The notes beneath the pieces were generated by a model that was not told the origin of the DNA, searched no databases, and saw only the letters and a program-made list of their open reading frames with translations. A stretch of DNA of 64,000 bases. It comes from Butyrivibrio sp. (GTDB taxonomy: Bacteria; Bacillota; Clostridia; Lachnospirales; Lachnospiraceae). The DNA lies in NCBI GenBank assembly GCA_022486625.1, contig JAKVKH010000006.1, positions 44,345 to 108,344 of the forward strand, in the 5' to 3' direction. Shown here piece after piece: positions 1 through 64,000 of the stretch (position 1 is the first letter of the stretch; each line of letters starts with the position of its first letter). Made by a program: the position numbers and the translations under genes.

Positions 1-424
1 TACGCAGAGGAACAAAACAGTGGTCCAGCAGAGTATTCAGAAAGACGGACATGAATATGAAGACCATCAGGAGAATATCATCATAACGGTTCCATATGAC
101 GCGGTATTCCCTGATTTTCATAAAGCGTTCAATCAGGTAATAGGCAGAGAGAAAGAACAGAATAGAGGTACTGGAAAATACCAGTTCATAAAAACTTTCC
201 ACTACCCGACAGGTTTCAAGGTTAATGATTTTTCCCTTTTTTTTTCGATGGACATCCGCTGGAAGTGAATGTCTGAGGTCTTCATCCTGATCACTCAGAC
301 GCTGTGCATGTCTGGCATCCAGAAAAATGAGCAGCAGCACAATGATCAGTCCGATGAAGGCAACGATCAGAAACCAGCCGGCATTTTTCCAGTCGAGGTA
401 ATGTGAAACATATTTGTTATTCAT
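1..424 (-). CDS. Putative multi-pass membrane protein, C-terminus truncated by window edge
   Basis: Reading the - strand from ATG at 424 gives an uninterrupted frame MNNKYVSHYLDWKNAGWFLIVAFIGLIIVLLLIFLDARH...YDDILLMVFIFMSVFLNTLLDHCFVPLR with hydrophobic segments. It is absent from the ORF track because it runs off the window. Confidence 0.75.
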   Translation of the reverse strand, partial: MNNKYVSHYLDWKNAGWFLIVAFIGLIIVLLLIFLDARHAQRLSDQDEDLRHSLPADVHRKKKGKIINLETCRVVESFYELVFSSTSILFFLSAYYLIERFMKIREYRVIWNRYDDILLMVFIFMSVFLNTLLDHCFVPLR

Positions 425-564
425 GACAGAAAATCCTCTTTTCATTCAAATTGTTATAACAACGCATAAGTATATCACTTTAAAACGCAATATGGATATG
501 CAGGACAGACATTTAAGGAATATTAAGAAAATAGACTGTAAAATCTGATACAATAAGAAAAGAT

Positions 565-2367
565 ATGTGTGGCAGGAAAAGTTATTTTCCAAAGGAAATG
601 GAAATCAGTATGAAAAGAGAAATTACGAGGGTAGAGCATCCGGATCATATTTTGTCGTATTTCAGGCTGGAAACAGGGCCGCTTGCGATTGTCACAGTAT
701 CCGGAATTATTTATAACGTGGGGATGACAGCAGGCCCTTATTTTGAAGGCCAGCTGGCACAGTGCCTTTATGATATTATGAAAGGCCGCAGAACATTACA
801 GGATATGCTGATGCTTGCAGGAACTTATCTGGCAGTGATTTTTCTGGTACAGCTGATGCGCTGCCTGAAGCGTTTTTATGTGCGCAGGTTTGCTAATGAT
901 ACGAGTCGGAATATGCGGCATATGCTATACAACAGTCTGGTTAATATGAGCAGAGCACAGCTGGAGCAGGAAAACCTGGGAAGCATCATGACCAAGGCCG
1001 TAGGAGATGTGGATGCCTGTGTCGAGGGCATGCGGAAATTCACGACGGAGGTCTTTGATACCGGAGTTGTGCTGGTAGCTTATCTTGTGATGCTCTTTGG
1101 CTATGATTATCGTCTGGCCTTTATGTCCTGCGGCTTTACGCTGGCCGCGTATTTTATTGCCGGTAGACTTAAAAACGTGGTGACTTCCTACAGCGCAGCT
1201 TACCGTAAAAGTGCCGGACTTCTGAATCAGGCGACAATGGATCGTGTTTCCAATGAGATTACCTACAGGGTTTATGGTTGTGAAACACAGCGGGATGAGG
1301 CATATGAAATCAGGCTGAAAGATTATGAAAAACGGGCGGTCAGAGCGAATCTCTGGGAAAGTACCATGCAGCCTCTGTATAATATTATTTCCATGTGCGG
1401 AGTGGTGCTGATTATTTTCTTCGGCGCCCGCAATGTAGCGGGGCAGGGCTGGACAAGCTGGAATATTGCTGCATTTACGACCTTTATGAGCTGTTTTGCC
1501 AAAATGGCACTGAAGTCGTCAAAGGCAGCAAAGCTCTTTAATGCAGTGCAGAAAGCGAAGGTATCATGGAAGAGAATCCGTCCGCTGATGAAGGAATATG
1601 TGGAAAAAAGTACAGATTCAGAAATTGATTTCAAAGCGCAGGAGGCACTTTCTGTTTCTCATCTGCAGGTTGGAAAGCCGGATGGTACACAGATTTTTTC
1701 TGATGTCAGTTTCTGTGCAGAGCCGGGACAGATCATCGGGATCACGGGACCTGTGGCATGCGGAAAGTCCACACTGGGCAAGGTGCTCATCGGAGAGATC
1801 CCCTATGAAGGCAGTATCATGGTCGGAGACAGAGAACTTTCATCTCTGAGTGAGTATGAACGCAGCAGACTGGTGTCCTATATGGGACATCAGCCGGAAC
1901 TGATGAGCGATACGATCGAAGAAAATATCCGTCTGGGAGAGGAAAAAGAGACAGACGGTTTTCTGAAAGCGGTATGTATGGAGGAAGATCTGCAGCAGAT
2001 GCCGCAAAAGGTAAAGACACACGTCGGGAACGGAGGCGTTCGTCTGTCGGGCGGGCAGCAGGCTCGTGTGGCACTTGCCAGAACACTGTATCATGAAGGA
2101 CAGATTCTGGTACTGGATGATCCATTTTCTGCAGTGGACAGAAAGACGGAAGCAGAAATCTTCCGTAATCTGAAAAAAATTGCGGAAGGGAAGACTGTGC
2201 TTCTGATTTCGCACAGGCTGTGGCTGTTTCCGCAGACTGATCGGGTACTGTTTATGGAAAACGGGCACACATTGTATGCACCGCATGAGGAAATGCTGAA
2301 AAAAAGCGATGATTATGCGCAGCTGTATCGGATGCAGATGGCAGGAGGTACAGAAGATGCAGAATAA
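565..2367 (+). CDS. ABC transporter, fused permease/ATP-binding protein (heterodimer half 1)
   Basis: Walker A GPVACGKST, signature LSGGQQARVALARTL, Walker B ILVLDD (catalytic E replaced by D), H-loop LLISHR, and an N-terminal TM domain. Start could be 598 or 610. Confidence 0.92.
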   Translation: MCGRKSYFPKEMEISMKREITRVEHPDHILSYFRLETGPLAIVTVSGIIYNVGMTAGPYFEGQLAQCLYDIMKGRRTLQDMLMLAGTYLAVIFLVQLMRCLKRFYVRRFANDTSRNMRHMLYNSLVNMSRAQLEQENLGSIMTKAVGDVDACVEGMRKFTTEVFDTGVVLVAYLVMLFGYDYRLAFMSCGFTLAAYFIAGRLKNVVTSYSAAYRKSAGLLNQATMDRVSNEITYRVYGCETQRDEAYEIRLKDYEKRAVRANLWESTMQPLYNIISMCGVVLIIFFGARNVAGQGWTSWNIAAFTTFMSCFAKMALKSSKAAKLFNAVQKAKVSWKRIRPLMKEYVEKSTDSEIDFKAQEALSVSHLQVGKPDGTQIFSDVSFCAEPGQIIGITGPVACGKSTLGKVLIGEIPYEGSIMVGDRELSSLSEYERSRLVSYMGHQPELMSDTIEENIRLGEEKETDGFLKAVCMEEDLQQMPQKVKTHVGNGGVRLSGGQQARVALARTLYHEGQILVLDDPFSAVDRKTEAEIFRNLKKIAEGKTVLLISHRLWLFPQTDRVLFMENGHTLYAPHEEMLKKSDDYAQLYRMQMAGGTEDAE

Positions 2368-4030
2368 ATATGGACTGAAAACTGTACTTGGGAAAATTAT
2401 CCGTGGATCCGGAGCGATGACGTTTCTGATGTTGGTACTGATTATCGGTGCTGTGGTATCTGCGCTTTTCCCGCCGCTTGTACTTGAGAAAATTGTAAAC
2501 TGTCTTACGGCAGGTCAGGGCGTTTCACTTCTGATGGCAATCGAATATTTTGCACTGATTGCGGTTTCCGGAGTAATGGAATCCGGACAGAATGTCATGA
2601 TTACTGTTTTCGGGCAGAAGGTTACACACGGCCTTCGAAGTGAGATGTGTGATAAACTGCGCCGCCTTCCGGCAGCATATTATACGGCAAATGAAGCAGG
2701 CAAGATCACATCCAGGTTCGTAAATGATGTGGATACCATTGATACTCTTTTTACGGATGGTATCATCGGTATGTTTGCGGATGCCTGCAAGATCGTCAGT
2801 ATTCTTGCGGTAATATTCTGGCTGAGCAGAGGACTGGGAATTCTGCTGTTGATTGTGACGCCGCTCCTGTTCCTTATGACCAGAGCTTTTCAGAAGAAAA
2901 TGCTGGACGCACAGATGGAAAACAGGGTAGCTGTGGCGAAGGTGAATAATCATGTGCCGGAGACCATTCAGAATATCCGCATGATTCACACATTGTTCCG
3001 GCAGAAATACATGGAGCGCAGATATGACGAATATATACAGGAAAGTTACCGTGCAACGGATAAAACCAATCTGTACGATTCTGTATATTCTCCGATTATT
3101 ATTTTTACCGGTTCCTGTGTGACGGCGGTCATGATGATATGCGCGGCCATGGGCGGAGGAATGCGTGAATTTTTCGGCGTGTCCGTCGGAACTGCGGTTG
3201 CCATGATTTCCTATGTCAGCAGAGTATTTGATCCGCTTGAGAGTATCGGTATGGAGATTCAGAGTATTCAGTCAGCGGTGGCAGGTGTGAAGCGCATGAA
3301 TGAATTTCTGAGAGAAGAAGAGCGCCCGGAAGCCGGAAAAAAAGCAGAAGATGGGAAAGAAGACGCAGGCGGACAGAATCCGGAAGATGGGATCCGTTTT
3401 TCTGATGTGACTTTCCGCTATGGAACGGATCAGCCTGTATTTGAACATCTTGATTTTACAGTGGCGAAGGGAGAGCATGTGACCTTCGTCGGCAGGACGG
3501 GTGCCGGTAAGAGTACAGTGTTCAGACTTCTGCTGGGACTCTATGTGCCGGAAGCAGGGAACATAAGTGTTTTCGGAACCAAAGCTCTGGAAATTCCGGA
3601 TGGCAGTAAAAGAAAGCTTTTTGGCTATGTGGAGCAGAAGTTCAGTCCGGTAAACGGAAGTGTTGCAGAGCAGATTTCGCTATATGATCCGGAGATTACC
3701 GGCGTGCAGATTCAGAAGGCGGCAGAACTGACAGGACTTCATGAAGTGATTACCGCATTGCCGAAAGGATATGATACGCAGATCGCAGATGCAACGTTTT
3801 CACAGGGGCAGTATCAGCTGCTCTCGATTGCAAGGGCGGTTGCAGCACAGCCGCAGATCCTGTTGCTGGATGAAATTACGGCGGATCTTGACAGTGATAC
3901 GGAGAAACGTGTACTGGAAGCACTTGAACGTGCAGGCGCCGGCAGAACGGTGCTGTCTATTTCACACAGACTGCAGGAATATACAGGGAATCAGAGACTG
4001 ATTACGATAGGTCAGCAGGTCGTGCAATGA
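2357..4030 (+). CDS. ABC transporter, fused permease/ATP-binding protein (heterodimer half 2)
   Basis: Walker A GRTGAGKST, degenerate signature FSQGQYQLLSIARA, Walker B ILLLDE. Overlaps the preceding ABC gene. Confidence 0.92.
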   Translation: MQNKYGLKTVLGKIIRGSGAMTFLMLVLIIGAVVSALFPPLVLEKIVNCLTAGQGVSLLMAIEYFALIAVSGVMESGQNVMITVFGQKVTHGLRSEMCDKLRRLPAAYYTANEAGKITSRFVNDVDTIDTLFTDGIIGMFADACKIVSILAVIFWLSRGLGILLLIVTPLLFLMTRAFQKKMLDAQMENRVAVAKVNNHVPETIQNIRMIHTLFRQKYMERRYDEYIQESYRATDKTNLYDSVYSPIIIFTGSCVTAVMMICAAMGGGMREFFGVSVGTAVAMISYVSRVFDPLESIGMEIQSIQSAVAGVKRMNEFLREEERPEAGKKAEDGKEDAGGQNPEDGIRFSDVTFRYGTDQPVFEHLDFTVAKGEHVTFVGRTGAGKSTVFRLLLGLYVPEAGNISVFGTKALEIPDGSKRKLFGYVEQKFSPVNGSVAEQISLYDPEITGVQIQKAAELTGLHEVITALPKGYDTQIADATFSQGQYQLLSIARAVAAQPQILLLDEITADLDSDTEKRVLEALERAGAGRTVLSISHRLQEYTGNQRLITIGQQVVQ

Positions 4031-4074
4031 GAAAGTTCTGTAACATAAGTAAATATTGAAGTAAGGATGTCATA

Positions 4075-5475
4075 ATGCTTTTTTCGAGTCTGATTTTTAT
4101 TTTTCGCTTTCTGATTATTTTTATGTTGATTTATTTCCTGACACCGGAGAGATACCGGAATATTGTGCTTTTTGCAGGAAGTATCGTGTTCTATGCAGCG
4201 GGGGAACCGCGGTTTGTATTTATCATGCTGGGTTCGGTCTGTCTGAATTATGTTTTTTATCTTCTGATCAGAAAGAGTGGGGCGGGTAGCCGGAAGCTCT
4301 TTCTGATTCTGATGCTGCTTTTTAATTTCGCACTTCTGTTTGTATTCAAATACTGGGATTTTGCGGCGGAGACACTGACAACGATTTTCGGGCATCCGCT
4401 GATGCCGGTACTGAAACTGGTATTGCCACTCGGCATCAGTTTCTATACGTTTCAGATTGTATCGCTCCAGGCAGACAGTTATATGGCACTTCAAAACGGT
4501 CAGGAGACAAGGCAGATTTCATTTCTGACTTTTGCCACCTATATTATCATGTTTCCACAGCTGGTGGCAGGACCGATTCTGAAATATGATGAAGTGGCAT
4601 CAGAAATGGAGCACAGGATCTGTTCGGCAGAAAAAGCGGAGGATGGGTTCAAACTGTTCATTTTCGGGCTGGCATTGAAAGTGCTCCTGGCGAATAAAAT
4701 CGGAACACTCTGGTCAACCATCTGTATGGCGGGAATGGATGCTTTGTCAGCGCCGATGGCATGGCTTGGTGCTTTTGCCTATTCGTTTCAGATCTATTTT
4801 GATTTCTGGGGCTATTCGCTGATGGCAATGGGACTTGGAGAAATGTTGGGATTCTATTTTCCGGAGAATTTCCATGATCCTTATCTTGCCAGAACAATGA
4901 CCGGTTTCTGGCGCAGATGGCATATCACGCTGGGACGCTGGTTCAGAGAATATGTATATATCCCAATGGGCGGCAGCAGATGCAGTCGGGAAAGGACATT
5001 CCGGAACATCCTGATTGTATGGGCATTGACGGGACTCTGGCATGGCGCCAGCTGGAATTTCGTATTGTGGGGTCTGACATTCTTTGTGCTGATTTCACTG
5101 GAAAAGGCTTTTTATGGAAAATATCTTGAAAAGAACGCTGTGCTCGGTCATCTGTATATGATTCTGCTGATTCCGGTGACATGGGTGATTTTTGCCATTA
5201 CGGATTTTACGGATCTTTTGTCTTATCTTCGTTGTATGATCGGGATGCCGCCGGCAGGAGTTCTGACGGGGGCAGATCAGCTCTTTCGGTATCTGCGGCA
5301 GTACGGATTGCTTCTGGGATTCTGTGTCCTTTTTTCAACGGCAATACCGATGATGCTGTATCAGAAGTACAGGAAGCACTGGTGGATGCTGCTTACCTTA
5401 TTTGCGGCATTTGTATTTTCTGTATATGAAATTGCAAACGGAAGCAGTAATCCGTTTCTGTATTTCCGTTTCTGA
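4075..5475 (+). CDS. MBOAT family O-acyltransferase (AlgI/DltB-like)
   Basis: Multi-pass protein with FWRRWHITLGRWFREYVYIPMGGSR and LTGLWHGASWNFVLWG motifs. Confidence 0.93.
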   Translation: MLFSSLIFIFRFLIIFMLIYFLTPERYRNIVLFAGSIVFYAAGEPRFVFIMLGSVCLNYVFYLLIRKSGAGSRKLFLILMLLFNFALLFVFKYWDFAAETLTTIFGHPLMPVLKLVLPLGISFYTFQIVSLQADSYMALQNGQETRQISFLTFATYIIMFPQLVAGPILKYDEVASEMEHRICSAEKAEDGFKLFIFGLALKVLLANKIGTLWSTICMAGMDALSAPMAWLGAFAYSFQIYFDFWGYSLMAMGLGEMLGFYFPENFHDPYLARTMTGFWRRWHITLGRWFREYVYIPMGGSRCSRERTFRNILIVWALTGLWHGASWNFVLWGLTFFVLISLEKAFYGKYLEKNAVLGHLYMILLIPVTWVIFAITDFTDLLSYLRCMIGMPPAGVLTGADQLFRYLRQYGLLLGFCVLFSTAIPMMLYQKYRKHWWMLLTLFAAFVFSVYEIANGSSNPFLYFRF

Positions 5476-5531
5476 TTTCCGGCGGTTTCAGAGAAATAAT
5501 GTTATGAATAATGAATTGAGGCTTAAGTTGA

Positions 5532-6653
5532 ATGGCTGATAAAAGCAGAGATAAGGAAGAATTAAAAAGGGGAATCAGAAGGATGTGGCACAGATGCCCG
5601 CTTCTGATGGGAACCATCTGTATATTTACGGTGGCGGGGATTATGGGTGCGGCAAAGACTGCGCTGACAACTCCTGTACCGGTAGGAAAATATCTTGCAG
5701 ATCATCTGACATCGCCATGCTGGAGTGATCTCACGGCAATGGCAGAGGAAGTACCGGAGCCGGATGCCGTATCAGCGGATGCATCCGCATCAGTAAAACC
5801 TTCAAAGCAGGAGAAAGATACCACAGGGGAAGTGTCAGGAGAAAAGAATACCGGGACAGCAAAAAAAACAGTGTCTGCTGACAGCAGTACGGCACTGGCA
5901 GCAGGAGTGGCTTCCTCAGATGCAGATATTGCAGGAGAGGGCGATTCTGCAGGGCAGATTATTGGTGTAACGAAGTTTGTTTCTTATACACCGGTAAAGG
6001 TCAGTTCCAGATATTATAAGGATGCCGGCAAGACTGCGTTGACCACAGAGTATCCCTACAGTGAAGTAAAGGCGGACTATTTCTCTGATGCTTTGTTTAT
6101 CGGGGATTCCAGAACACTCGGGCTTCATGATTATTCCGGTTGGAAGGATAAGGCAGATTTCTTCTGTGATAATGGTTTTTCTGCATATCAGTGGGTGAAG
6201 GATGGCAAGGCGGTAAATCAGAAGACAGGGAAAACAGTTGATCTTCAGAGTGCTATTTCCGGAAAAAAGTATGGGAAGATTTATCTGATGGTTGGCATGA
6301 ATGATCTCGGCTACGGAACTACGGATCTGTATGTATCTGATATGAAAAAAATGCTTGCCATGCTTGAAAAAGCACAGCCGCAGGCCATCATATATCTGAT
6401 GGGCAATCTTCATATGGCAGCCTCCAAAAGTGATATGAAGGGTGTCTACAATAATATCAGTCTGAATGCCAAAAATGTGGCGATGGCTTCCCTTGCAGAC
6501 GGAACCCGAATCTTTTATCTGGATGTCAATCCGTTGTTTACGGATAAGAACGGATATCTGAAGGATGAACTTACCTTTGACGGATTTCATCTTTATGCCC
6601 AAGGCTATCAGGAGTGGGCGGATTATATCAGAAAGCACGGAATCGTCAGGTGA
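5532..6653 (+). CDS. Membrane-anchored SGNH/GDSL-like hydrolase, partner of the MBOAT acyltransferase
   Basis: N-terminal TM, Ser/Ala-rich linker, then FIGDSRTLGL ... VGMNDLGY ... DGFHLYAQGYQEWADYI. Confidence 0.8.
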   Translation: MADKSRDKEELKRGIRRMWHRCPLLMGTICIFTVAGIMGAAKTALTTPVPVGKYLADHLTSPCWSDLTAMAEEVPEPDAVSADASASVKPSKQEKDTTGEVSGEKNTGTAKKTVSADSSTALAAGVASSDADIAGEGDSAGQIIGVTKFVSYTPVKVSSRYYKDAGKTALTTEYPYSEVKADYFSDALFIGDSRTLGLHDYSGWKDKADFFCDNGFSAYQWVKDGKAVNQKTGKTVDLQSAISGKKYGKIYLMVGMNDLGYGTTDLYVSDMKKMLAMLEKAQPQAIIYLMGNLHMAASKSDMKGVYNNISLNAKNVAMASLADGTRIFYLDVNPLFTDKNGYLKDELTFDGFHLYAQGYQEWADYIRKHGIVR

Positions 6654-6739
6654 AACGTTATGGCACGGATGACAGTAAAGCAAAAATAGAATATAATGAG
6701 CCGTAAGATCAAAGGAAAAAGACGGGAAGTAAAAGAGCA

Positions 6740-7435
6740 ATGAAAGAATCAGCAGGTACAAAATTAATCAGGATTTTTTCCGGCAAACAGATGTCGGAAG
6801 CATTTATCAACAGTATATTTCTGGCACTGTCCGGTGGATTTCAGGATGCCTACACTTATTTTACCAGAAATGAAGTTTTCTCCAATGCGCAGACCGGCAA
6901 TGTGGTGCTGATGAGTCAGCATTTCATGAAAGGACAGTGGGCACAGGGACTTCGTTATCTGCTGCCGATATTGGCATTTGCAGGAGGCGTTTTTGTAGCG
7001 GAAACTGTTCAGGGCAGATATAAGTTTGCACAGAAGCTTCATTGGAGACAGGGAATTTTGCTGGCAGAGATCCTGATTCTGGTATTGGTAGGCTTTATTC
7101 CTGGAAACTGTAATACGCTGGCGACAATTCTGGTATCTTTTTCCTGTGCAATGCAGGTGCAGAGTTTCCGTAAGGTGAAGGGGTATTCCTATGCCAGTAC
7201 AATGTGCATTGGGAATCTTCGCAGCGGGACAGCAGCATTGTCACTGTATGCAAGGGAAAAGAACCGTGATCAGCTCAGGCAGGCAATGTACTATTTTGGT
7301 GTTATTCTGTTTTTTGCACTTGGAGCGGGAATCGGCGGTGTGCTGTCGGAATGCTTCGGCTTTCATGCAATATGGATTTCCAGTGGCCTTCTGGCGGTCA
7401 GCTTTCTGCTGATGTTCCTGGAAAAACTGAAATGA
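6740..7435 (+). CDS. YoaK/DUF1275 family membrane protein
   Basis: GGFQDAYTYFTRNEVFSNAQTGNVVLM motif and multiple TM segments. Confidence 0.88.
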   Translation: MKESAGTKLIRIFSGKQMSEAFINSIFLALSGGFQDAYTYFTRNEVFSNAQTGNVVLMSQHFMKGQWAQGLRYLLPILAFAGGVFVAETVQGRYKFAQKLHWRQGILLAEILILVLVGFIPGNCNTLATILVSFSCAMQVQSFRKVKGYSYASTMCIGNLRSGTAALSLYAREKNRDQLRQAMYYFGVILFFALGAGIGGVLSECFGFHAIWISSGLLAVSFLLMFLEKLK

Positions 7436-7450
7436 TAAAGGTGAAATTTC

Positions 7451-8935
7451 GTGAATAAAAATGAACATGTGATAAAAACTGTATATGATGGCTCCATAGC
7501 ACAGGAAATGGAGATTGAACCCGGAGATGTTTTACTGTCCATTAATGGAGAGGAAGTGGAAGATGTCTTTGACTACCGATATCTGATCAAGGACGAGAAT
7601 GTGGATGTGCTGATTCGCAAGCCATCAGGGGAAGAATGGGAACTGGAAATTGAGAAGGACTATGACGATGATCTGGGCATGGAATTTGATAATGCACTGA
7701 TGAGTGATTATCGTTCCTGCAGCAATAAATGTATCTTCTGTTTTATTGACCAGATGCCTCCGGGAATGAGGGAGACACTTTATTTCAAGGATGATGATTC
7801 AAGGCTTTCTTTTTTGCAGGGCAATTATATCACACTGACCAATATGGATGATAAAGCCGTAGACCGCATTATCAGAATGCAGCTGGCACCGATCAACATT
7901 TCGGTACAGACAACAAATCCTGAACTGCGCTGCAAAATGCTGAATAATCGTTTTGCAGGTGAGAAACTGAAATATCTGAAAAAGCTTTATGACGGTCATG
8001 TGGAAATGAATGGGCAGATTGTCTGCGTAAAAAATGTAAATGACGGCGAAGAGCTAAGACGCACCATCAACGATCTGATGCAGTATCTGCCGTTTATGCG
8101 AAGCGTATCGGTGGTTCCTGCCGGTATTACGAAATTCAGAAAGGGATTGTATCCGATTGAGCTTTTTGACAAAGAGGAAGCAGGCGCAGTTATAGATCTG
8201 ATCGAAAGTTATCAGCAGTCCTGCTATGAAAAATACGGTCTCCATTTTATTCATGCAAGTGATGAATGGTATATTACGGCAGGACGTGAGCTTCCCGAAG
8301 AAGAACGGTATGATGGCTATATTCAGCTGGAAAACGGTGTCGGCATGATGCGTTTGTTCATGACGGAATTTCAGGAGACACTGGAGGAAGCAGTGGAAGA
8401 TCCCGAATATCCGCAGAAAAAGGATACGTTCTGCAGAACGCTTACGCTTGCAAGCGGAAGACTGGCATATCCGGTAATCCGTGATGCTGCACAGAAAATG
8501 ATGGGGGCATTTCCGCAGATTAAAATTAATATATATGCAATCAGAAATGACTTTTTCGGAGAAACGATTACGGTATCAGGGCTGATCACAGGGCAGGATC
8601 TGGTAAAACAGATTCTGGAGCGCAGGGAGGCAGGAGAGGATCTGGGAGATGTACTGCAGATCCCGTCCAATATGCTGCGAATGGGAGAACAGGTCTTTCT
8701 GGATGATATGACGCTGCAGGAGGCGGAGCAGAAACTGAAGATGAAGGTAGTTCCGCAGGAGGAAGGCGGGAAAGCCTTTGTGGAGGCTGTTCTGAACCCG
8801 GATTACTGCATGAAGCGTGATAACAGTAATTTTGTATACATTAAGGCATTTGACCGTGATCATACGGAAGGAAAAGACAGCGAAGAGGCAGAAAAGAACG
8901 CTTGTCCGGAAAATGAAGATGGAACTGACAGATAG
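7451..8935 (+). CDS. DUF512 family protein (PDZ-like plus radical SAM-like Cys motif)
   Basis: N-terminal PDZ-like segment, CSNKCIFCFIDQMPPGMRETLYFKDDDSRLSFLQGNYITLTN motif typical of the family. Confidence 0.9.
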   Translation: MNKNEHVIKTVYDGSIAQEMEIEPGDVLLSINGEEVEDVFDYRYLIKDENVDVLIRKPSGEEWELEIEKDYDDDLGMEFDNALMSDYRSCSNKCIFCFIDQMPPGMRETLYFKDDDSRLSFLQGNYITLTNMDDKAVDRIIRMQLAPINISVQTTNPELRCKMLNNRFAGEKLKYLKKLYDGHVEMNGQIVCVKNVNDGEELRRTINDLMQYLPFMRSVSVVPAGITKFRKGLYPIELFDKEEAGAVIDLIESYQQSCYEKYGLHFIHASDEWYITAGRELPEEERYDGYIQLENGVGMMRLFMTEFQETLEEAVEDPEYPQKKDTFCRTLTLASGRLAYPVIRDAAQKMMGAFPQIKINIYAIRNDFFGETITVSGLITGQDLVKQILERREAGEDLGDVLQIPSNMLRMGEQVFLDDMTLQEAEQKLKMKVVPQEEGGKAFVEAVLNPDYCMKRDNSNFVYIKAFDRDHTEGKDSEEAEKNACPENEDGTDR

Positions 8936-9695
8936 GGAAATGAATCATCTGCTGCATGCACTTCTTGATCTGGGAGAGACAATGCTGATATCCGGCGCAG
9001 AAATCAACCGGGTGGAGGATACGCTGATCAGGCTGGGAATGGCTTACGGCGCAAGGAAGATGAATGTATTTGTCATTACCTCCAGTATCGTCATTACCAT
9101 GGCGTTTCCGGAGGAACTTGAAGTGACACAGACGCGTAGAATTCTTGACTGTGCAGGCAATGATTTTACAAGGCTTGAACAGCTCAATCATCTGAGCAGA
9201 ACCTGCTGCAGAGAGCAGTACAGCGTTGCAGAGTTTCAGCAGAAAATTGATGAAATCCGGAATGAACCGGTTTCTGACTGGCCTCTTTTTACGGGCAGTA
9301 TGCTGGGAACTTTCAGTTTCGCCATCTTTTTCGGAGGAACAGTATGGGATGGAATTATTGCTGCAGGTTTTGCAGTGGCAATCTGTTTTCTGCAGAAATA
9401 TATGCGCAGAATCTGCCCGAATACCATGGTGTTCAATCTGCTGACCGCGTTTCTGATTGGTCTTGGGATCACACTTCTGGCAGGAGCGGTTCCGGGGCTT
9501 CATTCTGATAAGATCATGATCGGTGATATCATGTTGCTGATTCCCGGTATTGCAATGACAAATGCAATACGTGATGTCCTGGTAGGAGATACGATTTCCG
9601 GCGCCATGCGACTGATTGAGAGTCTTCTCTGGGCAGGTTCTCTTGCCTGTGGCTTTATGATTTCCATGTGGATTCTGGGAGGTGCAGTGAGATGA
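8913..9695 (+). CDS. Threonine/serine exporter ThrE, N-terminal (large) subunit
   Basis: ISGAEINRVEDTL motif followed by TM segments. Start overlaps the preceding gene. Confidence 0.88.
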   Translation: MKMELTDREMNHLLHALLDLGETMLISGAEINRVEDTLIRLGMAYGARKMNVFVITSSIVITMAFPEELEVTQTRRILDCAGNDFTRLEQLNHLSRTCCREQYSVAEFQQKIDEIRNEPVSDWPLFTGSMLGTFSFAIFFGGTVWDGIIAAGFAVAICFLQKYMRRICPNTMVFNLLTAFLIGLGITLLAGAVPGLHSDKIMIGDIMLLIPGIAMTNAIRDVLVGDTISGAMRLIESLLWAGSLACGFMISMWILGGAVR

Positions 9696-10165
9696 CAGTC
9701 AGTGAGATAATCCTGCAGCTGGTAATGGCATTTGCCGGCTCTGTCGGATTTACGATTCTGTTCCGGCTGCGCAGACAGCTGATTATTCCTGCATCACTTG
9801 GCGGGTGCCTGAGCTGGGGGATTTATCTGCTTGCGCATCTTCATTACAATATCTTTTTTGCCTGCCTGATTGCATCTGCGTTCGCTGCGCTGTATTCAGA
9901 GCTTCTTGCCAGAATCAGGAAGGCGCCGGTTACGCTGTTTTTTATTTCAGCAGTAATACCGCTGATTCCGGGAAGCACACTGTATTACACAATGAGCTAT
10001 GCAGTGCAGCGCAACTGGGAAAAGGCAGGAGAATATGGGAATATGACATTGCAGTATGCATTTGCCATTGCAGTAGGCATCAGTCTGATCTGGGCATTGT
10101 TCAGTATGAGGCAGAAAATCCGTAAGGGGGATGACATGAAAATGGATAAAAAGGATAGAACATGA
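9692..10165 (+). CDS. Threonine/serine exporter ThrE, small subunit (ThrE_2)
   Basis: TM protein with PLIPGSTLYYTM motif, overlapping ThrE-N by 4 nt (ATGA). Confidence 0.87.
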   Translation: MTVSEIILQLVMAFAGSVGFTILFRLRRQLIIPASLGGCLSWGIYLLAHLHYNIFFACLIASAFAALYSELLARIRKAPVTLFFISAVIPLIPGSTLYYTMSYAVQRNWEKAGEYGNMTLQYAFAIAVGISLIWALFSMRQKIRKGDDMKMDKKDRT

Positions 10166-10358
10166 GAAGAGAATAACCCCCGAATTTTAGGAAGAAATGT
10201 TGCCATGCATGCAAATTAACGGGAATAATTATTTTTGTGTTCGCTTTTTTGTCAACAAATGCTGTTGTCTTTTACAAAATTAATAGTAATATAAACTCTG
10301 TTACCCTGAAAAAATTGGAAGTAATCTGACATCAGGGACGGGAGATTGATCTGGTAGC

Positions 10359-11918
10359 ATGAAAAAGACATTGGGTTTAGCGGGAGTAGTGGCGATTGCA
10401 GTACTTGCGGTCATTTATATCGGTTTTTCGTTGTTCTTTATGAATCATTTTCAGTTTCATACGATGTTGAATGATCAGAATGTTTCAATGAAAACAGAAA
10501 AGGAAATTGAAAAACAGCTCAGCAGTGAAGCTGAGAATTATCAGATAACGATTACGGGAAGAAACGATCTGAAGGCGACCATATCAGCGAAGGAGATTTC
10601 TCTCCAGCCTGTATTTGATGGTAAAATTGAACAGTTGCAGAAAAGTGCGAATGCATTTGCCTGGCCGGTAAGTCTTTTTGTTACCAGAACATACCAGAAT
10701 GATTCAGTTGCGGATTATTCGGAAGATGAACTTTCACAGAAGATAAGTGGTCTTGCATTCTGGGATGCATCTAATGTGACAGCTCCTGCAGATGCAACAT
10801 ATGCGTATCAGAACGGCAGTTATCAGATTGTTCCGGAAGTGGAAGGAACAACGCTGAACCGTGAGCAGACGGTAAAGGCAATTACATCGGCAGTCGGCGG
10901 AATGGAAGAAGAACTGTCGCTGGAAGATGCGGGATGCTATCAGGCTCCTGCAGTGCGTAAGGATGATGAAAATCTTAAAAAGACAGTGGCCGGTCTGAAT
11001 CAGTTTGTCGGAACCACGATTACGTTTGCATTCGGAGATCAGACGGAAGTGCTGAACGGAGATCTGATCAAGGATTGGCTGACAGTCAGCGGAACAGATG
11101 TGAAACTGAATGAAGATCAGGTCAAAGCGTATGTGAAGACGCTTGCACAAAAATATGATACATTTGGCAGCAGCAGAAGTTTTCATACAGCATCAGGTAA
11201 GGATATCACGGTAAACGGTGGTGATTACGGCTGGTGGATGGATCGCGATTCAACAACAAAGGCAATTATCCAGGCACTTACCGCGCAGAAGAGCGGAGCA
11301 ATGACACCGGTGTATTATGCAACAGCTGCAGTATATGGAACTCCTGATTATGGAAACAGCTACGTGGAAGTAGATCTTGATGCACAGCATGTGTATGTAT
11401 ATAAAGACGGAAAACAGGTTGTCAGTACAGACTGTGTATCCGGTAAGGCGGTAGTCGGACACGGAACGCCGGATGGAACCTATTCTATTACCTATAAGGA
11501 AAAAGATGCCACATTGGTTGGAGAAAATTACAGTTCACCTGTAAAGTTCTGGATGCCTTTTAATGGAAATATCGGGCTTCATGATGCATCCTGGAGAAGC
11601 AGTTTTGGTGGCACAATTTATGTCAATGGCGGTTCACATGGCTGTATAAACCTTCCATCAAAAAAAGCAGGAGAAATCTTTGCTGCTGTGGAAAAAGGTG
11701 AAGCAGTAGTCGTACATGGAGGAATGACGCAGGATCAGGCAAGAGCATTTGACCGGAAAGGAAAGGATGATGCTTCTGCAGGAGCGGATGCATCAGCAGT
11801 TTCCGGTACAAGTGCATCTGCAGCGACTCCTGTGCCGGCGCCTGATGCTATCACAGGCAGCACTGCAGTAACGGCGCCTGTAGCACAGGCAACTGCCGGG
11901 GCAGATACAGTACAGTAA
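10359..11918 (+). CDS. L,D-transpeptidase (YkuD) with peptidoglycan-binding-type N-terminal region
   Basis: N-terminal TM, catalytic HGTPDGTY...GSHGCINLP motif, Ala/Thr/Pro-rich tail. Confidence 0.92.
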   Translation: MKKTLGLAGVVAIAVLAVIYIGFSLFFMNHFQFHTMLNDQNVSMKTEKEIEKQLSSEAENYQITITGRNDLKATISAKEISLQPVFDGKIEQLQKSANAFAWPVSLFVTRTYQNDSVADYSEDELSQKISGLAFWDASNVTAPADATYAYQNGSYQIVPEVEGTTLNREQTVKAITSAVGGMEEELSLEDAGCYQAPAVRKDDENLKKTVAGLNQFVGTTITFAFGDQTEVLNGDLIKDWLTVSGTDVKLNEDQVKAYVKTLAQKYDTFGSSRSFHTASGKDITVNGGDYGWWMDRDSTTKAIIQALTAQKSGAMTPVYYATAAVYGTPDYGNSYVEVDLDAQHVYVYKDGKQVVSTDCVSGKAVVGHGTPDGTYSITYKEKDATLVGENYSSPVKFWMPFNGNIGLHDASWRSSFGGTIYVNGGSHGCINLPSKKAGEIFAAVEKGEAVVVHGGMTQDQARAFDRKGKDDASAGADASAVSGTSASAATPVPAPDAITGSTAVTAPVAQATAGADTVQ

Positions 11919-11944
11919 ATGAAAGAAAATGCAATGAAGTATTA

Positions 11945-11987
11945 AAAAAGCTGTGAAAAATGAATTTCATTTTTCACAGCTTTTTTT
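11945..11987. terminator. Strong intrinsic terminator hairpin
   Basis: AAAAAGCTGTGAAAAATG-AATT-CATTTTTCACAGCTTTTTTT. Confidence 0.9.
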
Positions 11988-12015
11988 GCCGAGTACTGTA
12001 ATTTTTTGGGAGGAG

Positions 12016-12044
12016 GGGTCGTTCAGCGGGGAACTGAACGACCC
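12016..12044. other. Intergenic hairpin, 11-bp perfect stem, no following U-tract
   Basis: GGGTCGTTCAG-CGGGGAA-CTGAACGACCC; followed ~25 nt later by TCAGAAGC-TTTCTC-GCTTCTGA (12071-12092). Confidence 0.6.
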
Positions 12045-12233
12045 GGTATGAAAAAAGTTTTGTTGGGGATTCAGAAGCTTTCTCGCTTCTGATGTTATTT
12101 ATATTACAGGAGTTTTATGTCAGAACTGTGTACAATTTCTAAAGCAATTCTAAAGGAAAATGAAAAAAAACAGGAAGGAAATGGGTACAGTTTATGAACT
12201 GAAAGTGGATTAATTGCCACAGAACGGGAGGGG

Positions 12234-12285
12234 TATGGTATCATTAAATGCAGGTGCAGTGGCACCTGCATTTAAAAGAGGTTGC
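12234..12285 (+). repeat. Dispersed hairpin element, copy 1
   Basis: TATGGTATCATTAAATGCAGGTGC-AGTG-GCACCTGCATTTAAAAGAGGTTGC. The 14-bp perfect arms are at 12244-12257 and 12262-12275. Near-identical copy at 32838-32887. Confidence 0.8.
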
Positions 12286-12287
12286 AA

Positions 12288-12430
12288 GCAACCTCTGAGA
12301 ATGATGGGGTTCCGGATTGAACAAAGCAACCTCTGAGAATGATGGGGTTCCGGGTTGAACAAAGCAACCTCTGAGAATGATGGGGTTCCGAATTGAACTT
12401 TGTGGCCTCTGAGAAGGATGGGGTTCACAT
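12288..12430 (+). repeat. 38-bp tandem repeat, about 3.8 copies
   Basis: Units GCAACCTCTGAGAATGATGGGGTTCCGGATTGAACAAA start at 12288, 12326, 12364 and (degenerate) 12402. Confidence 0.92.
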
Positions 12431-12446
12431 TAAGGGAGGATGGATT

Positions 12447-12749
12447 ATGGTAAAGCATATTATTTTATGGCAGTTGAAGGATGAGCTGACGCAGGAGCAG
12501 AAGGCAGAAGTCAGGCAGGAGATCAAGACGGGACTTGAAAACCTTAAGGGAAAAGTCCCAGGGCTTATGGAGATACATGTACAGACGCAGTTTCTGGCTT
12601 CATCCAATGCAGATGTCATGCTGGATGCAACACTGACAGATGAGGCGGCACTGAAAGGTTATGCGGTTCATCCGGCACATGTTGCAGTGGCAGACGGCAA
12701 GGTACGTCCATATACGAAGAGTCGTGTCTGCATGGATTATGAAATCTGA
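12447..12749 (+). CDS. Dabb family (stress-responsive alpha/beta barrel) protein
   Basis: MVKHIILWQLKDELTQEQKAEVRQEIKTGLENLKGKVPGL...YAVHPAHVAV typical Dabb pattern. Confidence 0.85.
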   Translation: MVKHIILWQLKDELTQEQKAEVRQEIKTGLENLKGKVPGLMEIHVQTQFLASSNADVMLDATLTDEAALKGYAVHPAHVAVADGKVRPYTKSRVCMDYEI

Positions 12750-12887
12750 AGGGCAGAGACAGCCTGACTGATCTTATTTTATCAATTACAGGCATTATCC
12801 GGCACTATTTTGCGGATGCTGCTGTGTTCAGCATATGAATCATACAGTAAAATAAATTTAAAAATTCACACAGAAAAGGGGAAGGAA

Positions 12888-14177
12888 ATGGGAATTATCA
12901 GAGCAGCTGTATCATCAGCAAAAAGTGTACTGGCAGATGAATGGAGAGAATATTTCTATTGTAATGCAATGGATCCGGATGTACTTGTTGTGAAGGGCAG
13001 TAAAAGAAGCGGCAAGGGGAACAGTAATACAAAGGGAAGTGACAATGTGATCTCCAACGGTTCCATTATCGCCATCAATGAAGGACAGTGTGCGCTGATC
13101 GTGGATCAGGGAAAGGTAGTCGATATCTGTGCGGAAACAGGAGAATTTCTGTATGATACATCGTCACAGCCATCTATATTCTATGGCGGTCTGGGCAAGG
13201 GAATTGAAGACAGTTTCGGACAGTTTGGCATGCGGGTCGGATTTGGCGGAGATACGGCTACGGATCAACGCATCTATTTTGTAAATATCAAGGATATTAT
13301 CAGCAATAAATATGGTACACCGGAGCCTGTTCCATTTCGTGTGGTAGATCAGAATATCGGACTCGATGTGGACATTTCCATTCGCTGTCATGGGGAGTAT
13401 TCCTACAAAATTGTAAATCCGATTCTGTTCTATGCAAATGTATGCGGAAATGTGGAAACAGATTACAGACGTGAACAGATAGATTCGCAGCTCAAGACGG
13501 AGCTGTTGACTGCGCTGCAGCCGGCATTTGGCAAGCTTTCGGAAATGGGAATCAGGTACAGTTCACTTCCGGTTCATGCAATGGAAATGGCAGATGCATT
13601 GAATGAAATTCTTTCAGGAAAATGGCAGAAGACATATGGAATTGTGATCAGTGCATTCGGAATCAGTTCGGCAACTGCTTCCGAGGAAGATGAAGCAATG
13701 ATTAAGGAGCTGCAGAAAGGTGCAGTTCTCAGAAACCCGGGAATGGCAGCGGCGGCGCTTACGGCGGCACAGGCAGAGGCAATGAAGAGCGCAGCAGCCA
13801 ATACGGCGACCGGGCCGATGTTTGCTTTTTCCAATATGAATGCAGCAAGTGCAGCAGGCGGAATCAATACACAGCAGCTGTTTCAGATGGAGCAGGAGAA
13901 CAGACAGATGAGCAACCAGCAGGCAATGATGCAGCAACAGCTTGCAGCGCAGCAGGCGATGATGCAGCAGAGCATGGCACAGCAGACCCGGCCTGATCAG
14001 ACAAAGGCATCGGCTCAGTCGGCTTCCTGGACCTGTGAATGCGGCATGGTCAATACCGGAAATTTCTGCTCCAACTGTGGAAAATCCAGACCGAAGCCGG
14101 CTTCCTGGACCTGCAGCTGCGGTACGGTCAATACCGGAAATTTCTGTTCCAACTGTGGAAAACCAAGAAATGCATAA
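12888..14177 (+). CDS. SPFH/Band-7 domain protein (YdjI-like) with C-terminal tandem zinc ribbons
   Basis: SPFH-like core (GQCALIVDQGKVVDICAETGEFLYD...), Gln/Met/Ala-rich linker, two near-identical WTC.CG.VNTGNFCSNCGK repeats. Confidence 0.87.
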   Translation: MGIIRAAVSSAKSVLADEWREYFYCNAMDPDVLVVKGSKRSGKGNSNTKGSDNVISNGSIIAINEGQCALIVDQGKVVDICAETGEFLYDTSSQPSIFYGGLGKGIEDSFGQFGMRVGFGGDTATDQRIYFVNIKDIISNKYGTPEPVPFRVVDQNIGLDVDISIRCHGEYSYKIVNPILFYANVCGNVETDYRREQIDSQLKTELLTALQPAFGKLSEMGIRYSSLPVHAMEMADALNEILSGKWQKTYGIVISAFGISSATASEEDEAMIKELQKGAVLRNPGMAAAALTAAQAEAMKSAAANTATGPMFAFSNMNAASAAGGINTQQLFQMEQENRQMSNQQAMMQQQLAAQQAMMQQSMAQQTRPDQTKASAQSASWTCECGMVNTGNFCSNCGKSRPKPASWTCSCGTVNTGNFCSNCGKPRNA

Positions 14178-14222
14178 GCAGACACACTTGTATCAAATAA
14201 AGACGGGAGAGCTCACTTCATA

Positions 14223-15281
14223 ATGGCAACGCAGGAATATAAATGCCCCGCATGTGGCGGGGCAATGGAATTTGATACAAAAGAGCAGAAGCTGAAGTGC
14301 CCTTATTGTGACACGGTAATGTCACTTGAAGAATATAAAAAGGTCGCAGGGAAAGCCTCTGAAAATAAGATGACAGATGAGCATGCGCAGCAGGCGGGAT
14401 TTGATCAGAAACAGTCAGTCTATATCTGCGAGTCATGCGGAGGAGAGATTATTGCAGATCAGCAGACAGGAGCAACAACCTGCCCGTTCTGCGGGAATCA
14501 TGTTGTGTTTAAGGAAATTTTTGAAGAAGGAAGAAAGCCGGATTATGTCATTCCATTTCAGATGGGTAAAGAGGATGCAAAAACAAAATATCGTTCCTAT
14601 GTGAAGAACAAGTGGCTTTTGCCAAAGGTTTTTTCAAAAGAAAATCATATTGATGAGATCAAGGGTGTTTATATTCCATTCTGGCTGTATGATGCTGATG
14701 TCAGTGTGGATGCAGACTATGAGGGAACCAACCGGAAATTCTGGAGTGACAGTAATTATAATTATACAGACACCAGTTATTATGATGTGGTCAGAAGAGG
14801 TACGATGACTTTTTCACAGGTGCCGGTAGATGGCTCTGAGAAAATGCCGAATGATCTGACGGAATCCATAGAGCCTTTTCTGGCAAAAGATTTCAAACCA
14901 TATGATGGCGGTTATCTGGCAGGCTTTCTGGCAAATAAGTATGATGTGGATGAAAAAGAGTCAGAGCAGCGTGCACTTGAGAGAATCCGAAAAGGAGCAG
15001 AGGATATTGTCAGGGAGACGGTCAGTGGCTATGATTCGGTCAGAACAGTAAACAGTCAGGTGACATCTGATCATCTGGAGGCAAAATATGCGCTTTATCC
15101 GGTTTGGCTTTTGTCTACAACATGGAAAGATCAGCATTATCTTTTTGCAATGAACGGGCAGACCGGTAAGTTTGTCGGAAATCTTCCGGTATGCAAGGTA
15201 ACAGCAGTAAAGTATTATCTGATGTTTGCAGCAGCCTTTTCAGGAATAGCGCTGTTACTGGAATGGATTTTCAGATTCTGA
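14223..15281 (+). CDS. Zinc-ribbon protein with C-terminal TM helix (YdjG-like)
   Basis: Two CxxC pairs at the N-terminus (CPACGG...CPYC; CESCGG...CPFCGN) and a hydrophobic C-terminus. Confidence 0.82.
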   Translation: MATQEYKCPACGGAMEFDTKEQKLKCPYCDTVMSLEEYKKVAGKASENKMTDEHAQQAGFDQKQSVYICESCGGEIIADQQTGATTCPFCGNHVVFKEIFEEGRKPDYVIPFQMGKEDAKTKYRSYVKNKWLLPKVFSKENHIDEIKGVYIPFWLYDADVSVDADYEGTNRKFWSDSNYNYTDTSYYDVVRRGTMTFSQVPVDGSEKMPNDLTESIEPFLAKDFKPYDGGYLAGFLANKYDVDEKESEQRALERIRKGAEDIVRETVSGYDSVRTVNSQVTSDHLEAKYALYPVWLLSTTWKDQHYLFAMNGQTGKFVGNLPVCKVTAVKYYLMFAAAFSGIALLLEWIFRF

Positions 15282-15299
15282 TGCCTGGGAGAGAACGAA

Positions 15300-16130
15300 A
15301 TGAAAATGAATAAAAAAATAGTAAAAACCGGCATTCTGATGCTGATGATCTGGATGCTGCTGATGGTGCTGCCTTCTATGGGAAAGCATGCGCAGGCGGC
15401 AGGAACAGCAGGGGCATATGTTGTGGATGATGCAGGACTGCTGACGGATGCGGAGAAGGAAACACTGCAGGTACAGATGCAGGAGATCAGCAGGCAGTAT
15501 GACTGTGAAATTGCGGTTGTGACGGTAAATTCCTATGACCAGTCCAATATTACGGCGTTCGCAGATGATACTTCGGATCAGAATGATTTCGGCTATGGTA
15601 AATCAGATGGTGGAATTTTGTTTGCCATCAGTATGGGAGACCAGAAGTGGGCGATTTCCACATATGGTACTGCCATCAGTACATTTACGGATGCCGGACA
15701 GAAATATATTACCGATCGGGTGGTATCAAAGCTGTCCGATGGAGATTACAGCGATGCATTTACACAGTTTGCAACATTGTGCGACAAATTCCTGAAGCAG
15801 GATCAGGTGGGAGATCCTTACGATGTCGGGAACATGCCGCGAAGGGATGTTACAGTATTGGCTGTCCTGGTATGTATTATGATCGGATGTGCGACGGCAG
15901 CGGTTCCGATCTGGATCATGGTTTCAGACCTTAAGACCGTGCATTTTGATGACAGCGCTGAAGGTTATGAGAATAAAAACACCATAAAAATGAGTGTAAA
16001 GGAAGACCGGTTCTTAAGACATCTGGTGACCAGAACACCGAGACCAAAGGACAGTGATTCGTCCGGTGGCAGCAGCGTACACACTTCTTCTTCCGGTTCT
16101 TCACATGGTGGCAGCAGTGGCAGCTTTTGA
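15300..16130 (+). CDS. TPM domain protein (YdjH/YgcG-like) with signal peptide, TM and Ser/Gly-rich tail
   Basis: AYVVDDAGLLTDAEKETLQ...YDCEIAVVTVNSY...DQNDFGYGKSDGGILFAISMGDQKWAIST. Confidence 0.88.
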   Translation: MKMNKKIVKTGILMLMIWMLLMVLPSMGKHAQAAGTAGAYVVDDAGLLTDAEKETLQVQMQEISRQYDCEIAVVTVNSYDQSNITAFADDTSDQNDFGYGKSDGGILFAISMGDQKWAISTYGTAISTFTDAGQKYITDRVVSKLSDGDYSDAFTQFATLCDKFLKQDQVGDPYDVGNMPRRDVTVLAVLVCIMIGCATAAVPIWIMVSDLKTVHFDDSAEGYENKNTIKMSVKEDRFLRHLVTRTPRPKDSDSSGGSSVHTSSSGSSHGGSSGSF

Positions 16131-16152
16131 TTCTGAAAACGGAAGTACAGTT

Positions 16153-17052
16153 TTATGCATTTCGGATATAACGTTGCATAGTGTTCAGAACTTTCTTTTT
16201 ATCTGCGCTCCACAGCGGTGCAATCAGCAGCTTTTTCGGACCATCACCGGTGATCCGGTGAACAACAGTTTCAGGAGGAAGCAGCTTTAAACAGCGGACA
16301 ACTAGGCAGCAGTATTCATCAAGAGTCATGACAGGGAACGGACTTTCCAGATATTTTCTGGCAAGCTCCGTTCCCTTTAAAATGTGCAGAAGCTGGAGTT
16401 TTATGCCATCAGGTACCGGCGTAAGTGCAGACAGATAGCGAACGGTATCCAGCATATCGACATCTGATTCTCCGGGAAGTCCCAGAATTACGTGGACGAC
16501 AACGGTGAGACCCGCAGCTTTAAGGCGACAGAAGGCATCTTCAAATACGGAAAGCGGATAGCCTCTGTGGATAGCGAGCGCAGTTTTCTCATGAATCGTC
16601 TGCAGACCAAGTTCTACCCATACCGGTTTGATCTGATTGAGGAGAGAAAGCATGGAGATCATCTCAGGTGGCAGACAGTCCGGTCTGGTACCAATGGATA
16701 AGGCAACGATTTCCGGGCACTGTATGGCATCTGTAAAAATCCGGCGAAGACGGTCAGGATCTCCGTAAGTGTTGGTGTAGGACTGGAAATAGGCAATATA
16801 TTTTCTTTCGGAAACAGGGATTTTGGAGGGGAATTTTGCATCTACCTTTTCTCTGGCTTCTGCAATCTGGGTTCGGATGTCCGCAGGTGCGGCGGCAAAG
16901 TCGCCGGAGCCACCTTCAGAGCAGAAAGTGCAGCCTCCGGTGCCAAGTGTTCCGTCGCGGTTCGGGCAGGTGCAGCCGGTCTGCAGCGAGAGCTTGTATA
17001 CTTTTGTACCGAACTGCTTTTTTAAAGCATCGGAAAGCGAATTGTATTCCAT
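16153..17052 (-). CDS. TIGR01212 family radical SAM protein (YhcC-like)
   Basis: MEYNSLSDALKKQFGTKVYKLSLQTGCTCPNRDGTLGTGGCTFCSEGGSGDF and downstream conserved motifs. Confidence 0.92.
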   Translation of the reverse strand: MEYNSLSDALKKQFGTKVYKLSLQTGCTCPNRDGTLGTGGCTFCSEGGSGDFAAAPADIRTQIAEAREKVDAKFPSKIPVSERKYIAYFQSYTNTYGDPDRLRRIFTDAIQCPEIVALSIGTRPDCLPPEMISMLSLLNQIKPVWVELGLQTIHEKTALAIHRGYPLSVFEDAFCRLKAAGLTVVVHVILGLPGESDVDMLDTVRYLSALTPVPDGIKLQLLHILKGTELARKYLESPFPVMTLDEYCCLVVRCLKLLPPETVVHRITGDGPKKLLIAPLWSADKKKVLNTMQRYIRNA

Positions 17053-17174
17053 GAAACTGCCTTTCAGGTATGGACATAATTTCAATATTCTGATTTGCGG
17101 AGACTGTTCTAATGATGAATCATCTGCAGACTGAAATCAACTGAAAATTGAATAATGTTCTGAAAAAAGTAAAA

Positions 17175-17553
17175 AAGATCATTGACTTAATCTGCTGAAA
17201 GTGGTTTGATTAAAGGAATTCAATAACTTTGACAGAGTAAACCGTTGAAGCGGGGATGAAACGAAAGGGGCACTTCCAGAGAGTCCGGGCAGGTGAGAGC
17301 CGGGCAGAACGCCGATTCGCAAATGGGCCGCTGAGGGCATGGTAAACAGCTGATGGCAGATTGTCAAAAGCTCAGTAGCTCATGACGTAAGGCATACGTA
17401 AGTTGCCGGAGATATGTCAGTATCTCGCAGAGTGCGCAGAAAGAATGTTTTCTGCGAATCAGGGTGGCACCACGATAGAGCATATTATCGCCCCTGACAG
17501 GAAAGGTACAGTTCTTATTGGAGAACCGGCCTCTTTTCTGTCAGGGGCGTTTT
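17175..17553 (+). promoter_or_regulatory. T-box riboswitch leader, tryptophan specific (UGG specifier), upstream of trpE
   Basis: T-box sequence AGGGTGGCACCACG at 17461; specifier-loop context GCAAA-TGG-GCCGCTGAG with TGG at 17324-17326; terminator CGCCCCTGACAG...CTGTCAGGGGCG-TTTTAT at 17489-17553. Confidence 0.9.
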
Positions 17554-17568
17554 ATGTGGGAGGACATC

Positions 17569-19056
17569 ATGAATCAGACAACATTTGAACAGGTACAGGA
17601 AATTGCAGCATCCGGGGATTATAAACTGATCCCCGTCAAAAGAGAAATACTGGCGGATCTCAGAACTCCGGTGGAAACGCTGCGGGCATTGCAGAATGTC
17701 AGTGATCACTGCTTTCTGCTGGAAAGTGTGGAGGATAACAGGCAATGGGGAAGATATTCATTTCTGGGTTATGCACCGACCATGGAACTGACCTGCAGAA
17801 ATCATATGCTGACCATTGGTGCAGGCGGCAGAATCCGGATGCAGACAGATCATCCGGGAGACTATATCAGACAGCTGGTGAAGGATAACCGGGCGCCGCA
17901 GCTGCCGGATATGCCATCTTTTACAGGAGGGCTGGTCGGATATTTCTCCTATGAATATATGCAGTACGGAGAACCATCGCTTCATTTCAGTTCGAGAGAT
18001 GAGAATGACTTCCAGGATATGGATCTGATGCTGTTTGAGCACCTGATTGCCTATGACAATCTCAGGCAGAAGATTATTCTGATTGCAAATGTACATACAG
18101 ATTCTCTTGAGACATCATATCACAGCGCTGTATTGAAGCTGGATGAAATGGAACAGTTGATCCGTAAGGGAAAGGCGAAGAATGTGCAGCCCGGCAGAAT
18201 GACCGGAGAGATGAAAACACTTTTTTCAAAAGAGGAGTACTGCAGGAAGGTGGAGCAGGTCAGACATTATATTCATGAAGGCGATATTTTTCAGCTGGTG
18301 TTGTCCAATCCAATGGAGGCTCCATTTGAGGGAAGTCTTCTGGATACTTACCGTGTTCTTCGAACGACAAATCCGTCTCCGTATATGTTCTATTTTTCCG
18401 GTGAGATTGAAATTGCAGGTGCTTCTCCGGAAACACTGGTAAAGGTGGAAAACCGCAGAATCAGGACATTTCCGCTGGCGGGAACAAGACCAAGAGGACA
18501 AAACGATGCAGAAGATCAGGCGCTGGAAAAAGAACTCCTGTCTGATGAAAAGGAACGGGCAGAACATAATATGCTGGTGGACCTTGGCAGAAATGATCTT
18601 GGAAAGTTATGTGAATTTGGCAGTGTGGAAGTAGAAAAATATATGGCAGTGGAACGGTACTCCCATGTCATGCATATCGGTTCTGCCATCAGAGGAACGC
18701 TGCAGGAGCGTTACAGCGCGGTGGATGCAGTAGACAGTGTGCTGCCGGCGGGGACATTGTCGGGGGCACCGAAGATCCGTGCCTGTCAGTTGATCGATCA
18801 GCTGGAAGACAATAAACGTGGCATTTATGGCGGAGCAATAGGATATGTGGATTTTACGGGCAATCTGGATACCTGTATTGCTATCCGGCTTGCATTTAAA
18901 AAGGGAGGTAAGGTGTTCGTCAGATCAGGTGCAGGTATTGTGGCAGACAGTATCCCGGAAAACGAGTATCAGGAATGTATCAATAAGGCGAAAGCAGTTG
19001 TGCAGGCACTGCAAAAGGCGCAGGAAATGGGCAGCGATAAGGAGGTAGAAAAATGA
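17569..19056 (+). CDS. trpE: Anthranilate synthase component I
   Basis: Chorismate-binding enzyme motifs (FPLAGTRPRG, VDLGRNDLGK, LPAGTLSGAPK); Trp T-box upstream; trpG downstream. Confidence 0.93.
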   Translation: MNQTTFEQVQEIAASGDYKLIPVKREILADLRTPVETLRALQNVSDHCFLLESVEDNRQWGRYSFLGYAPTMELTCRNHMLTIGAGGRIRMQTDHPGDYIRQLVKDNRAPQLPDMPSFTGGLVGYFSYEYMQYGEPSLHFSSRDENDFQDMDLMLFEHLIAYDNLRQKIILIANVHTDSLETSYHSAVLKLDEMEQLIRKGKAKNVQPGRMTGEMKTLFSKEEYCRKVEQVRHYIHEGDIFQLVLSNPMEAPFEGSLLDTYRVLRTTNPSPYMFYFSGEIEIAGASPETLVKVENRRIRTFPLAGTRPRGQNDAEDQALEKELLSDEKERAEHNMLVDLGRNDLGKLCEFGSVEVEKYMAVERYSHVMHIGSAIRGTLQERYSAVDAVDSVLPAGTLSGAPKIRACQLIDQLEDNKRGIYGGAIGYVDFTGNLDTCIAIRLAFKKGGKVFVRSGAGIVADSIPENEYQECINKAKAVVQALQKAQEMGSDKEVEK

Positions 19057-19628
19057 TTCTCTTGATTGATAATTATGACAGCTTTACCTATAATCTGTAC
19101 CAGCTCGCGGGAACAATACAGCCGGACATCGTAACGATCCGGAATGATGTAAAGACAGCAGCGGAAATCGGGCAGATGCATCCTCAGGCAATCATTCTGT
19201 CTCCGGGTCCCGGAAAGCCATCAGATGCCGGGGTATGTGAGGATGTGGTGAAGTCACTTGGCGGTAAGATTCCGATTCTGGGTGTCTGTCTTGGACATCA
19301 GGCAATCTGCGAAGCCTGTGGAGGAACGGTCGGACATGCCGCACAGCTGATGCACGGGAAACAGTCAATGGCGGTGCTGGATCACAGCTGCAGACTGTTT
19401 GACGGTCTTCCGGATCAGATTCCGGTTGCAAGGTATCATTCCCTTTCTCTGCAGGAAAAAACACTGCCGGATTGTCTTCAGATTGTTTCCAGAGCAGATG
19501 ATGGAGAAGTCATGGCTGTGCAGCATAGAAAATATCCGGTTTACGGGCTTCAGTTCCATCCGGAATCCATTATGACACCGGATGGAATCGTAATTCTGAA
19601 AAATTTTCTGGAAGCGGGAAACATGTAA
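19053..19628 (+). CDS. trpG: Anthranilate synthase component II (glutamine amidotransferase)
   Basis: LIDNYDSFTYNL, ILSPGPGKP, GVCLGHQAI, GLQFHPESI. Confidence 0.93.
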   Translation: MILLIDNYDSFTYNLYQLAGTIQPDIVTIRNDVKTAAEIGQMHPQAIILSPGPGKPSDAGVCEDVVKSLGGKIPILGVCLGHQAICEACGGTVGHAAQLMHGKQSMAVLDHSCRLFDGLPDQIPVARYHSLSLQEKTLPDCLQIVSRADDGEVMAVQHRKYPVYGLQFHPESIMTPDGIVILKNFLEAGNM

Positions 19629-19670
19629 TTCCGGTAAAAGGTATGCAAAGAATATTTTGCTGTCAATTAC

Positions 19671-19684
19671 TACCACATGTGGTA
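19671..19684. promoter_or_regulatory. Perfect 14-bp palindrome TACCACATGTGGTA overlapping a putative -10 (TATACT)
   Basis: Direct reading; sits upstream of the PIN/PhoH gene. Confidence 0.5.
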
Positions 19685-19731
19685 TACTGAGAACATATAA
19701 AAACTAAATAAAGTTCTGTTGCCGGGAGGTA

Positions 19732-21123
19732 ATGCCGATGAAGAAAATCTACGTTGTAGACACCAATGTTCTCATTCAGGCACCATATGCACTCAAGTGT
19801 TTTGAGGACAATGAGGTGGTTCTTCCGCTGGTCGTACTTGAAGAGCTGGATACGCACAAGAAGGATGAAGGTGAGCGGGGCGCGAATGTGCGCGAAGCCA
19901 TCCGCATGATTGAACAGATCAGAGAACAAGGCGATCTGACAAAGGGTGTGGCCATGGATAATGGCGGAAGTCTCCGGATCGAGAAGAATTTCAAGGATGT
20001 ACAGTTGCCGCAGGATCTTGCAGAGTACAAATCCGACAACAGAATTCTGAAAGTCTGTAAAGGCCTTTCTGAAAGTAAAAAGGAACAGGTCATTCTTGTT
20101 ACCAAGGATATACTGATGCGCATCAAGGCACAGCTTCTTGGCATCAAAGCAGAAGATTTTACCACAGAGCAGGTAGCAGAGCATACAGAACAGTACTCCG
20201 GCAGAATTACAGTTTTTGCTCCGGAGAATCTTTTCCGTGATTTTAAAAAGAAGGGAATACCGGCAGATCAGGTGTATTGCGCAGATGCAAAGGGAAAGCG
20301 CCATACACCTGTTTTATTTGAAAATGAGTTTGTTATTCTGCAGGCGGATCAGTCACTGAAGAAGACACAGATGGGGCGTGTGGAAAATGGCGTCATCCGG
20401 AAACTTGAGTATGAAAAGAGTCAGCCATACGGCGTAAAACCCAAGAATGCAGGGCAGTATTTCCTGCAGGAGGCGCTGATGCAGCCTGCAGATGTTGCGC
20501 CGCTTGTCATTGTAAAAGGTATGGCTGGAACGGCGAAGACATTTTATTCACTGGCAGTCGGTCTTGAGAAAATGGTGAACCGTCCGACCGGCGAGTACAG
20601 GAGAATTCTCGTTTGCAGGCCGAATTCACAGTTTGATGATGACATCGGATTTCTCCCGGGAGATGAGCAGGAAAAGATATCACCGCTGATGCGTCCGGTG
20701 ATTGATAATCTGGAACAACTCATTGATTCCAATGAGGAAGAACGTTACAAAGATGAAAATGAACTGGAAGGAAAGACGGAAGAAATATTTGACCGCGGCA
20801 TTATTCAGGCAGAGGCACTGAACTTTATCCGTGGCAGATCCATACTGAAGACCTATCTGATCATTGATGAAGCACAGAATATGACACCGGCACAGGCCAA
20901 GGGAATTATTACCCGTGCGGGCAAAGATACCAAGATTATTCTCCTTGGCGATCCCAATCAGATCGACCGACCGTTCCTGGATGAGCGTACCAACGGTCTG
21001 TCCTATGCGGCAGAGCACATGAAAGGCAGTTCCCTGTGCTGGCAGATCAGCCTGACTACAGAGGAATGTGAGAGATCAAGACTTGCAATGGATGCCATCG
21101 GAAGACTACAGGACAAATTCTGA
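19732..21123 (+). CDS. PhoH family protein with N-terminal PIN domain
   Basis: VVDTNVLIQAPYALKCFEDNEVVLPLVVLEELD (PIN) and PhoH ATPase segments GMAGTAKTFYSLAVG, RGRSILKTYLIIDEAQNMTP, LLGDPNQID. Confidence 0.92.
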   Translation: MPMKKIYVVDTNVLIQAPYALKCFEDNEVVLPLVVLEELDTHKKDEGERGANVREAIRMIEQIREQGDLTKGVAMDNGGSLRIEKNFKDVQLPQDLAEYKSDNRILKVCKGLSESKKEQVILVTKDILMRIKAQLLGIKAEDFTTEQVAEHTEQYSGRITVFAPENLFRDFKKKGIPADQVYCADAKGKRHTPVLFENEFVILQADQSLKKTQMGRVENGVIRKLEYEKSQPYGVKPKNAGQYFLQEALMQPADVAPLVIVKGMAGTAKTFYSLAVGLEKMVNRPTGEYRRILVCRPNSQFDDDIGFLPGDEQEKISPLMRPVIDNLEQLIDSNEEERYKDENELEGKTEEIFDRGIIQAEALNFIRGRSILKTYLIIDEAQNMTPAQAKGIITRAGKDTKIILLGDPNQIDRPFLDERTNGLSYAAEHMKGSSLCWQISLTTEECERSRLAMDAIGRLQDKF

Positions 21124-21147
21124 AGGATCCCGATCTTCCGGATCAGT

Positions 21148-21516
21148 TTAATCCATATTTTTCAGAAACGCCTGTATCTTCCTGAAGGTCTCGTCACTGA
21201 GATCATGCTCGATCTTACAGGCGTCTTTTTCTGCAGTCCGCTGGCTGACGCCGATTTTTACAAGCAGCTTTGTCAGTGTCTGGTGACGTGTGTAAATGCG
21301 CTTTGCGATTTTCATACCGATATCTGTCAGTTCTATATTATTGCCGGCATCCATATGGATATAGCCGTTCTCACGCAGTTTTTTCATGGCAACGCTGATG
21401 CTGGGTTTTGAATAGCCGAGATCATTTACAATATCAATAGAACGAACCTGCCCGTATTTATTATTCAGCATCAGAATCTTTTCCAGATAATCTTCTGCAG
21501 ATTCATGAATTTCCAT
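21148..21516 (-). CDS. DtxR/MntR family metal-dependent transcriptional regulator
   Basis: MEIHESAEDYLEKILMLNNKYGQVRSIDIVNDLGYSKPSISVAMKKLRENGYI...EHDLSDETF. Confidence 0.92.
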   Translation of the reverse strand: MEIHESAEDYLEKILMLNNKYGQVRSIDIVNDLGYSKPSISVAMKKLRENGYIHMDAGNNIELTDIGMKIAKRIYTRHQTLTKLLVKIGVSQRTAEKDACKIEHDLSDETFRKIQAFLKNMD

Positions 21517-21558
21517 GTGTACTACCTCCTGAGGCTTTATGTTGCTGTTTTATTCAAA

Positions 21559-21574
21559 ATTAGCATAAACTAAC
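21559..21574. promoter_or_regulatory. DtxR-like operator ATTAGCATAAACTAAC upstream of dtxR-family gene
   Basis: Matches the (G/A)TTAG-N6-CTAAC dyad seen at three other sites. Confidence 0.7.
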
Positions 21575-21681
21575 CTGAATGGCAAGACTGCAGCTTTTGC
21601 AGAACGCTTTTTTTATAAAAAAATAAGAATTGTCATGGAAGACATTGACAAAAGGAAAATGTTATACTAAACTAACCAATG

Positions 21682-21697
21682 GTTAGCAAATACTAAC
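21682..21697. promoter_or_regulatory. DtxR-like operator GTTAGCAAATACTAAC
   Basis: GTTAG-N6-CTAAC; overlaps inverted CTAACC-AAT-GGTTAG (21672-21686). Confidence 0.75.
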
Positions 21698-21739
21698 TGA
21701 CCAGGAGATGCGAAAACATCTCTTTTTAAAAGAATGAAA

Positions 21740-21755
21740 GTTAGCCAAAACTAAC
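21740..21755. promoter_or_regulatory. DtxR-like operator GTTAGCCAAAACTAAC upstream of feoA
   Basis: GTTAG-N6-CTAAC. Confidence 0.75.
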
Positions 21756-21778
21756 TTTTAAATAAAAGGAGGTCATAG

Positions 21779-21991
21779 ATGATGCCACTTTCAATGTTAA
21801 GAGCGGGAGAACGGGGAACGATCAGAAAGATTACAGGACAGGATGATGTCAGACAGCATCTGGCAGAACTGGGGTTTGTGGTGGATACAGACGTGACTGT
21901 TGTGAATGAAATCGCAGGGAACCTGATCCTGCAGGTCAGAGACAGCAGAATTGCGCTGGATAAAAGCATGGCAACCCGTATCATGATATAA
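21779..21991 (+). CDS. feoA: Ferrous iron transport protein A (FeoA), copy 1
   Basis: 70-aa SH3-like FeoA: MMPLSMLRAGERGTIRKITGQDDVRQHLAELGFVVDTDVTVV. Confidence 0.9.
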   Translation: MMPLSMLRAGERGTIRKITGQDDVRQHLAELGFVVDTDVTVVNEIAGNLILQVRDSRIALDKSMATRIMI

Positions 21992-22020
21992 ATTCAACGG
22001 AAAGGAAAAAGAGGAAGTCA

Positions 22021-22242
22021 ATGAAAACATTAAGAAACGCGGCAGTAGGAGAAAGGGTTATTGTGAGCAAAGTGAACGGAGAAGGTCCTGTACGCAGGAG
22101 AATCATGGATATGGGAATTACCAGGGGAGTGGATATTTATGTCCGTAAGGTGGCACCACTTGGAGATCCGATCGAACTGACAGTCAGAGGATATGAACTG
22201 TCTGTTCGTAAAGCTGATGCGCAGCTGATTGATGTTGAATGA
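22021..22242 (+). CDS. feoA: Ferrous iron transport protein A (FeoA), copy 2
   Basis: MKTLRNAAVGERVIVSKVNGEGPVRRRIMDMGITRGVDIYVRKVAPLGDPIELTVRGYELSVRKADA. Confidence 0.92.
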   Translation: MKTLRNAAVGERVIVSKVNGEGPVRRRIMDMGITRGVDIYVRKVAPLGDPIELTVRGYELSVRKADAQLIDVE

Positions 22243-22258
22243 TTTTTTATCACTAAGA

Positions 22259-22274
22259 GTTAGACAAAACTAAC
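22259..22274. promoter_or_regulatory. DtxR-like operator GTTAGACAAAACTAAC between feoA2 and feoB
   Basis: GTTAG-N6-CTAAC, internal to the operon. Confidence 0.7.
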
Positions 22275-22296
22275 TTAATATGGAGGAAACAGAATT

Positions 22297-24465
22297 ATGA
22301 GTGAACTTAAAATTGCATTGGCAGGAAATCCGAACTGTGGTAAGACAACACTGTTCAATGACCTGACGGGAAGTAATCAATATGTTGGTAACTGGCCAGG
22401 TGTTACAGTTGAAAAAAAAGATGGAAGACTCAAAGAACATAAGAATGTTGTTATTCAGGATCTTCCGGGAATCTATTCCCTTTCCCCCTATTCATTGGAA
22501 GAAGTGGTCACGCGTACCTATCTGGTAAATGAAAAACCGGATGCCGTAATCAATATTATTGACGGAACCAATATCGAACGAAATCTTTATCTGACAACAC
22601 AGCTGCTGGAACTGAACATTCCGATGGTTATTGCTTTGAATATGATTGATCTGGTAAGAAAAAACGGCGACCGGATCAATCTGAAAAAACTCAGTGAGGA
22701 GCTTGGCTGTGAAGTTATCGAAATGAGTGCCTTAAAAGGAGAAGGCAGCATGAAGGTTGCCGAAAGAGCCATTGAACTTGCAGAAAACCGTAAAATCGGT
22801 GAACGTCCGCATGTGTTTGACGGTTGTGCAGAGCATGCCATTGCACACATAGAGGAATCCGTATCAGATCTTGTGGACAGGCAGAGCCTTCGCTGGTATG
22901 CGATCAAGCTGTTTGAAAGAGACAGCAGGGTTATGGAGAGTATACACCCGGATGCGGCATTGAAAGGACATCTTGAACAACATATCCGGGACTGTGAAAG
23001 AGAAATGGATGATGATGCAGAAAGCATTATTACCAATCAGCGATATGCCTATATCAGCAGAATTGTATCCGTGGCCGTTGATAAGAAACGTGTTGCGGGT
23101 TCAGCCTCCATTTCAGATAAAATTGACAGAGTAGTTACGAACCGGATTCTGGCGCTTCCCATTTTCGCACTGATTATGTTTCTTGTTTATTATATTTCAG
23201 TCACCAGTATCGGCACCGTTGTAACGGATTTTACAAATGACACGCTGTTTGGGGCATGGATTCAGCCGGCTGTGCAGAAGGCGCTTGAACATGCCGGGGC
23301 GGCGGACTGGGTCATTTCACTTGTTGTGGACGGGATTATCGGAGGTCTTGCGGCCCCGATCGGTTTTGCTCCGCAGATGGCAATTGTTTTCCTGTTTTTA
23401 TCATTGCTTGAAGACTGCGGGTATATGGCAAGAGTTGCATTTATCATGGATCGTATTTTCCGTAAGTTCGGTCTTTCCGGAAAAAGCTTTATTCCCTTCC
23501 TGATCTCTTCCGGATGTGGGGTACCGGGCATCATGGCGACCAGAACCATTGAAAATGAAAAGGATCGCCGCATGACCATGATTACGACCACGTTCATTCC
23601 GTGCGGGGCCAAACTTCCCGTGATCGCAGTTATTGCTGGCTTTATGATGGGCGGTGCATGGTGGGCAGCACCGATGATGTATTTCTCGGCAATTATTCTG
23701 GTTATTGTCTCGTGCATTATTCTCAAGAAAACACAGCTTTTTTCCGGAGATCCTGCTCCGTTTGTCATGGAGCTTCCGCAGTATCACATTCCGTCCATAA
23801 AGGGTGTACTGCTGCATGTATGGGAGAGGGTATCTGCATTCCTGAAAAAAGCAGGAACCATTCTGTTCCTGTGCTGCGTTGTCATGTGGTTTCTTGGCAG
23901 CTTTGGCGTTTCAGAAGGTGCATTGGGACTGGTAGATACGCAGAGCAGCTTTCTGGCATTGATCGGCGGCGCCATTGCATGGATTTTTGCACCGCTTGGA
24001 TTCGGAACATGGCAGGCAGTTGCATCATCACTGAGCGGATTTGTGGCAAAGGAGAGTATTGTATCCACGATGGGTGTGCTTTCAGGTCTTGGTGATATTG
24101 ATGGCTATGCCGGCAGTATGCATTCAGCGTTTGCTGCATTCTTTCCGACCGGTATTGCTGCATTGTCTTTCCTGTATTTCAATCTGTTTGATTCACCCTG
24201 CCTTGCGGCTATTTCCACAACAGCAAAGGAAATGGGTTCCCGGAAGTTTTTCTGGTTTGCCATTGCATTTCAGAACATCATGTCTTATGGCATTGCACTG
24301 ATGGTATATCAGCTGGGCGGACTTCTGACAGGCGTCGTGACATTCGGCCCGGCAACGGTTGCAGCGGTACTGGTTCTTCTGGTAATTCTGTATTTCCTGT
24401 TCCGGAAAGATCCTTCTCGCAGAACGGTCCGTTCCACGGCAGGAAAGGAAGCGTCTGCAGTCTGA
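22297..24465 (+). CDS. feoB: Ferrous iron transport protein B (FeoB)
   Basis: GNPNCGKTTLFNDLTGSNQYVGNWPGVTVEKK, DLPGIYSLSPYS, Nucleoside-gate TM segments. Confidence 0.96.
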   Translation: MSELKIALAGNPNCGKTTLFNDLTGSNQYVGNWPGVTVEKKDGRLKEHKNVVIQDLPGIYSLSPYSLEEVVTRTYLVNEKPDAVINIIDGTNIERNLYLTTQLLELNIPMVIALNMIDLVRKNGDRINLKKLSEELGCEVIEMSALKGEGSMKVAERAIELAENRKIGERPHVFDGCAEHAIAHIEESVSDLVDRQSLRWYAIKLFERDSRVMESIHPDAALKGHLEQHIRDCEREMDDDAESIITNQRYAYISRIVSVAVDKKRVAGSASISDKIDRVVTNRILALPIFALIMFLVYYISVTSIGTVVTDFTNDTLFGAWIQPAVQKALEHAGAADWVISLVVDGIIGGLAAPIGFAPQMAIVFLFLSLLEDCGYMARVAFIMDRIFRKFGLSGKSFIPFLISSGCGVPGIMATRTIENEKDRRMTMITTTFIPCGAKLPVIAVIAGFMMGGAWWAAPMMYFSAIILVIVSCIILKKTQLFSGDPAPFVMELPQYHIPSIKGVLLHVWERVSAFLKKAGTILFLCCVVMWFLGSFGVSEGALGLVDTQSSFLALIGGAIAWIFAPLGFGTWQAVASSLSGFVAKESIVSTMGVLSGLGDIDGYAGSMHSAFAAFFPTGIAALSFLYFNLFDSPCLAAISTTAKEMGSRKFFWFAIAFQNIMSYGIALMVYQLGGLLTGVVTFGPATVAAVLVLLVILYFLFRKDPSRRTVRSTAGKEASAV

Positions 24466-24484
24466 ACGCATGCGAGGAGAGCAA

Positions 24485-24865
24485 ATGGAAGAACTGAGAG
24501 AAGCACATCTTCGTTATCTGCTGACCATATATGAAATTTCGCTTGTGACACCGGATGTATCGTCAGCCAGTATTGCAGAACAGTTAAACGTCAGAAAGCC
24601 GACCGTTTCTGCCATGCTGACGTGCCTGATGGAAAAAAATCTTCTGATAAAACAGCGGTATGGAAAAGTGTATCTGACAGATGAGGGTTTTTTGAGTGCC
24701 AGAAATATATATGAGAACGTGATCTTTCTGATGGAACTGTTTGAACAAAGGCGGCTGCCGATGACACCGCAGCAAAGCCACGAAGCTGCAGTTGCAGCTT
24801 CACTTGCAGTTCCGGGAATTTCGTTTCGCAGAAATGCAATATCGGAAACAGAAGATGGAAAATGA
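24485..24865 (+). CDS. DtxR-family-like winged-helix regulator (short)
   Basis: MEELREAHLRYLLTIYEISLVTPDVSSASIAEQLNVRKPTVSAMLTCLMEKNLLIKQRYGKVYLTDEG. Confidence 0.8.
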   Translation: MEELREAHLRYLLTIYEISLVTPDVSSASIAEQLNVRKPTVSAMLTCLMEKNLLIKQRYGKVYLTDEGFLSARNIYENVIFLMELFEQRRLPMTPQQSHEAAVAASLAVPGISFRRNAISETEDGK

Positions 24866-24880
24866 CAGGAAACGTGTCAC

Positions 24881-25312
24881 ATGGAGGATGAACAGGTGGC
24901 AAATACAATTGTACTATTGATTATTCTGATGCTGTGCATATTCGGAATAAGAGGCACCGCCAGGCGGATGGCATCCGGATGCTGTGCAGGAACAGACAGC
25001 ATTAAACGTATCAGAGTAAAGGACCGGAATAAAAAACATTATCCGTATCAGGCTTTAGTGACGATTGAGGGCATGCACTGTGAGAACTGTGCAGCCAGAG
25101 TTGAAAATGCACTGAATGAGATGGATGGAATATGGGCAGAGGTGAGTTTAAATAATAATTCCGCGCAGATCAGAATGAAGGAAGAACTGGATCAGGAGCA
25201 GCTGGCTGCTCCGATCTGTGCTGCAGGCTACAGTGCGCACAATATTCGTTTCATTCCTGTATCTCACGGACGGAGGACAGAACATGAGTATTGTGATGGT
25301 GGGCGGAAATAA
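24881..25312 (+). CDS. Fusion-like protein: TM/Cys-rich FeoB-associated-type N-terminus plus HMA heavy-metal-binding domain
   Basis: Hydrophobic N-terminus followed by ASGCCAG, then HMA motif TIEGMHCENCAARVENALNEMDGIWAEVSL. Confidence 0.8.
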   Translation: MEDEQVANTIVLLIILMLCIFGIRGTARRMASGCCAGTDSIKRIRVKDRNKKHYPYQALVTIEGMHCENCAARVENALNEMDGIWAEVSLNNNSAQIRMKEELDQEQLAAPICAAGYSAHNIRFIPVSHGRRTEHEYCDGGRK

Positions 25313-25562
25313 ATGCATGGAGCGCAGATATCTGGATACCTGCAGGCAATATGGATGCAGAGCCAAGGTGTTTAATCAGATGCACGGAGAACTTCGCAGA
25401 AAAATCGGCAGTCCGGACCTGGTCATTGTGTTTACCAATTCGGTATCTCATAAGATGTTGATCACGGCATCCATGGAAGCAAGGAGATGCAGTGCGAAAC
25501 TGACGCATTGTCATGACAGTCTGAATGCACTTGAGCATGTGCTGAAAGAATATTGCGGATAA
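25284..25562 (+). CDS. DUF2325 domain-containing protein
   Basis: MSIVMVGGNKCMERRYLDTCRQYGC...VIVFTNSVSHKMLITA...THCHDSLNALEHVL. Confidence 0.8.
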   Translation: MSIVMVGGNKCMERRYLDTCRQYGCRAKVFNQMHGELRRKIGSPDLVIVFTNSVSHKMLITASMEARRCSAKLTHCHDSLNALEHVLKEYCG

Positions 25563-25612
25563 GGGCATATATTATACTGACGGGGTGATACAGTTTCGAA
25601 ACGGAGGGAAAC

Positions 25613-26731
25613 ATGTATGAACGGATTAATGCTGTTGCACAGTTCAATTTTCAGATCAACAGGGTTCTGACTTATGGGGACGCAGCGTGTGATCACGAGG
25701 AAATCGCAAGACGAACGAGCGGGATCAGAACGATGGCGGAATGGACAGACACCTGGCAGCAGATGGCGCAGGAAGCGCTGATACAGGAGAAATATCTGCA
25801 TGCGGCATTTGATTTCCGGATGGCGGAATTCTTTTTAAAGGAAGAGCATCCGCAGAAACAGCAGATGTATGAACGGGCAGTGGACTGCTTCTACAGAGCT
25901 TTTGATGAACTGCAGTATGATTATGAAGTACATGAGGTTCCCTATAAGGCAACACAGATGCATTCGCTGCGGTTTGGGGCAGACGGTGGAAGGCCGCTCC
26001 TGATCTGCGGCGGGTATGACTCCTTTATAGAAGAATTCATACCTGCACTGACGGATCTGATTCCTGCAGGATATACGATGTATTTATTTGAAGGGGACGG
26101 ACAGGGCAGAACCCTGAAGAATGGCCTGAAATTCATTTATAACTGGGAAGAACCGGTAAAATGTATCATGGATTATTATGGTCTTCAGAATTGTCCGATG
26201 ATCGGCATATCCTGGGGCGGATACCTTGCAATGCGTGCGGCTGCGTTTGAACCGAGAATTTCGGGAGTTATTGCCTATGACGCGGCAGACAACGGATATG
26301 AGATTATGACGCATATTCTGCCGCCCGTGCTGCGCTTCATGGTACGCCATGGCTTTGCACGGGGCAGAGCAGACGCGGTAAATTCTCTGATCGCATTTGC
26401 GCGTAAAAAGAGCCTTCTTGCAGACTGGGCATTTACACAGGGAATGTACATTACAGGTACGAAGTCTGCGTATGAATTCTATCAGGAGATGAACAGGCAC
26501 AGACTGGGTCAGGTTGCGGGACGTATTCATCAGGATTGTCTGCTGCTGGCAGGAGAGAAGGATCACTATATCCCCAAATGTCAGTTTTACAGACTGCAGA
26601 AGGAACTGACAGCAGCGCATTCAGTGACCGCCAGAATGTTTACAGAGGCAGAAGGCGGAGAGCAGCACTGTCAGATCGGTAATCACCGGCTTGCAGCAGA
26701 TGAGATTATGGGGTGGCTTGCCAGACTGTAA
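25613..26731 (+). CDS. Alpha/beta hydrolase
   Basis: GISWGGYLAMRAAAFEPRISGVIAYDAAD nucleophile elbow; LLLAGEKDHYIP acid; EGGEQHCQ His. Confidence 0.85.
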   Translation: MYERINAVAQFNFQINRVLTYGDAACDHEEIARRTSGIRTMAEWTDTWQQMAQEALIQEKYLHAAFDFRMAEFFLKEEHPQKQQMYERAVDCFYRAFDELQYDYEVHEVPYKATQMHSLRFGADGGRPLLICGGYDSFIEEFIPALTDLIPAGYTMYLFEGDGQGRTLKNGLKFIYNWEEPVKCIMDYYGLQNCPMIGISWGGYLAMRAAAFEPRISGVIAYDAADNGYEIMTHILPPVLRFMVRHGFARGRADAVNSLIAFARKKSLLADWAFTQGMYITGTKSAYEFYQEMNRHRLGQVAGRIHQDCLLLAGEKDHYIPKCQFYRLQKELTAAHSVTARMFTEAEGGEQHCQIGNHRLAADEIMGWLARL

Positions 26732-26818
26732 CAAATGCAACATCATTCGCATACCGTTTGTGTTAAATTCTGTTCAGATGAGGAAGAAAAACGGAAACAG
26801 AATTCACAGGAGGTAACC

Positions 26819-28471
26819 ATGATGAGCAGAACGCTTGATTTAAATCATAACGTACAGGAACTTTGCACGGAGTATCCGGAGCTGACCGGCATTATGGCAG
26901 ATCTTGGATTTAAAGATATAACAAAGCCGCTTGCGCTGGCTACGATGGGAAAAATCATGACGATTCCCAGAGGTGCGGCGATGAAGAATATTCCGATGAA
27001 GAATATTGTGGATGTGCTCCGGGCACATGATTTTGAAGTGGCGTGGTCTGAAGACGGGGATGCAGTGCAGGAGCAGAAGAGAGAGAGACAGACAGTGCCG
27101 GATGCGCTTTCCAGAAAAGACATGCTGAAGAGCTATGTTTACCGGCTGATGCAGGGGGAAGACCTGGAAGAGGTCAGAAAAGATTTCGTGATCAATTTCA
27201 GTGATGTATCTGCAATTGAAATCGCACAGGCCGAACAGGAGCTGATTCGTACGGGGACACCGGTATCCGAAGTTCAGAATCTGTGTGATGTGCATTCGGC
27301 ATTGTTTCATGGAGCAACACAGGCAGAGAAAATTGCGAGGGCAGAGGAAGCGGTACAGGCATCATATCAGGCACAGCAGGAACAGAAGCAGGTTGCAGAT
27401 ACAAAGGAAAATAAGAGCGGTGTACGGCTGATCAAAAAGACCGTACATCCGGACAGGCTGTCAGGTCTGTTCGCACCGGCCGGGTTCGAACAGAATGTGA
27501 TGACACAGATGAAGGAGATGACACAGGAAGAGGGACATCCGCTCTGGATTCTTCATCAGGAAAATCTCCGGATTGAAGCACAGCTTACGCAGATCGAAAA
27601 AGCGGCGGAGAGAAGGGATGATGAAGCATTGAAAGCACTGCTGCAGCAGATAAAAGCGGTGGCAGGCCATTATGGCAAGAAGGACGAGCTCTTTTTCCCA
27701 TTATTAAAGCGAAAATATGATATCTCAGGGCCGTCAGATGTCATGTGGGGCGTGGATGGTGAAATCAGGGAAGAACTGCGAAATGTCAGTGAGAATCCGC
27801 TGCAGATGCAGGATCGTCTGACTGCGGTGCTGAAGCGGATGCGTGAGATGATCTACAAGGAAGAAAACATTCTGTTTCCGCTTGGTGCGCAGTATTTTAC
27901 AGATGCAGAGTGGTACAGCATCTGGCGTGATATGCCGGAATTCGGATATTTTGGAATAGAAATGGCACAGGTCCCGGTCTGGAGGAAGGCAGAAGCGTTG
28001 AAAATGCAGGCAGAGCAGGAAGCGGGAGAAAGAAGCGGCGCAGGAGAAAAAAGCTCTGAAGTTCAGGAGCAGGGCGGCAAGGCTGCGGTCAGTTTTCCTA
28101 CGGGACAGATGAGTGCGGAGCAGCTGCGTGCAGTACTCAATACAATGCCGTATGAGATTACATTTGTGGATGATCAGAACATTACCAGATATTTCAATGA
28201 AGGAGAGAAGCTTTTCCCGAGGCCGTTATCGGCACTGGGCACAGAGGTTTTTGACTGCCATCCGCCCAAGGCAAAGCCTGTGGTGAAGCAGCTGATCGAA
28301 GATCTGCGCGAGGGAAGGCGTGATTTCATGGATGTCTGGATGCCCAAAAACGGTGAGCCGACACTGGTTCGCTACATGGCTGTGCGCGATGAAAACGGGA
28401 AGTATATGGGCGTACTTGAAGTAGTACAGAAGATGGGCACGGCGGCAGCACATTTTTCAGAGAAAGCTTAA
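26819..28471 (+). CDS. DUF438 domain protein (DUF1858-DUF438-hemerythrin-PAS architecture)
   Basis: N-terminal LCTEYPELTGIMADLGFKDI, hemerythrin-like HPLWILHQEN...HYGKKDELFFPLL...KEENILFPLG, C-terminal PAS FVDDQNITRYFNEGEKLFPRP. Confidence 0.88.
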   Translation: MMSRTLDLNHNVQELCTEYPELTGIMADLGFKDITKPLALATMGKIMTIPRGAAMKNIPMKNIVDVLRAHDFEVAWSEDGDAVQEQKRERQTVPDALSRKDMLKSYVYRLMQGEDLEEVRKDFVINFSDVSAIEIAQAEQELIRTGTPVSEVQNLCDVHSALFHGATQAEKIARAEEAVQASYQAQQEQKQVADTKENKSGVRLIKKTVHPDRLSGLFAPAGFEQNVMTQMKEMTQEEGHPLWILHQENLRIEAQLTQIEKAAERRDDEALKALLQQIKAVAGHYGKKDELFFPLLKRKYDISGPSDVMWGVDGEIREELRNVSENPLQMQDRLTAVLKRMREMIYKEENILFPLGAQYFTDAEWYSIWRDMPEFGYFGIEMAQVPVWRKAEALKMQAEQEAGERSGAGEKSSEVQEQGGKAAVSFPTGQMSAEQLRAVLNTMPYEITFVDDQNITRYFNEGEKLFPRPLSALGTEVFDCHPPKAKPVVKQLIEDLREGRRDFMDVWMPKNGEPTLVRYMAVRDENGKYMGVLEVVQKMGTAAAHFSEKA

Positions 28472-28478
28472 GTCAGGA

Positions 28479-28532
28479 TAAGCGTGAACAGATGCGAAGA
28501 ACTTTGAATTGCATTGTTCATGCTTATTTTTT
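28479..28532. terminator. Intrinsic terminator
   Basis: ATAAGCGTGAACA ... TGTTCATGCTTATTTTTT. Confidence 0.7.
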
Positions 28533-28571
28533 ATACTGATATTGATAAAAGGATAAATTCAGGAGGGCAGT

Positions 28572-28967
28572 ATGTTTCTGATCATGGGAATCGAGCAGGG
28601 CAGCAGGCAGCTGAAGTTTGATCAGCTGATTGTCTGCAGAAACTGCGGACAGTATGGACATATTCAGGTTTTTATGACTTATTCATATTTCATGTTCTTT
28701 TTTATTCCGGTCTTCAAATGGGGCAGACATTATTATGCGAAGATGAGCTGCTGCGGTGCTACTTGCGAACTTGATCCGGAACTTGGCAGACAGATTGAAA
28801 AAGGGCTGATAACGGTTCTTTCGGAGTCACAGCTGCATTTTACAGGCGGAAACCGGGGCAGTTATGGATATGGGGCAGATGCCGGTACGCATAAGGTGTG
28901 CAGTAACTGCGGTTATGCGACAGATGAAGACTTTGAATTCTGTCCGAAATGCGGGAAAAAATTCTGA
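28572..28967 (+). CDS. Zinc-ribbon domain protein
   Basis: CRNCGQYGHIQVFMTYSYFMFFFIPVFKWGRHYY and C-terminal CSNCGYATDEDFEFCPKCGKKF. Confidence 0.8.
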   Translation: MFLIMGIEQGSRQLKFDQLIVCRNCGQYGHIQVFMTYSYFMFFFIPVFKWGRHYYAKMSCCGATCELDPELGRQIEKGLITVLSESQLHFTGGNRGSYGYGADAGTHKVCSNCGYATDEDFEFCPKCGKKF

Positions 28968-29006
28968 AGAGCATTTCGGCATTGCGCAGTAAGGCAGGGA
29001 GATCTG

Positions 29007-30335
29007 ATGACGGGAGGAAGCATGGAGGAGCAAGGATTAATATTTCATATTGATGTAAACTCCGCATTTCTGTCATGGACTGCCGTAAAACGTCTGCAGG
29101 AGGATCCTTTGTCGGTGGATCTGCGTACAATTCCGTCTGCAGTAGGCGGCGACAGAAAAACGCGGCACGGAATTATTACCGCGAAGTCCATTCCGGCCAG
29201 AAAATACGGTGTGACAACAGGGGAGCCTGTGGTCAAGGCACTTCAGAAATGTCCGAATCTTGTACTGGTCGAGGGTGATTTTGAAACCTATCGGAAATAT
29301 TCGCATGCATTCATTGAAATTCTGCACAGATATGCACCGGTGGTCGAGCAGGTGTCGATTGATGAGGCATTCCTGGATCTGACAGGGACAGAGAACATGT
29401 ATGCACAGCTGGCAACACCGTCACAGCCGTTTCCGATCTGTCTGGCGGAAAAAATCAAGGATGAGATCCGTGATACGCTTGGCTTTACTGTGAATGTCGG
29501 AATTTCTACAAATAAACTGTTGGCGAAGATGGCAAGTGATTTCACCAAGCCGGACCGGATTCATACACTGTATCCGGAGGAGGTGCCGCAGAAAATGTGG
29601 CCGCTTGAAATCGGAGAACTGTACGGCTGCGGCAGGGCGACTGCACAACGGCTTAAAAGTCTTGGCATCAGGACAATCGGAGATGCTGCGCAGATGAAGG
29701 AAGAAACCCTGCAATCCATGTTGGGCGAAAAGGGCGGTACATATATTTTTCAGAGCGCAAACGGAATCAGCACTTCAAAGGTCAGCGGAGAAACGGAAGA
29801 AGCCAAGGGCTATTCCAATGAAACGACAACAACGCAGGACATTACAACAGAAAATTATGTTGCGGAGGCAACACCGATCCTGCGATTGCTTTCTGAAAAA
29901 GTTGCAGAAAGGCTTCGAAGGGATGGGGTGTATGCACAGACCGTCGGTGTCAGTGTGAAAACGGATGATTTTAAAAGGCATTCCAGACAGACCACGCTGA
30001 AAGAATCCGTAAACAGGACGGATCTGATATTCCACACCTCGGTGGAACTTCTGAATCAGATGATGCTGGGAGCAGACGGACTTTTTATGAAGGGCAGTCA
30101 CATCCGTCTGATCGGGATATCGGCGACCAACCTGGATCATGGGGAATATCGTCAGATGAGTCTGTTTGATCTGCCATCGAAACAGAAAACGGCGTTACCG
30201 GTGAGGAAAATGACACTGGAAAAAGCTATTTCTCCGGAAAAGGAGCAGCGTCTTGATGCAATGACAGATAAAATCCGCAGTGAATTCGGAAAAAAAGCGA
30301 TTCAGCGCGGGAGTGAACTTAAACATCAGAAATGA
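29007..30335 (+). CDS. dinB: Y-family DNA polymerase IV
   Basis: IFHIDVNSAFLSWTAV, YAPVVEQVSIDEAFLDLTG, NKLLAKMASDFTKPD. Confidence 0.94.
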   Translation: MTGGSMEEQGLIFHIDVNSAFLSWTAVKRLQEDPLSVDLRTIPSAVGGDRKTRHGIITAKSIPARKYGVTTGEPVVKALQKCPNLVLVEGDFETYRKYSHAFIEILHRYAPVVEQVSIDEAFLDLTGTENMYAQLATPSQPFPICLAEKIKDEIRDTLGFTVNVGISTNKLLAKMASDFTKPDRIHTLYPEEVPQKMWPLEIGELYGCGRATAQRLKSLGIRTIGDAAQMKEETLQSMLGEKGGTYIFQSANGISTSKVSGETEEAKGYSNETTTTQDITTENYVAEATPILRLLSEKVAERLRRDGVYAQTVGVSVKTDDFKRHSRQTTLKESVNRTDLIFHTSVELLNQMMLGADGLFMKGSHIRLIGISATNLDHGEYRQMSLFDLPSKQKTALPVRKMTLEKAISPEKEQRLDAMTDKIRSEFGKKAIQRGSELKHQK

Positions 30336-30366
30336 AATCAGGCATGCGTTTTGCCTGATTTTTTTG
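30335..30366. terminator. Intrinsic terminator after dinB
   Basis: AAATCAGGCATGCGTTTTGCCTGATTTTTTT. Confidence 0.88.
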
Positions 30367-30398
30367 TTGTGCAGAGAGCCTCATTTTTTATTTCCTGC

Positions 30399-30427
30399 TT
30401 GAACGTTGGAGTGAAATGTTATATAAT
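30399..30427 (+). promoter_or_regulatory. Sigma-A-type promoter TTGAAC-17-TATAAT
   Basis: -35 at 30399-30404, -10 at 30422-30427, 17-nt spacer. Confidence 0.75.
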
Positions 30428-30429
30428 CA

Positions 30430-30454
30430 GAACATACATTCGGAACATATGTTC
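30430..30454. promoter_or_regulatory. Tandem LexA (SOS) boxes
   Basis: GAACATACATTC (30430-30441, imperfect) and GAACATATGTTC (30443-30454, perfect GAAC-N4-GTTC) just downstream of the -10. Confidence 0.8.
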
Positions 30455-30498
30455 TTAAAGCGGCCTTACAGAGAGCATGTAAAAATGGGAGAGCAGCG

Positions 30499-31959
30499 AT
30501 GATCATTGGAGAAAATCTGACACTGGAGCAGAAGCTGGAAATACTTGGAGATGCAGCCAAATATGATGTGGCCTGCACATCGAGCGGTGTGGAGAGAAAA
30601 GGAAACGGACATGGAATCGGGAATGCCGTAAAGGGCGGAATCTGCCATGCATTTGCGGCAGACGGCAGATGTGTGTCCCTTCTGAAAATTCTGATGACCA
30701 ATGAGTGCTGTTACAAGTGCAGATACTGTATTAATCGCGCACAGAATGATGTGGTACGCGCAACGTTTACTCCGGAAGAAGTCGCTTCTCTGACGATTGA
30801 ATTTTACAGAAGGAATTATATTGAAGGACTGTTTCTGAGCTCCGGGATTTATCCTGATCCTGAAGAAACGGTGAAACGCATGCTGGAGGCGGTCAGGCTG
30901 CTTCGGGTAAAGTATCGCTTTAACGGATATATTCATGTTAAGACAATTCCGGGGGCTTCCATGGAGATCACACAGGAGATCGGCTGGCTGGCAGACCGTA
31001 TGAGTGTGAATCTGGAGTTGCCTACGACAGACGGGCTGCGAAAACTGGCACCGAACAAGACCAGAGAAACGATTCTGAAGCCAATGCGGATGATTCAGAA
31101 CGGAATTGAAATGGATCAGAGAGTGCAGCAGGATCAGATTCACAGAATCGGCGTGTCAAATGATGGGATGATTCTGGCCGGAGGCAATGTCACGGGAACG
31201 CCTAAGGACAGGTTTCGGGTGCGCAGGCTTTCTGCAGAAAATGAGGGTATGAAGAATTTCATGCAGCAGAGACCGGATGGCAATATGGGGCGATTTGTAC
31301 CGGCGGGGCAGTCTACGCAGATGATTATTGGAGCAACAGGAGAGAATGATTACCAGATCATGTCGGTGACGGAACAGCTTTATCAGAAATTTGATCTGAA
31401 AAGAGTTTTTTTTTCTTCCTTTGTCAATGTGAATCATGATTCAGATATGCCACAGTGGGGAGGCAGAACTATTCTGGACAGGGAGCACAGGTTGTATCAG
31501 GCGGATTTTCTGCTGCGTTTTTATGGCTTTGATGTGAAGGATCTGCTGACACCGGAGAGACCGAATTTCAATATGCTGTTGGATCCGAAGTGTGATTATG
31601 CGCTCCGGCATCTGGAAAAATTTCCGGTGGAGATAAACCGGGCGTCATATCAGGTTCTGCTGCAGGTTCCGGGAATCGGTGTGACAAGTGCCAGAAGAAT
31701 TGTTGCAGCCAGAAGAGGTGGGATTCTGGATTTTGCGGATCTGAGCAGAATGGGTGTGGTGATGAAACGTGCAGTTTATTTTATTACCTGCAAAGACAAG
31801 ATGATGTATAGAATCAATATGAACGAAAATACACTCATGAGTTATCTTGTAGATGACAGCAGCAGGTTTCTGCTGACAGAGGAAGGCGTGCAGTATGAGC
31901 AGCTGTCTTTGTTTGATTTTGGCATGGGAAATATAGGGCAGCAGGTATCAGGTGCCTGA
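30499..31959 (+). CDS. Putative DNA modification/repair radical SAM protein (TIGR03916 type)
   Basis: MTNECCYKCRYCINRAQNDVVRATFTPEEVASL radical SAM Cys cluster, C-terminal HhH-like VPGIGVTSARRIVAARR. Confidence 0.92.
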   Translation: MIIGENLTLEQKLEILGDAAKYDVACTSSGVERKGNGHGIGNAVKGGICHAFAADGRCVSLLKILMTNECCYKCRYCINRAQNDVVRATFTPEEVASLTIEFYRRNYIEGLFLSSGIYPDPEETVKRMLEAVRLLRVKYRFNGYIHVKTIPGASMEITQEIGWLADRMSVNLELPTTDGLRKLAPNKTRETILKPMRMIQNGIEMDQRVQQDQIHRIGVSNDGMILAGGNVTGTPKDRFRVRRLSAENEGMKNFMQQRPDGNMGRFVPAGQSTQMIIGATGENDYQIMSVTEQLYQKFDLKRVFFSSFVNVNHDSDMPQWGGRTILDREHRLYQADFLLRFYGFDVKDLLTPERPNFNMLLDPKCDYALRHLEKFPVEINRASYQVLLQVPGIGVTSARRIVAARRGGILDFADLSRMGVVMKRAVYFITCKDKMMYRINMNENTLMSYLVDDSSRFLLTEEGVQYEQLSLFDFGMGNIGQQVSGA

Positions 31960-31980
31960 AAATAAAAAAGGTGATATACA

Positions 31981-32790
31981 ATGATGAAACATATTTTATA
32001 CTGTGAAGATTCACCGGAAGGAATACTGTCTGCAGTGCATGAAGCATATACACTCCGGTATGGTCATGCAGACACGGAGATCCGGACAGAAGGCAGAGAT
32101 GCAGAAAATATGGAACTGTTTGCGCAGACTACAAAAGTGCCTCTGAATCAGGCACATGCGGCCAGTGTCAGAGACGCACTGATCCGAAAAATCGGATCAG
32201 ATGCCTATGACATGATTATGTATACAGCATTGTCCAATGCACCGGATAAAGCGGATGTAATCTACCATTTTCTGGTGAGAGGATTTGCCAATGGAGAGAA
32301 AACGGTAGATTTCTATTCAGATCCGTATGTGGCAAGGCTTCGTACCATAGATCGCAAAGTCAGCAGAGAAACATGTCACTGGAATGAATTTCTGCGTTTT
32401 CGCGAGCATACTGCACAGATGGCGCCGGCGCTGATGCTGCCCGAAGGGGCGAACATGCATACACTGATGACATCCAGAATTACACCGGAGGCAAGAGTTG
32501 TGGTTCTGATCATGCCGCATTTTTCGGATCGTTTTCCGGAGGAAAATTTTCTGATTTATGATTCGGTTCATGATGAAGCAGGAATTCATGCTGCCGGCGG
32601 CAGCTGGTACATTTCACAGCAGATCGGGAGACAGTTTCCGGAAATAGCTGCACTTACGGGAGTGGCGGAGACAGCGGAAGAAGAGGTGGAACGTTTGTGG
32701 AAGGCGTTTTTTGATACAATTGAAATAAAGCAGCGGCATAATACAAAACTGCAGCAGAGTCTTATGCCGTTGAAGTTCCGGGTCAGTTAA
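31981..32790 (+). CDS. TIGR03915 family putative DNA metabolism protein
   Basis: Immediately downstream of the TIGR03916-type gene; ILYCEDSPEGILSAVHEAYTLRYGH and FYSDPYVARLRTIDRKVSRETCHWNEFLRFRE motifs. Confidence 0.9.
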   Translation: MMKHILYCEDSPEGILSAVHEAYTLRYGHADTEIRTEGRDAENMELFAQTTKVPLNQAHAASVRDALIRKIGSDAYDMIMYTALSNAPDKADVIYHFLVRGFANGEKTVDFYSDPYVARLRTIDRKVSRETCHWNEFLRFREHTAQMAPALMLPEGANMHTLMTSRITPEARVVVLIMPHFSDRFPEENFLIYDSVHDEAGIHAAGGSWYISQQIGRQFPEIAALTGVAETAEEEVERLWKAFFDTIEIKQRHNTKLQQSLMPLKFRVS

Positions 32791-32837
32791 GAAATGAATG
32801 AAGCAGCTGACAGAAGCAATTTTGACTTTGGAAGAGT

Positions 32838-32887
32838 TATGGTATAATAAATTCAGGTGCAGAGGCACCTGAATTTAACGAGGTTGC
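32838..32887 (+). repeat. Dispersed hairpin element, copy 2
   Basis: TATGGTATAATAAATTCAGGTGC-AGAG-GCACCTGAATTTAACGAGGTTGC. Compare 12234-12285. Confidence 0.8.
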
Positions 32888-32953
32888 GGAAGCAGAAACA
32901 TTCAGGAAAAAATTAAAAGGTCAGATGGCGCTTGCTGTCTGTGAAAGAGATAT

Positions 32954-33853
32954 ATGGCAGTCAGAAATTTAAGTTATATTGTCAGGCCGGAAGATGACGG
33001 CAGTATGGTGCGGGAACTTCTGAAAGAAAAGCTGAAGCTTTCCAGAAGAGAGATCAGTCATGCCAAGATGTATGAAGATGGAATCATGATTGATGGAAGT
33101 CAGGTAACAGTCCGACACGAAGTCATACCGGGAGAAGAGCTTCAGGTCAATCTGCATGAAAATATTGAACAGGCATCGGAAATTATTCCGCAGGAAGGCC
33201 CGTTGGAAGTCATTTATGAGGATGAAGATCTGATCTGTCTGAATAAGCCGGCAAATATGGTGGTTCATCCATCACATGGACATTTTACGGATTCACTCTG
33301 CAATCGTCTTGCGTGGCATTATCAGCAGAATGGTGAAGCACATGTGATGCGGGCAGTCGGAAGACTGGACCGCGAAACATCCGGAATTATCATATTTGGT
33401 AAGAACAGGCTGGCAACTGCGGTTCTGTCCATGCAGGGACAGAAAGGACAAAGGTTGAAGGAGTATCTTGCTTTGTGCGCAGGCACCATGGAACGAGAGG
33501 ATGGAACAATTGATCTTCCGATCAGTGATACACCCGGGATCAGAATGATCCGCAGAGTGAGTCCGGATGGGGATCGTGCGGTGACGCACTTTCATGTGGA
33601 GAGGCAGTTTGAGGGCTATGCACTTGTGAGACTTCGGTTGGAAACAGGAAGGACACATCAGATTCGCGTTCATATGGCGGCAATGGGACATCCGCTTCTG
33701 GGCGATCATCTGTATGGCACAGATCTGGATGACTGGTACGGAATGGAACGGACTGCACTTCATTCTGCACATGTGGAGATGGTGCATCCGGTGAGTGGCA
33801 GAAAAATGAAATTTACTGCTGCGCTTCCGGAAGACATGCAGGCGCTTATTTGA
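32954..33853 (+). CDS. RluA family pseudouridine synthase
   Basis: GRLDRETSGIIIFGKN and RLRLETGRTHQIRVHMAAMGHPLLGDHLYG. Confidence 0.94.
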   Translation: MAVRNLSYIVRPEDDGSMVRELLKEKLKLSRREISHAKMYEDGIMIDGSQVTVRHEVIPGEELQVNLHENIEQASEIIPQEGPLEVIYEDEDLICLNKPANMVVHPSHGHFTDSLCNRLAWHYQQNGEAHVMRAVGRLDRETSGIIIFGKNRLATAVLSMQGQKGQRLKEYLALCAGTMEREDGTIDLPISDTPGIRMIRRVSPDGDRAVTHFHVERQFEGYALVRLRLETGRTHQIRVHMAAMGHPLLGDHLYGTDLDDWYGMERTALHSAHVEMVHPVSGRKMKFTAALPEDMQALI

Positions 33854-33865
33854 CAGGGGAAGGAT

Positions 33866-34756
33866 ATGGATAAAAATCAGACAGAAAACACAATGGCAGA
33901 GGAGAGTCAGAAAAAAGAAACATATAAAAAAAATGGCAGCGGATTTCTGACGATATTCCGCTATATAATGATCTGCATATGCCTGGCAGTAGCGGTGTAC
34001 GAGGGTGTTCAGATCTATCTGGATCAGAGGGAATATCAGACTGCGGATAATGAATATCAGAGTCTTGCAGAGCAGGCGGTACAGGAAAATGCAGAGACAG
34101 CATCTTCATCGTCCGGATCGGCAGTATCCGGCAGCACTGATTTACAGGTAAATGCAAAAATCACACCGGATCTGAAGGTGGATTATGAAACACTTGAAAA
34201 GAGCAATACGGATTTTATCGGATGGCTTTCATTTGAAGCGCTGGACATCAGTTATCCGATCGTGAAGGAACAGAAAGAAAATGAGTATATTCATACTACA
34301 TTTGACGGCAGAAATAATAAAGCAGGCTGTATTTTTATGGATACACTCAGCAATGAGAAATTTGAAGGCCGCAGTGACTTCGTGTTTGGACATAATATGC
34401 GAAATCTTTCGATGTTTGGCTCATTAAAACTGCTGTATAAGAAAGGAAATGAGTATCTGCTGAAAAACAATCCGTATGTGTTTGTTTATACAAAGGACGG
34501 AATTTATCAGTATGAGGTTTTTGCCTATGAAACAACGCAGACAGGAAGTTCTGTATATGATGAAATTACTACAGACGATGCCTACGATGCTTATGTGAAA
34601 GCGGTACAGAGGCGCTCCATGTATGATTGTCCGGATGAAATTGATTTTTCGGAAAGACCGGAACTTCTGAACCTGTCTACATGTTCCGGAGCAGCAGGAG
34701 GAACAAAACGTTTTGTTGTTCATACAGTCAGAGTCAGAACATGGGAGAATTCCTGA
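33866..34756 (+). CDS. Class B sortase
   Basis: N-terminal TM, ISYPIVKEQKENEYIHTTFDGRNNKAGCIFMD, DFVFGHNM, catalytic LNLSTCSG and R near C-terminus. Confidence 0.92.
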   Translation: MDKNQTENTMAEESQKKETYKKNGSGFLTIFRYIMICICLAVAVYEGVQIYLDQREYQTADNEYQSLAEQAVQENAETASSSSGSAVSGSTDLQVNAKITPDLKVDYETLEKSNTDFIGWLSFEALDISYPIVKEQKENEYIHTTFDGRNNKAGCIFMDTLSNEKFEGRSDFVFGHNMRNLSMFGSLKLLYKKGNEYLLKNNPYVFVYTKDGIYQYEVFAYETTQTGSSVYDEITTDDAYDAYVKAVQRRSMYDCPDEIDFSERPELLNLSTCSGAAGGTKRFVVHTVRVRTWENS

Positions 34757-34837
34757 GCAGAGGATTTCTGCGTGTGTGAGGGTATGCGATGAGAAATACA
34801 GTGGGTATGACATCGACAGACTTTTCTAAAATTTTAC

Positions 34838-34865
34838 TTGACGCGTTCTTATATGACATGATACT
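34838..34865 (+). promoter_or_regulatory. Promoter TTGACG-16-GATACT
   Basis: -35 at 34838-34843, -10 at 34860-34865, directly before the riboswitch. Confidence 0.6.
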
Positions 34866-34874
34866 TTGGTTACA

Positions 34875-35016
34875 GATATTAGGGAGTAATTCATATCTGT
34901 CGTGGACAGATATTGTGTCTTTCGTCATGCCGTTTGAAAAAACCGGAAGATGCACTGAGAGAAGAATGAGACTATTATCGCACGGTTACTGATGTGCGAT
35001 AGGAGTCTCTTTTTTT
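34875..35016 (+). promoter_or_regulatory. yybP-ykoY (Mn2+) riboswitch with overlapping intrinsic terminator
   Basis: P1 GATATTAG/CTATTATC (34875-34882 / 34972-34979) enclosing GGAGTA and GAATGAGA loops plus CGTCAT and CCGG segments. The terminator GAGACTATTATCGCAC...GTGCGATAGGAGTCTC-TTTTTTT (34968-35016) shares the 3' P1 strand. Confidence 0.83.
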
Positions 35017-35061
35017 ACAGCCAAATGAATGATCCAATCATCTGAAATGAGGAGAGAAAAA

Positions 35062-37707
35062 TTGAGCGAAGAGAAACAGATGTCAGAAAAAGCTAAATGG
35101 GAAGTGCCGGCAGAAAAGCTGCTGGAGCAGTACAAGGTTACGGAAGCGGGTCTTTCTGGTGCCAGAGTGGAAGAAATCAGACGTGAAAAGGGCGAAAATG
35201 TACTGAGTGAAGGAAAGAAAAAAAGCATCATTCAGGTTTTTCTGTCACAGTTCTGTGATCTGTTGGTTGTAATTCTGATCATAGCGGCAATTGTTTCCAT
35301 GGCTTCGGGAAGCGTGGAAAGTACAATTGTAATTTTTGCGGTGCTTATTCTGAACGCGATTCTGGGAACCGTGCAGCATGTCAAGGCGGAGAAATCCTTA
35401 AGCAGTCTGAAACAGTTGTCTTCACCGAATGCAAAGGTAATGCGTGATGGTACGAAGAAGGAGATTTCTTCCCGTGAGCTGGTGCCGGGAGATATTGTAC
35501 TGCTTGAAGCCGGTGACATGATTGTGGCAGATGGCAGAATCCTGCACAGTTATTCACTGCAGGTGAATGAAAGTTCACTTACCGGAGAGTCCACAGGCGT
35601 AGATAAATTCAGTGATCCGCTTCCAGAGCAGACACCTCTTGCAGACAGATCCAACATGGTACATTCCGGAAGCCTTGTAGTATACGGGCGTGCAATGGTG
35701 CTCGTGACAGATACCGGAATGACTACAGAGCTTGGGAAGATTGCCGGTCTGATGAATGCAGCGAAGGAAAGAAAGACACCGCTGCAGGAAAAACTCGATG
35801 ATTTCAGCAAAAAGCTGGCAATTTTGATTATGGCGATCTGCGCGATTGTATTCGCACTTTCAATTTACAGAAACATGTCCATTCTGGATTCACTGATGTT
35901 TGCAGTAGCACTTGCAGTGGCTGCAATTCCGGAGGCATTGAGTTCCATTGTAACGATTGTACAGGCAATGGGGACGCAGAAAATGGCACGTGAAAATGCC
36001 ATTATCAAGGAACTGAAGGCAGTGGAAAGTCTGGGCTGTGTATCGGTGATCTGCTCAGATAAGACAGGAACACTTACACAGAATAAGATGACAGTGCAGA
36101 AGGTGTATCTGAACGGTACTGAATCGGATCCGGCAACACTTGATATCAGAGCGCATCTGTCCAGATATCTTTTGTATGATGCGATTCTGACCAATGATTC
36201 CAGTATTGTGGAAGGAAAAGGAATTGGAGATCCGACAGAATATGCGCTGCTGGAAATGTTCCGTAAGATTGAAGTGCGTGATAATGTACTTTTCAAAGAA
36301 GAAGGAATGAATGAAGAGGATGTCCGCCAGGTCATCATGCGTGATGAAGAAGTGCCGTTTGATTCTGACCGTAAACTGATGAGTACAAAGTGCAGACTGC
36401 ATGGCGTACAGACGGTGCTGACCAAGGGAGCTGTGGATGTCCTGATTGACAGATGCATCAGCATTGAGGATACGGATGGGGTACGACCTCTGACGGATGC
36501 AGACAGGGAAGCTATCAGAGTACAGAATCAGAAATTCTCCGAAAGCGGACTCAGAGTTCTGGCATTTGCCTATAAAGAGTCAGAAGAAAAACTGACAATC
36601 GAAACCGAATATGACTATACTTTCCTTGGACTGATTGCCATGATGGATCCGCCAAGACAGGAATCTGCAGAAGCAGTTCAGGAAGCCAAAAAAGCAGGGA
36701 TAAAGACCGTCATGATCACCGGAGATCATAAAATCACAGCAACTGCAATTGCAAGGCAGATCGGTATTTTTGAGGATGGAGATCTTGCACTGACAGGTGC
36801 TGAACTGGACGCAATGACTGACGGAGAGCTGGATCAGAGGATTACCAGGATATCTGTATATGCGCGTGTGTCACCGGAGAATAAGATCCGTATTGTAGAT
36901 GCATGGCAGAGAAGCGGGAAAATCGTATCCATGACAGGAGACGGCGTAAATGATGCACCGGCACTGAAGAAGGCAGATATCGGCGTTGCCATGGGAATTA
37001 CAGGAACAGAGGTATCCAAGGACGCGGCAGCAATGATTCTGTCAGATGATAATTTTGCAACAATTATCAAAGCAGTGCTGAATGGCAGAAATGTTTACCG
37101 GAATATTAAGAATGCCATTCTTTTCCTGCTTTCAGGTAACATGGCAGGAATCATATCTGTACTATATACCTCTATTATGGGGCTTCCGGTACCGTTTGCA
37201 CCTGTACACCTTCTGTTTATCAATCTGCTGACTGATTCACTGCCGGCGATTGCCATTGGTATGGAGCCTTCAGACAAAACACTTCTGAATGAGCCTCCGA
37301 GAGATTCTTCTGAAGGTATCCTGACAGGAAAGCTGATCTGGAAGATCATGGGGCAGGGTGCACTGATTGCGGCAGCAACCATGACAGCTTTTTATATCGG
37401 ATTGCAGACAGATGCAGCGGTTGCTTCTACCATGGCATTTGCAACACTGACACTGGCAAGACTGTTCCATGGATTCAACTGCCGTGGAAAAAAGAATATT
37501 TTCAGGCTGGGATTCAAATCTAATCCGTACAGTCTGGCTGCATTTGCCAGCGGAACATTACTTTTGGCATTTGTTATTTTCGTGCCGTTTATGCATGGAT
37601 TGTTCAGTGTGGCGGATATTACCGGTACGGCAGTGTGGCAGATTATCGGACTTGCAGTTTTGCCGACTGTAGTAATTCAGTTCCTTAAAACAATCAGAAA
37701 AAGCTGA
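35062..37707 (+). CDS. P-type cation-transporting ATPase (Ca2+/Mn2+ type)
   Basis: CSDKTGTLTQNKMTV, MITGDHKITA, MTGDGVNDAPALKKADIGVAMG. Probable TTG start after GGAGAG; ATG alternatives at 35029, 35047, 35080. Confidence 0.94.
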   Translation: MSEEKQMSEKAKWEVPAEKLLEQYKVTEAGLSGARVEEIRREKGENVLSEGKKKSIIQVFLSQFCDLLVVILIIAAIVSMASGSVESTIVIFAVLILNAILGTVQHVKAEKSLSSLKQLSSPNAKVMRDGTKKEISSRELVPGDIVLLEAGDMIVADGRILHSYSLQVNESSLTGESTGVDKFSDPLPEQTPLADRSNMVHSGSLVVYGRAMVLVTDTGMTTELGKIAGLMNAAKERKTPLQEKLDDFSKKLAILIMAICAIVFALSIYRNMSILDSLMFAVALAVAAIPEALSSIVTIVQAMGTQKMARENAIIKELKAVESLGCVSVICSDKTGTLTQNKMTVQKVYLNGTESDPATLDIRAHLSRYLLYDAILTNDSSIVEGKGIGDPTEYALLEMFRKIEVRDNVLFKEEGMNEEDVRQVIMRDEEVPFDSDRKLMSTKCRLHGVQTVLTKGAVDVLIDRCISIEDTDGVRPLTDADREAIRVQNQKFSESGLRVLAFAYKESEEKLTIETEYDYTFLGLIAMMDPPRQESAEAVQEAKKAGIKTVMITGDHKITATAIARQIGIFEDGDLALTGAELDAMTDGELDQRITRISVYARVSPENKIRIVDAWQRSGKIVSMTGDGVNDAPALKKADIGVAMGITGTEVSKDAAAMILSDDNFATIIKAVLNGRNVYRNIKNAILFLLSGNMAGIISVLYTSIMGLPVPFAPVHLLFINLLTDSLPAIAIGMEPSDKTLLNEPPRDSSEGILTGKLIWKIMGQGALIAAATMTAFYIGLQTDAAVASTMAFATLTLARLFHGFNCRGKKNIFRLGFKSNPYSLAAFASGTLLLAFVIFVPFMHGLFSVADITGTAVWQIIGLAVLPTVVIQFLKTIRKS

Positions 37708-37847
37708 AAAAATTAACAGAATAACGATAAAACGTCTAAAAAATGCTGCAGGTATTCGATATTGCATTTTCACGAATTCTGAGATATGATAAATATGTAA
37801 TAAAAACGCTATTTATGTGTTATAGGTGTGCACAGAACGGAGAGCCT

Positions 37848-38408
37848 ATGAAAAATAAAATCTCGAGAATTCTTGCAACGCTTGTACTTGTGGTGATAAC
37901 AGGATCCTGCGTGGCATGCGGAGCATCACAGCAGGCAAGTGTAGATTCAACGGCAGCAATCAGAGGACAGGGAGTGGGTGCCGGAGAAACATATATTGAT
38001 GATGCAGCAATTGCGCTTGCCGGTCAGACACAGAGCAGTAAGGACATTACGACCGCTGCAACATCGGCACTTTCGCTGGTGAATACGCAGAGAGCAAATG
38101 CAGGACTTTCAGCACTTCAGTGGAGTCAGGGACTGGCAGATGCAGCGATGGTAAGAGCACAGGAAATTGTAAAGACATTTTCGCATACAAGACCGGATGG
38201 CAGTGACTGGTGGACTGTGAACAGCAATCTTCAGTATGGCGAGAATCTTGCGAAGCTGTATAATTCACCTGACAGTGTAGTGGCGGCATGGATGGCATCT
38301 CCCACACATAAGGCCAATATCATGGATTCCGGATATAAGACCTGCGGAATCAGTATATATCAGACCGGAGACGGTAACTGGTACTGGGCACAGGAATTCG
38401 GGTATTAA
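37848..38408 (+). CDS. CAP/SCP domain protein, lipoprotein-like signal
   Basis: Signal with VACGAS lipobox-like, then ALSLVNTQRANAGLSALQWSQGLADAAMVRAQE...FSHTRPDGSDWWTV...GENLAK. Confidence 0.9.
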   Translation: MKNKISRILATLVLVVITGSCVACGASQQASVDSTAAIRGQGVGAGETYIDDAAIALAGQTQSSKDITTAATSALSLVNTQRANAGLSALQWSQGLADAAMVRAQEIVKTFSHTRPDGSDWWTVNSNLQYGENLAKLYNSPDSVVAAWMASPTHKANIMDSGYKTCGISIYQTGDGNWYWAQEFGY

Positions 38409-38441
38409 GGCAGAAGATGCGGAAAGAATAAAAGATCAGGG

Positions 38442-38471
38442 TTGACATTTTTACAGCACACGCTTTATAAT
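38442..38471 (+). promoter_or_regulatory. Promoter TTGACA-18-TATAAT
   Basis: Consensus -35 and -10 hexamers directly before the second T-box leader. Confidence 0.8.
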
Positions 38472-38475
38472 GATA

Positions 38476-38768
38476 GCAATTTAAATCGTTGAAGAAGAGT
38501 AGTACACATGATATATTCCGATACAGAGAGTCGCGGATGGTGGAAACGTGGCAGGCAAGGTGATGTGGAATGGACTTCTGAGAGCAATCCGAACAGCAGT
38601 AGGTGAGCCGGAGTATCGTCTCCGTTAACAAAGCAGCGTCTGTGATAGCAGATGATAAGAGGGTAGATCAGTGATGGTTTACCAAAGCAGGGTGGCACCG
38701 CAGGATGAATTTACAGACCTGTCCCGGCAGATAACAGGAGTTATTTGCTGTGGACAGGTCTTTTTGTG
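38476..38768 (+). promoter_or_regulatory. T-box riboswitch leader, tryptophan specific (UGG specifier)
   Basis: Specifier loop GGAA-TGG-ACTTCTGAG with TGG at 38571-38573; T-box AGGGTGGCACCGC at 38689; terminator AGACCTGTCC...GGACAGGTCTTTTT. Confidence 0.92.
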
Positions 38769-38805
38769 CGTGTCTGCAAAATACAAATTCAAGGGAGGAA
38801 ATATT

Positions 38806-39945
38806 ATGAAGAAGAAATTACTGGCAACATTACTGGCAGCATCAATGATGGTGATGACACTTTCTGCGTGCGGGGACAATCGTAAGCCTGGAGCAGGGGA
38901 TTCAGCGAGCAATTCGGCACAAAGTACGCAGAGTGCTGACGGCACAGATTCGGCTCTGGCTTCATCAGCAGGAGCTTCGGAAATGGCAGATGCATCTGCA
39001 AGCGGTTCTTCTGCAACACTTGTGGAAGGCAATTATACAATCGGAATTTCACAGTTTGCAGAGCATGGTTCACTGGATAACTGTCGTAATGGTTTTCTGG
39101 AAGGTCTTGCAGAAAATGGCTTTGTAGAAGGCAAGAACCTGACTGTTGATTATCAGAATGCACAGACAGATACCGGTACAGCCAGCACAATCTCTGATAA
39201 ATTTGTAGCAGATAAGGTGAATCTGATCTGTGCAATTGCAACACCGAGTGCTATGAGCGCATACAATTCAGCCAAGGACACAGACATTCCGGTAATCTAT
39301 ACTGCGGTTTCCGATCCTGTTGGTGCAGGACTTGCCGGTGATGATGACACACCGGTTGGCAACATCACAGGTACTTCTGATGCACTTGCAGTAACCGAGC
39401 AGCTTGAAATGATCCGCGAGATGATGCCTGATGCAAAGAAAATCGGTATTATATATACAACAAGCGAAGCAAATTCTGTCAGCACAATTGCTGAATACAA
39501 GGCACATGCAGCAGATTACGGCTTTGAAATTGTTGATAAGGGAATCAGCGCCATTGGTGATATTGATATGGCAGCTTCGGATCTGGTAACCAAGGTAGAC
39601 TGTATAAATAACCTGACAGACAATACTGTGGTATCCGGACTGCAGACCGTTATTAATGCAGCAAACGGAGCCGGAATTCCAGTGTTCGGTTCTGAGGTGG
39701 AGCAGGTAAAGGCAGGCTGCGTTGCAGCAATGGGACTTGATTATACACAGCTGGGTATCCAGACCGGTGAAATGGCAGCAAAGGTGCTTAAAGGCGAAGC
39801 AAAGGCATCCGATCTTAAGTTTGAAGTTATCGATCAGCCGAGCCTGTATGTGAACACAGCAGCTGCAGACAAGATCAAACTGACAGTTCCGGATGATATG
39901 ATCTCTACAGCAGCAGAAACATATGATACAATTACAACAGAGTAA
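38806..39945 (+). CDS. trpX: ABC transporter substrate-binding lipoprotein, predicted tryptophan transporter
   Basis: Signal with LSACGDN lipobox; YTIGISQFAEHGSLDNCRNGFLEGLAENGFVEGKNLTVDYQNAQ; Trp T-box directly upstream. Confidence 0.85.
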   Translation: MKKKLLATLLAASMMVMTLSACGDNRKPGAGDSASNSAQSTQSADGTDSALASSAGASEMADASASGSSATLVEGNYTIGISQFAEHGSLDNCRNGFLEGLAENGFVEGKNLTVDYQNAQTDTGTASTISDKFVADKVNLICAIATPSAMSAYNSAKDTDIPVIYTAVSDPVGAGLAGDDDTPVGNITGTSDALAVTEQLEMIREMMPDAKKIGIIYTTSEANSVSTIAEYKAHAADYGFEIVDKGISAIGDIDMAASDLVTKVDCINNLTDNTVVSGLQTVINAANGAGIPVFGSEVEQVKAGCVAAMGLDYTQLGIQTGEMAAKVLKGEAKASDLKFEVIDQPSLYVNTAAADKIKLTVPDDMISTAAETYDTITTE

Positions 39946-39976
39946 AATAATATGGAAGTAAGGAAGGTATTTCATC

Positions 39977-40858
39977 GTGGCCTTAATCATCAGTATTCTT
40001 GAACAGGGTCTGATCTATGCGATCATGGCACTTGGTATGTACATTACCTATAAGATTCTGGACTTTCCGGATATGACGGTAGATGGTGGATTTCCATTTG
40101 GCGTTGTGCTGGCGGTTGTCATGATCCGCGGCGGAGTGCCGCCCATACTGACATTGCCCATTTGTTTTCTTGCGGGTTGCGGGATCGGAACGGTGACTGG
40201 CCTGATCAATGTCAAATGCAAGGTCAGAGATCTGCTGGCAGGTATTATCATGATGACGGCTCTGTATTCAGTCAATCTGAAGATTGCTGGCAGAGCCAAC
40301 CTTCCCATGTATGATTACTATACAATTTTTGACAATTCATTTGTAAACAGTATTATTCCGGCACCATTGAAGCCGTTTAAGACAGTGATTATTCTGGTGA
40401 TTATCACACTTGTTGTGAAGTATCTCCTCGACTGGTATATGAACACCAAGTCCGGTTTTATGCTCCGTGCGGTAGGAGATAATGATGTGCTTGTAACTTC
40501 CATGGGTATTGACAAGGGAAAAGTCAGGATTATCGGTCTGGCGCTTGCCAACGGTCTTGTATCCTTAAGCGGTAGCATTTATGCGCAGCAGCAGTGTTAT
40601 TTCGATGTTTCGATGGGAACCGGAACTGCAGTTATCGGACTTGCAAGTGTTATTATCGGAACCAACCTGTTTAAAAAAGTGACGGCAATGCGTGTAACCA
40701 CAAGCGTGGTCATTGGCGCTATTATCTATAAAGCCTGTATCGCCATTGCCATCAAGTGTGGTATTGATTCTGCCTATATGAAGCTGATTTCTGCAGTTCT
40801 TTTCCTTATGATTCTGGTATTTTCGATGGACAGAAAAAAGAAGGTAAAGGCAGCATAA
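39977..40858 (+). CDS. trpY: ABC transporter permease, predicted tryptophan transporter
   Basis: Multi-TM permease: ILDFPDMTVDGGFPFGVVLAVVMI; operon context. Confidence 0.83.
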   Translation: MALIISILEQGLIYAIMALGMYITYKILDFPDMTVDGGFPFGVVLAVVMIRGGVPPILTLPICFLAGCGIGTVTGLINVKCKVRDLLAGIIMMTALYSVNLKIAGRANLPMYDYYTIFDNSFVNSIIPAPLKPFKTVIILVIITLVVKYLLDWYMNTKSGFMLRAVGDNDVLVTSMGIDKGKVRIIGLALANGLVSLSGSIYAQQQCYFDVSMGTGTAVIGLASVIIGTNLFKKVTAMRVTTSVVIGAIIYKACIAIAIKCGIDSAYMKLISAVLFLMILVFSMDRKKKVKAA

Positions 40859-40939
40859 GCGGCGAAAAGTGCAGTGTACCATACACAGTCTGGTGGTACA
40901 GGATGTGAGCAGAAGACATCGAAACAGAGGATATGAAAG

Positions 40940-41713
40940 ATGCTGGAACTTAAAAATATTCAGAAGTATTATAATCCGGGTTCAGTGAATGAGATGTGTC
41001 TTTTTGACGATTTCAATCTGACCGTGCCGGATGGACAGTTCGTGGCAGTTGTCGGAAGTAATGGCTCCGGTAAGACATCCATGCTGAATCTGATCTGTGG
41101 CAGTATTGATGCAGACCGAGGACAGATTCTGATTAATGGCAGGGATATTGCCGGTGAGAAGGAATTTCAGAGGCATCAGAGAATCGGCAGAGTATATCAG
41201 GATCCTTCCAAGGGAACCTGTCCCAGTATGAATATTCTTGAGAACATGTCTATTGCAGACAATAAAGGAAAAAAGTATGGTCTTGGCGGTGGGGTAAATA
41301 AAGCCCGTACGGATTATTACAGAGATCAGCTGAAGATCCTCGGTCTTGGGCTTGAGGATAAAATGTATACGCAGGTCGGATCACTTTCCGGCGGGCAGCG
41401 TCAGTCGTTGGCACTCCTGATGTCCACCATGACACCGATTGATTTCCTGATTCTGGATGAACATACGGCGGCGCTTGATCCCAAGACGGCAGATATTATC
41501 ATGAAACTGACGGACAGGATCGTGCATGAGAAAAAGGTCACAACGATCATGGTAACACATAACCTGCGTTATGCAGTTGAATATGGAGACAGACTTCTGA
41601 TGATGCATGACGGTAAAATTATTCTGGACCAGACGGGTGAAGACAAAAAACGTATGGATCCGGATCATATCATGCATATTTTCAATGAAATCAGTGTGGA
41701 ATGCGGTAATTAG
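40940..41713 (+). CDS. trpZ: ABC transporter ATP-binding protein, predicted tryptophan transporter
   Basis: Walker A GSNGSGKTSML, LSGGQRQSLALLM, FLILDEHTAALDP. Confidence 0.88.
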   Translation: MLELKNIQKYYNPGSVNEMCLFDDFNLTVPDGQFVAVVGSNGSGKTSMLNLICGSIDADRGQILINGRDIAGEKEFQRHQRIGRVYQDPSKGTCPSMNILENMSIADNKGKKYGLGGGVNKARTDYYRDQLKILGLGLEDKMYTQVGSLSGGQRQSLALLMSTMTPIDFLILDEHTAALDPKTADIIMKLTDRIVHEKKVTTIMVTHNLRYAVEYGDRLLMMHDGKIILDQTGEDKKRMDPDHIMHIFNEISVECGN

Positions 41714-41746
41714 ATGCCGGTGCCATTACGGCTGTATTTACCACAT

Positions 41747-41789
41747 AAAAAAACTGAGAAGAGGGTGAATCCTTTTTCTCAGTTTTTTT
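41747..41789. terminator. Bidirectional intrinsic terminator between convergent trpZ and pyrI
   Basis: AAAAAAACTGAGAA...TTCTCAGTTTTTTT. Confidence 0.9.
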
Positions 41790-41817
41790 GTGCAGGTCAT
41801 GAGCCGTGGATGCTGCT

Positions 41818-42264
41818 TCAGGAGATGAAATCGGCATCATTATCTGTGTACTTTTCATCACAGTATTTGCAACGGTAGATTTCGTTCGCTTCATCCGCGA
41901 GATAGAAGATATGGGGAAGTTCCTGCTCGATGGAGGAAATACAGCGGGGATTATGACAGCGGATAACGCCGTGGATTTCCCTGGGAAGGATCAGAGCTCT
42001 TTTTTCTACGATGACACCATCCTTGATGACGTTTACGGTAATGTTATGATCAATGAAAGCCAGAACGTCAAGGTCCAGGGTATCGATATCGCATTCCACT
42101 TTCAGAATATCTTTTTTGCCCATCTTGCCGCTTCTGGCATTCTTGATGATGGCAACGGTACAGTCGAGTTTATCAAGGCCGAGGTGATGATAGATGGCCA
42201 TGCTCTTGCCGGCCTGAATATGATCAAGTACGAAACCTTCTTCAATTTTTCCTACGTTTAACAT
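41818..42264 (-). CDS. pyrI: Aspartate carbamoyltransferase regulatory subunit
   Basis: MLNVGKIEEGFVLDHIQAGKSMAIYHHLGLDKLDCTVAIIKNARSGKMGKKDILKVE; C-terminal CHNPRCISS...CKYCDEKY Zn site. Confidence 0.95.
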   Translation of the reverse strand: MLNVGKIEEGFVLDHIQAGKSMAIYHHLGLDKLDCTVAIIKNARSGKMGKKDILKVECDIDTLDLDVLAFIDHNITVNVIKDGVIVEKRALILPREIHGVIRCHNPRCISSIEQELPHIFYLADEANEIYRCKYCDEKYTDNDADFIS

Positions 42265-42280
42265 AATAACCTCCTGTGGT

Positions 42281-43237
42281 TCAATAGGTTTTTAACAGTC
42301 CCTCATTCATGTGTTCATCGGTCAGATCCAGCAGTGTCAGAATCAGTGCCATACGGACATAAAGACCGTATTGAACCTGGCGGAAGTAGGCAGCTCTTGG
42401 GTCATCATCAATATCAACGGATATCTCATTGACTCTCGGAAGCGGATGCAGGACGAACATTTCCTTTTTGGCCAGTTGCATCTTGGCTTTGTCCAGTACA
42501 TAGAAACCCTTTAAGCGGATGTAATCTTCTTCGTTGAAGAATCTTTCCTTCTGCACACGGGTCATATACAGAAGATCAAGTCTTGGCATGACGTCTTCAA
42601 GACGGACAACTTCTTCATAGGTAATGCCTTTGGAAGAAAGCATTTCTGTAATATAATCCGGGACGCGCAGTTCCTGTGGTGAGATAAAGATGAAATGTAT
42701 GTTCTGATATCTGGAGAGTGCATTGATCAGGGAGTGCACGGTGCGGCCGAATTTCAGGTCGCCGCACAGACCGATGGTAAATCCGGAAAGGCTGCCGTAG
42801 AGTGAACGGATGGTCAGCAGATCGGTAAGGGTCTGCGTCGGATGCTGATGACCGCCGTCACCTGCGTTGATGACCGGGATCAGTGATTTCTCTGCTGCAA
42901 CCATGGGCGCGCCTTCCTTGGGATGACGCATGGCGCAGATATCTGCAAAGCAGGAGATTACGCGGATGGTATCAGATACACTTTCACCCTTGGAGGCAGA
43001 AGAATTCGAAGCGTCTGCAAATCCGATGGTTTTGCCGCCAAGGCGCAGCATTGCAGTTTCAAAACTGAGTCTGGTTCTGGTGCTCGGCTCATAGAAACAG
43101 GTTGCCATGATCCTGCCGTCACAGGCATGTGCGTAGGCTCCCATATTATGTTCAATATCACCGGCCACGTCGAATAACCGGTCCAGTTCGTCCGTACTGA
43201 AATCAAGCGGGCTCATCATGTGTCTTAATCTGCTCAT
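42281..43237 (-). CDS. pyrB: Aspartate carbamoyltransferase catalytic subunit
   Basis: [43 protein letters not shown]. Confidence 0.96.
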
Positions 43238-43307
43238 GTCAGGTTCCTCTTTTCGTTTCTAATCAGATTGTTCATGTTGCGTGATGATGTTGAAATGATC
43301 TCCGGGC

Positions 43308-43342
43308 AAAAAAAATCGAAGAGAAAATTAATTCTCTTCGAT
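43308..43342 (-). terminator. Attenuator-type intrinsic terminator in pyrBI leader
   Basis: On - strand ATCGAAGAGAA-TTAATT-TTCTCTTCGAT-TTTTTTT: 11-bp perfect stem with U-tract, between leader peptide and pyrB. Confidence 0.9.
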
Positions 43343-43346
43343 AAAA

Positions 43347-43454
43347 TCAGTGAAAATAAAAATGGAAACAGAAGGAGGAATAAAAATAGAAATGGTTCAT
43401 GCAGGACTGATGATGTAAACGCATTGACTTCATACGATGATCACAGACTGACAT
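43347..43454 (-). CDS. pyrBI leader peptide (35 codons, U-rich 3' half)
   Basis: RBS AAGGAGG then ATG...TGA encoding MSVCDHRMKSMRLHHQSCMNHFYFYSSFCFHFYFH*. Last 15 sense codons are 38/45 pyrimidine (27 U). Stop codon lies ~5 nt before the terminator stem. Confidence 0.78.
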   Translation of the reverse strand: MSVCDHRMKSMRLHHQSCMNHFYFYSSFCFHFYFH

Positions 43455-43561
43455 GATAACCTCCTTCATCAGCAGAATGTTTCTGCACCCTGCCTTTTTC
43501 TCCGCTTTATAATTCCGGTTCTGATAAATGCTCCGGGGCTTCTTTCATTTCAATTCTTCTT

Positions 43562-43590
43562 ATGATAACATGATCGTAAAGGTGAATCAA
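43562..43590 (-). promoter_or_regulatory. Putative pyrBI promoter TTGATT-17-TATCAT
   Basis: - strand hexamers at 43590-43585 and 43567-43562. Confidence 0.55.
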
Positions 43591-43635
43591 TAATAAATTT
43601 TACAGGATAAAATTCTTTTGACAGGGAGAAGTCAG

Positions 43636-45015
43636 ATGGCAAAAAGTCATGAACTGGATATGACCAAGGGAAATCCTTCCGAACTGATTCTGAAATTCAT
43701 GGTTCCGCTGGTGATCGGCAATGTATTTCAGCAGTTCTATAATATGGCAGATACAATTATTGTCGGCAGATTTGTAGGCGTGAGAGCGCTTGCCGCAGTT
43801 GGTGCAACAGGTACGATCATGTTCCTGATCCTGGGATTTCTGATGGGACTTCTGCAGGGATTTACCGTCATCACTGCGCAGCGATTCGGAGCGGGAGATG
43901 AAAGCGGAGTGAAGCAGAGTGTTGCCAATGCGGCAATTCTTTCTGTAATCATGACGGTGATCTTCACAGTGATCAGTGTACGCTTTATGGATGATCTGCT
44001 GCATCTGATGAATACATCGCAGGATATGTACGACATGGCCAGAACCTATATCATTATTATCTGTTATGGTATCGGTGCCAGTATGCTGTATAATCTGCTG
44101 GCAAGTCTTCTGCGCGCAGTCGGAAACAGTAAGGCACCGCTTTATTTTCTGATTATTTCTGCAGTTCTTAATATTTTTCTGGATCTGTTCCTGATCATTG
44201 TGATCCCGATGGGTGTTGCAGGAGCAGCGGTGGCAACAGTTCTTTCACAGGGGATCTCCGGAATTTTGTGCCTGATCTACATGATCCGCAGAGTCCCGCT
44301 CCTTATTCCTCGCAGACAGGACTGGCATCTGGACTCGCAGTGCAGCCGCAATCAGATCTCCATCGGACTTCCCATGGCACTGCAGTTTTCAATCACAGCA
44401 ATCGGTACGATCATGGTACAGTCTTCCCTGAATCTGCTGGGATCTGTTGCTGTTGCTGCATATACAGTAGCCTGCAAGGTAGAACAGCTTTTTACACAGG
44501 TCTTTTCTTCCATTGGTATGACCGATGCAACCTATGCGGCGCAGAATATGGGCCTTGGGAATATAAAGCGCATCAAAAAAGGCGTTGTAATTTCTAACGC
44601 CTATTCAGCCATTTATGCAGTGATTATATATGGGTGTCTGTATTTTACCTGTCCGTTTTTTACAAAAATCTTCATCAGCAGTTCGGTGACGTCTGATCTG
44701 CCGACGATCATCGGTTATGTGGAAACATATATCCATTTGTGCGGACTGTTCTTTATTCCGCTTGGCATGATCTTTATTTTCCGTAATATCATGCAGGGCT
44801 GCGGTTATTCTTTCTGGCCGATGATGGGCGGTGTTATGGAACTGGGATGCCGCGCTGTTGTGGCCATTCTGGCGGCCAGAAACGGAAGCTTTGCCGGAAT
44901 CTGCTGGGCCAATGCAAGTGCATGGCTGATCACCGGTATCTTTCTCTGGATCTGTTATTTTTTCGTAATCAGAAAAATTGAAAAGAAACATTCCTGTACA
45001 GTGAGCGGGACATAA
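43636..45015 (+). CDS. MATE family efflux transporter
   Basis: LILKFMVPLVIGNVFQQFYNMADTIIVGRFVGVRALAAVGATG. Confidence 0.94.
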   Translation: MAKSHELDMTKGNPSELILKFMVPLVIGNVFQQFYNMADTIIVGRFVGVRALAAVGATGTIMFLILGFLMGLLQGFTVITAQRFGAGDESGVKQSVANAAILSVIMTVIFTVISVRFMDDLLHLMNTSQDMYDMARTYIIIICYGIGASMLYNLLASLLRAVGNSKAPLYFLIISAVLNIFLDLFLIIVIPMGVAGAAVATVLSQGISGILCLIYMIRRVPLLIPRRQDWHLDSQCSRNQISIGLPMALQFSITAIGTIMVQSSLNLLGSVAVAAYTVACKVEQLFTQVFSSIGMTDATYAAQNMGLGNIKRIKKGVVISNAYSAIYAVIIYGCLYFTCPFFTKIFISSSVTSDLPTIIGYVETYIHLCGLFFIPLGMIFIFRNIMQGCGYSFWPMMGGVMELGCRAVVAILAARNGSFAGICWANASAWLITGIFLWICYFFVIRKIEKKHSCTVSGT

Positions 45016-45020
45016 GTCTG

Positions 45021-46046
45021 TCACTTTATCTGCGGATTGAACTGCGTCGGGGCAGAGGATCCGTCAAGTGGCATGTGATAGGTGGTTACGTCATCACCGT
45101 ATTTCATGAAGTATACATATTTTGAGGTCAGATTGATACTGTTGTAAATACCATCAATAATGACACGATTGTCAGAACCATCCAGTTTCATCATTTTGAG
45201 TGCCGGATGTTCCTGTGAGGAATAGGCATAGTAAATGTAGGTGTCATTCAGGTTGAAAAAATCGATACGGTCCTGTGTGATGACCTGGCTTGTACCGTCC
45301 CGCAGATCCATCCGGCATAATCTGTAATTGCCGGTGACATCCATATAATACAGGTAGTTGCCCTGCACGACAGGGTCATAGTAATAGCCATTCGCCAGTG
45401 TGGAGACGCTGTCGCCATGCAGAGTGTCCATAGTGTGGAGGTTCTGTTCCTTATTGACACCATTATAATAAAGCAACCCGTTTACGTAGCAGGCGGGATT
45501 GATCATCTCTTCGGTGACTTTGGACTGTTTGGTCTTATCAATTCGAATCTTATACAGAGAGCCTCGGTTGGGCTCCTTGGACTGGTAGTACAGATAACTG
45601 CCGCACAACTGCATGCTGACGGTAAAGTCACGTACAAGACAGTTCATATTCTTACCGTTCTCCTTTGCCCGGTAGATACCATATTCATTAACGAAATGCC
45701 CAAGACCTGAGGACTGTTGAGAGGCAGAAGAATCCATATAGAAATAGATGTATTTGCCGCCGGCATTGATATATTTTGTATTCAGGGAAGTAAGCTGTTT
45801 CACATTAGATTCATCAACATTCATGGAATAGAGGCAGTGACTGCTCTGAGAGTTGGAAAAAAATACCTTACCGTTATTTTCACAGAAATAGCCATAGTTG
45901 TTCAGATTGCCGGCTGTGTTACCGGTGGTATTATCCGGATTCATTTTTACGGAATTTCCCATCAGATAAAATACGCCGCCGCCAATGAGCGCTGCCATAA
46001 TCAATATAAAGCCAATAACAATTTTTGCATTCCTGGACATATGCAC
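45021..46046 (-). CDS. DUF5050-like beta-propeller membrane-anchored protein
   Basis: N-terminal TM and repeated YxYFxN / LYxMN-type strands (CLYSMNVDESNVKQLTSL, YLYYMDVTGNYRLCRMDLRDG). Confidence 0.8.
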   Translation of the reverse strand: MHMSRNAKIVIGFILIMAALIGGGVFYLMGNSVKMNPDNTTGNTAGNLNNYGYFCENNGKVFFSNSQSSHCLYSMNVDESNVKQLTSLNTKYINAGGKYIYFYMDSSASQQSSGLGHFVNEYGIYRAKENGKNMNCLVRDFTVSMQLCGSYLYYQSKEPNRGSLYKIRIDKTKQSKVTEEMINPACYVNGLLYYNGVNKEQNLHTMDTLHGDSVSTLANGYYYDPVVQGNYLYYMDVTGNYRLCRMDLRDGTSQVITQDRIDFFNLNDTYIYYAYSSQEHPALKMMKLDGSDNRVIIDGIYNSINLTSKYVYFMKYGDDVTTYHMPLDGSSAPTQFNPQIK

Positions 46047-46238
46047 CTCCGGCCGGAAATGGAGCGGGATTAATCTTTTGTCCGGCTATTTTTATCCTAT
46101 CTTCATTATAGAAGAGTTGAATCTTGCTATCAAGGCGCATTTGTTCTAAAATGCGAATAAGAGTCGCAGAATATTGCGGCATACGCCGGAAAGGAACAGG
46201 CAGAGACACATAATATGCCGGGAAAACAGGGGAGCAGT

Positions 46239-47366
46239 ATGGAACTTACAGAACTTCGCGGTCAGCTAGACGAAATCGATCAGCAGATTGTTGCTCTTTA
46301 TGAGAAGAGAATGGAGATCTGCTCACAGGTTGCAGATTATAAAATCGAAACCGGTAAAAAAGTATTTGACCGGGCAAGGGAACAGGAGAAAATTCGCAGC
46401 GTCAGGGCGCTTACACACAATGATTTCAACAGCACCGGGGTAGAGGAACTGTTCGAACAGATTATGTCCATGAGTCGGAAACTTCAGTATCAGAAGCTGA
46501 CGGCGGAGGGTACATCGGGGAAACTCCCGTTCATCGAAGTGGAGGATCTTGATCGTCTTCATGCCAGAGTTGTATTTCAGGGTGCAGAAGGTGCATATTC
46601 GCAGGCTGCCATGCAGAAATTTTTCGGGGAAAAGGTACACAGTTTCCATGTGGATACCTTCCGCGATGCCATGGGTGCAATTGAGGACGGAAGTGCAGAC
46701 TATGCGGTTCTGCCGATTGAAAACTCCACGGCGGGAATTGTCAGTGAGATCTATGATCTGTTAACAGAATATGAGAATTATATTGTCGGAGAACAGATTA
46801 TTAAAATTGAACACTGTCTGATCGTACTGCCGGGAACAAAAACAGAAGAGATCAGAACCGTCTATTCACATCCGCAGTCACTCATGCAGAGTGCAAGATT
46901 TCTTTCAGAGCATGCTGACTGGCAGCAGGTCGGTATGAAGAACAATGCTTTTGCCGTCAGGAAAATTGCTGAGGACAAAGATCATACAGAGGCTGCAATT
47001 GCAAGTGAATATGCGGCGAAATACTATGGCATGGAAGTCCTGCAGAAGGGCATTAATCAGTCAGATACCAATTCCACCAGATTTATTATTGTAACCAATC
47101 AGAAGATTTTTTTAAAAAAGGCAAATAAGATCAGCATCTGTCTGGAGGTTCAGCATGAAGCCGGATCTCTGTATCATGTGCTGTCTCATTTTATATATAA
47201 CCATTTAAATATGACCAAAATTGAAAGCAGGCCGATCGAGGACCGCAACTGGGAATACCGTTTCTTCATTGATTTTGAGGGCAACCTTGCTGACAGTGCT
47301 GTTAAAAATGCGCTTCGAGGACTGAGGGAGGAGACCAGGCAACTGAAAATTCTGGGAAACTACTAG
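46239..47366 (+). CDS. pheA: Bifunctional chorismate mutase / prephenate dehydratase
   Basis: Chorismate mutase ELRGQLDEIDQQIVALYEKRMEI; prephenate dehydratase FQGAEGAYSQAAMQKFFG, PIENSTAGIV, SRPIEDRNWEYRFFIDFEG. Confidence 0.95.
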   Translation: MELTELRGQLDEIDQQIVALYEKRMEICSQVADYKIETGKKVFDRAREQEKIRSVRALTHNDFNSTGVEELFEQIMSMSRKLQYQKLTAEGTSGKLPFIEVEDLDRLHARVVFQGAEGAYSQAAMQKFFGEKVHSFHVDTFRDAMGAIEDGSADYAVLPIENSTAGIVSEIYDLLTEYENYIVGEQIIKIEHCLIVLPGTKTEEIRTVYSHPQSLMQSARFLSEHADWQQVGMKNNAFAVRKIAEDKDHTEAAIASEYAAKYYGMEVLQKGINQSDTNSTRFIIVTNQKIFLKKANKISICLEVQHEAGSLYHVLSHFIYNHLNMTKIESRPIEDRNWEYRFFIDFEGNLADSAVKNALRGLREETRQLKILGNY

Positions 47367-47391
47367 ACACAGATACGAGGAGAAAACTGTT

Positions 47392-48693
47392 ATGCGGGAA
47401 AATGAACTGATTATCTATCGAAATTTCGACAATGAGGAAATCCTTAACGACATGTCCAGGCTGTTTGAACACAGCAGAGAAGGCAAGATTGATGTGACCG
47501 GCGACAGAAAAACGCTGTATACCTGCATGAGCAGATTGACAGAACTGGCAGGAAAGAGCGGCTTCTATGGGAACCTTTGGCACTGTTATCTGACATCACT
47601 TCTGGTCAACCATGAGAACAGCTACAGCATGGCGACCGAGATCAGAGGAAAGGTCGAGGGTACAATTAATGACATTGCTCTTCATGACATAGAGATTTTC
47701 AAGGATTTTTTTGATTATGACTTTACATCACTTCTGCATCAGCTGTCGGTGCCGGAATTTAACGTACTGCTGGACTACCATGCATGCTCTGTGGAGAGCA
47801 GAATGTACAACCACAGAATTCGTGACAGAATCTGTACGCTGGCGCAGGCGCTTGCAAAGAGCAGTGATGCAGGCGAAATGAAGGATACACTGACACAGTT
47901 CTATAAAGAATACGGTGTCGGCAAGTTTGGTCTGCACAAGGCATTCCGTATCAGCCATACAGATGACGGCGCACAGATTCAGCCGATCAAGAATATCCGC
48001 CATGTGAATCTGGAGGATCTTGTCGGTTATGAAATTGCCAAGAAGAAACTGATCGACAACACAGAAGCATTTGTTGAAGGCAGAATGGCCAACAATTGTC
48101 TGCTGTACGGAGATGCGGGAACTGGTAAGAGTTCCAGTATCAAGGCTATTGCCAATGAATATTTCGATCAGGGTCTTCGTATCATTGAAGTCTATAAGCA
48201 CCAGTTTCAGGATCTGAATGATGTCATTGATCAGATCAAGGGCAGAAATTATCGTTTTATTATATATATGGATGATCTTTCCTTTGAAGAATTTGAAATT
48301 GAATATAAATATCTGAAGGCAGTTATTGAAGGTGGACTTGAGAAAAAACCTGAGAATGTCCTCATCTATGCGACATCCAACCGTCGTCATCTGATTCGTG
48401 AGAGCTTCAAGGATAAGCCGACGCTTGAAGATGATGATATTCATCGTAATGATACAGTACAGGAGAAGTTGTCACTGGTAGATCGTTTTGGTGTCACCAT
48501 TTACTTCGGTGCACCGAGCCAGGATGAGTTCCGTGGTATTGTGAAGGAGCTGGCAGAGCGCAATGGAATTCACATGTCAGATGAGGATCTGTTCCTGAAG
48601 GCAAATAAGTGGGAAATGGCACATGGAGGACTTTCCGGCAGAACAGCACAGCAGTTTATTGACTATCTGGTGGGAACAGAACTGAGTCATTAA
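47392..48693 (+). CDS. DUF815 AAA-type ATPase
   Basis: LLYGDAGTGKSSSIKAIANEY, FIIYMDDLSFE, ATSNRRHLI. Confidence 0.92.
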   Translation: MRENELIIYRNFDNEEILNDMSRLFEHSREGKIDVTGDRKTLYTCMSRLTELAGKSGFYGNLWHCYLTSLLVNHENSYSMATEIRGKVEGTINDIALHDIEIFKDFFDYDFTSLLHQLSVPEFNVLLDYHACSVESRMYNHRIRDRICTLAQALAKSSDAGEMKDTLTQFYKEYGVGKFGLHKAFRISHTDDGAQIQPIKNIRHVNLEDLVGYEIAKKKLIDNTEAFVEGRMANNCLLYGDAGTGKSSSIKAIANEYFDQGLRIIEVYKHQFQDLNDVIDQIKGRNYRFIIYMDDLSFEEFEIEYKYLKAVIEGGLEKKPENVLIYATSNRRHLIRESFKDKPTLEDDDIHRNDTVQEKLSLVDRFGVTIYFGAPSQDEFRGIVKELAERNGIHMSDEDLFLKANKWEMAHGGLSGRTAQQFIDYLVGTELSH

Positions 48694-48715
48694 CATGGAA
48701 AAAGGGGTATAGCAT

Positions 48716-50269
48716 ATGGCGGGTGAAATCTTCGCGGCGATTGATGTAGGCTCTTATGAGCTTTCCATGAAGATATTTGAGATTTCAGTAAAAAGAGGGG
48801 TCAGGGAGCTGGATCATATCCGGCACAGGATAGATCTGGGAACTGAAACCTACGCAACAGGCAAGATCAGCACAGAGCATGTACATGAGATGACAAGAGT
48901 CCTGCAGGAGTATGAGTCTGTCATGGAGTCATATGGAACAACACATTATCAGGCATACGGAACAAGTGCCATGCGTGAAACGGATAATATCAATGTGGTA
49001 CTCGAGCAGCTTGAACAGCGTGCGGGGATTCATGTGGATGTGCTCAGTAATTCAGAGCAGCGTTTTCTGGATTATAAATCCATTGCCCTGCGGAATGAAG
49101 AATTTGCCAGAATTATTGAGAATCCGACAGCAATTGTGGATATTGGCGGCGGCAGCATTCAGATCTCGCTCTTTGACAATGACAAACTGGTCACCACGCA
49201 GAATATGAAGCTGGGGGTATTGCGGTTGCACCAGACGCTGAATCTTCTGGGAAGCGGTACCAGAAAATATCGTGAAATGGTAACAGAACTTGTAGAATCA
49301 CAGCTGACTGTTTTTGAAAAACTGTATCTGAAGGATCGCAGGTTTAAAAATCTGATCATCATTGATGATTATATTTCTCCCGTGATGCAGAAGCTGAAGT
49401 TTGGTGACTGTGAACGGGGGTATGCCGGCCGTCAGCGGTTTGAAGAGTTCATCGGTAAGACAGGAGAAAAGTCCAGGCAGGCACTGTGTAAAGAATTGAA
49501 CATTCCGGATGAGAATATTCCGCTTTTGTATATTTCCGGTCTTCTGATCAGAAGCATTGCGGGTGCACTGGATGCGGAGATGCTTTGGGCACCCGGAATG
49601 ACACTTTGCGACGGAATTGCCTACGAATATGCAGAGCGTAAGAAGTTCATCCAGCCTGCGCATGATTTTGAACAGGATATTCTGGCCTGTGCGCAGAATA
49701 TCTCCAAGCGTTACATGGGCAGCAGATCAAGGGCTGAGACCCTGCAGGCGATTGCCATGCCGATTTTTGATCATATGAAGAAAATCCACGGACTTGGTAA
49801 AAGAGAACGCCTTTTGCTGCAGATCGCTACGGTTCTGCATGACTGTGGCAAATATGTCAGTCTTGTGAATCTGGGTGAATGTTCCTATAATATCATTATG
49901 TCAACTGAAATTATTGGACTGTCTCATAAGGAACGTGAGATTGTGGCAAATGTCGTGCTTTTTAATCACGAACCCTTTGAATATTATAATGATCACAGTG
50001 AGCGGTATGCCAAGATCGATCATGATGCGTATCTGATCATTGCCAAGCTGACTGCGATTCTGCGGGTAGCCAACGGCCTTGATCGTACGCACAGACAGAA
50101 ATTCAGGGATGTTCACGTTGTACTCAGGGAGAATGAGAACGAGCTGGTGATCAATGTTGACACCATGAATGATATTACTGTGGAGCAGGGACTTTTTGGC
50201 AACAGAGCAGGATTCTTTGAAGAAATATTCGGAATCCGTCCGGTTATCAGACAGAAACGCATGATTTGA
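48716..50269 (+). CDS. Ppx/GppA-type exopolyphosphatase with HD domain
   Basis: AAIDVGSYELSMKI, AYGTSAMRETDN, VDIGGGSIQISLF; HD-type HDCGKYVSL. Confidence 0.92.
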   Translation: MAGEIFAAIDVGSYELSMKIFEISVKRGVRELDHIRHRIDLGTETYATGKISTEHVHEMTRVLQEYESVMESYGTTHYQAYGTSAMRETDNINVVLEQLEQRAGIHVDVLSNSEQRFLDYKSIALRNEEFARIIENPTAIVDIGGGSIQISLFDNDKLVTTQNMKLGVLRLHQTLNLLGSGTRKYREMVTELVESQLTVFEKLYLKDRRFKNLIIIDDYISPVMQKLKFGDCERGYAGRQRFEEFIGKTGEKSRQALCKELNIPDENIPLLYISGLLIRSIAGALDAEMLWAPGMTLCDGIAYEYAERKKFIQPAHDFEQDILACAQNISKRYMGSRSRAETLQAIAMPIFDHMKKIHGLGKRERLLLQIATVLHDCGKYVSLVNLGECSYNIIMSTEIIGLSHKEREIVANVVLFNHEPFEYYNDHSERYAKIDHDAYLIIAKLTAILRVANGLDRTHRQKFRDVHVVLRENENELVINVDTMNDITVEQGLFGNRAGFFEEIFGIRPVIRQKRMI

Positions 50270-50308
50270 GGACGTTGTGAATGCGCGGGAATGTGAAGGA
50301 GCATATAT

Positions 50309-52459
50309 ATGGCAGGAAAAGAGAAGGAAAAAGAGATAGATTTTTTTAATCCTGAGTATTATACCAATCGGGAACTGAGCTGGCTGCAGTTTAATGAGAG
50401 ATGCCTGTCGGAGGCAAGAGACCGCTCCAATCCCCTGTTTGAGAGGCTGAAGTTTCTGAGCATAACTGCGAGCAATCTGGACGAGTTCTTTATGGTGCGT
50501 GTGGCATCATTGAAGGATATGGTGAACGCCGACTATAAGAAGCTGGATATTGCTGGAATGACAGCAAAGGAGCAGTTGACGGCAGTAACGAAGGCTGTAC
50601 ATGAATTTGCAGAGATGCAGTATTCAACTTATAATCGGGCACTTGTGCCGCAGCTTGAGCAGAACGGACTCGTGATTGTGAGAAATCATACGGATCTGAC
50701 TGAGGAAGAGGGACGGTATGCAGATCGCTATTTTAATGAATTTGTATATCCGGTGCTGACACCCATGGCAGTGGACTCTTCAAGACCGTTTCCGCTGATC
50801 CGGAACAAGACCCTGAATATCGGTGCTCTGGTCCGGAAAAAAGAGGGTGAAGAAGATCTGGACTTTGCAACTGTTCAGGTGCCTGATGTCATTCCGAGGA
50901 TTCTGGAACTGCCGACAGGAGAAGGAAAGCCCAGAAAAGTTATTCTGCTGGAAGAAATCATTGAGCGGAATATGGCGAGGCTGTTCCTGAATTATGATAT
51001 TGTCTGCTGTTATCCTTTCCGCGTCGGCAGAAATGCCGATCTGTCCATTGATGAGGATGAGGCAGAGGATCTTTTGAAAGAAATAGAAAAACAGCTTAAA
51101 AAGCGTCAGTGGGGGCAGGCTATTCGCCTGGAAGTTGACAGCAGAATGGATAAGCGCCTCTTAAAGGTTATCTCACAGGAACTGCAGGTGGCACCTGAAG
51201 AGGTGTATCGGATTGATGGTCCGCTTGATCTGACGTTCCTGATGAAGATGTATAAGTTGGAGGGATTTGATCATCTGAAGGAACACGGTTATTCTGCACC
51301 ACAGCCGGTTCCGGAGCTGCCGGCGGACTGCAATATTTTCGAAGAAATCCGTAAGGGTGATATTTTGATGCATCATCCGTATGAAACATTTGATCCGGTC
51401 GTGCGCTTTGTGGCATCGGCGGCTTCAGATCCGGCAGTGCTTGCCATCAAACAGACACTTTACCGTGTCAGTGGTAATTCACCGATTATTGCTGCACTGG
51501 CGAAGGCAGCTGATAATGGCAAGCAGGTGACGGTGCTCGTAGAATTAAAGGCCAGATTTGATGAAGAAAATAATATTGTCTGGGCGAAAATGCTGGAGAA
51601 AGCAGGCTGCCATGTGATTTATGGACTGGTGGGGCTTAAGACCCACTGCAAGATTACACTGGTCGTCCGCAGAGAAGAGGACGGAATCAACAGATATGTG
51701 CATCTTGCAACCGGTAATTATAATGATTCGACAGCCAAGTTGTATACGGATGTCGGTATGTTCACCTGCAAGGAAGCTTACGGCGAGGATGCTACGGCAG
51801 TGTTTAATATGCTTTCCGGTTATTCGGAGCCGCTTTCATGGAATCGTCTGAGTCTTGCACCCCTGTGGCTGAAGGACCGCGTGTTGTATCTGATTCACAG
51901 AGAAACACAGAATGCCAGAAACGGGGAGTCTGCACATATTATTGCAAAGATGAATTCCATCTGTCACCAGGAAGTCATTGCAGCACTTTACGAAGCAAGT
52001 GCTGCAGGCGTGAAGATTGATCTGATTGTCAGAGGAATCTGCAGTCTGAAAACGGGAATTCCGGGCGTAAGTGAGAACATTACCGTTCGCTCCATTGTCG
52101 GCAATTTTCTTGAGCACAGCAGAATCTTTTACTTTGAGAATGCCGGCAAACCTGAGTACTATTGCAGTAGTGCAGATTGGATGCCACGTAATCTTGAGCG
52201 TCGTGTGGAGATCCTGTTTCCTGTAGAAAATGAGGATCTGAGGGGAAGAATTATGCACATTCTGCAGACAGAACTGAAGGATACGGAGAAAGCGCATATT
52301 CTGAACAAGGATGGCGTGTATGTCAAGATAGATCGCAGAGGCAAGACCCCACTGAATTCACAGAAACTGTTCGGAGAAGAGGCGGTAAAGGCGGTCAGAT
52401 CTTCTGAAAATGAGAACAGCAGGGTGTTTGTACCGGAAATGAAAGGACCACAGGAATGA
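50309..52459 (+). CDS. ppk1: Polyphosphate kinase 1
   Basis: NRELSWLQFNERCLSEA, ILMHHPYETFDPVVRF, GLKTHCKITLVVRRE, HLATGNYNDSTAKLYTD. Confidence 0.96.
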   Translation: MAGKEKEKEIDFFNPEYYTNRELSWLQFNERCLSEARDRSNPLFERLKFLSITASNLDEFFMVRVASLKDMVNADYKKLDIAGMTAKEQLTAVTKAVHEFAEMQYSTYNRALVPQLEQNGLVIVRNHTDLTEEEGRYADRYFNEFVYPVLTPMAVDSSRPFPLIRNKTLNIGALVRKKEGEEDLDFATVQVPDVIPRILELPTGEGKPRKVILLEEIIERNMARLFLNYDIVCCYPFRVGRNADLSIDEDEAEDLLKEIEKQLKKRQWGQAIRLEVDSRMDKRLLKVISQELQVAPEEVYRIDGPLDLTFLMKMYKLEGFDHLKEHGYSAPQPVPELPADCNIFEEIRKGDILMHHPYETFDPVVRFVASAASDPAVLAIKQTLYRVSGNSPIIAALAKAADNGKQVTVLVELKARFDEENNIVWAKMLEKAGCHVIYGLVGLKTHCKITLVVRREEDGINRYVHLATGNYNDSTAKLYTDVGMFTCKEAYGEDATAVFNMLSGYSEPLSWNRLSLAPLWLKDRVLYLIHRETQNARNGESAHIIAKMNSICHQEVIAALYEASAAGVKIDLIVRGICSLKTGIPGVSENITVRSIVGNFLEHSRIFYFENAGKPEYYCSSADWMPRNLERRVEILFPVENEDLRGRIMHILQTELKDTEKAHILNKDGVYVKIDRRGKTPLNSQKLFGEEAVKAVRSSENENSRVFVPEMKGPQE

Positions 52460-53061
52460 GCAGAATTATACTGGCATCAGCTTCCCCAAGAAGACGGGAA
52501 CTTCTGACACAGGCGGGGCTTGCCTATACTGTACTGCCGGCTTGCGGCGAAGAAGTCATTACTGGCACATATCCGGCGGAAGTGGTGGAGGGTCTTTCAA
52601 GGCAGAAGGGCGAAGAAGTGTGGCGGAAAATTTCCGGTGAAGAATTTTTTACACAGAATCGTGAAACGGTAGTTGTCATCGGAGCAGATACCGTTGTATC
52701 ATATAAAGAGAAGATACTTGGAAAACCAAAAGATCATACAGATGCATGCAGAACTATCTACATGCTGCAGGGGCAGACGCATCAGGTGTATACCGGGGTG
52801 ACACTTCTGTGGAAGCGTGAAGACGGGGAAAGCGGAAGCGTAGTATTTCATGAATGTACAGAAGTAAATGTCTATCCGATGTCTCAGGAAGAAATTGCGG
52901 CTTATGTGCAGACGGGAGAACCGGATGACAAGGCGGGCAGCTATGGGATTCAGGGAAAATTTGCAGTGTATGTGAAGGAAATTCACGGAGATTATAACAA
53001 TGTTGTAGGATTACCGGTTGCCAGGGTCTATCAGGAGATGAAAAATCATCACCTGATGTAA
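52456..53061 (+). CDS. maf: Maf family nucleotide pyrophosphatase
   Basis: IILASASPRRRELLTQAG, VIGADTVV, GEPDDKAGSYGIQG. Confidence 0.94.
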   Translation: MSRIILASASPRRRELLTQAGLAYTVLPACGEEVITGTYPAEVVEGLSRQKGEEVWRKISGEEFFTQNRETVVVIGADTVVSYKEKILGKPKDHTDACRTIYMLQGQTHQVYTGVTLLWKREDGESGSVVFHECTEVNVYPMSQEEIAAYVQTGEPDDKAGSYGIQGKFAVYVKEIHGDYNNVVGLPVARVYQEMKNHHLM

Positions 53062-53083
53062 TTCATGTAGGGAGGTTGATTTT

Positions 53084-53338
53084 ATGCATGAATACGATGA
53101 CGCAGTATTAAAATGTTTTCTGGAGAATCAGGGACAGCTCTTTCCGGAGGATGTGGCTTCCACAATGGAGGAAGCAGAAGCATTTCTTGAGGATTGTATG
53201 GCTGTTGTCGTAGATTCACCGGAAGAAGTCGAGGATTATCTGGACGAAGAAGGTCTGGATCCCGGCGAGGGTGACGTCCTGGATGCTGCTGAAGTATTTG
53301 ATGTCGGCGATGGCAGATATTTAATTGTAGAAGGCTGA
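53084..53338 (+). CDS. Small strongly acidic protein of unknown function
   Basis: 84 aa, very D/E rich; good RBS (AGGGAGG) before ATG; operon position after maf. Confidence 0.65.
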   Translation: MHEYDDAVLKCFLENQGQLFPEDVASTMEEAEAFLEDCMAVVVDSPEEVEDYLDEEGLDPGEGDVLDAAEVFDVGDGRYLIVEG

Positions 53339-53347
53339 AGATCAGCA

Positions 53348-53388
53348 AGGGCTTCCGCAGGTGTGTGTCACCTTCAGGAGCCTTTTGC
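53348..53388. terminator. Putative intrinsic terminator
   Basis: AAGGGCTTCCGCAGGTG-TGTGT-CACCTTCAGGAGCCTTTT imperfect stem. Confidence 0.55.
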
Positions 53389-53429
53389 TTATTTATGAAC
53401 GTTTCACCAATGAGGGGGGAAACGAACAG

Positions 53430-54569
53430 ATGATATATCTGATCTCCATTTATACGTCCAATGCACTGGGTATTGCTGCGATTCTGACTGCGATGTTCTG
53501 TAACATGGCAATCATGAAGAACAGCCGTACAGATTACCGGATCATCAAGTTAATTTGTGTGCTGAGCCTGATTTCCTGCTTCACAGATCCGCTGGTATTT
53601 ACACTTGACGGGCATGGAAGCAGGCTGTTTCGGAGCATCAATATGGTAGGTAACAGCTACCTGTTCCTGGCCAACATATGGGTTTCTGTTTTGTGGATCT
53701 GTTTTCTCAGAGCACATCTGTGGGGCGTTAATCCGCTGAAAGACAGAAGAATCAGGTGGATTCTGTATCCATCGGCGGTTTTGAGTGCGGTGATTGTGCT
53801 CAATTTTTTCTATCCGGTGGTGTTCAGTACGAGCAGTCAGAACGTATATGGCAGACTACCGTTTTCCTATGTTTTTGTCATTCTGACAGCAGTCTTTTTT
53901 GCGTACAGCATATACCTGTCACACGTATATAAAAAGGAAAATGGCAGCAGGCGTTTTTTTCCGATTGCAGTCTATCTGGTGCCTGTTTCGATTGGGTTCG
54001 GAACGCAGATGCTTTTCTATGGAATCTCTGTGTCCTGGCCTTCGGTAGCAATTGCTTCTTGTGGTATTATGATGAGCCTTCAGAATGAAATGGCATATGT
54101 GGATTATCTGACCGGTCTGCTGAATCGTTCCTATCTCTTTACAGCCAGACCATACAAGTCCATGAAGGGGCTGATTATGATGGATATCAATAGTTTTAAG
54201 GCGATCAATGATCAGATCGGTCATGAAATAGGGGACAGGGCATTACAGGAAATCGGAGCGGTGCTGCATGATGTAGCCTGCGCATATGGCTTTGCGATCA
54301 GGTATGGCGGTGATGAATTTCTGCTGTTTTCTGCTGACGGATCAGAGCGGGAACTGAACGAAATCCGGGGAAGAATCGATGCGGAGCTGAAGCTCCTGAA
54401 TGAAAAGCCGGGTCGCAGGTATCAGCTGTCCTTATCTTATGGGATGACCTCTTTTTCTGCTGAGCAGGAAGATATTGATGATATTATCCGTCGTGTTGAT
54501 CAGAAAATGTATGAAAATAAGAAGCTTTTTTATCTGCAGCACGAACGAAGAGCAAAGGATATTCGCTGA
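53430..54569 (+). CDS. Membrane diguanylate cyclase (GGDEF domain)
   Basis: N-terminal multi-TM region, DYLTGLLNRSYLF, DINSFKAIND, RYGGDEFLLFSA. Confidence 0.92.
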   Translation: MIYLISIYTSNALGIAAILTAMFCNMAIMKNSRTDYRIIKLICVLSLISCFTDPLVFTLDGHGSRLFRSINMVGNSYLFLANIWVSVLWICFLRAHLWGVNPLKDRRIRWILYPSAVLSAVIVLNFFYPVVFSTSSQNVYGRLPFSYVFVILTAVFFAYSIYLSHVYKKENGSRRFFPIAVYLVPVSIGFGTQMLFYGISVSWPSVAIASCGIMMSLQNEMAYVDYLTGLLNRSYLFTARPYKSMKGLIMMDINSFKAINDQIGHEIGDRALQEIGAVLHDVACAYGFAIRYGGDEFLLFSADGSERELNEIRGRIDAELKLLNEKPGRRYQLSLSYGMTSFSAEQEDIDDIIRRVDQKMYENKKLFYLQHERRAKDIR

Positions 54570-54590
54570 AAATGGCAGCCAGGAGGCTAC

Positions 54591-55397
54591 TCAGATTTTC
54601 AGAAACTTTGCAAGACCATCATGATCATTATCAGCAGTTGTTACAACATCGGCAATGGCCTTTACTGCATCAGTACCGTTTAACATTGCAATACCGGTTC
54701 CGGCAGCCTTAATCATTGAGATATCATTCTGCTCGTCTCCTGCTGCGAGTGAGTTTCTGACCGGAATATCCAGAAGCTTACATAGTCTTGTTACTGCGGA
54801 ACCCTTTCCGGCTTCTGCAGGGAAAATTTCCAGATAAAAAGGATTGGAATACATGGTATTCAGCGTGGGACATATCATATCATCGAGTTCTTTATGAAAA
54901 CGTTCCATCTTATCATGGTCATGCAGTTCGATGGCGATGCATTTGCATGGCGGCTGCGACAGTACGGTGCGGACATCATCGGCCAGAAGAACCGGAGAAG
55001 GAATGACGCGCCGATAATACTCGATGCCCTCATCCTGCCTGGTGGCTACGATGTGCGTGTCCGTGTAGGTATGCACATGAACATCGTGCCGGTCTGCCAG
55101 ATCAAAGATTCTGCTGACCATTTCGACCGGGATACCGGTACGGTAAATGTCCCTGTGATTGTCACAGTCATAGATCTGTGCGCCATTGAAAGCAGCAAGA
55201 AAGGTTCCGGGAAAGAAGAGCTTCAAGTCCTCCTGTACCTTGCGAACAGAGTCCATTGCCCGTCCGGTATTGATCACAAAATGATTTCCTGCGTCAGTAA
55301 ATGCTTCGAGTGCAGCTCTTGTTGCAGGGGTGATTATCTTCTGCGAATTTAATAATGTACCATCAAGATCAAAAAAGAAAATTTTATGCTGATTCAT
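54591..55397 (-). CDS. Cof-type HAD hydrolase
   Basis: FFFDLDGTLLNSQKIITPATRAAL, GKGSAVTRL, AAGDEQNDISMIKAAGTGIAM. Confidence 0.94.
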   Translation of the reverse strand: MNQHKIFFFDLDGTLLNSQKIITPATRAALEAFTDAGNHFVINTGRAMDSVRKVQEDLKLFFPGTFLAAFNGAQIYDCDNHRDIYRTGIPVEMVSRIFDLADRHDVHVHTYTDTHIVATRQDEGIEYYRRVIPSPVLLADDVRTVLSQPPCKCIAIELHDHDKMERFHKELDDMICPTLNTMYSNPFYLEIFPAEAGKGSAVTRLCKLLDIPVRNSLAAGDEQNDISMIKAAGTGIAMLNGTDAVKAIADVVTTADNDHDGLAKFLKI

Positions 55398-55522
55398 TTT
55401 TAAAACCTTTCTTAACGTAATGACGGTTCTGAATATTCAGAACAATGGTTTCAATATACCATAATCCGGTAAAAGATGCTATGATTACAGCTGTATGCAG
55501 CAGAGAATAAGGGAGCTATTAT

Positions 55523-56401
55523 ATGAAAGCAGTAGATTTACATACACATTCAACCAGATCAGACGGAAGCTATACACCGTCAGAACTGGTTGATTACGCA
55601 GCAGAAAAAGGGCTGGCAGCGATCGCATTGACAGATCATGATACTGTAGACGGACTGGATGAAGCAATCAGTCACGCCAGAATAAATGAACCGGAACTGG
55701 AAGTTATTCCGGGTATTGAATTTTCTACAGAATATGAGAAAGGTGACATCCATATTGTCGGACTGTACATTGACTATCATGGGGAAGCTTTTTCCCACAA
55801 AATACAGGAATTTGTAGATTCCAGAGTGAACAGAAATATTAAAATGTGTGAAAAACTCACGATGGCAGGTATTCCGATGACCTATGAGCAGCTCCTTGCA
55901 GAATTTCCGGATGCGGTCATCACCAGAGCGCATTATGCGAGGCATCTTTTAAGTCATGGCTATACAAAGAGCATGAAAGAAGCCTTTGACAGGTATATCG
56001 GTGATCATGCGCCCTGTTATGTACAGAGAGAAAAGGTAACGCCCTTTCAGGCTGTCCGGTTGATTCTGGAAGCCGGCGGTATCCCGGTTCTGGCACATCC
56101 CATTCTCTATCATATGTCGGATGCCAGACTGCGGGGGCTGGTTGCACAGCTCAGGGATGCAGGTCTTATGGGAATAGAAGCAATTTACAGTACCTATGCA
56201 GCTGCAGATGAGCGGGATATCCGTCGTATAGCTGCGGATTATGATCTTTGCATCAGCGGAGGTTCAGACTTTCATGGTGCCAATAAGCCGGGACTGGATC
56301 TTGGCACTGGATATGGACACCTCTTTGTACCGGAGGAGGTACTGACGAATATGATAAATGTTTGGAAAAAGAGGAAAGACAACGGCAACCTGCAGTTATG
56401 A
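55523..56401 (+). CDS. PHP domain metal-dependent phosphoesterase
   Basis: VDLHTHSTRSDGSYTPSELV, ALTDHDTVDGL, HPILYH, SGGSDFHG. Confidence 0.94.
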   Translation: MKAVDLHTHSTRSDGSYTPSELVDYAAEKGLAAIALTDHDTVDGLDEAISHARINEPELEVIPGIEFSTEYEKGDIHIVGLYIDYHGEAFSHKIQEFVDSRVNRNIKMCEKLTMAGIPMTYEQLLAEFPDAVITRAHYARHLLSHGYTKSMKEAFDRYIGDHAPCYVQREKVTPFQAVRLILEAGGIPVLAHPILYHMSDARLRGLVAQLRDAGLMGIEAIYSTYAAADERDIRRIAADYDLCISGGSDFHGANKPGLDLGTGYGHLFVPEEVLTNMINVWKKRKDNGNLQL

Positions 56402-56451
56402 AGAGCTTTATTTGACAGAAAACAGAATAATGCAGAAGATGATATTTTAAG

Positions 56452-56490
56452 CAGACTTTGGGTGTGTTATTACCCTGAAGTCTGTTTTTT
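56452..56490 (+). terminator. Intrinsic terminator
   Basis: CAGACTTTGGGT-GTGTTATT-ACCCTGAAGTCTGTTTTTT. Confidence 0.85.
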
Positions 56491-56684
56491 GATGGCAGAA
56501 ATCGTAAAAAGAGGCAATAAGTCATGCGATACAAGTGAATTTAAAGTTTTGTTAAAGAATTGTCTGAGAAACGTTAACAACGACAAAAAAGCGATATGAT
56601 AATATAGATGAAATATCGTGCACAAGTAGCTTATTGAACCTTAAAAACAGAAATCTGTTTGATGAGAAAAGGGGGAATACTGTA

Positions 56685-57539
56685 ATGGATGAACAGAATA
56701 CATCAGAAATCAGAGTAATTGCCGTACAGGGTGATGGCCTTGAAAAAGTGAAAAACTATTTTCCGAAGGTTATATACAGACAGCTGGCAAGTGGACATGC
56801 AGATGCACTTGGCGCGGTAGCTGGTGATACCCTTGTGGGAGTGCTTGCATTTCAGAATACGGAAGGTGTATTGGAAATCGAATGGGCTATGGTTGCTCCT
56901 TCATATCGCAGGCAGAACGTCTGTGAAGAGATGATCATGACATTTATGGAACTGGTCGGAATGGATCTGTCTGTTGAAAAAATAATCATAACCCTTGATT
57001 CGGACACGGAGAGCAGATATCTGGAAAACTTTTTCAAGCGGATCGGATTCCTCAAAAAAGACAGCGACATAGAACATTGCACTTATCCGATGGAAAAACT
57101 GGCGGAGAATCCGTATCTGCAGAATGCACAGGAATATTCCGAAATCAGACCATTAGAGGAATTAAGCAAAAAACAGATTCAGATCATAGAAAGAATTATG
57201 AGAGAAAATATGGGACTTGACCTGGATGGCGTTTCTGTTTCGGAAGATTATGATCCGCAGCTGAGCTTATACTATATCGAAGAAAATGAACCAAAGGGCT
57301 TTGTGTTGGTAAGAAGACTGCAGGATGATCTGGAATTGTCTGTTGTCTATATAGATCCTGCATATAGTGCACAATTGTTGCGGTTGCTTTTGACCTTGAT
57401 GCAGAAAGTAAAATCTGGCGGAGACATAAAGGGACAGATCGTAATGGATCTGATCAATGAGGCATCCAGAAAACTGACTGAAAAAATGTTGCCTGGAGCG
57501 AAGTATTCCAGCCAGATTCAAATGGAACTGAACTACTAA
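56685..57539 (+). CDS. GNAT-fold acetyltransferase-like protein
   Basis: AGDTLVGVLAFQ...EIEWAMVAPSYRRQNVCEEMI GNAT-like core; RBS AAAGGGGG. Confidence 0.75.
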   Translation: MDEQNTSEIRVIAVQGDGLEKVKNYFPKVIYRQLASGHADALGAVAGDTLVGVLAFQNTEGVLEIEWAMVAPSYRRQNVCEEMIMTFMELVGMDLSVEKIIITLDSDTESRYLENFFKRIGFLKKDSDIEHCTYPMEKLAENPYLQNAQEYSEIRPLEELSKKQIQIIERIMRENMGLDLDGVSVSEDYDPQLSLYYIEENEPKGFVLVRRLQDDLELSVVYIDPAYSAQLLRLLLTLMQKVKSGGDIKGQIVMDLINEASRKLTEKMLPGAKYSSQIQMELNY

Positions 57540-57588
57540 AGCATACCAATGGATATTTCTGGTTCGCACTTAGAAAAGGGGAATCAAA

Positions 57589-59271
57589 ATGGATGGAATG
57601 AATATGGTGGAAGAAAAGAAAATGCAGCAGTATTCTGTTGCCCGGCAGTTTCAGGAAGACCAGGAAAAAGTCATCCAGATGAGTCAGATGACTGAGGAGC
57701 AGATGGGCGATCAGTATCAGGAGCAGCATTTTTCTAAGAGTGAAATGTCAGATTATCTTCAGAATCAACTGGGAGAGAAGTTTGATTACTCAGCACCTCT
57801 TGAACCTGCACAGGAAGCTGAACTTTCGAAAAAAGGTTTTGCAAAGAGAATTATGGAACGAAGAAAAATGAGAAAGCAGAGGGAAAAACAGTTCAATCTC
57901 CGTGCAAAGGCAATGTGGCAGATTCATCAAAACCAGGGAAAAAAAGAAGATAAAGAGATTATACCCGGAGTCCCTGAAAATCCCATGAGGATGGAGAATG
58001 CTCCGATTTTTGGACAAATGCGGCAGTGGATTTCAGAGCTTACCTGCCTTTCTGTGGAAGAGAAACTGCAGGCAATGCAGAGGGTGAATAATGTGAACTT
58101 ATTGTGTTCATCCTTGATGTCCGGCAAAATTCCTGATTTTGATGTGGATCATCCAGTGACCGATTTTCTGAAAGATGGGAAATATATTGAAAAAAGTTAT
58201 TTTGAGTTGAAAGAGTTAAATACTCTCTTGCAAGGGAAAGGTGATTCGACAGAGACATTGCTGTATAGCATCAGTGAAATGCAGGAAAACCTTTTGAAGT
58301 CGGATGATATGCTTGCTTCAATGGGCGATGATAAGTCATTATTCAAGATGGCAACAATAAAGGAAAGATTAAGATACTGTAATTTTGGTGTTGCACTTAG
58401 AACAAGGGAACAGAATCAAATGTTCAGGATAATGGAAACAAATTTATATAATGTGAGAGAGGAAAAAAGACTTTGTGATTTGGAAAGAAATCTGAGAAAA
58501 AAAACGACAGAAGAAAAACAAAAGTATCTGGCCAAGCAGGTGGATGAAACTAATGCAAAGTGCTCGCTTTATGAAAAGAAGATGATTCAGGAACTGGATG
58601 GAAGAGTACCAGAGGCTCGAAATTATAAAAAAAGAAAAAATGCCGGATTTCTGGAGGTGATCAAAAGGGATTCTGAAGGAAATCCATTGCTTTCAGAAGA
58701 GCCACGTATGAAGGCACTTACAGAAATACATGAGAAACGGTATGGAGATAAACAGAACCAGATTAAAGATGTGGTTCCGTACTTTATGCAGCAGGTTGAT
58801 AATATGATGGATATATTACGAACTTTGGATTTTTCGCCAGAAGGATTCTTGCGATTAAATTCTGAACATATGTCAAAGGTAATGATAACTATGGGAGAAC
58901 TTACCAATATAATGGCAGATGAAAAAAATTTAGTGAATCTGTTATCAAAAAAGGATCAGGCAAAGGTCAGAATGCTTGATCAGAACCCGTTTGGAACGTG
59001 GAGCGCAGGCATACAGGGATATTATAAAAATATATTTAATCCGGAGAAACCGGAAGACAGTTCGCTTGATGAATGTGTAAATGATATGCTATTTTCCCTG
59101 AATGGGAATACTTTTCTTCAACGGCATCTGTTTACCAAACGCGATGAAAACGGTGTGAAACAGAAGAAAGTAAAAAATGTGGATATGAATGCACTGATGA
59201 AGGAATATATTGCGGAATGGGATAAAATGAATGCTTCCTTTAAAAAATCAGAAAAAAGAAAAAAGGTCTGA
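57589..59271 (+). CDS. Uncharacterised 560-aa Lys/Glu-rich protein, tandem paralog 1
   Basis: Long ORF with paralog immediately downstream; shared N-terminal module KFDYSAPLEPAQEAELSKKGFAKRI.ERRKMRKQREKQFNLRAKAMWQIHQ and shared C-terminus MNALMKEYIAEWDKM.AS.KKS. Confidence 0.88.
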   Translation: MDGMNMVEEKKMQQYSVARQFQEDQEKVIQMSQMTEEQMGDQYQEQHFSKSEMSDYLQNQLGEKFDYSAPLEPAQEAELSKKGFAKRIMERRKMRKQREKQFNLRAKAMWQIHQNQGKKEDKEIIPGVPENPMRMENAPIFGQMRQWISELTCLSVEEKLQAMQRVNNVNLLCSSLMSGKIPDFDVDHPVTDFLKDGKYIEKSYFELKELNTLLQGKGDSTETLLYSISEMQENLLKSDDMLASMGDDKSLFKMATIKERLRYCNFGVALRTREQNQMFRIMETNLYNVREEKRLCDLERNLRKKTTEEKQKYLAKQVDETNAKCSLYEKKMIQELDGRVPEARNYKKRKNAGFLEVIKRDSEGNPLLSEEPRMKALTEIHEKRYGDKQNQIKDVVPYFMQQVDNMMDILRTLDFSPEGFLRLNSEHMSKVMITMGELTNIMADEKNLVNLLSKKDQAKVRMLDQNPFGTWSAGIQGYYKNIFNPEKPEDSSLDECVNDMLFSLNGNTFLQRHLFTKRDENGVKQKKVKNVDMNALMKEYIAEWDKMNASFKKSEKRKKV

Positions 59272-59341
59272 AATTCATGGTGTAATTACTGAAGTATACC
59301 AATGAATATTTCCGGGGGTAAGCCTTAGAAGGAGGGTCATA

Positions 59342-61021
59342 ATGGATGGAATGGACATGAAGGAAGAAGAAAGAAAAATGCGTCAGCAGTTGGTTACGCA
59401 GCAGCTGCAGGAAGATGAGGAAAAAGTCAGTCTGACGAGTCAGATGCTTGAAAAGAAGATGGGTGATCAGTATCAGAAGCAGTATTCTTCCCAAAGCAAA
59501 ATGTCAGATTATCTTCGGGATGAACTGGGGGAGAAGTTTGATTATTCAGCACCCCTTGAGCCTGCGCAGGAAGCTGAACTTTCGAAAAAGGGATTTGCAA
59601 AGAGAATTGCAGAACGAAGAAAAATGAGAAAGCAGAGAGAAAAACAATTCAACCTCCGTGCAAAGGCAATGTGGCAGATTCATCAGGGACAGGGAGAAAA
59701 AAAGGAAGATAAAGAGATTACACCTGGTATTCCTGAGAATCCCATGAAAATGGAAAACACTCCGATTTTTGGAGAACTGCGTCAACTGATTTCTGGAATT
59801 GATTCCCTTTCTGCGGAGCAGAAACAGCAGGCAATAGAGCTGGTGAATAATGCAAATTTATGGTGTTCATCTATGATGTCTGATGAAATTCCGAAATCCA
59901 CGGGATTCGTGAATAAAATAGATTTTGATAAAATTTATAAGGATCTGACGCAACTGGAAACCCTTTTAAAAGGAACGAATGTTTCGACAAAGGATGAGCT
60001 TGCAATGGGGGTACTTCTTGGACATATTGATGGAATGCATCAGAAGCTCATGAGCTCACAGAATATGCTTAAAAGCTGGGGCGGTTCAAATGAATTTTTC
60101 AGGCGCACATCGATAAAAGACAGATTAAGATTCTGCAATTTTGGTGCTGCGCTCAGAACAGAGAAACAGCAGAGAATGTTTAAAACAATAGAGGAAAAAG
60201 TATATAGCGCCAGAGAAGAAAAAAGACTTTGTGATATTGAAAAAAAGCTGAAGGGATGTAAGACACAGGAGGAAAAAAATAAATATCTAGGCGAGCAAGT
60301 GAATGCGGCAAATGCAAGGGGAATGCTCTATAGAAATAAGTTGGCTATAGAACTGAATGCAAGAGGAGAGGGCGTTAATAATTATAGATTAAGAAAAAAT
60401 GTCGGATTTCTTGAAACAGTTAAAAGAGATTCTGAAGGAAATCCTTTACTTTCAGAAGAATCAAAGATAGAGAAACTTGTAGAAATACATGAGAAACGTT
60501 ATGGAAATAAAAAGGATCAGATTAAAGATGTGGTGCCTTACTATATGCAGCAGATTGATGAGATGATGAATATATTACGAACTATGGATTTTTCGCCGGA
60601 AGGATTAATACGAATGGAACCTGATTCGCTGGGAAAGGTAATAGTGGCCATAGGGGAAGTCTCAAATATAAGGAGTGATGAAGAAAATCTGTACAATTGT
60701 TTTTCAAAAAAAGACTTGGTAAAGATTAAAATGCTTGATCAGAACCCGGTTGGAACGTGGAACCTTGGTATGCAGACATATTACGCGTCTGCAATTAATC
60801 CGGAGGAGGACGTTTCCGGGTCTTTGGATGAGTTTGTCAGTAATGTTCTTTTTTCAATGGAGGATAATACTTTTGTTCAACGACATCTGTTAACCAAACG
60901 TGATGAAAATGGCGAGAGGCAGAGAAAAGTGAAGGCGGTGGATATGAATGCACTGATGAAGGAATATATTGCGGAATGGGATAAAATGAGTGCATCAATT
61001 AAAAAATCTAAAGGAAAATAA
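59342..61021 (+). CDS. Uncharacterised 559-aa Lys/Glu-rich protein, tandem paralog 2
   Basis: Same architecture and termini as paralog 1, with related 5' flank. Confidence 0.88.
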   Translation: MDGMDMKEEERKMRQQLVTQQLQEDEEKVSLTSQMLEKKMGDQYQKQYSSQSKMSDYLRDELGEKFDYSAPLEPAQEAELSKKGFAKRIAERRKMRKQREKQFNLRAKAMWQIHQGQGEKKEDKEITPGIPENPMKMENTPIFGELRQLISGIDSLSAEQKQQAIELVNNANLWCSSMMSDEIPKSTGFVNKIDFDKIYKDLTQLETLLKGTNVSTKDELAMGVLLGHIDGMHQKLMSSQNMLKSWGGSNEFFRRTSIKDRLRFCNFGAALRTEKQQRMFKTIEEKVYSAREEKRLCDIEKKLKGCKTQEEKNKYLGEQVNAANARGMLYRNKLAIELNARGEGVNNYRLRKNVGFLETVKRDSEGNPLLSEESKIEKLVEIHEKRYGNKKDQIKDVVPYYMQQIDEMMNILRTMDFSPEGLIRMEPDSLGKVIVAIGEVSNIRSDEENLYNCFSKKDLVKIKMLDQNPVGTWNLGMQTYYASAINPEEDVSGSLDEFVSNVLFSMEDNTFVQRHLLTKRDENGERQRKVKAVDMNALMKEYIAEWDKMSASIKKSKGK

Positions 61022-61303
61022 ATCAGAGCAGGTTTTAGTGAAAAGCTGAAAGGTGGATAGGGAGCAGAATTATTGGATTTATCTGAGCTGATCGACTCAA
61101 AATGTAAGATAATATCGACATATTCAGCAACTTACAGATTAACGGTACAGAGTGAAATGGTTCACAATAGCCGGAGGAAGTGAATGCATGGAATCATTAT
61201 CAATGAATAAGCTGAAGACATCCTGACGGAATAAAAGTGCGTTCTGCGCAGGTTGTGAAAACCGGCTTCATGCAGTAAAATTGAATAGAAAGTCAGGCTT
61301 TAT

Positions 61304-61344
61304 ATGCACCTCCTTTCGTTACAGATTGTGAGGTGCATTTTTTG
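61304..61344 (+). terminator. Hairpin with U-tract 5' of the Nudix gene
   Basis: ATGCACCTC...GAGGTGCATTTTTTG, 9-bp perfect stem. Confidence 0.75.
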
Positions 61345-61387
61345 ATGGGGCAGTGTAAAAAGCCGAGAACAGGAAGAGGCTGGAAAG

Positions 61388-62167
61388 ATGAATATAGATG
61401 ATATTAAAATGCTTGCTATGCAAAATAATAGTGTTATTCCATTGAAGAAAAAAGTGATTGTAATTGATTCAGGAAAAAAGAAAGAAGTGAGTGAAAATAC
61501 AAAAAGGCTTATTGAAATCGAATGGAAAAAACTAACTGAACAGTATTCTAATATATTCAACGGTCCTAATTACTGCGTTGATCAGGTAGAATTAGTCGAT
61601 GAACAAATCATACATAAATGCAGTCGCTCTTCTTATTCACATTATCGATGCAGTCGTATTCATGATTTGGGAAAAGATATATGTAGAAACCCATATGGAG
61701 CAGTTTATCTTGTGACGAGGGATGGATATCTTGTGATTGCACTTCAAGGTGGGGATTCAGAGAATGTTGGAAAAATACAGGGAATCGGAGGCGGTATGTC
61801 TGCAGAAGATACCCAGATGGGAAATAATATATTGAATCCAGAAAACACTGCTCTAAGAGAACTGGAGGAAGAAGCAGGGAAAGAAATCCGTAATAGTATA
61901 AATAGGACGGAACCAGGTTATCTAATTACAGATGGAATCAAATTTGGAATAGTTACGCTAGCTTATTCTAATATGGGAAAAAATGAAATGGAAAAGAGTT
62001 TCCTATTATTCAAGGAAGAATCAGGCAATAATGAATTAGATAGATTACTATTCTGGAATAAAGAAAATCTTGAAGAAATAGTCCAATATGAAACAAAACA
62101 AGATTTGGGTGTTGTACAGCTGATAAGATTGTTTTTAGATGATTTCAATTCTGCAAAGGCACATTGA
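61388..62167 (+). CDS. Nudix-hydrolase-like protein
   Basis: Nudix-box-like GIGGGMSAEDTQMGNNILNPENTALRELEEEAGKEI; lower GC than the flanks. Confidence 0.75.
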   Translation: MNIDDIKMLAMQNNSVIPLKKKVIVIDSGKKKEVSENTKRLIEIEWKKLTEQYSNIFNGPNYCVDQVELVDEQIIHKCSRSSYSHYRCSRIHDLGKDICRNPYGAVYLVTRDGYLVIALQGGDSENVGKIQGIGGGMSAEDTQMGNNILNPENTALRELEEEAGKEIRNSINRTEPGYLITDGIKFGIVTLAYSNMGKNEMEKSFLLFKEESGNNELDRLLFWNKENLEEIVQYETKQDLGVVQLIRLFLDDFNSAKAH

Positions 62168-62230
62168 TATAGCTGATGATTTATTTGCAACCACTGGAAG
62201 ATATTTCTAAGGGAGTACTATTATCGTGCG

Positions 62231-62425
62231 CTAATCATGAAACACAATTTCCAGAATGATGATAATGATCAGAACAACAAACCATGCGGTACCGTTTGTC
62301 TTCTGACCGGGATGACCCTTTGGACGGCTGTTGCCGTTACCGGAAGAATCATTTATAATATGATAGTCTATGAAATCATCAGCAGCATCTTTTTTGCCAT
62401 TTCCGTTCCAGTCAAAGGATGACAT
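62231..62425 (-). CDS. Small single-TM protein with EF-hand/dockerin-like Ca loop
   Basis: MSSFDWNGNGKKDAADDFIDYHIIN...TAWFVVLIIIIILEIVFHD; RBS on - strand (AAGGAGGATTAAG ATG). Confidence 0.75.
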   Translation of the reverse strand: MSSFDWNGNGKKDAADDFIDYHIINDSSGNGNSRPKGHPGQKTNGTAWFVVLIIIIILEIVFHD

Positions 62426-62570
62426 CTTAATCCTCCTTTCCTTACTTTCACATTTTGGACGTCTGTATCATAGTCTCATTATACTTCTTTTTACATCGGA
62501 AAGCAGAAATTGAATGATGGAGATTTTTTCTGGAAAAAAAGCGGGAAGCCTTTATATAAAGTGCTTCGGG

Positions 62571-63629
62571 ATGGAGAAAATGTTGAAGAAGATAATGTTT
62601 ATAACAGTACTTACATTTGCAGTGCTGTCACTTGCAGGCTGTGGGGAGAATGAGTCTGCGGCACAGACGGAAAACAGCTCGATTGTGGAGAAAATATCAG
62701 AAAGTGCGGCGGGAGCTGTAACAGAAACTGCGGAAGTATCGGAGAGCGTGGCAAAAACCATGACGGAGACTTCTGCATGTGCAGCGGACACGAATGCAGA
62801 GAGCCTGACAGGCAGTGGGACTACGGTGGATCTGATCAGGGATTTTGCAAATGGTAACGGAGCGGTTCATACAAAGGCGTCTTTGATGAATGACGTAAGC
62901 TATAATTTTGAACTGGAAAAAGATAAGGACTATACGCTGAAAGATCTGATTGCCTTATATAATTTGTCATTGTCTGACGGGGAGAAATATGGACTGGATA
63001 CAGTGTCCTACGCGGCGCTGACGGTTCCGAATGTTTCCGGTGAGTGGTATGCGGTGCAGATGGTTCTGGTACCGGAGGAAGTCTCTGATACGGGTAACGG
63101 CAATGATTCCATTGATATGGTTTTTGATGTGATGAACGGTCAGCTGCAGATGGCAGCCTGTGCAGATTCCTATTATCGCTCATCCTGTACCTGTAATAAA
63201 AACGGTGTGCTATTTACCGGAGGAGCGGACGGCGCAGGCGATCATTCCGGTGCTGTTTATGCCCCAGATGCAAACGGGGACTATGTCACGCTGCAGTCAT
63301 ATGAGACCATAAATTACGGTTGGGAGTTCTATAATGATCAGAGCGGTATTAATGAATCATTATCTGAATTTGCAACCGCAATCGGTGAGGATGCCGCAGG
63401 CGACGGGCATTTTGATACAAGCAGGTATGAGATTAACGGTTCTGTTTATTATGTTTTTGGATCAGATCACCCGGAAGAGGAAACACAGTTTTCGAAAATT
63501 GCTTTATCACACGGTATTACCATGACAACGCTGGATGAACTGAATTCCATAATGGATACATACGCCGGGCAGCTTGGGATCGGCGCGGCATATCAGGATA
63601 ATGAGGAAACGCCCTGGACAAAGCTTTGA
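62571..63629 (+). CDS. Putative lipoprotein of unknown function
   Basis: Signal peptide with LSLAGCGEN lipobox, Thr/Ala/Ser-rich linker and globular region. Confidence 0.8.
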   Translation: MEKMLKKIMFITVLTFAVLSLAGCGENESAAQTENSSIVEKISESAAGAVTETAEVSESVAKTMTETSACAADTNAESLTGSGTTVDLIRDFANGNGAVHTKASLMNDVSYNFELEKDKDYTLKDLIALYNLSLSDGEKYGLDTVSYAALTVPNVSGEWYAVQMVLVPEEVSDTGNGNDSIDMVFDVMNGQLQMAACADSYYRSSCTCNKNGVLFTGGADGAGDHSGAVYAPDANGDYVTLQSYETINYGWEFYNDQSGINESLSEFATAIGEDAAGDGHFDTSRYEINGSVYYVFGSDHPEEETQFSKIALSHGITMTTLDELNSIMDTYAGQLGIGAAYQDNEETPWTKL

Positions 63630-63703
63630 TGAGGCAGGGACAGACGGAAATATCATAAAGATATTGACAGAAGCACATGGTATTTTGCATTATCTTTTTC
63701 TAT

Positions 63704-63739
63704 GGAGCAGGTACGGTTTCATGCCTGCTCCGTTTTTTT
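63704..63739 (+). terminator. Intrinsic terminator
   Basis: GGAGCAGG-TACGGTTTCATG-CCTGCTCC-GTTTTTTT. Confidence 0.9.
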
Positions 63740-63930
63740 GAAAGCAGACCTTTTGACCATTGTTTTTCGTGTGGGCATTTCACATGGTTTTTCACTGTTG
63801 TTGTAACGTTATTGAGCTGATGTATTGCATGAATTTCTTTATGCACTTTTTTCATGTGATGTGTCTGTTTATTGCGTTGCAGAATGTATTTTTATTATTT
63901 GAGGTAATTTCATAATTCATTTTCAATCCA

Positions 63931-63939
63931 TGTGGATAA
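63931..63939 (-). promoter_or_regulatory. DnaA-box-like sequence (TTATCCACA on - strand)
   Basis: TGTGGATAA; a second, TGTGGATA, is cut by the window end (63993-64000). Confidence 0.55.
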
Positions 63940-64000
63940 CTTTTGAGAAAAAAGAGCGCACTACTCCAATTTCTTCTCAGACTGCTATCAATTGTGGATA

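Follow-up and report, generated by a model that had tools for sequence, protein, structure and literature searches.

The window, a stretch of 64,000 nucleotides from the genome of a rumen-type Butyrivibrio, carries in front of pyrBI what we take, with a probability of a little over three in four, to be a translation-coupled transcription attenuator of the Escherichia coli pyrBI type, adjusting pyrBI expression to UTP. In E. coli, control of pyrBI by ribosome-coupled UTP attenuation is textbook knowledge. The arrangement recurs with unrelated sequences across Lachnospiraceae, a Gram-positive family, and from this recurrence we judge that these bacteria probably sense low UTP as E. coli does, by the ribosome catching up with RNA polymerase.

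All elements lie on the minus strand and are given in window coordinates. Inspection of the sequence and a promoter scan found a sigma-70-type promoter with a TGn extended -10 (43562-43590); its -35 element, TTGATT (43590-43585), and its -10 element, TATCAT (43567-43562), are separated by 17 nt, and from their position transcription is predicted to start near 43555. A gap of about 100 nt separates the promoter from the Shine-Dalgarno sequence AAGGAGG (43460-43466), which precedes a leader ORF of 35 codons, MSVCDHRMKSMRLHHQSCMNHFYFYSSFCFHFYFH* (43347-43454), with like architecture in other Lachnospiraceae. The final 15 codons (43350-43394) are U-rich and G-poor, with 27 U, 11 C, 6 A and 1 G, or 38/45 pyrimidine (84%); this base count, and a synonymous U bias across leaders, lead us to propose a tract of UTP-sensitive slow elongation or pausing. 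Counted over both strands, 0.06% of 45-nt segments have a T fraction of at least 0.60. The stop codon is 4 nt from the hairpin of an intrinsic terminator, the putative attenuator, a perfect stem of 11 bp with a loop of 6 (43315-43342; -14.4 kcal/mol on folding), followed by a U-tract of seven T (43308-43314).

Downstream of the terminator are pyrB, for the aspartate carbamoyltransferase catalytic subunit (42281-43237; PF02729/PF00185, and TIGR00670 and NF002032 over cut-off), and pyrI, for the regulatory subunit (41818-42264; PF01948/PF02748, and NF002063 over cut-off). A preliminary description of the locus had named the promoter, the Shine-Dalgarno sequence, the 35-codon ORF, the exact composition of the tail, the perfect hairpin with its U-tract, and pyrB-pyrI; each is present as described, and only its distance of about 5 nt from stop to hairpin had to be corrected, to 4 nt.

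Two further pairings were seen around the Shine-Dalgarno sequence. As GAAGGAGG (43460-43467, minus strand) it is perfectly complementary over 8 nt to CCTCCTTC (43371-43378, minus strand) in the U-rich tail of the leader, a pairing that could block re-initiation after the first ribosome; no such complement was seen among those other leaders that were read by eye. Immediately 5' of the Shine-Dalgarno sequence, in the host genome, is a small hairpin, GCAGAA-ACA-TTCTGC (about 43470-43496, minus strand), that could be a promoter-proximal pause or an element governing access to the Shine-Dalgarno sequence.

A set of 225 pyrB upstream regions, mostly from Lachnospiraceae and with uneven genome sampling, was scanned with a fixed rule. 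The rule called for a Shine-Dalgarno sequence, a start codon, an ORF of 14-70 codons, a stop lying at most 20 nt ahead of a terminator-like hairpin or 90 nt past it, and a T fraction of at least 0.45 in the 45 nt that precede the stop or the hairpin. Leaders passed at 10 of the 225 loci, whereas the mean over 15 dinucleotide-shuffle sets was 0.07; the leader-terminator arrangement before pyrB is not a product of chance. As a host background we drew about 0.6 Mb of the genome on both strands (1.22 Mb of strand), where 342 terminator-like hairpins gave two matches, one of them the window leader itself. With the T rule dropped, this background yielded 34 ORFs with a median T of 0.29, the best after the window leader reaching 0.47.

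When the T rule was dropped at the pyrB loci as well, nearly all the extra matches lay in or beside upstream coding genes, had low T, or began with GTG or TTG. The ATG leaders ending at the foot of the hairpin are U-rich with or without the threshold, so U-richness is a property of the leaders and not of the filter alone. Two possible leaders that fail the rule were also seen: one at L205, MFQITICKNRLLPFHFHKTITTHKR, which ends inside a long imperfect terminator, and one at L144, a GTG ORF of 15 codons with little U at a strong terminator.

The ten passing loci come from Butyrivibrio (the window, L001; L018; L039; and L061, which is Butyrivibrio sp. MC2013) and from other Lachnospiraceae (L063, L088, L090, L104, L150 and L154). 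A later sample added another Butyrivibrio leader in a two-contig genome (L269). In two genera that were sampled, leaders occur at 3/5 and 16/30 loci, with L337 and L349 recognised by eye in addition. A comparison of Lachnospiraceae pyrB leaders, suggested by the preliminary description, thus did find U-rich ORFs adjoining a terminator in many genomes. The peptides (MSVCDHRMKSMRLHHQSCMNHFYFYSSFCFHFYFH, MSLRAGLFNTRYFQKLSGFAIRIFSIFFSHLYFIYS, MATREHNDCFRFFQMPVAICFLLFVQLIILMVTY, MAKLLYSDNKYLACNMCIFHSYFCIFVLYFSL and others) are similar in their endings and otherwise unrelated or fast-diverging, and are not conserved even within a genus; MSVCDHRMKSMRLHHQSCMNHFYFYSSFCFHFYFH matches no Pfam or NCBIfam family. 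At all ten passing loci the promoter has the form TTGnnn-17-TATnnT and its -10 is extended by TGn; this uniformity is somewhat overstated, since TTG, TGn and a 17-nt spacer were given preference in the scoring. The attenuator hairpin is weak in one genus (7 bp, -5.8 kcal/mol).

Leaders are distributed patchily: most Lachnospiraceae pyrB loci have none, nor do most sister species of Butyrivibrio, in which another gene is immediately 5' of pyrB. They are scattered on the pyrB tree, requiring 13 changes by parsimony, at least five of them forced by well-supported branches. None was found at 40 loci sampled outside the family but within its order, although at a few of these it is not certain where pyrB starts. 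Presence differs with the class of the upstream gene (225 loci): nitroreductase, 0/102; DUF5050, 1/45; other, 9/78. Most loci lack a leader, largely because pyrB there directly follows a nitroreductase or DUF5050 gene.

In most Butyrivibrio sampled the DUF5050 gene is immediately 5' of pyrB. It is still upstream in the window (45021-46046, minus strand), and a divergent MatE transporter gene (43618-45015, plus strand) intervenes, so that pyrB is left with a promoter and leader of its own. Many Lachnospiraceae loci, L047, L053 and L102 among them, have a nitroreductase gene before pyrB, and a TCGAAGAGA/TCTCTTCGA terminator often lies between the two, 3-10 nt past the nitroreductase stop. These terminators may also act on pyrB, but as alternative attenuators they were set aside, since the gene ends before them are not U-rich. 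Another Butyrivibrio group (L011, L015, L017 and L019) has a TAGACA-TATAAT promoter 40-80 nt before pyrB and no leader; its A-rich start region might permit another kind of control, at the start site or by slippage.

Comparison among the leaders indicates which of their features are kept. In the tails the U fraction ranges over 0.44-0.71; for pyrB of the same genomes the range is 0.23-0.31. At synonymous third positions, NNT makes up 248 of the 295 NNY codons in leader tails (84%) and 2201 of 4260 (52%) in pyrB of the same genomes, an odds ratio of 4.9 with the same direction in 23 of 24 loci, although the test is slightly circular, as candidates were required to have T of at least 0.40. Since the bias is synonymous, U itself appears to be favoured, not an amino acid. 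Among homologous leaders of one genus the indels, as we read them, have lengths divisible by three (about 3, 6, 12, 15 and 21 nt), and in three close leader pairs the substitutions across the codon positions number 3/6/4, 2/3/1 and 2/2/3. With indels in frame and substitutions on all codon positions, we conclude that the reading frame is kept while the peptide drifts. In one of these pairs, L330 and L332, a one-base shift near the end of the ORF moves the stop by a few codons, and it remains at most 10 nt from the hairpin.

These comparisons bear on two other readings of the leader. One is amino-acid attenuation, in which the leader would sense charged tRNA-Phe, tRNA-Tyr, tRNA-His or another, the ribosome stalling at those codons. 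In its favour, the 15 codons of the window tail include 6 for Phe, 3 for Tyr and 3 for His, but the tails vary freely and share no amino acid: 150 tail residues include 31 F, 21 S, 19 Y, 19 I and 13 L, the L063 tail is rich in Leu and Ile, and that of L018 in Asn, Tyr and Leu. The U bias extends to synonymous sites, and pyrBI is not an amino-acid operon. Nor does the window hairpin have an unusual upstream antiterminator partner, the upstream pairing of its 5' arm being 5 against a shuffle mean of 7.0; in a few relatives the antiterminator pairing is mixed, weak or borderline. Taken together these points make amino-acid attenuation quite improbable.

The other holds that the ORF is an ordinary small-protein gene with its own terminator, that pyrB has a separate promoter, and that their neighbourhood is incidental. 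Short distances from stop to terminator are reported to be common in species with runaway transcription (PMC7858274), and terminators of the same type, TCGAAGAGA, are found in Lachnospiraceae also 3' of ordinary genes upstream of pyrB. Against this, the peptide is not conserved within a genus, though the frame is, and recurrence before pyrB is far above the shuffled expectation. The promoter scan found none between the hairpin and the start of pyrB in the window, and no promoter-like pair was present in this interval at any of 26 loci, where it measures 17-149 nt and at several loci leaves just 17-28 nt of room. We therefore regard pyrB as dependent on read-through, and an incidental small-protein gene as very unlikely.

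PyrR attenuation, protein-dependent as in the Bacillus pyr operons, is the known form of pyr regulation in many Firmicutes. The PyrR RNA element, RF00515, had no match in the host genome (a Bacillus subtilis control was positive), Rfam had no match in the window, and no PyrR protein scored above cut-off in 19 genomes, which include every leader-bearing genome among the first ten. The best score of the PyrR model NF003549 was 26.6 bits, against a cut-off of 138. The best PyrR-model match falls in an ORF read as hypoxanthine phosphoribosyltransferase; the phosphoribosyltransferase ORFs read out resemble hpt, apt, xpt, upp and pyrE by eye. PyrR control of this operon thus has next to no chance of being correct, in agreement with the preliminary description, which had seen no PyrR anti-antiterminator-like structure.

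The promoter, ORF, tail and terminator can be read directly from the sequence; for UTP attenuation by a coupled ribosome, we infer further that the leader is translated, to which the in-frame indels lend indirect support, that pausing depends on UTP and that the ribosome masks the hairpin. Transcription would begin near 43555 and proceed through the leader ORF. When UTP is plentiful, the polymerase would cross the U-rich tract fast, ahead of the pioneer ribosome; with the polymerase ahead, the hairpin would form and transcription would end before pyrB. When UTP is scarce, the polymerase would be slowed or paused in the U-rich tract and the leader ribosome would close up; held at the stop, 4 nt from the stem, it would cover the 5' arm of the hairpin and allow read-through into pyrBI. 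The peptide product would be immaterial, and what would matter are an open frame, U-rich codons and the position at which the ribosome ends.

An intrinsic terminator is reported to be repressed when a ribosome occupies a stop codon a few nucleotides 5' of it, and pyrBI has been discussed as the case in which pausing sets coupling (PMC4824070). The distance of 4 nt in the window fits such repression, since the effect is lost only beyond about 27 nt (PMC4824070). The B. subtilis NusG pauses at TTNTTT (PMC7819879), and NusG pausing may have a role in the leader. This motif is present in 23 of 25 leaders, with 46 occurrences observed and 54.6 expected from base composition; it is not enriched beyond the U content and was rejected as the conserved element, so we treat it as hypothetical.

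A different use of the same tail would be as a Rho target. Lagging ribosomes would then let Rho terminate, leader translation would be the shield, and UTP would act through polymerase speed or have no role. The host encodes Rho, the window tail is 84% pyrimidine, and in Bacillota with runaway transcription Rho is reported to target pyrimidine-rich RNA (PMC13323073). Yet each of the leaders called is adjoined by an intrinsic terminator with a U-tract, and several tails are rich in U and A and poor in C (C fraction 0.07 in L018 and 0.04 in L063). We consider Rho-dependent control improbable, and prefer UTP attenuation at the intrinsic terminator.

For Bacillota as a phylum, 'runaway' transcription is predicted, in which the polymerase is not coupled to translation (PMC13323073, PMC7858274). 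A recurrent leader that, on our reading, works only if the ribosome can catch up under UTP shortage bears directly on this view. The stop-to-terminator distance in the host genome, considered as a proxy for runaway transcription, proved too sparse to serve as one (median 22.5 nt, n = 22). There is perhaps an even chance that UTP-sensing pyrBI leader peptides arose repeatedly from unrelated sequence in Lachnospiraceae, convergent with enterobacterial pyrL, and that the gap between polymerase and ribosome is their UTP gauge, termination being the default as transcription runs away and UTP shortage alone letting the ribosome close the gap.

A frame-preserving leader of this kind would be a natural reporter of the polymerase-ribosome gap in anaerobic gut Firmicutes, and would make it testable whether and when coupling occurs there. 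It also points to a way in which pyrimidine synthesis may be controlled in Lachnospiraceae that lack PyrR. Such a regulatory ORF can arise and be rewritten quickly, since nothing but its composition and frame matters. Our search of the open-access literature found no report of pyrBI-type UTP attenuation in Firmicutes; priority is uncertain, as subscription literature was outside its scope.

Among known systems, the PyrR attenuators of Bacilli (RF00515) are likewise terminator-based pyr control in Firmicutes, but work with a PyrR protein and an RNA element, neither of which was found here. Leader-peptide attenuation in Gram-positive bacteria is represented by the amino-acid leaders of hisS/hisZ in bacilli (PMC2965389) and of ilv-leu in Staphylococcus aureus, the latter having an antiterminator fold, with its terminator 52 nt past the stop (PMC5794164). 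Those leaders have conserved codons for the sensed amino acid, whereas in the Lachnospiraceae pyrB leaders it is U that is kept, and not the peptide.

The closest likeness is to E. coli pyrL-pyrBI: the operon is the same, a short ORF led by a Shine-Dalgarno sequence carries a U-rich tract immediately 5' of an intrinsic terminator, pyrB comes next, and there is no alternative antiterminator. The leader is 35 codons in the window and 44 in pyrL; there is no recognisable peptide similarity, the phylum is different, and the promoter here is of the TGn type. The enterobacterial logic proposed in the preliminary description is supported by the recurrence, the failure to find PyrR and the keeping of U, and departs from its model in geometry: pyrL extends through the hairpin and has its stop shortly before pyrB, whereas the window ORF ends 4 nt before the hairpin, at its foot, and most Lachnospiraceae relatives have their stop from -9 to +14 nt from the hairpin. 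ORFs that run through as in E. coli do occur (L150, L331, L344, L345, L346, L349 and L362), the last five in a genus where L340 stops at the foot, and since both geometries occur in that one Lachnospiraceae genus the difference looks evolutionarily easy. The best reading of the window leader is that of a variant that functions like pyrBI attenuation and is not a member by descent.
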